From the IMG/VR virus record IMGVR_UViG_3300027668_000070, positions 1-28,884 of that record: DNA of 28,884 bases; one strand, written 5' to 3'. Under the pieces are notes generated by a model that was not told where the DNA came from, ran no database searches, and was given only the letters and a program-made list of their open reading frames with translations. Position numbers and translations under genes: made by a program. Origin of the DNA: a virus. Positions 1 through 28,884 of this stretch are shown in pieces (the stretch's first letter is position 1; the number at the start of each line of letters is the position of its first letter).

Positions 1-1
1 T

Positions 2-772
2 GAGGAAGATGTATTGTTAACAGGATTTGGAGCAGCACCTACAAAAGACGAAGGTTCTGGTGTATCTTATGACTCATCATCCCAACAATGGACTGCTAGA
101 TACTCACATGACACAGTTGCTTTGGCGTTTTCTGTTACAGAAGAAGCTGAAGAAGATGGTCTGTATGGTTCTATCGCTTCACGTTATACAAAAGCACTCG
201 CTAGATCAATGTCTACGACAAAAGAGATCAAAGGTGCAAATGTACTAAATAACGCATTAAGTACTGCAGGTGGAGATGGTGTATCACTATTAAATACAGC
301 ACACCCTACTCAAAATGGAAACCAGAGTAACACTTTGGCAACAGCAGCAGATTTATCAGAAACTTCATTAGAAAGTATCTTGATTAATATTGCTGACATG
401 AAAGATGATCGTGGTCTTAGGATCGCAGCACAAGGAACAATGTTAATTATTCCTACTGCTTACACTTTCGTTGCAGAAAGATTACTTGAGTCTCAGTTAA
501 GAACAGGTACTTCAGATAATGATCTCAATGCTATTAAATCTGGTGGTTTTTTACCACAGGGTTATCATATCATGAGACGATTAACTGATAGTGATCAATT
601 CTTTATTAAGACAGATGTTCCTGATGGTCTTAAAATGTTCCAAAGAAGTGCTATGAAAAAAGGCATGGAAGGTGACTTTGAGACAGGAAATGTACGTTAT
701 AAAGTAAGAGAAAGATATTCTTTTGGTTTTACTGACTGGCGTGGTATTTTTGGCACAGAGGGTGCAGCCTAA
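2..772 (+). CDS. Major capsid protein, HK97-like fold (5' end outside window)
   Basis: The reading frame is open to the left edge, so the N-terminus is missing; about 256 residues are visible. The protein would form the icosahedral shell. The visible part has the look of the C-terminal two thirds of a phage major head protein: a segment rich in A, T and N (roughly residues 75-110), a helix with MKDDRGL, a strand with GTMLIIPTAYTF, and an aromatic C-terminus ending in FGFTDWRGIFG. The TTG near position 14 is not the true start, because codons continue upstream of it. A strong hairpin terminator follows directly, as is common after the most abundant phage protein. The fold assignment is from family resemblance, not an alignment. 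Confidence 0.8.
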   Translation, partial: EEDVLLTGFGAAPTKDEGSGVSYDSSSQQWTARYSHDTVALAFSVTEEAEEDGLYGSIASRYTKALARSMSTTKEIKGANVLNNALSTAGGDGVSLLNTAHPTQNGNQSNTLATAADLSETSLESILINIADMKDDRGLRIAAQGTMLIIPTAYTFVAERLLESQLRTGTSDNDLNAIKSGGFLPQGYHIMRRLTDSDQFFIKTDVPDGLKMFQRSAMKKGMEGDFETGNVRYKVRERYSFGFTDWRGIFGTEGAA

Positions 773-782
773 CAACTAACAG

Positions 783-818
783 AGAAGAGGGTTGTTTGAT
801 TCCCACCCTCTTCTTTTT
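783..818 (+). terminator. Intrinsic terminator after the capsid gene
   Basis: A perfect 10-bp stem (AGAAGAGGGT with ACCCTCTTCT) encloses a 12-nt loop and is followed by TTTT. It lies 10 bases after the capsid stop codon. It probably causes full or partial termination, so that capsid mRNA exceeds that of downstream virion genes. Confidence 0.8.
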
Positions 819-865
819 AACCTTGATTGCAATTATGCAAACTAACCCAAGACAAGGAGAATGAC

Positions 866-1975
866 ATGGGTACTTCAACTTTTAGTGGTCCGTTAAGATC
901 ACAAGATAGTCTTAAACTAATTAGTAAAGATACAACTAGTGGACTAATACAAGACAGAACATTACATGGTAATGCAGCAAAAGACACTCGCAGATATTAC
1001 TTAGAAGAATGGTTTGAAAATTTACCTAAAATTAATGGTTTTCTTATAGGTGCAGAAACTAAAGACTTTGGTTCTATTGGTGATGGTAATGAAGAAATTG
1101 AAGATATACCAGTAGTTGGTGCAGTACTTGGTGACTTTGCAACTGCTTCTTTAAGTGTTGATACAGTTGATCTTACTCTTACAGCGACTGTAACTGCAGC
1201 AAATGTTGTAACAGTTAGTTTAGGAAACTTTACTGGTGGTGCTGTTAATCTAGGTTCAGCTACTCTAACAGTAAAAGTTATTCCATTAGCTGTTGTAGCT
1301 AACAATGGTGCTAATGCAAACTTTGAAGTTCTTGGTACAAACATGACTAGTGCATTATCAACTAGAAATGCAACTGCAGCAGGAATTATAATAACAACTG
1401 CTGGTGCTGACCAAGACCAATCTATCCTTGCACCACATTTAGATGCAGCGACGGCATGGGGTTCTACAAAGTGGGGAACAGAAAACCAAACAGTTTGGGA
1501 ATGTTCTATAAATTCAAATGCTATTGATAATCAGAAATTTTGGGCAGGTCTAAAGTTAACTAATGATCAACTAATAGCGACTGATGCCAATCAAGCCTAT
1601 TTTAAATTTCAAACTGATGCAACAAACTCTGAAGCATTTACTGATTTTACATTGTTACATTTTATACATAGTATAGGTGGAACTGATTTTATTAGTGCTT
1701 TACCAATTACTGTTGCAGCGAATACTATTTATCATTTAAAAATAGAAATTGATTCAGCCAGAAAGCTATCAATATTTGTTGATGGTCAACAGTACAACAT
1801 TACAACCACAAGTGGTTCAACTGGAGGAACAGCAGTTACTACAGGAACAACCAAGAGTGGTGCAATGACTGATGATATAGATTTAATACCTTATATTGGC
1901 ATTGAAGCTGGTGCAGGAGCAGCAGAAGCACTTGATGTTCATTATCAATGTATAAGTAGAACATTATTTGAATAA
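866..1975 (+). CDS. Virion structural protein with LamG-like C-terminal beta region
   Basis: I place the start at the ATG at 866 (369 residues) because AAGGAG sits 6 nt before it; an in-frame ATG at 827 lacks a good ribosome binding site. The N-terminal third contains GTSTFSGPLRS, then a stretch of V, T and A-rich beta strands (about residues 85-170). The C-terminal half, from about residue 195, has IYHLKIEIDSARKLSIFVDG, the pattern of a concanavalin/LamG-like jelly roll. The position right after the capsid gene and its terminator suggests a head decoration or head-surface protein. The specific function is not recognised; a fibre attached to the head is an alternative. Confidence 0.6.
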   Translation: MGTSTFSGPLRSQDSLKLISKDTTSGLIQDRTLHGNAAKDTRRYYLEEWFENLPKINGFLIGAETKDFGSIGDGNEEIEDIPVVGAVLGDFATASLSVDTVDLTLTATVTAANVVTVSLGNFTGGAVNLGSATLTVKVIPLAVVANNGANANFEVLGTNMTSALSTRNATAAGIIITTAGADQDQSILAPHLDAATAWGSTKWGTENQTVWECSINSNAIDNQKFWAGLKLTNDQLIATDANQAYFKFQTDATNSEAFTDFTLLHFIHSIGGTDFISALPITVAANTIYHLKIEIDSARKLSIFVDGQQYNITTTSGSTGGTAVTTGTTKSGAMTDDIDLIPYIGIEAGAGAAEALDVHYQCISRTLFE

Positions 1976-1982
1976 AATTTAA

Positions 1983-2007
1983 TGGGGGATTAATTTCCCC
2001 CACTTTT
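1983..2007 (+). terminator. GGGGGA/TCCCCC hairpin before the next gene
   Basis: A 7-bp stem (TGGGGGA with TCCCCCA) with a 6-nt loop is followed by CTTTT, then AAGGAG and the ATG at 2022. It could be a weak terminator, or an mRNA end-stabilising structure leading into the next gene. Nearly the same 28 bases occur on the minus strand at 20636-20663, again directly before a ribosome binding site. Confidence 0.5.
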
Positions 2008-2021
2008 ACAAGGAGAATTAA

Positions 2022-2627
2022 ATGGGCGTTCAAAGTGATGTACAAGTAGAATTTATTGCTGATGAAAATGCAGCAGATGCAGATAGACTAGTAACTGCAG
2101 CTAGACCAGACACTTCAGCGACAATGGCTAACACAACTTTTTTAGGTGGTGGTGCTAGAAATGTAACTGTTACAACTGGTGGTACTGATGATGAGGATAA
2201 AACTTGCACAATTACTGGTACTAATGTTTTTGGCAATGCTATTACAGAAGTCATAACTTCTACAAGTTCAGCAGAAGCAGTAGCAGGTGCAAAACTATTT
2301 TTAACAGTTAGTGCTGTAGAATGTTCTGCAAAATATGCAGCAAACATTACAGTTGGCTCTGGTTCATTATGTGCAAGTGCAGTCGCAGGTGGTGGTCGTA
2401 CAAGGATGAAAGGATACTCAATTGTGTCTGCTGGAACAGCAGGTCTAGTTGACTTTTACAATGGCACTCCAGAAGATGGAACTATTATTTTTAAGGCACA
2501 GACAATAGGAACTGATAATACAACTATAGATAATACAATACCAGACGAAGGTATTTTGTTTGGTAGTGGCTTGGCTATTGCATACACAGTTGCTACAGTT
2601 GTATTAGCTAACATATTTTTTGCATAA
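2022..2627 (+). CDS. Virion structural (probable head) protein
   Basis: The 201-residue protein is rich in A, T, G and V, with many short beta strands and few charged residues, as expected of a coat-associated protein. It begins at an ATG 6 nt after an AAGGAG site. It contains three Cys (about residues 67, 103 and 120). A hydrophobic C-terminus ends in VLANIFFA. Its place between capsid and adaptor genes points to a head decoration or connector role. I do not recognise the exact family. Confidence 0.55.
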   Translation: MGVQSDVQVEFIADENAADADRLVTAARPDTSATMANTTFLGGGARNVTVTTGGTDDEDKTCTITGTNVFGNAITEVITSTSSAEAVAGAKLFLTVSAVECSAKYAANITVGSGSLCASAVAGGGRTRMKGYSIVSAGTAGLVDFYNGTPEDGTIIFKAQTIGTDNTTIDNTIPDEGILFGSGLAIAYTVATVVLANIFFA

Positions 2628-2636
2628 GGTGAATTA

Positions 2637-3311
2637 ATGGCAACATCTGAAACAGTAGCATTTAGACCTAATGTTGAGGAAATAATAACTGAATCTTACG
2701 AAAGATGTGGTATTGATGCACAAACAAGAACTGGTGATCAAGCTAAGTCTGCTAGAAGAAGTTTAAACTTATTATTTTCTGAATTTTCCAATCGTGGTAT
2801 TAATTATTGGACAGTTGCTCAAAACATAATAACTTTAGTTAGTGGCACAGATAATTACACTTTGCCTGTAGGTACTATTGATATTTTAGATGCAGTAATA
2901 AGAGATAGTTCATCAGGCACAGACCAAATAATAAATAGAATTACATTACAAGAATATAATCAAATACCTAGCAAGACAAATGCAGGTAAGCCAAGTCAAT
3001 TTATGCTTGATAGGCAATATACTCCTGTTGTCTATTTATGGTCAGTACCTAATGTATCCACATTATCTTTAGTGTATTGGGGTATGAACCAACAAGAAGA
3101 TGTTACTGCATCAAATCAAGATACAGATGTACCTTATAGATGGAGTGATACTATTTGTGCAGGATTAGCATCAAAACTATCAATGAAATATGCACCAGAG
3201 AAATTTCAATTATTAAATGAAATGTATGAAAGAGCTTATAGTTTTGCAGCATCATCAGATAATGATGGTGTAAGTCTTAGAGTACAACCAACAGCATTGA
3301 ACTTAACATAA
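2637..3311 (+). CDS. Head-tail adaptor, SU10/P22 gp4-like
   Basis: The 224-residue protein has the pattern of phage adaptor proteins that sit under the portal. A helical N-terminus (about residues 12-45, with YERCGIDAQTRTG and LLFSEFSNRGINYW) is followed by beta strands (DNYTLPVGTIDILDAVIRD). A C-terminal helical part (about 170-210) has LASKLSMKYAPEKFQLLNEMYERA. These proteins form a ring that joins the portal to the tail nozzle and helps retain packaged DNA. Its stop codon overlaps the next start (TAATG). A second adaptor-like gene lies one gene further on. The family assignment is by motif resemblance. Confidence 0.7.
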   Translation: MATSETVAFRPNVEEIITESYERCGIDAQTRTGDQAKSARRSLNLLFSEFSNRGINYWTVAQNIITLVSGTDNYTLPVGTIDILDAVIRDSSSGTDQIINRITLQEYNQIPSKTNAGKPSQFMLDRQYTPVVYLWSVPNVSTLSLVYWGMNQQEDVTASNQDTDVPYRWSDTICAGLASKLSMKYAPEKFQLLNEMYERAYSFAASSDNDGVSLRVQPTALNLT

Positions 3312-3934
3312 TGGCAAGATACGCAAGTGGTAAAAAATCAAAGGCAATAAGTGACATAAGTGGCTTTAAAGTCAATTATACTGATTTAAAAACCACCTAC
3401 GATAACCTAAGAGTAGAGCCTAGTGAGTTTGATCCTAAACATCCTCAACTAACACCAGCCAAAAATGTCATAGATGCAACTGCATTATTCCAACCAAGAC
3501 CAGACAATGACCCTGAGAATGTTAGTTTTGTTGTAGGATTTAATACTGATATTTTTGCAAGTAGAATTGAAAATTCACAAAAAGGTATAGGTATAAAAGG
3601 CACAGGTATTGTTGAGAGTTTACCAACATCTAGCTTTAACTTTGGTGCAGATGTAACAGGACAAGCTGGAACTGGTGCTTTAGGAACAATCTTAATTGAT
3701 ATATCAATAAATGAGACTGGTTGTGTAGGAACTGGTGCTATTGGTACTGTTATACTTACAGGTAAGAAAACTGTAACAGGTGTAGCTGGTGATGGTGAAA
3801 CTGGAACTCTTAACTTTAAATCAAGTATTACAGAAGTAGGAGTTGCTGGAACTGGTGCAATTGGCACAGAGAGCATTAATATAGGTGGTTGGGGTCAAGA
3901 GGGTTGGAATATATCAACGTGGGGTGATGGATAA
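3311..3934 (+). CDS. Virion protein with GTGAIGT repeats and WG-rich C-terminus
   Basis: The 207-residue protein starts by TAATG overlap with the first adaptor and ends by TAATG overlap with the second, so it is probably made in step with them. Residues 1-80 are basic, then acidic and proline-rich. From about residue 115, imperfect repeats of roughly 20-25 residues centre on GTGALGT/GTGAIGT/GDGETGT and suggest stacked beta hairpins. The C-terminus is WGQEGWNISTWGDG. A close match (WGTGAWNVSTWGTP) occurs inside the nozzle protein encoded at 9739-11640. It is likely a tail or connector component; the exact family is not recognised. Confidence 0.55.
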   Translation: MARYASGKKSKAISDISGFKVNYTDLKTTYDNLRVEPSEFDPKHPQLTPAKNVIDATALFQPRPDNDPENVSFVVGFNTDIFASRIENSQKGIGIKGTGIVESLPTSSFNFGADVTGQAGTGALGTILIDISINETGCVGTGAIGTVILTGKKTVTGVAGDGETGTLNFKSSITEVGVAGTGAIGTESINIGGWGQEGWNISTWGDG

Positions 3935-4560
3935 TGAATTATACTACATTAGTTTCTAACATACAGAATTTTTTAGAAGACGATAGCACAGAGCTAGTTG
4001 CTTCTATTCCAGATATTATATTGCAAGCAGAGAATATGATATTTCAAAGGTTACCTAGCTTGCCATGTTTTAGACAGACTTCATCGTCAACTCTAGTTGT
4101 AGGTACGTTTGACTATACAGTTGCAGATGCAAGAATGATTAGGCAAGTTTCTATTACTGATAGCAATAGTGATGTAATATTTTTAAATCATAGAATAGAT
4201 AGTTATTTAAGAGATTACAGTCCAAACATAGGCACAACATCAACACCAGAAATTTATGCAACAAAAAGTGCTGGAACTAGTGGAATTGTAATTACATTAG
4301 CACCAACACCAAGTGCAACATTAGCATTTAAAGTTGACTTTATTGCACCAGAAACAGGGCTGTCATCATCTAATGCTAATACTTGGATAGGTGATAATGC
4401 AGAAGCTGTTTTACTATCTGCATCACTTTATGAAAGTTCTTCTTTCCTTAAAGCCTCAGAGACGTTACAATTGTACAAAGCACAATTTGACGAAGCTATA
4501 GGATTGTTTCAACAAGAAATGGGAAGAAATTACTCAGCAGAATATAACGCAGGAATATAA
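3934..4560 (+). CDS. Second head-tail adaptor-like protein
   Basis: The 208-residue protein repeats the adaptor plan. An N-terminal helix pair has VSNIQNFLEDDSTELVASIP and ILQAENMIFQRL. A beta-rich middle has VGTFDYTVADARMIRQVSIT. A C-terminal helical part has LLSASLYESSSFLKASETLQLYKAQFDEAI. This resembles the T7 gp11 and SU10 adaptor class. Having two adaptor-like genes around one repeat protein fits a multi-layer connector below the portal. Start and stop are tightly packed: TAATG overlap upstream and an AAGGAG-led gene 12 bases downstream. Confidence 0.65.
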   Translation: MNYTTLVSNIQNFLEDDSTELVASIPDIILQAENMIFQRLPSLPCFRQTSSSTLVVGTFDYTVADARMIRQVSITDSNSDVIFLNHRIDSYLRDYSPNIGTTSTPEIYATKSAGTSGIVITLAPTPSATLAFKVDFIAPETGLSSSNANTWIGDNAEAVLLSASLYESSSFLKASETLQLYKAQFDEAIGLFQQEMGRNYSAEYNAGI

Positions 4561-4571
4561 GGAGAAAATAA

Positions 4572-4991
4572 ATGTCAATAGCTCAAGCAATGTGTACCTC
4601 ATTTAAATTGCAAATACTAAGTAATGATGAACATGATTTTTTAGCAGACGTTATAAAAATAGCACTTTTCACAAGTTCAGCAAGTTTAGGTGCAGCAACA
4701 ACTGCATATGCAACAACTAATGAAATAAGTGGAACTGGCTATACTGCTGGTGGTGAAACACTAACAAGTAAAGCAGCAGGAACAACTTCAACTACTGCTC
4801 ATTTAGATTTTGCTAATCCTACATGGACAAGTGCTAGTTTTACAGCAAATGGTGCATTAATATATAATGATACTAATTCAGATAAAGCTATAGCAGTTTT
4901 AGCATTTGGTGGAGATTTTACAGTTGCAGGTGGAACATTTGAGATAGTATTACCAGCAGCAGGGGCAAATGCAATCATAAGAATAGATTAG
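4572..4991 (+). CDS. Conserved phage virion protein of the 'GTGYTAGG' type
   Basis: The 139-residue protein resembles a widespread small phage virion family. It has a leading segment like FKLQILSNDEHDF, then IKIALFTSSASLGAATTAY, then ISGTGYTAGGETL, then an aromatic strand region (ANPTWTSASFTANGALIYN) and an AIIRI terminus. The family is often annotated only as a structural protein; its place just before the tail fibre suggests a head-fibre or tail-associated role. AAGGAG precedes the start. I am fairly sure of the family type but not of the function. Confidence 0.6.
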   Translation: MSIAQAMCTSFKLQILSNDEHDFLADVIKIALFTSSASLGAATTAYATTNEISGTGYTAGGETLTSKAAGTTSTTAHLDFANPTWTSASFTANGALIYNDTNSDKAIAVLAFGGDFTVAGGTFEIVLPAAGANAIIRID

Positions 4992-5002
4992 GAGCTAAAT
5001 AA

Positions 5003-7492
5003 ATGGCGAGTACTTTTGTAAACGACCTAAGACTAACTGAACTTGGCACTGGTGATGCTAGTGGAACATGGGGTAATACAACCAATGTTAGTTTGGAATT
5101 AATAGGTGAAGCACTAGGGTTTGGCACAGAAGCCATAACAACAAATGCTGATACTCATGCAAGCACAGTTGCAGATGGTGCTACAGACCAAGCTAGAGCT
5201 ATGTTTATCAAGTATACTGGAACTTTAGATAGTGCTTGTACTATAACTATTGGTCCGAACACAATAAGTAGGTTGCACTTTATAGAAAATGCTACGAGTG
5301 GATCACAAAATATTATAATAAGTCAAGGGTCTGGTGCAAATGTAACAATACCTCCTGGAGATACAAAAGTAGTATATCTTGATGGTGCTGGAAGTGGTGC
5401 AGCAGTTGTAGATGCTTTTGCTTCTTTAAATCTTACTGGTTTAGTAATCCAAGACGATTTAACAGTTAAAGATGATATACTTTTAAATTCTGATAGTTCG
5501 GCTATAAAATTTGGAGCAGGTGCAGATGCTACCTTAACACATACAAATGATACAGGTTTGACTTTAAATAGCACAAACAAACTAATGTTTAATGATGCTA
5601 GTCAATTCATACAAGGATCAAGTGCTACTGTACTAAGTTTAGGTGCAACAGATGAGATTGATCTTACTGCTACAGAAGTTGAGCTTAATGTTACTACTTT
5701 TGATGTAAATGGTGCTATGACAATATCAGGTGATACCACACTAGAAGATGGTGCAGATTTTATCACAGCTTCAGCAGGAACATCTAACGTAAGAATAGGT
5801 GTCAATGCAGGTAACTCTATTGCAAGTGGTGGTGCTTCTAATGTGACAGTTGGAGATGAATCTGGAACTGCAATTACTACTGGTGACCATAATGTAGCAG
5901 TTGGATTTGAATCACTTAAAACTGAAGATGCTCATGGTCATAATACTGCTGTAGGTAGTCAAGCATTAAAAACTCTTAATGCAGGAGCAGATGGTAAAAA
6001 TACAGCAGTAGGTGCTTTTGCTGGAAAACTTATGACTACAGGAGTTCAAAATACACTTATGGGTGGTCTTACTGGTGATGCCTTAACTGACGCAGATTCT
6101 AATACAGCAGTTGGGTATCAAGCACTAAGTACAGACACATTAGGGAGTAGGTCTGTTGCTATTGGACATAGTGCATTGGGAACACAAAACTTCACATCTG
6201 CCACAAATAGTAACAACACAGCAGTTGGATTTTTTGCTGGTGAAGACCTTACAACAGGAGTTAGCAATACATTAATTGGTAGTCAAGCAGGTGAAAAAAT
6301 TACAACAGCAACAAACAGTACAGCAGTTGGTTTTGATGCACTTAGCTCAAATACAACAGGTGTCTCTAATACAGCAGTTGGTTCGTTAAGTTTAGATGCT
6401 AATACAACAGCAGACAATAGCACAGCAGTTGGTCTGAGTGCTTTAGGTGCTAGTACCACAGGTTCTAACAATACAGCAGTTGGTTCTTTATGTTTAGATG
6501 CAAATACAACAGGAGCTAATAATAGTGCCTTAGGACTTCATGCTTTAGGTCAAAATACTGAAGGTGGAGCTAATAGTGCAGTTGGTGTAGAATCTTTAAA
6601 TGCAGTTACAACTGGTGGTTCTAATGCTGGATTAGGTTATAGAAGTGGTTATAGCATTACTACAGGAGCTAGAAATTCAGCTGTTGGGGAACAATCTGGC
6701 AGAGGGATAACAACTGGTAATGACAATATTGCTATGGGTCATCAATCATTTTTTGCAACTTCTACAGCTAGTGGTAATATAGGTCTTGGTTATCGTTCTT
6801 TTTTTAGCTGTACTGGTGGTCATAGTAATGTAGGTGTTGGCTACCAAAGTTTGGGAGACCTTACTACAGCAGATGAGACTGTTGCTATAGGATATAGAGC
6901 ATTACCTCATGTAACAGTTAGCAATTCAAATATAGGAATAGGGAAGCAAGCTGGTGATGGAAATGGTCATGGTGGTGCTGCTTTAACTAATGGAACAGGA
7001 AATATTTTAATTGGAAGACAAACAGATGTTGCTGCTTCAGGTAATGATTTTAGTATTGTAATCGGAATAAATGCTGTTGGAAAAGGTTCAAACACTGCTT
7101 TTATAAATCCTAATGGTGGAGCTGTATTTGCAGGAAATAACAATGCAAACTTTTCTACAGATTCAGACAGACGTATTAAGAAAAATATTGTTGATAATAC
7201 AGTAGGACTAGATGCTATAAATCAAGTTCAAGTTAAAAACTTTGAGTATCGTACAGCAGATGAAATAACAGAACTACCAAGTCATGCTGCAATTAATAAA
7301 CAAGGTGTTCAACTAGGTGTGATTGCACAAGAAATACAATCTGTACTTCCTAATACTGTTGAAGAACAATCCACTGGGGTTCTTTCAGTAAACCCTAGCA
7401 ATTTAACTTGGCATCTTGTTAATGCAGTTCAAGAATTATCAGCACAAGTAACAGCCTTAACAACAAGATTAACCGAATTAGAAGGAGAATAA
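5003..7492 (+). CDS. Tail fibre with YadA-like repeats and S74 autoprocessing chaperone
   Basis: The 829-residue protein is a probable receptor-binding fibre. Residues 1-60 (FVNDLRLTELGTG) resemble a virion-attachment start. A beta-structured region follows to about 255. Roughly two dozen NTAVG-like repeats (about 267-700) have the form of YadA-head left-handed beta rolls. The C-terminus is a peptidase S74 intramolecular chaperone. S721 in SDRRIKKNI is the expected nucleophile with K726 five residues on, as in endosialidase chaperones, so self-cleavage before S721 would release about 109 residues. The tail ends in a helical coiled coil (VNAVQELSAQVTALTTRLTE). Such chaperones drive trimer folding and are then removed. 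Confidence 0.85.
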   Translation: MASTFVNDLRLTELGTGDASGTWGNTTNVSLELIGEALGFGTEAITTNADTHASTVADGATDQARAMFIKYTGTLDSACTITIGPNTISRLHFIENATSGSQNIIISQGSGANVTIPPGDTKVVYLDGAGSGAAVVDAFASLNLTGLVIQDDLTVKDDILLNSDSSAIKFGAGADATLTHTNDTGLTLNSTNKLMFNDASQFIQGSSATVLSLGATDEIDLTATEVELNVTTFDVNGAMTISGDTTLEDGADFITASAGTSNVRIGVNAGNSIASGGASNVTVGDESGTAITTGDHNVAVGFESLKTEDAHGHNTAVGSQALKTLNAGADGKNTAVGAFAGKLMTTGVQNTLMGGLTGDALTDADSNTAVGYQALSTDTLGSRSVAIGHSALGTQNFTSATNSNNTAVGFFAGEDLTTGVSNTLIGSQAGEKITTATNSTAVGFDALSSNTTGVSNTAVGSLSLDANTTADNSTAVGLSALGASTTGSNNTAVGSLCLDANTTGANNSALGLHALGQNTEGGANSAVGVESLNAVTTGGSNAGLGYRSGYSITTGARNSAVGEQSGRGITTGNDNIAMGHQSFFATSTASGNIGLGYRSFFSCTGGHSNVGVGYQSLGDLTTADETVAIGYRALPHVTVSNSNIGIGKQAGDGNGHGGAALTNGTGNILIGRQTDVAASGNDFSIVIGINAVGKGSNTAFINPNGGAVFAGNNNANFSTDSDRRIKKNIVDNTVGLDAINQVQVKNFEYRTADEITELPSHAAINKQGVQLGVIAQEIQSVLPNTVEEQSTGVLSVNPSNLTWHLVNAVQELSAQVTALTTRLTELEGE
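5800..7080 (+). repeat. Degenerate tandem repeats coding NTAVG/NSAVG beta rolls
   Basis: The coding sequence holds about two dozen imperfect units, many containing AATACAGCAGTTGG or a close variant, with irregular spacing of about 40-80 bases. The repeat is maintained at the protein level and lies fully inside the fibre gene, so it is not a CRISPR or intergenic array. Repeats of this kind allow length change by slippage or recombination. Confidence 0.75.
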
Positions 7493-7493
7493 A

Positions 7494-7745
7494 ATGGCAG
7501 ATGAACTTACAACATTAGAAATAGCACAAAACTTCACAGCAATGGGTCATAGTGTAGCTCTTATAAATGAAGTTATTGCTGGAACAGCAATTGCTGAAAG
7601 TTGGAATACAGCAGAAGAAAGGCAAGATACTGTTGATAGGAACGTACAACACTTAGAGTTAATGTTGCTTAAAGATTACTGGACAACAGAGTCTATGACA
7701 GCAACCAATTCTGCCATAACAGCTGGTAATGGATATACAGCATAA
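7494..7745 (+). CDS. Small conserved phage protein after the tail fibre
   Basis: The 83-residue protein starts directly after the fibre stop codon and shares the fibre's GGAG-type site (GAAGGAGAATAAAATG). It has an N-terminal helix (LTTLEIAQNFTAMGHSVALI) and a second helical part (EERQDTVDRNVQHLELMLLK), then a small T/A-rich tail. The position suggests a fibre assembly factor or minor fibre subunit. No catalytic motif is visible and I do not recognise a named family. Confidence 0.6.
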   Translation: MADELTTLEIAQNFTAMGHSVALINEVIAGTAIAESWNTAEERQDTVDRNVQHLELMLLKDYWTTESMTATNSAITAGNGYTA

Positions 7746-7999
7746 TGACTGAACAATTAAACGTCATTAACATTGATGGCAATTCATACAAAGAAGAAGA
7801 TTTAGATAATAAACAGAAATATCTAATAAATCAAATAAAGGACTTACAAACTAAATCAGCAAGTCTTAGATTTCAATTAGACCAAGTATCTGTTGCACAA
7901 TCTAGTTTTACAAATTCATTAATAGCATCATTAAAAGAAAAAATGGGGTCAATAGAAGATGGCGAAGATAACGACAATGGAAGTAAAATCGCAAATTGA
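7745..7999 (+). CDS. DUF6447-like coiled-coil protein
   Basis: The 84-residue protein overlaps the previous stop by TAATG. Its start (NVINIDGNSYKEEDL followed by LDNKQKYLINQI) has the short INIDG-x-Y-x-x-E/D-D-L pattern seen in small phage proteins labelled DUF6447. This is followed by a heptad-like helix (about residues 25-70) and an acidic, Asn-rich tail. The last 41 bases overlap the XhlA-like gene in another frame. The role is unknown; the position is at the entry to the lysis cassette. Confidence 0.6.
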   Translation: MTEQLNVINIDGNSYKEEDLDNKQKYLINQIKDLQTKSASLRFQLDQVSVAQSSFTNSLIASLKEKMGSIEDGEDNDNGSKIAN

Positions 8000-8126
8000 C
8001 ACACATGAAGCTGTCTGTGCTGAAAGATGGAAAGAGACGATCTTACGAATTAAGAGGATTGAGCATATAATGATTGCTACCTCTGGTACAGCAATCTTGC
8101 TTCTTATAGGGTTGTTAGTTAAGTGA
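7959..8126 (+). CDS. XhlA-like small membrane protein (holin-associated candidate)
   Basis: This 55-residue gene lies in a third frame and overlaps the previous gene by 41 bases. The N-terminal part has the pattern VKSQIDTHEAVCAERWKE-x-I-x-RIKRIE, typical of XhlA/hemolysin-type phage proteins. A single membrane helix follows (about residues 37-54, IATSGTAILLLIGLLV), ending in a Lys. XhlA-type proteins assist the holin in host lysis. An internal ATG at 7977 is an alternative start that would remove six residues. It is followed by a GTGA-overlapping gene and then the holin and lysozyme genes, which supports a lysis role. Confidence 0.7.
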   Translation: MAKITTMEVKSQIDTHEAVCAERWKETILRIKRIEHIMIATSGTAILLLIGLLVK

Positions 8127-8233
8127 ATGTTTGTGTAGGTATATGTAAGTTAGTTAATAATGTTTGTATAGGTTGCAAAAGGTCTATAGAGGAAATTAAA
8201 GAAGCATATGAAAAAGTCCTTACAAAAAAATAG
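8123..8233 (+). CDS. DUF1289-like four-cysteine miniprotein
   Basis: The 36-residue gene uses GTG at 8123, overlapping the previous TGA (GTGA). The Cys pattern is C4-x3-C8-x6-C15-x2-C18, followed by KRSIEEI. This matches the DUF1289 core (CxGxC-K-L ... CxGCxR-T/S-x-x-E-I), a small probable metal-binding family common in Proteobacteria. It overlaps the next gene by 26 bases. The function of DUF1289 is unknown. Confidence rests on the clear Cys spacing and the coupled start; its shortness is the main doubt. Confidence 0.6.
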   Translation: MNVCVGICKLVNNVCIGCKRSIEEIKEAYEKVLTKK

Positions 8234-8525
8234 CAAATATAATGATTATGATTTAGATGGTGATGGCATTGTTACTGATGAAGAATTAGAAAATGCTAAA
8301 GCCATGAAGGAAACAGAAACTTTACTAAGAAAACAACTAGCACAATTAAGAATGGCAAGAGCCACTTTAATAGCAATGGGTGTTTTTACGTTTATGATGT
8401 TTATGCCATTTATGAGTGTTGAGAGAATAAATGCTTTATCAGACATCAGCAATTTATTTTATTTATCTGGTGCTGGTATCGTTGGTGCTTATATGGGTAC
8501 AACTGCTTGGATGAGTAAAAAGTGA
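8208..8525 (+). CDS. EF-hand protein with two membrane segments
   Basis: The 105-residue protein carries a complete EF-hand calcium loop at residues 15-26: D15, D17, D19, G20, V22 and E26 occupy canonical positions 1, 3, 5, 6, 8 and 12. A helix with many charged residues follows, then two hydrophobic segments (about 49-68, LIAMGVFTFMMFMPFM; about 80-98, LFYLSGAGIVGAYMG). The EF-hand probably faces the cytoplasm or periplasm and could sense calcium at lysis or entry. Its place in the lysis cassette suggests a holin-like or regulatory membrane protein. Combined EF-hand and membrane proteins also occur in other marine phages. Confidence 0.65.
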   Translation: MKKSLQKNSKYNDYDLDGDGIVTDEELENAKAMKETETLLRKQLAQLRMARATLIAMGVFTFMMFMPFMSVERINALSDISNLFYLSGAGIVGAYMGTTAWMSKK

Positions 8526-8716
8526 CAGCATTTATGCTAGTCTGTTATTTAGGTGCTACTATGGAAGGAATATACTTTAAAGATATTAATAATTGTTTGT
8601 CTTATAAGAATAGATTGCACAATCAAACTATATTTAAAGGCAAAAAAGAACAAATTTACCAATGTATGTGTAAGCTAGTTCCCAAAGTAGACCCAAAAGA
8701 AGTGGAGGTATATTAA
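8522..8716 (+). CDS. Small secreted or membrane-anchored phage protein
   Basis: The 64-residue gene starts at GTG in a GTGA overlap with the EF-hand gene. A short hydrophobic N-terminus (TAFMLVCYLGA) could be a signal anchor. It is followed by GIYFKDINNCLSYKNRLHNQ and a Lys-rich part with a CxC pair (QCMCK). This 'YF-x-D-x-x-x-C-x-x-Y-x-N-R-L-H-N-Q' pattern looks conserved among marine phage lysis cassettes, but I know no function. The four cysteines (residues 8, 25, 48 and 50) could form disulfides in the periplasm, which would suit a spanin-like or envelope role. Confidence 0.55.
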   Translation: MTAFMLVCYLGATMEGIYFKDINNCLSYKNRLHNQTIFKGKKEQIYQCMCKLVPKVDPKEVEVY

Positions 8717-8717
8717 G

Positions 8718-9113
8718 ATGTTATTATCGTTAATTGGTCCAGTAAGTGATTTATTAGGAAAATTTGTAGAAGATAAAGATAAGAAAAACGAGCTTGCCCA
8801 CCAAATTGCAACCATGTCAGAAAGCCATGCTAATGAACTTGCAAAAGGTCAAATAGAAATAAATAAAGCAGAAGCACAACATTCATCTATCTTTGTATCT
8901 GGATGGAGACCCTTTATTGGCTGGACCTGTGGAATTGCTTTATGTTGGCATTTTGTTCTAGCACCAATTACTTTATTTGTTTGTGCTTATCTAGCAATAC
9001 AAATACCAGAATTACCTACATTTGACATGGGTTCGCTTATGACAGTTTTGATGGGAATGTTGGGATTGGGGGGTTTACGCAGTTTTGAAAAGTTCAAAGG
9101 GTTAACAAAATGA
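8718..9113 (+). CDS. Holin, GTA-type 3TM family
   Basis: The 131-residue protein permeabilises the inner membrane so that the endolysin reaches the cell wall. An N-terminal amphipathic, charged part (residues 11-55) is followed by the family's hallmark SGWRPFIGW (61-69). Three hydrophobic segments then follow at about 66-83, 84-97 and 106-120 (MTVLMGMLGLGGL). This matches 3TM holins first named in gene transfer agents. GGAGG sits 9 nt before the ATG. The lysozyme lies two tiny genes downstream. Confidence 0.85.
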   Translation: MLLSLIGPVSDLLGKFVEDKDKKNELAHQIATMSESHANELAKGQIEINKAEAQHSSIFVSGWRPFIGWTCGIALCWHFVLAPITLFVCAYLAIQIPELPTFDMGSLMTVLMGMLGLGGLRSFEKFKGLTK

Positions 9114-9199
9114 GCAAATGTGAAACGTGCAAATGTTATAAATGTGAAGAAGCAGAATGTAATTGTGAATGTCATAAGAAAGAACAAAGTCAAAAATGA
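9110..9199 (+). CDS. Metallothionein-like Cys-rich miniprotein
   Basis: This 29-residue gene starts by ATGA overlap with the holin stop. Seven of its residues are Cys, at 4, 7, 9, 12, 17, 19 and 21, with His at 22. The rest is mostly Lys and Glu, and there are no hydrophobic core residues. The CxxC-x-C-xx-C-xxxx-C-x-C-x-CH spacing resembles metallothioneins and suggests metal-cluster binding. It is coupled at both ends, by ATGA to the holin and by ATGA to the next gene, which argues that it is translated. Function is inferred only; it may be a spacer peptide. Confidence 0.5.
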   Translation: MSKCETCKCYKCEEAECNCECHKKEQSQK

Positions 9200-9309
9200 T
9201 GTGGACTTGGTTGCGTTTATCAAAATTTTTTAATAAGATAGGTAATTACTTCTATTATAAACATGTAGAAACATTAAGAAAAAAACAGGTTAAAGATGGA
9301 TTTAGATAA
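9196..9309 (+). CDS. Aromatic basic miniprotein in the lysis cassette
   Basis: This 37-residue gene starts with ATGATG overlapping the previous TGA, and overlaps the lysozyme start by 14 bases. It encodes an aromatic N-terminal helix (MWTWLRLSKFF), then IGNYFYYKHVETLRKK. A comparable W-x-x-x-x-F-x-x-I-x-x-Y-F-Y-Y-K-H pattern is common in short marine phage genes between holin and lysozyme. It may bind the membrane as an amphipathic helix. I know no assigned role. Confidence 0.5.
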   Translation: MMWTWLRLSKFFNKIGNYFYYKHVETLRKKQVKDGFR

Positions 9310-9739
9310 ATTAAAACAAGAGCTTATTGAAGATGAGGGATGTAAGTACGAAATATATCTGGATCATTTGGAATATAAGACTTTTGGTATTGGACATTTA
9401 TGTAAAGCTACAGACTTAGAAAACGATCAAGATGTAGGTACAAAAGTATCTAAAGATAGAGTTGATGAGTGTTTCATAAGTGATATTGAAAAAGTTATAG
9501 ATGACTGTACAATTTTATATGACAACTTTTATACTTTGCCAGAAGAAGCACAATTGATAATTGCTAATATGATGTTTAATCTGGGGAGAACAAGATTAAC
9601 TCATTTTGTTCGTATGAAGCAAGCTATAGACGATGAGAATTGGATTGAAGCAGCAATACAAATGGAAGATAGCAAATGGGCAAAACAAGTTCCTAATAGA
9701 GCTGAACGACTTTGTAATAGAATGAGGAATGTGTCCTAA
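9296..9739 (+). CDS. Endolysin, T4-type lysozyme (GH24)
   Basis: The 147-residue muramidase would cut the glycan strands of peptidoglycan at the end of infection. The catalytic residues line up with T4 lysozyme at a constant offset of three: E14 (in EDEG), D23 and T29, followed by FGIGH (30-34). The C-terminal lobe contains MMFNLG (about 98-103) and ends with RxxRMRN. The length is slightly below T4 lysozyme (164). No signal peptide is visible, so export should depend on the holin upstream. The stop overlaps the next start (TAATG). Confidence 0.9.
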   Translation: MDLDKLKQELIEDEGCKYEIYLDHLEYKTFGIGHLCKATDLENDQDVGTKVSKDRVDECFISDIEKVIDDCTILYDNFYTLPEEAQLIIANMMFNLGRTRLTHFVRMKQAIDDENWIEAAIQMEDSKWAKQVPNRAERLCNRMRNVS

Positions 9740-11640
9740 TGCCATTACAGATAATGCAAATAAAACCTGGTATAGTAAAAGATATTACGCAATATTCTGC
9801 TGGTAAAAATGGTCCGTATTGGATTGATGGAAATTTAGTTAGATTTCAAAATGGTTACGCAGAGAAAATAGGTGGATGGCAAAAACAAGCGTACACAAGG
9901 GTTGATGCAGCAGGAAGCATTACAACAACTGAAACTGCCTTAGAAGGTATAGCGAGAGCTATGGTGTCATGGAGAGCTATTACTGATGGTGAAGATAGAA
10001 TAGCAATAGGAACTCATAATCATTTATATATATTAGAAAATAATGCACTTTATGACATTACACCATTAAGAAAAACAACATCTAACTTAACTAATCCATT
10101 AAAAACAACTGATGAAAGCACAACTGTTGTCGTAACTGATAATAGTCATGGAGCATCTAATGGTGATTTTGTAGTAATTAATTCTGCAGCAACAGTAGGT
10201 GGTGTAACTGCAGCCAATCTCAATCGTAGTGAAGGTTATCAAATAACATTATTGACTGCCAATACATATAGTATAACTGTACCATCAGCAGCAACAAGTA
10301 CAGTAGCATCAGGTGGTGGTACAACTATTGATATATCATATTTAATAGGTATAGGTGCAGGTTTAGGACAACAAAGTGGTGATCCAGCATTAGGATGGGG
10401 AACTGGTGCTTGGAATGTGAGCACTTGGGGTACACCAAGATCAACTGACACAAGTGATGTTAAGTTATCAAATTCTCAATGGTCATTAGTGCTATGGGGT
10501 GAAGATTTAGTAGCGACAGTAAGAGGTGGTGCTATTTTTTATTATGACACTTCAAGTGCTGGTAGAGCAGTTTTAGTAAGTGGATTGTCAGGAGCAACAA
10601 GTGTACCAACAACTACTGGTGTATCTATTATATCATTTCCAGACAGACATTTACTATCTTTAGGAGCAGACCCTATATCTTCTAGTGGCAATATTGATCC
10701 AATGCAAGTTAGATGGTCAACACAAGAAGATTTTACAATATGGAAGCCTACAATAACAAATACAGCAGGTGATCAAAGATTAGAAGTAGGAACAAAAATT
10801 GTTGGTGCTGTTAGTGCAAAAGAGGAAACTTTTATAGCAACAGACGAAGCTGTATATGGCATGACGTTTATCGGACCACCTTTTGTGTTCGCATTTAGAT
10901 TACTAGCAACAAATTGTGGTGCAGGTGGCAAAAACGTATTATTAGCAGTTGACAATAGAGTTTATTGGATGGGTAAATCTAATTTCTTTTTATACGATGG
11001 AACTGTTAAAGATTTACCATGTCCAGTACAACATTTTGTGTTTGATCGTATGCAGACAGATTACATAGATAAAACTGTAGTAGGTCATAATAAAGCATTT
11101 AATGAAGTTACTTGGTTTTATGTATCTACATCTAATAGTGCTGGAACATCTAATCCAGAACCTGATAGTTATGTAACATTTAATTACCAAGATTTGGCTT
11201 GGTCAATAGGTTCATTAAATAGAACCATTTGGTCTGATGCTTTTGGTGTAAGGGATGTACCTTTTGCATTTGATGAAGATGGTATTTTATATGATCACGA
11301 AACAGGAACAAGTGACAATGGTTCTGCTATGAATAGTTTTGTAGAAAGTTCTGCAATGGAAATATCACAAGGTGGTGATAATCTATATATGATGGATAAA
11401 ATTATACCTGACCTTACTGCAACTGATGATACAAGTTTATCACTTACATTAAAAACTAGAAAATATCCTAACTCATCAGACATTACTAAGGGTGCTTTTA
11501 CAGTCACAAACTCAACTACTAAAGTAAGCACAAGAGCAAAAGCAAGACAAATGGCTATGAAAATAGAAAGTACAGGTACACAAGATAAGTGGCAACTTGG
11601 TGATTTTAGAATTAATACTAGACAGGATGGATTAAGATGA
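9739..11640 (+). CDS. Tail nozzle/hub protein, P22 gp10 or T7 gp12-like
   Basis: The 633-residue protein is probably the tail nozzle below the adaptor ring. It starts with PLQIMQIKPGIVKDITQYSAG and has GNLVRFQNGYAEKIGGWQ, a pattern typical of podovirus stabilisation/nozzle proteins. The rest is almost all beta strands with repeated short W- and G-containing motifs (RIAIGTHNHLYIL, WSLVLWGEDLVA, FIATDEAVYGMTFIG, RVYWMGKSNFFLYDG), which fits a beta propeller. Residues 219-231 (GWGTGAWNVSTWG) match the C-terminus of the repeat protein at 3311-3934. The lysis cassette separates it from the adaptor genes. Its stop overlaps the next gene by ATGA. Confidence 0.75.
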   Translation: MPLQIMQIKPGIVKDITQYSAGKNGPYWIDGNLVRFQNGYAEKIGGWQKQAYTRVDAAGSITTTETALEGIARAMVSWRAITDGEDRIAIGTHNHLYILENNALYDITPLRKTTSNLTNPLKTTDESTTVVVTDNSHGASNGDFVVINSAATVGGVTAANLNRSEGYQITLLTANTYSITVPSAATSTVASGGGTTIDISYLIGIGAGLGQQSGDPALGWGTGAWNVSTWGTPRSTDTSDVKLSNSQWSLVLWGEDLVATVRGGAIFYYDTSSAGRAVLVSGLSGATSVPTTTGVSIISFPDRHLLSLGADPISSSGNIDPMQVRWSTQEDFTIWKPTITNTAGDQRLEVGTKIVGAVSAKEETFIATDEAVYGMTFIGPPFVFAFRLLATNCGAGGKNVLLAVDNRVYWMGKSNFFLYDGTVKDLPCPVQHFVFDRMQTDYIDKTVVGHNKAFNEVTWFYVSTSNSAGTSNPEPDSYVTFNYQDLAWSIGSLNRTIWSDAFGVRDVPFAFDEDGILYDHETGTSDNGSAMNSFVESSAMEISQGGDNLYMMDKIIPDLTATDDTSLSLTLKTRKYPNSSDITKGAFTVTNSTTKVSTRAKARQMAMKIESTGTQDKWQLGDFRINTRQDGLR

Positions 11641-11825
11641 CACAAGCAGCTCCATCAACATTAATAATTAGATTGCCTACACCTTCTGGTACATATTCTA
11701 CACAATGGGCAAATAGTTTAGTGTCTGCTATAGAATTACAAACAAGAACAGCTAATCTAGCACAAAGTACATCAAGCAAAACAACACAAGAAATTTCAGA
11801 TGCAGTGAGTTGGTTTAATGGCTAA
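11637..11825 (+). CDS. Small virion-module protein
   Basis: The 62-residue gene starts by ATGA overlap with the nozzle gene and overlaps the next gene by 8 bases. The pattern IRLPTPSGTYSTQWANSLVSAIE resembles a short podovirus family with 'LPxPxxxYxxxxxxxLxxxIE' that lies between tail genes. It probably forms an extended segment followed by one helix. The role is unknown; a minor tail component or assembly factor fits the position. Confidence 0.55.
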   Translation: MTQAAPSTLIIRLPTPSGTYSTQWANSLVSAIELQTRTANLAQSTSSKTTQEISDAVSWFNG

Positions 11826-12138
11826 TAATTATAAAAATGAAAAATTAGATTTAACAACAGTAAATGTAACTACATTATACACTGCTACTACTGCAACAAG
11901 TGGGATATTTAGATCAATTTTAGTATCAAATGACAGTGGAAGTAACGATACTATAACTTTAACCTTAACAAATGGCTCAAGTGTGTTTAGTATATACAAA
12001 AATGAAGAAGTAGGTGCATTGAGCACAAAAGAGTTATTGACACAACCATTGGTTGTAGAAGAGTCAGAAATATTAAAAGTAACTGCAGCAACAGCAAATA
12101 GACTTCATGTTGTAGGTAGTTATCTAGAGATAACATAA
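11818..12138 (+). CDS. Small beta-sandwich virion protein
   Basis: The 106-residue protein is composed almost entirely of beta strands (VTTLYTATTATSGIFRSILVSN, then TITLTLTNGSSVFSIYK). It ends in RLHVVGSYLEIT. Similar small proteins with 'VYTxPxGxxxxVxSIxVSN' are found in tail modules of many phages. It is coupled to the gene before it by an 8-base overlap. Likely a minor tail or fibre-associated protein; the exact role is not recognised. Confidence 0.55.
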   Translation: MANNYKNEKLDLTTVNVTTLYTATTATSGIFRSILVSNDSGSNDTITLTLTNGSSVFSIYKNEEVGALSTKELLTQPLVVEESEILKVTAATANRLHVVGSYLEIT

Positions 12139-12148
12139 GGAGAGAGTT

Positions 12149-13603
12149 ATGGCAGAGCCACAATATGATGAATTTGGAAATATATTGAATTTAGATACAT
12201 CCTTAGATGATCCAACAACTTATAATATTTATGAAAATAGAGCATATAATACTGGTCAAGGAGCAAACCTACAAAACGTATATGGCATAAGAGGTGGGAT
12301 GCCTATGTTTCAATTCATTAGACAAATTAAAACTGGTGAACGTACATACGATCCACAAAAGCCAGAGGACAGAAGATATAGAGAGGAATATGATAGATAC
12401 CAACAAGAAAATCCACAAGCACCTACTTTTGCAGATGTATTAGGTGAAACAGCTATAGGATTTGCTCCAAGCGTTGGATCAGCAGTTGGGGAAGCACTTG
12501 TTAATCCTGGTGGATATTATCAAGGCGATGCATTAAGCAGAGCTGGACAAGGTGCTATGGATACAATTGGTTCAAGTCCAAGACAACTTGTAAATCAAAC
12601 CTATGAAAATTTTGATCCTTCATTGTATGTAAATAAAGGTGGTGTACCTTTTAGTACCACTGGTGGTAATAAAGCATTTATTGGTGAATTAGCAAATGCA
12701 GACGTAGCAAATCAAACTGGTAATACACAACTATTAGCAGATTTAAAAGATGCAAGAGAGCCATATACTCTTACAGAGAAAGGTATCTTTGGGAAAACCA
12801 CAGATACAGTTAATGTATACGACACAAATAAACTTACAGACTCAGGTTTCCAACTCAATCCAGAAGGTGAATTATATAAGTTTGATAAAAGTGTTGATGC
12901 AAATATAGCAAAAGAATTTGGAGATGGTGCAGATTTTTCTACTATTGGTGGTGAACAAGTTACAACTTCTTCTGCTCTTACTGGACCCCCACCACCTAGT
13001 GGTGGATTTAGTGGTTACACATCAGGTGTGGGTGATCAATTTAGTTTTGGTTCTCAAGCTGGTCAAGCAAACTATGCTGCAGCTGGTGGTGCTGGAATAT
13101 TTGCTGCAGCCACTACATTGGTCTTGACTGGTGACGTAGAAAAAGCAGCAAAGACTGGAGCTGGAACTGCTATAGGACAAGCAATAGGTACTGCTGTAAC
13201 TCTAGGTAATCCTATTGGTACATTTATTGGTGGTATGATTGGTGGTGCTTTAGGTGGTAGAGTTATATGTAACGAATTATGCAATCAAGGTATAATAGAT
13301 CGTAAAATGTTAATAAACGACTATAAGTTTACAAGAGATTATCTAACACCTAGTCATGTAAAAGGCTATCATTTATGGGCAATATGGATGGTAAAGCAAA
13401 TGAGAAAAGGTAGATTTGTAGATTTATGGTCACATATAGTAATTCACAGAGGTAACGAAATTGCTTATATATATGGCGAAAGAAAGAAACCTGATTACTT
13501 AGGAAAGTTGTATCGTAAAATCTTTGAGCCAGTTTGTTGGATTTTAGGTGCGTTCAGTAAACAAACAGATTGGTCAATATTATATCAAAAAAAGGAGATT
13601 TAA
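12149..13603 (+). CDS. Ejection-type protein with glycine-zipper membrane segment
   Basis: The 484-residue protein begins after AAGGAG. Residues 1-100 are polar, with many Y, Q and E. A low-complexity Gly/Ser/Pro region with PPPPSGG lies near 280-286. Residues 337-370 are a glycine zipper (GAGTAIGQAIG, then GTFIGGMIGGALGG) that could insert in a membrane. The C-terminal part (371-484) starts RVICNELCNQG and contains LWAIWMVKQMRKG and VCWILGAF; an ICTELxxQG-like motif is shared by a family of phage and GTA proteins. I infer a virion protein released into the cell envelope during DNA entry. Confidence 0.55.
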   Translation: MAEPQYDEFGNILNLDTSLDDPTTYNIYENRAYNTGQGANLQNVYGIRGGMPMFQFIRQIKTGERTYDPQKPEDRRYREEYDRYQQENPQAPTFADVLGETAIGFAPSVGSAVGEALVNPGGYYQGDALSRAGQGAMDTIGSSPRQLVNQTYENFDPSLYVNKGGVPFSTTGGNKAFIGELANADVANQTGNTQLLADLKDAREPYTLTEKGIFGKTTDTVNVYDTNKLTDSGFQLNPEGELYKFDKSVDANIAKEFGDGADFSTIGGEQVTTSSALTGPPPPSGGFSGYTSGVGDQFSFGSQAGQANYAAAGGAGIFAAATTLVLTGDVEKAAKTGAGTAIGQAIGTAVTLGNPIGTFIGGMIGGALGGRVICNELCNQGIIDRKMLINDYKFTRDYLTPSHVKGYHLWAIWMVKQMRKGRFVDLWSHIVIHRGNEIAYIYGERKKPDYLGKLYRKIFEPVCWILGAFSKQTDWSILYQKKEI

Positions 13604-13963
13604 ATGGCTGAAGAAATGGAAATGATGGATGAGGGTATGCCACAAATGAACGAAAGAATGGTTGCTAATCCTGAACTAGACATGGGTATGCCACAAGAAG
13701 CAAATGACGTTGTTATGAAACCTAGTGAAGGCATTAGAAATGCATTGATGATGAGACTAACAAACATGACACCAGATGAATTGCAAATGTTAGATAAGGC
13801 AATTACACCACAAGTGGCTAGTGTTTTAGTTAAGTTATTACCAGAGATGCAACAACTTATTGAAATGGTTGAGCAAGGTGGCGTAGAAGATGCAATGTCT
13901 GAAGATCAAATGATGGATGATGACATGATGCCAGCAGAAATGGGTGCGTTAGGCAATATGTAA
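13604..13963 (+). CDS. Methionine-rich acidic protein
   Basis: The 119-residue protein has 23 Met (about 19%), mostly with Glu and Asp in the first 40 and last 30 residues. The central part (about 45-90) is a regular helical segment (IRNALMMRLTNMTPDELQMLDKAI, then VASVLVKLLPEMQQLIEMVEQ). It starts directly after the previous stop and its stop overlaps the next start (TAATG). Met-rich acidic proteins occur at this place in other podovirus-like genomes. The function is unknown; scaffolding or chaperone for ejection proteins is a guess. It lacks any membrane segment. Confidence 0.6.
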   Translation: MAEEMEMMDEGMPQMNERMVANPELDMGMPQEANDVVMKPSEGIRNALMMRLTNMTPDELQMLDKAITPQVASVLVKLLPEMQQLIEMVEQGGVEDAMSEDQMMDDDMMPAEMGALGNM

Positions 13964-14403
13964 TGAAGGTAAGAAGGGCAGTAGCTACTGATATATCTGC
14001 TATATATGCCATGTTAAAAGAAATGCATGGCAATACTAAGTTAGACGTTGCACCCATAGACGATTATAAATTGTTGAATAAGATAAATGAAGTAATACAT
14101 AAAGGTTTAGTTTTGGTAAGTTATAAAGATAATGAGATTACTGGATCAATAGCTGGGATTACTACAAGTGATTGGTGGTCAAGTGAGCCTTTATTTTCTG
14201 ATATGTGGTTTTATGTTTCTCCTTTGCATAGAAAATCAAGGTCAGCATTAATTTTAATTAAGGCGTTTATCAAAATAGCAAAAGATGCTAAACTTAAAAT
14301 AAGGCTAGGTCATATCTATTCTGGAGATATAGAAAGAAAAGATAAATTTTATGAAAAACTAGGGTTAGTCAAAGCTGGCTCTACATATGTGGAGAATAAA
14401 TAA
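13963..14403 (+). CDS. GNAT-family N-acetyltransferase
   Basis: The 146-residue protein has the GNAT plan. An N-terminal strand and helix (VRRAVATDISAIYAMLKEMH) is followed by central strands (LVLVSYKDNEITGSIAGI, then FSDMWFYVSPLHRKS). A helix from HRKSRSALILIKAFIKIAK takes the place of the CoA-binding motif A. The C-terminal FYEKLGLVKAGSTYVE is the usual last strand pair. The Q/RxxGxG/A loop is only partly kept (HRKSRSA), as in many phage GNATs. The substrate is unknown. It is coupled by TAATG on both sides to virion genes, so it may modify a virion protein. Confidence 0.75.
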   Translation: MKVRRAVATDISAIYAMLKEMHGNTKLDVAPIDDYKLLNKINEVIHKGLVLVSYKDNEITGSIAGITTSDWWSSEPLFSDMWFYVSPLHRKSRSALILIKAFIKIAKDAKLKIRLGHIYSGDIERKDKFYEKLGLVKAGSTYVENK

Positions 14404-15488
14404 TGGGTGGATTTTGTACAACAACAACGCAACCACTTCCTGATTATAGTGAAGTTGTAACGGACACTCAACTACCAGCATGGGTATCAGCAGGTGGTAA
14501 AAGACTTTTTGAAGAAGCATCATCACTAGCAAGGTCACCATATCCACAATATACAGACCCAAGAATAGCATCATACAATGGATCAAAGTTAACACCAGAA
14601 GAACAACAAGCAGCAGACCTTTTATCTAAAGGTGCTACAGATTATCAACAATACATTGATTCATCTGCTGCTATGGCTAGTGGTCTAGGTCAAGGCTTTG
14701 ATAGAACTAGTAGAGCAGATTTAATTGGTGATCCATTTGAAGGTGCTACTAGGGAAGAATTATTAGGGCAACCATTTAGTATGGAACAAGCACAACCATA
14801 TCTTGATGTTTATCAAGGTGCTCAAGATAGTGCAGTTAATGAAGTGCAAAGACAAACTGAACTTGCTAATATGCAAAACAGAGCTAATGCAGCACGATCT
14901 GGTGCTTTTGGGGGATCAAGATTAGGTATACAAGAAGGTATTACATCTGGTGAGGGTGCTAGAGCAGCAGGAGATTTAAGATCAAGAGCAGCACAAGAAG
15001 GTTTGCAATTTGCATCAGGAAGATATGAGCAAGATAGGGCAGCGAGATTTGGTGCTGAAGATATGATGCGTGGACAATATGAGCAAGATAGAGCAGCGAG
15101 ATTTGGTGCAGAGGATGCATCAAGGTCAGGGTTTGAGACAGAAGAAGCTAGTCGATTAAGAGCTACAGAAGCCTTACAAGGTTTTGCACCTCTAACACAA
15201 GGTCTAAGAGATCAAGCTGCTTCTGGTCTTTTCACAGCAGGACAAGCTAAAAGACAATTAGATCAACAAGCATTAGATATGGCGTATGCTGACTATGTAG
15301 AGCAAAGAGAATACCCACAATCTCAAATCAACTATGCATTAGGTGTATTACAAGGTACGCCATATGACACAAGAAATATAAGTCTTACACAAGGTCAGCA
15401 ATTTATACAGTCACCTAGTATTTATGGACAGACATTAGGTGGATTAGGTGCATTAGGTAGTGCTTACTTTATGAGTAAAGGAAAGTAG
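14403..15488 (+). CDS. Internal virion (ejection) protein candidate with tandem repeat
   Basis: The 361-residue protein begins MGGFC and has the motif LPAWVSAGGKRLFEEASSLA, then YPQYTDPRIASYNG, found in a common family of phage virion proteins. The middle is a long Ala/Arg/Glu/Gln-rich helical region (about 130-290) with NRANAARSGAFGGSR. It contains an 18-residue tandem repeat (residues 206-241). The C-terminus is Gly/Leu-rich (IYGQTLGGLGALGSAYF). It is followed by two more large helical genes, which fits the usual set of three ejection proteins in podoviruses. Confidence 0.65.
   Translation: MGGFCTTTTQPLPDYSEVVTDTQLPAWVSAGGKRLFEEASSLARSPYPQYTDPRIASYNGSKLTPEEQQAADLLSKGATDYQQYIDSSAAMASGLGQGFDRTSRADLIGDPFEGATREELLGQPFSMEQAQPYLDVYQGAQDSAVNEVQRQTELANMQNRANAARSGAFGGSRLGIQEGITSGEGARAAGDLRSRAAQEGLQFASGRYEQDRAARFGAEDMMRGQYEQDRAARFGAEDASRSGFETEEASRLRATEALQGFAPLTQGLRDQAASGLFTAGQAKRQLDQQALDMAYADYVEQREYPQSQINYALGVLQGTPYDTRNISLTQGQQFIQSPSIYGQTLGGLGALGSAYFMSKGK
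15018..15125 (+). repeat. Two 54-bp tandem copies inside the ejection gene
   Basis: Two adjacent 54-base units encode GRYEQDRAARFGAEDMMR and GQYEQDRAARFGAEDASR. A third, eroded unit (SGFETEEASRLRATEAL) follows. The near identity of the first two suggests recent duplication. The repeat preserves helix phase (18 residues, five turns). Confidence 0.85.
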
Positions 15489-15490
15489 TA

Positions 15491-17035
15491 ATGGTAACAG
15501 CAAATAGATTTGGATTTAAACCAGGTGATGGAGCATATAACTCACAATTACTAAAAGAAAAAATGAAAGAAAATAATGCTATTAGTGAATATGCCAAGGA
15601 AAATGGCATAGACTTCAGCGTAGTAAGACCAGGTGAAGCTCAAGAATTTGTGAGAAATCAAAATAATAATGCCTTAAATGGTGTTTCAGATACTACTGAA
15701 AAAGATTTCAAAGGGTTAGGTGCACTTGATGGCACACTAGTAAATCAATACATACCACAAGCACAAAAGTTATACAGTTCTCTTTATTCTAAAAGTAAAG
15801 AACAACAAGAAAAAGAAGATAGAATGAATACTGGTATGATGATGCTTAACTTCTTTACAAAGATGGGAGCAGAAGCATCTAGACCAGGAGCTACTGCATT
15901 AGGGTCAGCTAGTGTAGCTGGTGCTGATACTGCATCAATGTATATCAAACAAGTAAATGCCAATAGAGCTAGAAGAGATGCAGAGAAAAAAGGTGTTGTT
16001 GATCTTGGTGTGCAAATGAAAAAGGCAGACGATGCATTGACAGCATTAAAGTTAAAACCTAAAACTTTCAAAAGTGCAAATAGAGGTGATTTAGTTAAGT
16101 ATATGAACAGAGCAGATGCTGAACAATACTTTCTTAATTATGGGATGAAAAAAGATAATCCAAACTTTAACGATTCAGTTTCAAAACTTCTTGCACCAAG
16201 ACCAGAGTTAGAAGGCAAATACATTAAGGATAGTACTGGAAAACAATTAGAATTACTTCCAGTTTATAAAGGTAATGAAATTGTTAGATTTAATTTATCT
16301 GCTCAACCTGGTGCACAAGTTGGTATGGACTACGCAGGTAAATTAGCAAGAATAAAACAAATAAGTCTAAAAGTTTTACCTAACTTGCAAAAGGCTAGAC
16401 TAAATTTAATACCTTCTGCTCAAACTGCTATGGATATACTTTTTCGAGGAGAAACTACAGGAAGATTTGAAAATACCATACAACCATTTAAAGAGTTTTT
16501 TGCAGGTTTCTTTAATTTAAGTCAAAGTGATTTAGTTGGCAAACAACTTTTAGAAACCATATCAAACAGACTTGCTCCAGGAATGAGAGAAGCTGGATCT
16601 GGTCCGATGTCTGATAAAGACTTAGAAGTTTTTAAAAGTGCAGTTTTAAGTTTAAACAATACACCTTATGCAAATTATATTTCTCTTTATACATTTAAAA
16701 GAGCAAAAGAAAATATGATAAAAATGGTGCAAACAGAACAAGAAATGTTGCAAAGCGATCAAAATTATTCCCAAGAAGATATTAACAATAAAATGGGTCA
16801 ATTAGACACTGGAATATATAAGAGATTTGTAAATGAAGGTGAAGATGGCAAAAGATTATACGATGATAAAGAACAAGATGAAGATGGCTTAACAGAAGAA
16901 GATAGAGCATTGAACAACTTTATAGGTAATTTAAAAGATGGAGATGTAGTTCTTAACAGAGATAGCTTTGGAAAAGATTTATATTCTGAAAAGAGAACTT
17001 TGATGATTATAGGCGGACCAGACACGTTTAAGTAA
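15491..17035 (+). CDS. Large internal virion protein candidate
   Basis: The 514-residue protein is mostly helical and charged. It contains an N-terminal soluble part, a Met-rich hydrophobic patch (about 113-124, MNTGMMMLNFFT), and then Ala/Gly-rich GATALGSASVAGADTASMY. The C-terminal half has NLIPSAQTAMDILFRG and SNRLAPGMREAGSGPMSDKDLEVF, typical of phage internal proteins. The C-terminal 90 residues are acidic (KEQDEDGLTEEDRAL). It lies between two other ejection candidates and begins two bases after the previous stop. No enzyme motif is visible. Confidence 0.6.
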   Translation: MVTANRFGFKPGDGAYNSQLLKEKMKENNAISEYAKENGIDFSVVRPGEAQEFVRNQNNNALNGVSDTTEKDFKGLGALDGTLVNQYIPQAQKLYSSLYSKSKEQQEKEDRMNTGMMMLNFFTKMGAEASRPGATALGSASVAGADTASMYIKQVNANRARRDAEKKGVVDLGVQMKKADDALTALKLKPKTFKSANRGDLVKYMNRADAEQYFLNYGMKKDNPNFNDSVSKLLAPRPELEGKYIKDSTGKQLELLPVYKGNEIVRFNLSAQPGAQVGMDYAGKLARIKQISLKVLPNLQKARLNLIPSAQTAMDILFRGETTGRFENTIQPFKEFFAGFFNLSQSDLVGKQLLETISNRLAPGMREAGSGPMSDKDLEVFKSAVLSLNNTPYANYISLYTFKRAKENMIKMVQTEQEMLQSDQNYSQEDINNKMGQLDTGIYKRFVNEGEDGKRLYDDKEQDEDGLTEEDRALNNFIGNLKDGDVVLNRDSFGKDLYSEKRTLMIIGGPDTFK

Positions 17036-17046
17036 TAGGAGAAACT

Positions 17047-19551
17047 ATGGGTGCTAATAGACAAATGCCAGGTAATCTTAATGATGGCTCTGGTAGTGAA
17101 AATAAAGATAAAGTTGGTAATTTAAATAATACTATAGTCGATTCAAGTTTTGATAGTGACTATAGCTCTCCACAAAAATTGTCAGTTGAGAATTCTATTG
17201 GTCAAAATATTAATGTAGTTGCAGAAGATTCTTCTTCTCTTTTGGGAAGTTTAAAAGATGCATGGACAGGAGATAATGCTGACATTGAATTTCCTGAGTT
17301 GCCAGAAACTACTGACTTAGAAGATTATTCATTTTGGGATGATTTTACTAACCCTGTTTCAGCTTTGAGCCTAATGTTTGCAAGAGATGATTGGTCAAAA
17401 GCAGAAATTATTAAGAATAACTTTGAAGAAGACGATAGATTTGGTGGCATTAAGTACGATAAGTTTAACAATCCTATGGTTGAATGGAGTGACAAATTAT
17501 ATTATGTCAATAAGCCAGGTGCTAGTGAACAAGATATGGGTACAATATTAGGTGAAGTAGTTAAATATCTTCCAGCGAGTAAAGTAGTTAATGCATCAAG
17601 AAGTTTGGCTGGTAGAGTATTAAGTGGTCTAGGATTGTATTCTTTAACAGAAGCAGGTGGCGAAGGAATTGAGTCACAATTGGCACCAGAAGTTGCTAGA
17701 GCCAAAAAGGGATCTGGTTTAGATGGCAAACGAAATGCAAAAGACATTGCAATAGATTCAGCTAAAATGGGTGCACTAGCAACTGGTATGGATTTAGTTG
17801 TTCCACCAATTTTAAGAGCACCTTCTGCTATAGTAAAAGGTGCAACAAGAACTGGAGCTAGAATACTAAAAAAAGAAATACCAAATTGGGCAAAGCCAGT
17901 TGTAAAATCAAAGTCTACATATGGTTTAACACAAGGTCAAGCACAAGCAAATACCCCTGGTTTAGGTAAAAGAGCTACTACCAGTGAAAGATTAATGGAA
18001 GAAGACTTTATTAGAAATGCTCCTGGAGCAGAAAGTGCAGAAGCCAAAAAAATATTAGATGATTTTGATGAAAGTCAACTTAATGCAATTAGGAACGATG
18101 CAGAAAAATTACAAAATGAAATAGGGTCAGGTAAAATAATACCAGGCGATCAAGTTGATAATGTGCCTATTACATCTACACAAAATATAAAGCAAATAGT
18201 CACAGAAGAAGCAAAAAATTTAAAAACAAAATCACAACAAGGTTACAAATTTGTAGAAGAAGCTATGGAACAACCACAAGTCTCTATAGAAGGTCTTACT
18301 ACTATCTTAAACCAAATAAAGAATAACAAAGAATTTAAAGCTCTTTTGCCAAGACAATTAAAAAGAATGACAATATTAAAAGATGAACTAGCAGGTTTAA
18401 GTGATTTAGAAAAAGCTATGTCTAGACCAGGTTCAAACTATAAACAATCAATAGATTTTAATGAGATAGTAAAGCAACAACAAGTTATTAACGAAGCATT
18501 AAGAACTGCTGAAATAGGAAAACCAGAAGCTAGATTGCTTGGTATGTTAAAAGGTGAATTTGATAAATTTGTATTTGATGGCATTGACAATGGATTTATT
18601 ACTGGAAATAAAGTTGTAATTAACAAACTAAAAGAAGCAACACAATTATATAGAAAATACATAGGAATAAGTGGCAAAGGTAGTGCTAAAGATAAAGCTC
18701 AAAAAACAGTAAACAATATATTAGCAGATTTATCAAATCCAGGTTTTGAAGCAGATAAAGTTGTAAATGTATTTTTTGGACATTCAAAATTTAATCCTAC
18801 ACCAGTTATGGCTGAAGTCTTAAAAAGAATAAAAGCAAACCTTCCAAAAGAAAAAGCCAATGAAATTATAGGATTAGTAAAAGATGCTGTATTACATAAA
18901 GCCTTTTCTGGAAAAGGTAATGAAATAACAAGGCTTAATATAGTTCAAAACTTTAACGATATTTTTAATAAAAACAAAAATTTAATTAAAATGTTATTTT
19001 CTGAAAAAGAAATAGCTAAAATATCAGATTTTAGAAAAAACGTAGCACCTACATTATGGGCAGACCCATCTTATGTAATGAATAAATCAGGAACTGCTTA
19101 TGTGTTTACTTCAGCTATGGCTAGAAATGGCTTGTTGACACAATTAGATATTCCTGTCGTATCTAGAGTTGCAGGAGGTTTTAATTCTGTGAGAAATTCT
19201 AATTTAGCATATGATGCCATCAAAAATTATGTAACAAGACAAAATCAACCATTGTTTGATATTCCTTTGCCTGGTGGATATGGATCGCCTTTAGAAAGAG
19301 TAAATCGAATGTTTCAAGGTCAGTTGTCTATTGTTCCAAAAGGTGTGGATTCAGATAGGCAAGCATTACTTGTAGGTGCAAAAGAAGATATAATGGGCAC
19401 AGAAGAAATTGACACAACTGCAATTAAATCATTAGCAGATAGTATTTCATCAGAAGCTAGAAATAAAATATTAAGTATCAGAATAAATAGTGGAAATTTA
19501 GTTGATGAGGAAAGTGGTAATCTTATTCGTAGATTTGGTCCGAATGAATAG
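17047..19551 (+). CDS. Largest internal virion protein candidate
   Basis: The 834-residue protein follows AGGAG. Residues 1-70 are Asn/Ser-rich. The rest is mainly alpha-helical, with a Gly/Ala-containing amphipathic stretch near 175-270 (VVNASRSLAGRVLSGLGLYSL, MGALATGMDLVVPPILRAP) that could contact membranes. Further on are long charged helices (LKNLKTK-type, about 390-660). It is the largest and last of the three candidates, like the large ejection protein of T7-type and P22-type phages, but no transglycosylase motif is visible. Function is inferred from size, composition and position. Confidence 0.6.
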   Translation: MGANRQMPGNLNDGSGSENKDKVGNLNNTIVDSSFDSDYSSPQKLSVENSIGQNINVVAEDSSSLLGSLKDAWTGDNADIEFPELPETTDLEDYSFWDDFTNPVSALSLMFARDDWSKAEIIKNNFEEDDRFGGIKYDKFNNPMVEWSDKLYYVNKPGASEQDMGTILGEVVKYLPASKVVNASRSLAGRVLSGLGLYSLTEAGGEGIESQLAPEVARAKKGSGLDGKRNAKDIAIDSAKMGALATGMDLVVPPILRAPSAIVKGATRTGARILKKEIPNWAKPVVKSKSTYGLTQGQAQANTPGLGKRATTSERLMEEDFIRNAPGAESAEAKKILDDFDESQLNAIRNDAEKLQNEIGSGKIIPGDQVDNVPITSTQNIKQIVTEEAKNLKTKSQQGYKFVEEAMEQPQVSIEGLTTILNQIKNNKEFKALLPRQLKRMTILKDELAGLSDLEKAMSRPGSNYKQSIDFNEIVKQQQVINEALRTAEIGKPEARLLGMLKGEFDKFVFDGIDNGFITGNKVVINKLKEATQLYRKYIGISGKGSAKDKAQKTVNNILADLSNPGFEADKVVNVFFGHSKFNPTPVMAEVLKRIKANLPKEKANEIIGLVKDAVLHKAFSGKGNEITRLNIVQNFNDIFNKNKNLIKMLFSEKEIAKISDFRKNVAPTLWADPSYVMNKSGTAYVFTSAMARNGLLTQLDIPVVSRVAGGFNSVRNSNLAYDAIKNYVTRQNQPLFDIPLPGGYGSPLERVNRMFQGQLSIVPKGVDSDRQALLVGAKEDIMGTEEIDTTAIKSLADSISSEARNKILSIRINSGNLVDEESGNLIRRFGPNE

Positions 19552-19560
19552 GTAAATGTC

Positions 19561-20313
19561 ATGGTGCTTGTTGAAATTCTAACTGGCATAGCTCTTGTAC
19601 AGAAAAGTGTTTCCTTCATCAAAGAAAATATTTCAACAATAAACGATATTTCAGGCATAGCAAAACAGATTGATGGTTTCTTTACTGGTTCAGACCAAAT
19701 GAACAAAAAAAAAGGCAAAGGAATGTCTATTGCACAACAGTTTGGTTCTGTTGAAAGTTCTGCAAATGATTTTATTAATATGAAATTATTAGAAGAACAA
19801 CGAAACGAATTACGTCAATTAGTCAATTTAAGATTCGGACCAACAACTTGGGATGAAATAATTGCAGAAAGGGCTAATAGAATTTCTGAAGCAAAAGAAG
19901 CAAACAGATTACAAAGAGTTGAAGCAAGGCAACAACAAAAAGAATTTATAGATACATTACAAACTGTAGGCATTATTTTCTGTGTTATAGCTGTAGTTAT
20001 AATAGGTTTTGTAGTTACATTTAGGGCGTATGCTGATGTTTACAAATACAAAAGTAAAGATTACACACGACAACAAAAGATACAAAAAGGAATTATTGTC
20101 CTTCCTACTATGACCACATGCAGATTAAAGAAACGTAAAGTGTATAAAGATAAGGTAGCTTGTATATATCAAGGAGCACAAAAGACTTTCACATTAGACT
20201 TCACAGATATTGCAAATGGATGCCCCAGAAAATACCAATGTGTTCTTGATCCAAATGGCAAAGAGCCATCTATTGATAGTGTCATGGATAGTTTAAGAAG
20301 CATTGCCAAATAA
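19561..20313 (+). CDS. Single-span membrane protein at the end of the late operon
   Basis: The 250-residue protein has a hydrophobic N-terminal helix (about 1-14), a coiled-coil-like charged region (about 75-130), and one clear membrane segment (about 135-153, VGIIFCVIAVVIIGFVV). Beyond it is a 95-residue Lys-rich domain with four Cys (187, 201, 221 and 227) that could form two disulfides outside the cytoplasm. The ribosome binding site before 19561 is weak (AGGT), so the start is less certain. The family is not recognised. The position after the ejection genes suggests a virion or envelope role. Confidence 0.55.
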   Translation: MVLVEILTGIALVQKSVSFIKENISTINDISGIAKQIDGFFTGSDQMNKKKGKGMSIAQQFGSVESSANDFINMKLLEEQRNELRQLVNLRFGPTTWDEIIAERANRISEAKEANRLQRVEARQQQKEFIDTLQTVGIIFCVIAVVIIGFVVTFRAYADVYKYKSKDYTRQQKIQKGIIVLPTMTTCRLKKRKVYKDKVACIYQGAQKTFTLDFTDIANGCPRKYQCVLDPNGKEPSIDSVMDSLRSIAK

Positions 20314-20330
20314 TGAAATAGCCTATTTCA
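20314..20330. terminator. Palindrome between convergent genes
   Basis: A 17-base perfect palindrome (TGAAATAG-C-CTATTTCA) lies right after the late-operon stop and 34 bases from the end of the convergent minus-strand gene. There is no long T run on either strand, so termination would be weak or Rho-assisted. Confidence 0.35.
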
Positions 20331-20364
20331 GCTTTAGCTATTCCACTAGGGTGTACAAGGGGAG

Positions 20365-20625
20365 TTACACTGGAGGAATGTTCTTCCTCTCACTTCTGAA
20401 CCTAGAACGCATTTTGCGTCTTGCCAACATTAACAAACTTGCACAATCTTTTCTATTAAAATTATGTCTGTTGTATAAATACTTATGCAATAGCTTTATG
20501 TTTGTCTTAGCTCTAATGCATAATTCATAGCCATAGTAAAACCTTTGTTCATCCTTCTTACTATAAGCATCTCCTATATGTTGGAACACACTACTGTAAC
20601 CTCTGATTAAACTTAACATTGTCAT
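20365..20625 (-). CDS. Small basic protein, unknown function
   Basis: The 86-residue protein is basic and helical, with aromatic residues (RFYYGYELCIRAKTNIKLLHKYLYN) and an Arg/Lys-rich C-terminus (ARRKMRSRFRSERK). It could bind nucleic acid, but no known domain is recognised. I prefer this strand over an overlapping plus-strand frame because AAAGGA precedes its ATG and a hairpin-plus-leader cassette lies directly upstream. It is convergent with the late operon. An ATG two codons downstream is an alternative start. Confidence 0.6.
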   Translation of the reverse strand: MTMLSLIRGYSSVFQHIGDAYSKKDEQRFYYGYELCIRAKTNIKLLHKYLYNRHNFNRKDCASLLMLARRKMRSRFRSERKNIPPV

Positions 20626-20635
20626 TCTAATCCTT

Positions 20636-20663
20636 TGTAAAAGTGGGGGAAGTTAATCCCCCT
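20636..20663 (-). terminator. Hairpin-leader cassette upstream of the 20365-20625 gene
   Basis: On the minus strand a GGGGGA stem arm, a 6-nt loop (TTAACT) and TCCCCC are followed by CACTTTTACAA, then GGA and the ATG. The stem is at 20645-20662. It is a near-copy, with one mismatch over 28 bases, of the element at 1984-2011 on the plus strand. It may attenuate read-through from the upstream gene, protect the mRNA end, or both. Confidence 0.5.
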
Positions 20664-20667
20664 CTTG

Positions 20668-20853
20668 TTATGATTGCTTTTTATACATCCCAAGTTTAGT
20701 AAACAATGGCATTAAATGTTTTTCAGCCATTTGTAATTCTTCTTTAGAATAATTATTAGTATCTATCTCTTTAGTCATTTTAAATTCTTTTGAAGAATCT
20801 ATTAAACATAATAATTCAATCATTTCTTGGTCTGTAAAATTAATAGTAATCAT
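20668..20853 (-). CDS. Small helical protein, unknown function
   Basis: The 61-residue protein (starting MITINFTDQEMIELLCLID) has two helices and a Lys-rich tail. It starts from ATG with an AGGAG site 7-8 bases upstream. It is the first gene of a two-gene minus-strand unit driven by the promoter at 20894-20922. A phage early regulator or host-takeover peptide fits the position, but nothing in the sequence proves it. Confidence 0.6.
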   Translation of the reverse strand: MITINFTDQEMIELLCLIDSSKEFKMTKEIDTNNYSKEELQMAEKHLMPLFTKLGMYKKQS

Positions 20854-20893
20854 TTTCTTCTCCTAATTTTATTGTTTATCTTTCCTTAACATC

Positions 20894-20922
20894 ATTATAA
20901 CATATATGAATATATAAGTCAA
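20894..20922 (-). promoter_or_regulatory. Sigma70-type promoter for the 20853-20365 genes
   Basis: On the minus strand TTGACT and TATAAT are separated by exactly 17 bases. A conserved box (ACATTTATTTAGGG) lies immediately upstream of the -35. The predicted start of transcription near 20887 gives a leader of about 35 bases. Confidence 0.8.
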
Positions 20923-20957
20923 CCCTAAATAAATGTTTTATTAACCCATTTTAGTAG

Positions 20958-20986
20958 TTGACATGTTTAAAGGGTTGTGTTATACT
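20958..20986 (+). promoter_or_regulatory. Sigma70-type promoter for the 21026-22669 genes
   Basis: TTGACA and TATACT are separated by exactly 17 bases. The spacer contains AAAGGGTTG, a piece of the box found upstream of other promoters in this window. The predicted start near 20993 gives a leader that is a near-copy of the divergent transcript's leader. Confidence 0.8.
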
Positions 20987-21025
20987 GTTTATAAGGAAAG
21001 ATGAATAACAAAATTAGGAGAAAAA

Positions 21026-21220
21026 ATGATCTACCAAGCAAAAAAAATTTCAAATGGCTGTTATAACTACAGAGGTTGGGAAGTTGTAAATATGGAGGGA
21101 TATGGTTCAAGACATTGGAATGTATGCCCACCAAATCAACCACCATCTGATAGCACTAACACATTGTGGCAAGCAAAAGAAATGATTGACGATTATTTTG
21201 ATAGAGCATTAGGAGAATAA
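21026..21220 (+). CDS. Small early protein, unknown function
   Basis: The 64-residue protein starts with an AGGAG site and contains a run of aromatic and Gly residues (NYRGWEVVNMEGYGSRHWNV), then PPNQPPSD and a helix (WQAKEMIDDYFD). The pattern recalls small phage and bacterial proteins with a compact beta fold followed by a helix. It is first in the plus-strand early unit. No function is assigned. Confidence 0.6.
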   Translation: MIYQAKKISNGCYNYRGWEVVNMEGYGSRHWNVCPPNQPPSDSTNTLWQAKEMIDDYFDRALGE

Positions 21221-21221
21221 A

Positions 21222-21407
21222 ATGAATATAGACGAATTAAATCCAGAGACTTTAAAAAAGTTAGGATTAAAAAAGCCAAGAACAAAAACCTTTACTGCTG
21301 AAAATGAGAGAAGTTATGCCATTAAAGTTTTAAATGTAATTGCAGAACTAAAACAAAGTGAAAGATGCAGAGTGTTAAAAAGAGCATCATTAATGAATAA
21401 TAAATAG
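21222..21407 (+). CDS. Small early protein, 'LNPETLKKLGLKKPR' type
   Basis: The 61-residue protein has a basic N-terminal part (NPETLKKLGLKKPRTKTF) and a helical C-terminal half (RSYAIKVLNVIAELKQSERCRVLKRA). I believe similar short genes are widespread in marine phages, always without known function. It starts 2 bases after the previous stop, with GGAG upstream. The helix-turn-helix-like look of the second half is weak. Confidence 0.6.
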   Translation: MNIDELNPETLKKLGLKKPRTKTFTAENERSYAIKVLNVIAELKQSERCRVLKRASLMNNK

Positions 21408-21418
21408 GGAGCAAACTA

Positions 21419-21592
21419 ATGGATAATAAAGAAGTTAGAAAATGGGTAGTAAACCAAATTGGTAGACTAGAAAACTACCCATTAGGAGATATTGTAAATG
21501 ATCAAAATGCTTTACTTAAAGTTTACCAAAATAAAGGTGGCGTTATAATATTATCAAGATTGCTTAAAGAATTAGATAAGGGAGCAAACTAA
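21419..21592 (+). CDS. Short early protein, unknown function
   Basis: The 57-residue gene begins at an ATG preceded by AGGGAGCAAACTA and ends by TAATG overlap with the next gene. It is helical and Leu/Lys/Asn-rich (VRKWVVNQIGRLENYPLGD, then VIILSRLLKELDK). The leader before it is repeated almost exactly before the next gene (21579-21594), which supports it as a real gene. No family is recognised. Confidence 0.55.
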   Translation: MDNKEVRKWVVNQIGRLENYPLGDIVNDQNALLKVYQNKGGVIILSRLLKELDKGAN

Positions 21593-22011
21593 TGAAAATA
21601 GAAAAAATAGTAAAAGTTTATTATAGACTTAATAGCAAAGATGAAAATAACGAAATGACATATGAACTTTCAAAACTTAGAAAAGAAATGGAAAAGAAAT
21701 TAACCAAGTGGGATGTTTATAAAGAAATACGAATCCAATTGTATTGGAAAGCATTTTTATTGAATAATTTTTTACAGAAGGACATAGACAATTTATCTTG
21801 GAAAATAGATTCAGTATTAAGAAATGCTATAAATAACAAAGAGAATTTAATGAATTGTTTAATGAATGATGCTCCTGAAACTAAAGAAACAAAAGCTATG
21901 TGGGTATCAACACAAAAACATTTAGAAGATTTAATGTTTGATCAAGGTTGGTTTGATGATAAGTTTAAAGATATAAACGCATTATTTGTATTGCAAAGTA
22001 TGGGTGAATAA
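21592..22011 (+). CDS. Early protein, unknown function
   Basis: The 139-residue protein is charged and helical, rich in Lys, Glu, Asn and Trp (WDVYKEIRIQLYWKAFLL, then MWVSTQKHLEDLMFDQGW). It has no membrane segment, metal site or nucleotide loop. The ATG overlaps the previous stop (TAATG) behind an AGGGAG site. The early position suggests host takeover or replication support, which I cannot specify. Confidence 0.6.
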   Translation: MKIEKIVKVYYRLNSKDENNEMTYELSKLRKEMEKKLTKWDVYKEIRIQLYWKAFLLNNFLQKDIDNLSWKIDSVLRNAINNKENLMNCLMNDAPETKETKAMWVSTQKHLEDLMFDQGWFDDKFKDINALFVLQSMGE

Positions 22012-22026
22012 TCTTGGGGGATTATT

Positions 22027-22512
22027 ATGAAATATTTATTTTCAATTATCTTTTTGTTATTAGTCGTAATAATGGCTATGTTAAATTTTAGAGCTCATGC
22101 AGATGAGGTTGGTTGTCTTGCTCTCAATATATACCATGAAGCAAGAAATCAGCCTCTAGTGGGCAAATTAGCAGTAGGCTTAGTAACTTTAAATAGGGTG
22201 AAAGATGTTAGATTTCCAAATACTATTTGTGGAGTTGTTTATCAAGGTTCTTATTCCAATAATGCTCCAATAAAAAACAGATGCCATTTTAGTTGGTGGT
22301 GCGATGGAAAGTCAGATAAACCAAAAGATTTACAGTCATGGCATAAATCACTAGACTTATCTCAAAAATTGTATGAAGGTTTCTTTGATGGATTAAATTT
22401 AGTAAGGGGAGCAACGCATTATCATGCAACTTATGTCACTCCTTACTGGGCGTATAAAAAGAAGAAGGTAAAGATAATAGCAGATCATGTGTTCTATAGA
22501 TGGGAAAAATGA
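22027..22512 (+). CDS. Secreted cell-wall hydrolase, SleB/Hydrolase_2 family
   Basis: The 161-residue protein has an N-terminal signal peptide (residues 1-25: Lys, a long hydrophobic core, then AHA) and a SleB-type peptidoglycan hydrolase domain. Family hallmarks are NIYHEARNQP (34-43, with predicted catalytic E38), TLNRVKDVRFPNTICGVVYQG, CHFSWWCDG, GATHYHATYV-x-PYWA and HVFYRW near the end. It should be exported by the host Sec system and cut glycan strands or the stem in the periplasm. GGGGG precedes the ATG. The place is unusual: the early unit, far from the lysozyme and holin. Confidence 0.85.
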   Translation: MKYLFSIIFLLLVVIMAMLNFRAHADEVGCLALNIYHEARNQPLVGKLAVGLVTLNRVKDVRFPNTICGVVYQGSYSNNAPIKNRCHFSWWCDGKSDKPKDLQSWHKSLDLSQKLYEGFFDGLNLVRGATHYHATYVTPYWAYKKKKVKIIADHVFYRWEK

Positions 22513-22669
22513 TCCTTCTGAAGACGAAATGTTTTTTGAAGACGATCCACGAGCAAAAGAGTATGATGACAATGAAGTTGGTAAAGTCAATATACAATCT
22601 ATGGGTTATGTATATACAGAAAGTGCTATGGCATCTGAAATAATAGACAACATAAAGAAATCAAAATAA
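22487..22669 (+). CDS. Small acidic protein overlapping the hydrolase gene
   Basis: The 60-residue protein starts inside the previous gene (26-base overlap) and is strongly acidic (DPSEDEMFFEDDPRAKEYDDNEV). It ends in a helix (ASEIIDNIKKSK). No good ribosome binding site precedes ATG 22487; translation may be coupled to the hydrolase. Its 3' end overlaps the convergent Mom-like gene by 9 bases. Acidic phage miniproteins can mimic DNA, but that is a guess. Confidence 0.5.
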   Translation: MCSIDGKNDPSEDEMFFEDDPRAKEYDDNEVGKVNIQSMGYVYTESAMASEIIDNIKKSK

Positions 22670-23308
22670 ACCAAACTGACTGTCTGCTATTGCATTATTT
22701 TTAGGGTTAATGTTATCGCCTTTTGGATATGGCTCAATATTGTATTTTAAATTACTCAACAATAATTTCTTTTGTTTTTTATCACCAATAAAATAAATAT
22801 ATCTATGCTTTCTAGGTCTTTCTTGAAACGTAAATTTATCTGGATTTGATTTTCTTTCTTCTGTTGAATATAGTTTGCAAACTTGTAAAGAATGTAAATT
22901 AGATTTATTCATTCGCCATTCTTTATGTTTATCAGATAAGCCTGTGTATAAAAAGTTAGTAGCTTGGTATATATAGCCATGATGGTTCATTGATGTATCA
23001 GCATATGAAACTACTATTGATGGTTTAGGTAATAGCTTTAAAGAATTACCAACTAGAAAAGATGCTTGATTTTTCTTATTGTTTAATAAGCATAGTCTAT
23101 TTAACTCTAAAACTGACTTTCTATAATCTTCTCCACATATACCCTTACATAGAGCTGGAGATGCAGGTGTTCCATAAGTAATTATACCTTCCAAAATACC
23201 ATCTTCATACAACCCATAAGAATAAGTTATGCAGGGTATCCTTTTAGCATAGTGAATTTTTAATAACCATTCTTCAGTTTCTTGATATTTAATTTCCATA
23301 ACTTTCAT
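22661..23308 (-). CDS. Mom-like DNA modification protein
   Basis: The 215-residue protein matches the Mom family, whose phage Mu member turns adenine into a methylcarbamoyl derivative and protects DNA from restriction. Family marks in order are HYAKRIP (19-25), YGLYEDGILEGIITYGTPASPAL (30-52), ELNRLCL (68-74), SYADTSMNHHGYIYQA (101-116) followed by TNFLYTG, and RKHRYIYFIGD near 166-176. Mom has a GNAT-like fold. The C-terminus QFGLF resembles a sliding-clamp peptide. The start at 23308 has AAGG 9 bases upstream; an ATG three codons later is possible. It lies 32 bases after the ABC-GNAT gene and is probably co-transcribed. The family is a motif-based call and the product base is unknown. Confidence 0.8.
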   Translation of the reverse strand: MKVMEIKYQETEEWLLKIHYAKRIPCITYSYGLYEDGILEGIITYGTPASPALCKGICGEDYRKSVLELNRLCLLNNKKNQASFLVGNSLKLLPKPSIVVSYADTSMNHHGYIYQATNFLYTGLSDKHKEWRMNKSNLHSLQVCKLYSTEERKSNPDKFTFQERPRKHRYIYFIGDKKQKKLLLSNLKYNIEPYPKGDNINPKNNAIADSQFGLF

Positions 23309-23340
23309 ATTTAATAACCTTTATGATATTCGTATTTTAT

Positions 23341-24486
23341 TTAAAATAAACTTATCTGTTTATCATCAGGTCTATTATATTTAGGATCATATGATTTATT
23401 ATTTTCCCCTATGTACTCATGGGAATAGCAGATTCTATCTCTTTCAAGTGGTATAAGTCGTTTTAAATGATCGTGAGTGTCACTACTTCTATCTTTAAGG
23501 TTGCTTACTGTAGCTCTCCACAATGGTGACTTTTGTCTATATTCGCCCATTCTTATATGAGAAGTTTTAGAATAATACCTTACTTTTTTATCAAGCATTA
23601 TATCAGCTACTGCATCAGACAATTTAGTTCCTATGCCAAGTCCTTGAAAATCAGGCAAGACTACTGTTCTTGCTTCTCTCCACTTTAATCTTTTGTCACC
23701 TTCATAAAGTGGTGGTGTCCATCCTGGTAAAGACATACTAGAAGCAAATCCAATAATCTTATCTTTCCATACAGCTAAATAACAATGTGCAGACTTTGGT
23801 AGCTCTTCTGTTAGATAGTGATGCTTTTTAAAAAACTCCCAATATGCTCTGCTCCCTGCGATAACTTTAATTTCAATGGGTTGCCGAACTAACCCCCTTG
23901 ACGCAAATTTCTTTGCATCAGTATTAAAAACCCAGTCGGGTTGTAGCCACTCTAAAATGTCATCGTGGCAAGTTGCCAATACAATGTTCTTTAAGTTTTT
24001 ACGCTTGACATATTTATATAAAGATAATGAGCAAGACTTAGCTACATCTCTATTTACTACAGACGTAAACTCATCTATGACAATGTTACTGCCTAGTCTT
24101 CTAGCAAGATCACATCTAAAGCCTTCTCCATTAGATAAGACATGTCTAGGCTTTGCCCAAGTAGGAACTGTGTTTAATCCAACAGCACCAAGTCTTTCTA
24201 TGGCATCCTCTACTGAATCAAAATGTGAGGCTATTGTTCTGTTGTTATCCCACACTAAGTCTTTCTCTTCACCATATTGTTTTAGTATAGATGATTTACC
24301 ACTTCCACTAGAGCCATAGATTACACCAATATTAAAATCTTCAGTTACTCTAGAAAAATGAGGTATTGTAAATTCTGTTTTTCCATCAAAATCAAAATCA
24401 AAATTTTTAAATATTGTCTTATCTATTTCTGATAATTCAACTTCACTTGTTAATACTGTACTTTTAAAGTCATATAAGTCTTCCAT
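23341..24486 (-). CDS. ABC-type ATPase fused to a GNAT acyltransferase domain
   Basis: The 381-residue protein joins two enzymes. Residues 1-195 form an ABC ATPase: Walker A GSSGSGKS (58-65), signature LSNGEG (117-122), Walker B NIVIDEF (134-140, catalytic E139) and switch His H174. No membrane or long coiled-coil insert is seen, so it is not a transporter or SMC. Residues 205-335 form a GNAT domain with VVLPDFQGLGIG (275-286) as CoA loop. The C-terminus QISLF (377-381) fits the bacterial clamp-binding peptide. Next to a Mom-like gene, it probably works in DNA modification. A role in sensing or moving along DNA, or in making an acyl donor, is inferred. Confidence 0.8.
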   Translation of the reverse strand: MEDLYDFKSTVLTSEVELSEIDKTIFKNFDFDFDGKTEFTIPHFSRVTEDFNIGVIYGSSGSGKSSILKQYGEEKDLVWDNNRTIASHFDSVEDAIERLGAVGLNTVPTWAKPRHVLSNGEGFRCDLARRLGSNIVIDEFTSVVNRDVAKSCSLSLYKYVKRKNLKNIVLATCHDDILEWLQPDWVFNTDAKKFASRGLVRQPIEIKVIAGSRAYWEFFKKHHYLTEELPKSAHCYLAVWKDKIIGFASSMSLPGWTPPLYEGDKRLKWREARTVVLPDFQGLGIGTKLSDAVADIMLDKKVRYYSKTSHIRMGEYRQKSPLWRATVSNLKDRSSDTHDHLKRLIPLERDRICYSHEYIGENNKSYDPKYNRPDDKQISLF

Positions 24487-24508
24487 AATTGGTTCTCCAT
24501 TTTTAATA

Positions 24509-24553
24509 AATGTATTTAAGGGTCAACATAAAGTCAACCCTTAATAAATGTTT
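24509..24553 (-). promoter_or_regulatory. Promoter with overlapping palindrome for the ABC-GNAT/Mom unit
   Basis: On the minus strand TTGACT (24532-24537) and TACATT (24509-24514) are 17 bases apart. A 29-base inverted repeat (TTAAGGGT with ACCCTTAA, 24516-24544) covers the -35 and most of the spacer. Within it GTTGAC occurs twice, 11 bases apart. The layout suggests an operator. The gene starts at 24486 after GGAGA. Confidence 0.6.
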
Positions 24554-25466
24554 AGACGTTTTCTAGAACTTTCCATTTGCTACTATTAATCATGCTTCTA
24601 ACATCGTTTTGTCTACGTTGTTGTACTATATGATTGTTAGTACTGTTGTTCTTTACATCTCCAAGATGAGTAGACCAAGCAGTTGCAGACTGATATGCAC
24701 ACCATAGAGAGCCTTTAGCACCATTTCTGCCATAATCACCCTTGCCATGAATTTGTGCCACTTCTGACTCATATAAACCCATCAAGTGATATAGTTGCTT
24801 TTTGTTAGTGTCTGATTGTCCACTAGCAACTTTGATATCGTTAGCTTGGCTTTTAGCTATCGTAGTTTTGAATAAGTCTATGACTTGATCATCTTCTACT
24901 TTAGTATCCCACCACTTCTTAAAGTTTTCTGTTTCGTCTGTGATAGCAGTAACTGCATTTTGTATCTTCTTGTTAGATGCATCTACGTTAAAGTGTGTGG
25001 TATGTCTGTTAGCAGTATAGGCAATCTTTTGACCACTAACTAAAGTATTAAAACAAACTTCATTCATCCAACCAAAAAATGATTGGAACTTCCATTTGGC
25101 GTTGTAACTATTTCTAGCTACAAATTTAAGATACAAATCGTGGTCACCTACTTTGGCATGATGTGCTGGAAGTAATAATTCCATCTTAGCCATAGCACCA
25201 TTTTCGTAAGTGTTTACAGTTATTTGATGATTAGAGAAGTCTAAGCCACCACTTTTCATAGCCTCTAGAGCACCACCAAAAGCATCCACATGATGTATTG
25301 GCTTGTATCGTGACCCTACTATTGCTAAAGGAGCACCATCTTGAGCACCTAATTGATCTAGGCGTACAATCTTTCTACCCATGTGAGAAGGGATACCTTG
25401 TATATCCCTTACGTCTATTTTAAATTCTACTTCACTTAACGCTTCTTGTAATTTTGTATCTAACAT
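24552..25466 (-). CDS. DUF932 family protein
   Basis: The 304-residue protein belongs to the DUF932 phage/plasmid-like family. Marks are an N-terminal GRKIVRLDQLGAQ region, VGSRYKPIHHVDAF (about 50-63), then a long beta-rich region (YLKFVARNSYNAKWKFQSFFGWMNEVCFNTLV) and a helical C-terminus with YGRNGAKGSLWCAYQSATAWSTHLG. The function of DUF932 is unknown; it is frequent in phages and plasmids near replication or anti-host genes. Its ATG overlaps the upstream stop (TAATG). A promoter box of the next unit abuts its stop codon. Confidence 0.8.
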   Translation of the reverse strand: MLDTKLQEALSEVEFKIDVRDIQGIPSHMGRKIVRLDQLGAQDGAPLAIVGSRYKPIHHVDAFGGALEAMKSGGLDFSNHQITVNTYENGAMAKMELLLPAHHAKVGDHDLYLKFVARNSYNAKWKFQSFFGWMNEVCFNTLVSGQKIAYTANRHTTHFNVDASNKKIQNAVTAITDETENFKKWWDTKVEDDQVIDLFKTTIAKSQANDIKVASGQSDTNKKQLYHLMGLYESEVAQIHGKGDYGRNGAKGSLWCAYQSATAWSTHLGDVKNNSTNNHIVQQRRQNDVRSMINSSKWKVLENV

Positions 25467-25849
25467 TACGCTACCCCCGCAGTTTTAAATAATTTTTTAT
25501 GTCTATAAGCTAAATTATATTCCCAAACGATTTGACCACCTTCATAAGCAAAGTCATGCTCTACTTTATCTGCATCAAGTATCCACCTAATAGCAGTTCT
25601 GTAGTTAGAAGCACCTAGCTTACAAGTTTCTTTAATTCTTTGGAAAAATTTTGATGCGTTTTCTTTTTTTGTTTTTGCTTCTGCATCATCGTTAGTAACC
25701 ATATCGTCAACAAGACCATCCCACACAGATTGCTTTTTATCATCTGTATATAAATCCCATTGAGACCAAAAAGATTGTAAAGGTCTATGACCCCAAGCAT
25801 CTTTATGAAGGTCTGAAATTAGGTCGTTTGAAAAAGTATATTTAGTCAT
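25466..25849 (-). CDS. Conserved phage protein, partner of DUF932
   Basis: The 127-residue protein begins at an ATG preceded by GGAG; a TTG 12 bases upstream lies inside the Shine-Dalgarno site and is unlikely to be used. The hallmark is DLHKDAWGHRPLQSFWSQW (residues 13-31). It then has KKQSVWDGLVDDM, a Lys/Glu-rich helix, and a C-terminal domain with YAGGQIVWEYNLAYRHK-like content (YEGGQIVWEYN). Similar 'HKDAYGxRP' proteins occur in many phages, often beside DUF932. The role is unknown; a small helical nucleoid or DNA-associated protein is possible. Confidence 0.7.
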   Translation of the reverse strand: MTKYTFSNDLISDLHKDAWGHRPLQSFWSQWDLYTDDKKQSVWDGLVDDMVTNDDAEAKTKKENASKFFQRIKETCKLGASNYRTAIRWILDADKVEHDFAYEGGQIVWEYNLAYRHKKLFKTAGVA

Positions 25850-25890
25850 TTTAATCTCCAATTTTTGTTAATCATTAATCTTACTTAATT

Positions 25891-25919
25891 AATATAATAT
25901 ATGTAGATATAAAATACAA
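25891..25919 (-). promoter_or_regulatory. Promoter for the DUF932 unit
   Basis: On the minus strand TTGTAT and TATATT are separated by 17 bases. A weaker copy of the AGGGGTTG box lies at the -35 and reaches into the preceding gene's stop codon. The predicted leader resembles those of the other early units. Confidence 0.55.
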
Positions 25920-25936
25920 CCCCTAAATAGAGTTTT

Positions 25937-26122
25937 TTATAATTTATTTAAATAGCTAAGTTTTGCGTATATTATTGAAGATATTTTTAACATGTTTTCA
26001 ATGTGACTAATGCTTTGGTCATCTGACAAATTATTTTCTTTAATATCAATTTTATGCTTTTGTATTAATTTTTTTAAATCCAATGCTTCATCTGATATTT
26101 CTTTTAATAAATAATTATTCAA
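25937..26122 (-). CDS. Small helical protein with TTG start
   Basis: The 61-residue protein (NNYLLKEISDEALDLKKLI) is a charged helical hairpin. It uses TTG at 26122: AGGGAG is 7 bases upstream and the previous gene's stop overlaps by 8 bases. No better ATG is available. No family is recognised. The stop codon sits next to the DUF932 promoter box. Confidence 0.5.
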   Translation of the reverse strand: MNNYLLKEISDEALDLKKLIQKHKIDIKENNLSDDQSISHIENMLKISSIIYAKLSYLNKL

Positions 26123-26300
26123 CTTGATACTCCCTTTTCAATATCTTGGCATACAAAGTTAATCCAAATGAATATCCTTTTTTATAGTATGCAGATGATT
26201 TCTTAATGCCATCTATATCATCTCCTAACATAGCATCAGTTACTCCATCTTGATAAAATGAAAGATAGTTTTGTCTTTTAATTTCTGTTGGATTATTCAT
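26115..26300 (-). CDS. Small early protein, unknown function
   Basis: The 61-residue protein starts at ATG 26300, which has AAGGAG 9 bases upstream. An in-frame ATG nine codons earlier lies upstream of that site and is less likely. The sequence FYQDGVTDAMLGDDIDGIKKSSAYYKKGYSFG suggests a compact helix-turn-helix shape with a Gly-Asp turn. It overlaps the previous gene by 8 bases. Unknown function. Confidence 0.55.
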   Translation of the reverse strand: MNNPTEIKRQNYLSFYQDGVTDAMLGDDIDGIKKSSAYYKKGYSFGLTLYAKILKREYQVE

Positions 26301-26556
26301 ATAAAAAATCTCCTTGTCGTGGGTCAATGGTCATAGGTTTAAAGGTAATATCAACTAATTTATAAGTACCTGTAAATTTAGATTGGATTGGTTTTGGGTT
26401 AGGCTTTAGATCAGAAAGCTCATCAACATTTAAAATCATTTGGTCATCATTATGTTTTATAACTAAACCACCTTGTTTTATAGCTTTTTTTACTTCATAA
26501 TCTCTAACACTTACAAATTTACCAAGCCATAGCTTTGTTACATTTTTTTTCATCAT
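26293..26556 (-). CDS. Small beta-rich protein, unknown function
   Basis: The 87-residue protein (VTKLWLGKFVSVRDYEVKKAIKQGGLVIKHNDDQMIL) looks like a compact beta fold, then a Pro/Lys linker (DLKPNPKPIQSKF) and a C-terminal strand. The start is one of two adjacent ATGs after AGGAG, and overlaps the previous stop (ATGA). Nothing in it marks an enzyme. An adaptor role is possible but unproven. Confidence 0.55.
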   Translation of the reverse strand: MMKKNVTKLWLGKFVSVRDYEVKKAIKQGGLVIKHNDDQMILNVDELSDLKPNPKPIQSKFTGTYKLVDITFKPMTIDPRQGDFLYE

Positions 26557-26873
26557 CGCTTGCTCCTCTTTTCATAGTTACTGATAAGTGTTATGTCTGA
26601 TAATTTTTGTAATTTATTATAAACTTTATCCAACATCTCATCGCTAAAATCATTGTGATATCCATCAATACTTTTTATAGTATCAATCAACATAATCATT
26701 AGGTTTATCTCAGTAAAAGTTAACATTGATCTATCTAATGTTTTGATATGCTTTTTTATCTGAGTTGTATAATGCCTCAATTCAACATGAACTATTGGTT
26801 CTTTTCCATTTCTACTTTTATTAAAAAGTAGTTGATTGACTGAACTTATGCTTTCTATAATTCTATTTTTCAT
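26553..26873 (-). CDS. Helical early protein, unknown function
   Basis: The 106-residue protein begins at ATG 26873, with AAGGGGAAAAGTA just before it. An upstream in-frame ATG at 26930 lies inside the lipoprotein gene and is rejected. It is predicted to be helical, with Ser-, Leu- and Lys-rich stretches (ITLISNYEKRSKR at the end). Its first 11 bases overlap the lipoprotein gene's 3' end. No family is recognised. Confidence 0.55.
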   Translation of the reverse strand: MKNRIIESISSVNQLLFNKSRNGKEPIVHVELRHYTTQIKKHIKTLDRSMLTFTEINLMIMLIDTIKSIDGYHNDFSDEMLDKVYNKLQKLSDITLISNYEKRSKR

Positions 26874-26991
26874 TACTTTTCCCCTTATTAAGTTCTGAAC
26901 CCATTTTTTGAATATCTTTACCAACCCCAACTATGGTATTCCCACAAGCTGATATAGTTAAAGTCATCACTATTAAAATAATATATTTCAT
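26863..26991 (-). CDS. Entericidin-like small lipoprotein
   Basis: This 42-residue gene has a lipoprotein signal: MKYIILIVMTLTISAC with the lipobox ISAC, so the mature lipoprotein would begin at C16. After the Cys, GNTIVGVGKDIQKMG is the short pattern of entericidin-type lipoproteins (small, helical, bacterial). GGGAG sits 6 bases before the ATG. Entericidins are toxin/antitoxin-like cell-envelope peptides in bacteria. In a phage, superinfection exclusion or help with host killing are both plausible; I favour the former as inference. Confidence 0.7.
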   Translation of the reverse strand: MKYIILIVMTLTISACGNTIVGVGKDIQKMGSELNKGKSNEK

Positions 26992-26993
26992 AA

Positions 26994-27137
26994 TTAACTC
27001 CCAAAGTTACTGTAATAACAAGCATTATCAATTAGGCATATAAACCAAAAAGAATAATACAACACATAGAGGGTAGCTATAGCAGAAGCTATAACCCCCA
27101 TAAATTTTAAGATACTAAGCAACATTTTAATATCCAT
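26994..27137 (-). CDS. Small single-span membrane protein
   Basis: This protein of about 47 residues has one long hydrophobic segment (LKFMGVIASAIATLYVLYYSFWFICLI, about 10-36) and a short aromatic tail (YYSNFGS). The start is uncertain: ATG 27137, ATG 27146 or ATG 27125 are all in frame. It overlaps the preceding gene and is followed 2 bases later by the lipoprotein gene, so a linked envelope role is possible. Confidence 0.5.
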   Translation of the reverse strand: MDIKMLLSILKFMGVIASAIATLYVLYYSFWFICLIDNACYYSNFGS

Positions 27138-27309
27138 ACTTTTCATAGAAAGCCATGCTTTCTTGCTCTGTCTCATGGTCAGATACAATGTTTACTTTTT
27201 CTTTAATCATGTCTGAAATAATTTGTTTGGTAAAATACATGCCATTAAGTGATGACACATTTTCTTGTATAGTTTTTAGTTTATTTATATCGTTTAATAA
27301 ATCGTTCAT
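27127..27309 (-). CDS. Small helical protein, unknown function
   Basis: The 60-residue protein (NDLLNDINKLKTIQENVSSLNG, then MYFTKQIISDMIKEKV) looks like a charged coiled coil. The start at 27309 is supported by GGAGA in the repeated leader; a TTG 12 bases upstream is inside that Shine-Dalgarno site. No family is recognised. Confidence 0.55.
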   Translation of the reverse strand: MNDLLNDINKLKTIQENVSSLNGMYFTKQIISDMIKEKVNIVSDHETEQESMAFYEKYGY

Positions 27310-27336
27310 TTTATTCTCCAAGTTTTGTTAATCGTT
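27307..27336 (-). repeat. Repeated early leader, copy 1
   Basis: Thirty bases (AACGATTAACAAAACTTGG plus AGAATAAAATG) end in the start codon of the 27309 gene. They are identical to copy 2 at 27486-27515. The unit carries the ribosome binding site and so travels as a translation-initiation cassette. Confidence 0.8.
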
Positions 27337-27341
27337 GTTTA

Positions 27342-27488
27342 TTAATAAGCAGTATTACTTAAAATTGCTTTTGCAGTCTTTTCTATGAAGGATGTTCTTT
27401 CGTCACCTTCTAAACCTTTTTCCATTGCAATCTTATAAGCATCTTGCAAAGCAACCATGTGACGAGTATTGTATCTATCTAATTTCAT
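27342..27488 (-). CDS. Small helical protein, unknown function
   Basis: This 48-residue protein (LDRYNTRHMVALQDAYKIAMEKG) is a helical pair with a short basic and acidic mix (GDERTSFIEKTAKAILSNTAY). ATG 27488 follows GGAGA of repeat copy 2. The stop is a TAA TAA pair. No family is recognised. It lies on the opposite strand to a long shadow frame at 27392-27730. Confidence 0.55.
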   Translation of the reverse strand: MKLDRYNTRHMVALQDAYKIAMEKGLEGDERTSFIEKTAKAILSNTAY

Positions 27489-27515
27489 TTTATTCTCCAA
27501 GTTTTGTTAATCGTT
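27486..27515 (-). repeat. Repeated early leader, copy 2
   Basis: Identical to copy 1 (27307-27336). A third, diverged copy (27655-27685) precedes the next gene upstream, and a fourth (25847-25876) precedes the DUF932 partner gene. Confidence 0.8.
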
Positions 27516-27657
27516 ATTTTCTATTTCTTAATGCTCTTAAAGCCATAATGTTTCGCAAGAGAATAAGAAGTTGTTTCTCTGTTTTACATCTTCTAGCCAA
27601 TCCTTTAATATGCTCTGAATCTGTAATTTCATTAATTTTGTTTATTAGCTCTTGCAT
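27514..27657 (-). CDS. Small basic helical protein
   Basis: The 47-residue protein (QELINKINEITDSEHIKGLARRCKTEKQ) becomes basic and hydrophobic (LLILLRNIMALRALRNRK). ATG 27657 follows AGGAAAAATAAA of a third leader copy. It is the first gene after the promoter at 27690-27720 and so the head of the small-gene unit. No family is recognised. Confidence 0.55.
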   Translation of the reverse strand: MQELINKINEITDSEHIKGLARRCKTEKQLLILLRNIMALRALRNRK

Positions 27658-27689
27658 TTTATTTTTCCTAATTTTGTTAATCGTTACCT

Positions 27690-27735
27690 ATTATATATAT
27701 TATGTAGATATATATGTCAACCCTTTATAAATGTT
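27690..27735 (-). promoter_or_regulatory. Promoter and conserved upstream box for the small-gene unit
   Basis: On the minus strand TTGACA (27715-27720) lies 19 bases from TATAAT (27690-27695); a TATATA with 17-base spacing overlaps it. Upstream is AACATTTATAAAGGG, the same box as at 20.9 and 24.5 kb. It is close to the stop codon of the gene at 27738-28184. Confidence 0.7.
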
Positions 27736-27737
27736 TT

Positions 27738-28184
27738 TTAATAAATCTTACCTTTTCTATATGATTGTCTTTTAGGTTCTTTTTTATTGTAGATAGTGTG
27801 GTTGCTATTCCCAGAACTCATCATAGTTCCTATCTCAGAAACACCATATGACCTTACAGTTGGTATGGTTACTACCTTTCCTGTTTCTAATTCATCTCTT
27901 TTTTTAGCAAAAGGGTTATCAGTAAATTGCAGTCCTTGACCTATTTCTGTTTCTTCTTCTGGGATAGGGTTCTTTTGAAAGTCTGTGAATACTTCTCTCA
28001 TCCCTGTACTATTTTGTTGCATATCTCCTCTACAAGAAGGGCATCTTTTAGCTGATGATCTAGGTATAGCAACACGCTTTAATAGAACCTTGCACCCAGC
28101 ACAATGAGAGTATAACTCTGCATCTCTCTTAACTTGCTCTCTACTTCTTCTTATAGTCTTAAATATTCTTTCCTTTTTAGCCAT
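27738..28184 (-). CDS. Zinc-ribbon protein, unknown function
   Basis: The 148-residue protein has a basic N-terminus and a four-Cys zinc ribbon at C28-x2-C31 and C48-x2-C51 (HCAGCKV, RCPSCRG). The remaining part is polar and rich in Ser, Asn and Lys (GTMMSSGNSNHTIYNKKEP), probably flexible. Such ribbons bind nucleic acid or protein. It precedes the small-gene promoter. It is not adjacent to the Mom-like gene, though a zinc-finger translational activator (Com) accompanies mom in phage Mu. Confidence 0.6.
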   Translation of the reverse strand: MAKKERIFKTIRRSREQVKRDAELYSHCAGCKVLLKRVAIPRSSAKRCPSCRGDMQQNSTGMREVFTDFQKNPIPEEETEIGQGLQFTDNPFAKKRDELETGKVVTIPTVRSYGVSEIGTMMSSGNSNHTIYNKKEPKRQSYRKGKIY

Positions 28185-28198
28185 CTTAAATCCATTTT

Positions 28199-28537
28199 TT
28201 ATATTTTAATTGATCTATAGTTAGCAGACATACTACGCCACGCTTCTATTTTGGCTTCTGCAGCTATCCTCATAAACCTTTGTCTTTCATCTTTTTCTAT
28301 TGCTATTTGCATAGCTCTAAGATGTTTTTGATATTCATCACTAGCGTAGGCTTCTCTTTCTTGTGCAGAAACTGACATCTCAAGGTGATCTTTCATAATC
28401 ATTGCCTTTAATGATTTTCTAAATTCCTCTAAATATATTCTTTCTGCTTTATTCTTTGCAGCTTCTTCTGCTGTGTCTCTAAGATAGTCTACTGCTTTTG
28501 ATATATCTTCATCTGTTATAAATTGTTTGTTGTTCAT
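28199..28537 (-). CDS. Conserved helical phage protein
   Basis: The 112-residue protein is a long charged helix rich in Ala, Glu, Lys and Arg. Its C-terminus, MRIAAEAKIEAWRSMSANYR, is a pattern I know from many phages, placed near replication or recombination genes. It overlaps the HNH gene stop by ATGA. No enzymatic motif. A DNA-bound or recombination accessory role is possible. Confidence 0.65.
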   Translation of the reverse strand: MNNKQFITDEDISKAVDYLRDTAEEAAKNKAERIYLEEFRKSLKAMIMKDHLEMSVSAQEREAYASDEYQKHLRAMQIAIEKDERQRFMRIAAEAKIEAWRSMSANYRSIKI

Positions 28538-28875
28538 TTTTTAAATCTTTCTTTATTATAAGGCGATAAATTCCACCAATACTCAGCCATCTCCCTACCA
28601 TAATCATCATTAAGATTAAAGTTACTCCAAAAGCTATCTTCATCGCCATTCTTATCGTGAAGTTGTGCATGATGACCATAGCATAAAGGCACTACATTAT
28701 TGTCACTAGCTTTCATTCCCATACCTCGCTTGCCTTCATATGGCTTGAGTAAGTGATGAGCTTGTACGTTACCCCTACACCAATCTGCTGAGACTGATGT
28801 AAGGCAACATTGTTGAGATGCTACAAACATTAAATGTTTTTTGTTTTTAACTTTCTTTGACTTTGGAATAAGCAT
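28534..28875 (-). CDS. HNH/Ref-like nuclease
   Basis: The 113-residue protein has an HNH-type site: HH at 40-41, N60, and HH at 68-69 with H73 (AHHLLKP, DNNVVPLCYGHHAQLH). Cys at 23, 24, 33 and 65 may bind a structural metal. The motif order and size resemble the Ref/recombination-enhancement type of phage HNH protein, which cuts DNA at D-loops. The ATG is close to the window edge, so its ribosome binding site is not seen and the start could be further upstream. Confidence 0.7.
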   Translation of the reverse strand: MLIPKSKKVKNKKHLMFVASQQCCLTSVSADWCRGNVQAHHLLKPYEGKRGMGMKASDNNVVPLCYGHHAQLHDKNGDEDSFWSNFNLNDDYGREMAEYWWNLSPYNKERFKK

Positions 28876-28884
28876 TTTACTGTC

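Follow-up and report, generated by a model that had tools for sequence, protein, structure and literature searches.

A lipoprotein gene in a string of small genes

The window, i.e. the whole stretch of viral DNA analysed here, comprises an entire IMG/VR record of 28,884 bases, which is probably a genome fragment. An earlier note on this DNA had pointed to a 42-residue lipoprotein with an ISAC lipobox in a string of small genes, and both points are borne out: the entericidin-like lipoprotein gene (26863-26991, minus strand) runs from an ATG at 26991 to a TAG and lies among several small minus-strand genes, and the plus-strand translation of the same positions is full of stops. The leader of the 42-aa precursor is short and positive (Lys at position 2), continues into a hydrophobic stretch and ends in ISA just before the Cys, the lipobox codons I13-S14-A15-C16 being read from the sequence at 26944-26955 of the minus strand. 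The predicted parts are thus a signal peptide (residues 1-15), a lipidated Cys16 and a mature protein of 27 aa, and the core reads CGNTIxGxGKDI...G, which is entericidin-type. Under the general rules for lipoproteins, Gly rather than Asp after the lipidated Cys goes with sorting to the outer membrane; from such rules we infer that the protein would be lipidated at Cys16 and sorted to this membrane.

The gene is tightly packed between its neighbours. A Shine-Dalgarno sequence (GGGAG, 26998-27002, minus strand) stands 6 nt before the ATG, within the last codons of the upstream gene, which encodes a small one-helix membrane protein (26994-27137, minus strand; 47 aa from its likely ATG, the listed start being a TTG at 27188 that would give 64 aa). 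On the other side, the ATG (26873) of the gene for a 106-aa protein (26553-26873, minus strand) overlaps the stop of the lipoprotein gene by 11 nt.

Several observations bear on whether this short frame is coding. The real window has a single instance of the motif C.?NT..G.G[KE]D[IV], and 200 dinucleotide shuffles of this sequence produced none; a lipoprotein-like open reading frame of 30-80 aa as such arises in 5/200 shuffles. A near relative covering the gene (L006) differs from the window at 6 of its 129 bases, with three silent differences and two amino-acid changes, both within the signal peptide; the mature lipoprotein is identical, and the surrounding 1272-base stretch is 87% identical. 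The purifying pattern is that of this one pair. Judged from the sequence, we are dealing with a tailed-phage cargo gene that is real and translated.

A variable slot in a probably early block

By its 633-aa virion protein, the nearest isolate of the window virus is Roseobacter phage CRP-901 (59.6%), whose 53-kb genome has the same two-block layout. Scanning with the downstream gene family yielded 11 loci; with the window added and L161 omitted (it is cut inside that gene), 11 sequences with both flanks could be compared. The lipoprotein gene fills the slot in two of these (the window and L006), another gene in one, and the slot is empty in the remaining eight (L162 and L163 in this count being near-identical viruses). 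In the empty slots the two flanking genes abut or overlap, so that the flank-to-flank gap is 120 bases with the lipoprotein gene versus -4 to 3 without it, and each gene at the slot retains a ribosome-binding site. The upstream one-helix membrane gene is present in 11/11 sequences. Besides, a profile HMM of 19 phage members of the lipoprotein family found L006 and nothing in 19 others among 21 related records, which may be fragments (a 14-bit match within a 160-aa frame of G016 was not counted). By these comparisons, the lipoprotein gene is cargo whose variable slot is flanked by two small, fixed genes and, being absent from most close relatives, it is not essential. The slot of L011/L167 holds a 148-aa gene (L011:2376-2822) with no match in PHROGs, and may be a place to look for other cargo.

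The earlier note had further placed the gene in a phage early operon, which is a fair reading. It is favoured by gene order: in a 50.1-kb relative (G004), the same-strand block runs past the HNH endonuclease gene, which in the window lies at the edge (28534-28875, minus strand), into another lipoprotein gene and then genes for an SSB-like protein (phrog_7364, E 2.5e-6) and an ERF recombinase (PF04404, 68.6 bits), followed by further genes. The divergent block of this relative opens with genes for DUF1064, HTH and Toprim/DnaB primase-helicase proteins and continues into packaging and structural genes. Also in favour is a 44-base repeat of the TTGACA type (family D3; 27694-27737, minus strand) upstream of the small-gene string, with further copies at 25893-25936 and 20896-20939, to which we ascribe a putative promoter role. 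On the other hand, a sigma-70 promoter scan of the window was not enriched (40 sites found versus 46.6 expected). Early expression of the block can thus fairly be read from the gene order.

Two other features of the window were noted. A 36-base repeat, which may serve as a common leader for translation or regulation, stands just before the start codons of four genes (25849-25884, 27309-27344, 27488-27523 and 27658-27693). Positions 20531-21025, about 0.5 kb, hold no convincing gene; they contain a terminator-like hairpin (20645-20662) and divergent promoter-like sites (TTGACT at 20922 on the minus and TTGACA at 20958 on the plus strand).

Entericidin-like proteins in phages and bacteria

The name given to the protein in the earlier note, entericidin-like, holds as a statement of resemblance and not of certified membership. 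PF08085 (Entericidin) is its sole Pfam match (15.6 bits, E 0.017, cut-off 23.3), and the three best NCBIfam matches are the entericidin domain NF052367 (E 0.00034, 20.8 bits versus a cut-off of 40), entericidin B NF007487 (E 0.0014, 18.2 versus 94) and entericidin A NF007319 (E 0.0046, 16.8 versus 86); since these scores are below every curated cut-off, we call it entericidin-like only. Like EcnA and EcnB, it is a tiny lipoprotein whose lipobox leads into a C-NT..G.GKDI core (the NT..G.G[KE]D[IV] type) and whose mature part is amphipathic. Unlike them, it has an extra Gly after the Cys, and its gene is single, phage-borne and not part of an A/B pair: the motif occurs once in the window, and no tandem ecnA-ecnB pair was found there. 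A toxin-antitoxin pair was therefore rejected. According to excerpts of the literature, ecnA is also absent from many bacteria (PMC7296081).

A weak match to LptM, a lipoprotein of the LPS translocon (PF13627, NF047847), ends at residue 18, just after Cys-Gly, and was treated as similarity of the leader; probably only the leader and the CG are shared. It scores E 0.03 (14.4 bits versus a cut-off of 27.7) for the window protein and E 0.067 (13.5 versus 27.3) for the L006 copy, and it recurs at E ≤1 in 12/19 aligned phage members (best 0.024).

Searching 50,697 phage records by tblastn with the 42-aa protein gave no match at E 10. A scan of viral contigs with the degenerate DNA pattern CGNT..G.G[KE]D[IV] returned 24 stretches, 23 of which read as lipoproteins and one (L061) as a chance match; the CNT version returned 36, many of them probably host DNA. 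A third scan, with an alignment (A1), gave 30 loci, seven from contigs new to the analysis. While the pattern itself fixes most of the core, three features that it leaves free, namely an Ile behind NT, Lys rather than Glu and a later Gly, do not vary among the 19 aligned members. Each of these members matches PF08085 at E ≤1 (best 6.5e-6), and of seven other phage CGNT members scored singly, one reaches the Pfam cut-off (23.3 versus 23.3). Two longer family members retrieved 13 and 4 records by tblastn, which were not used as relatives given their best E values of 2 and 4; two of the latter four are annotated 'entericidin A' in 254-kb Acinetobacter phage records.

In bacteria, where the same pattern was applied to 84,980 species with one genome each, 18 stretches matched: 16 in Rhizobiaceae or Rhizobiales (by label), one in an Alphaproteobacteria MAG and one chance match. 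Rhizobiaceae genomes carry the core CGNTI.GVGKD, as in the window protein, and PF08085 exceeds its cut-off in 50 of the 289 Alphaproteobacteria genomes drawn. Judged by title and abstract, none of the open-licence papers listed describes phage entericidin genes, and a search of this literature for phage-encoded lipoproteins, outer membrane and marine together yielded nothing.

The neighbours of these genes were analysed at 22 CGNT loci, with L006 (a close relative of the window) and L061 left out. Also omitted were 21 of the 36 CNT-type loci; we take 16 of these 21 to resemble Acinetobacter genes and one an enterobacterial gene, and these 17 probably represent host DNA at provirus edges, while L068, L071, L083 and L092 duplicated a type already retained or were truncated. 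One gene neighbourhood is common to 21/22 CGNT loci (L049, L055, L058 and L060 among those counted are near-identical viruses), the exception, L056, lying next to a lipoprotein of another kind. In 20/21 the entericidin-like gene is followed by one for an Lpp20-like lipoprotein, the miss (L042) being truncated, and in 15/21 it is preceded by one for an exported protein, the six misses having <400 bases upstream. Across L040-L062, the conserved cluster reads: exported protein, entericidin-like lipoprotein, one-helix protein, Lpp20-like lipoprotein and a glycine-zipper/17-kDa-antigen-like protein. The Lpp20-like assignment comes from a structural model (pLDDT 72.5) with weak Foldseek matches to FTT1539c (E 1.3e-3) and Helicobacter pylori Lpp20 (E 2.4e-3), and nothing at 0.001 or better.

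The 21 loci apparently belong to T4-like phages, because their gene order is common to the isolates Melnitz, HTVC008M and Mosig. These cultured phages retain the Lpp20-like gene together with a small preceding gene; among the translated neighbours of their cluster, no entericidin-like gene was found, and Melnitz has a different small lipoprotein nearby. One paper discusses curli pore genes of Melnitz, and the word 'lipoprotein' is absent from its main text (PMC9004378). Searches for six families that neighbour the gene in the T4-like cluster gave nothing credible in the window or in 39 related loci (lone match at E 0.74), and a module shared between this cluster and the window was rejected. 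A separate lipoprotein family of ~90-110 aa, with a conserved RQEV..AI..C core and no clear PHROG or Pfam family, was seen in this same region of related phages, namely after DUF932 in L017-L037, before HNH in L009/L010 and L158:61-390, and before the entericidin-like gene in L056.

It is conceivable, albeit doubtful, that several unrelated phage lineages took up host-type entericidins as a kit for rebuilding the outer membrane, e.g. to exclude other phages. The exported protein, the one-helix membrane protein, the Lpp20-like lipoprotein and the glycine-zipper protein would be the partners in this kit, and the window would hold its smallest form, a single gene in an exchangeable slot. Decades after they became known, entericidins have, to our knowledge, no agreed function. 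Phage members turning up in separate genome contexts and inside envelope clusters would provide an independent handle on them, since phages keep what pays during one infection.

Possible roles during infection

The reading we rank first, while giving it rather less than an even chance, is that an early outer-membrane lipoprotein changes the outer membrane of the infected cell and thereby hinders a second phage. The lipoprotein would be made early in infection, signal peptidase II would cut the precursor before Cys16, and the Gly at +2 would permit passage to the outer membrane, where the 27-residue mature part would form an amphipathic helix on or in the membrane. Its presence would alter the membrane or a receptor, and a second phage would then adsorb or inject less well. 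The scaffold would thus resemble host entericidins rather than Llp or Cor, and work like a superinfection-exclusion lipoprotein. If so, this would add a new scaffold, with specific genes named, to the few phage outer-membrane lipoproteins.

We favour superinfection hindrance because of the entericidin-like identity, the purifying pattern, the cargo slot, the probably early block, the recurrence in phages, the position in envelope clusters, the amphipathicity and the precedent of Llp and Rtp45. With respect to amphipathicity, a common hydrophobic pattern runs through the mature parts (residues 5, 8, 12, 15 and 19, of which 8 and 12 were in part dictated by the search pattern), and the helical hydrophobic moment exceeds that of permuted sequences in 17/17 distinct segments (permutation p <0.001 to 0.024), in tests that are not independent as the sequences are related. 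A predicted lipid anchor combined with such a helix suits a protein on the inner face of the outer membrane. It is from this inner side that two small phage lipoproteins block their targets, namely the receptor FhuA in the case of T5 Llp and LptDE in that of Rtp45, according to excerpts of two papers (PMC9586334, PMC12685063). Like these two, the window protein is a small phage lipoprotein with a predicted outer-membrane location that would fit an early role. As far as the excerpts allow a comparison, it is unlike them in being much shorter, in showing no similarity in PHROGs, where no superinfection-exclusion match was found, and in having no disulphide: mature Llp/Cor-type proteins carry an intramolecular one (PMC9586334, in the part available), whereas the sole Cys of the mature window protein is the predicted lipidated Cys16. 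Nor does the gene sit beside a receptor-binding gene as T5 llp does, the tail-fibre-like gene (5003-7492) being >19 kb away. A receptor block by the window lipoprotein is thus possible by analogy; that the core is kept across phages in very different gene contexts counts against a receptor-specific blocker, which would not need this, and the absence of the gene from most close relatives also weighs against superinfection hindrance.

Compared with superinfection hindrance, which leads at odds we still place below even, help with lysis and support of the envelope are each unlikely, and to an equal degree. As a lysis aid, the protein would perturb the outer membrane, like the proposed EcnB toxin, and thereby promote lysis or release. 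Its likeness to entericidin B (NF007487, E 0.0014), its amphipathic helix and the related cluster of Melnitz, which contains a different small lipoprotein and precedes a cell wall hydrolase, agree with this. However, the gene lies on the other strand, far from the lysozyme (9296-9739) and cell wall hydrolase (22027-22512) genes, its block looks early, and the EcnB-annotated Agrobacterium tumefaciens protein Atu8019 caused no lysis either in its own host or in E. coli, according to excerpts of the study (PMC7296081). The case for toxicity, with no EcnA/EcnB pair and a non-lytic Agrobacterium counterpart, is weak. As a support or antidote, the protein would buffer envelope stress or counter a host entericidin during takeover, in line with its likeness to the proposed antidote entericidin A (NF007319, E 0.0046), the frequency of entericidins in possible hosts (50/289 Alphaproteobacteria genomes over the cut-off) and, in other phages, the clustering with envelope proteins of the Lpp20-like and glycine-zipper kinds. 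Against this, most relatives manage without the gene, and the A/B antidote model is itself disputed in the part of the literature at hand (PMC7296081).

Improbable, and more so than these two, is an outer-membrane vesicle or adhesion factor that would yield more vesicles or stickier cells and thus decoys or an altered spread. It draws on Atu8019, which, as excerpts of its description state, is lipidated, partly surface-exposed and non-lytic, and whose overproduction led to clumping and apparently more vesicles (PMC7296081). Atu8019 is a small EcnB-annotated lipoprotein of similar length; the likeness in the core comes from Rhizobiaceae genomes (CGNTI.GVGKD) and not from the letters of Atu8019 itself. 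It differs from the window protein in being bacterial, with a role in vesicle docking, and loss of atu8019 had almost no phenotype, again as far as excerpts go (PMC7296081). Besides, it is a single bacterial relative from a group whose C-terminal half, judged from the Rhizobiaceae genomes, probably differs. That an EcnB-like bacterial relative is lipidated, surface-exposed and non-lytic is also among our reasons for preferring superinfection hindrance.

Very unlikely is an outer-membrane (Rz1-like) spanin subunit: weak matches to spanin families (phrog_16495, E 0.23; NF037951, E 0.1) and the small membrane protein encoded next upstream speak for it, but this membrane gene is present in 11/11 slot sequences, nine of them without the lipoprotein, the mature part has only 27 aa and no lysis gene is adjacent, and we rejected an Rz1-type spanin for want of an inner-membrane partner and a lysis cassette. 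Close to negligible, finally, is a chance open reading frame, a reading that the shortness of the frame would favour and that is strongly disfavoured by the shuffles (motif in 0/200), the ribosome-binding site, the silent changes in L006 and 22 further lipoproteins of the same core from the same scan, L006 not counted.

Elsewhere in the window, we observed a Mom-type DNA modification gene (22661-23308, minus strand; PF25680, 131 bits) beside a gene for a P-loop ATPase fused to a GNAT domain (23341-24486, minus strand). In L007, L011, L012, L014 and L035, the fusion gene is followed by a second, GNAT-only paralogue (54-62% identical), at the place that Mom occupies in the window clade.
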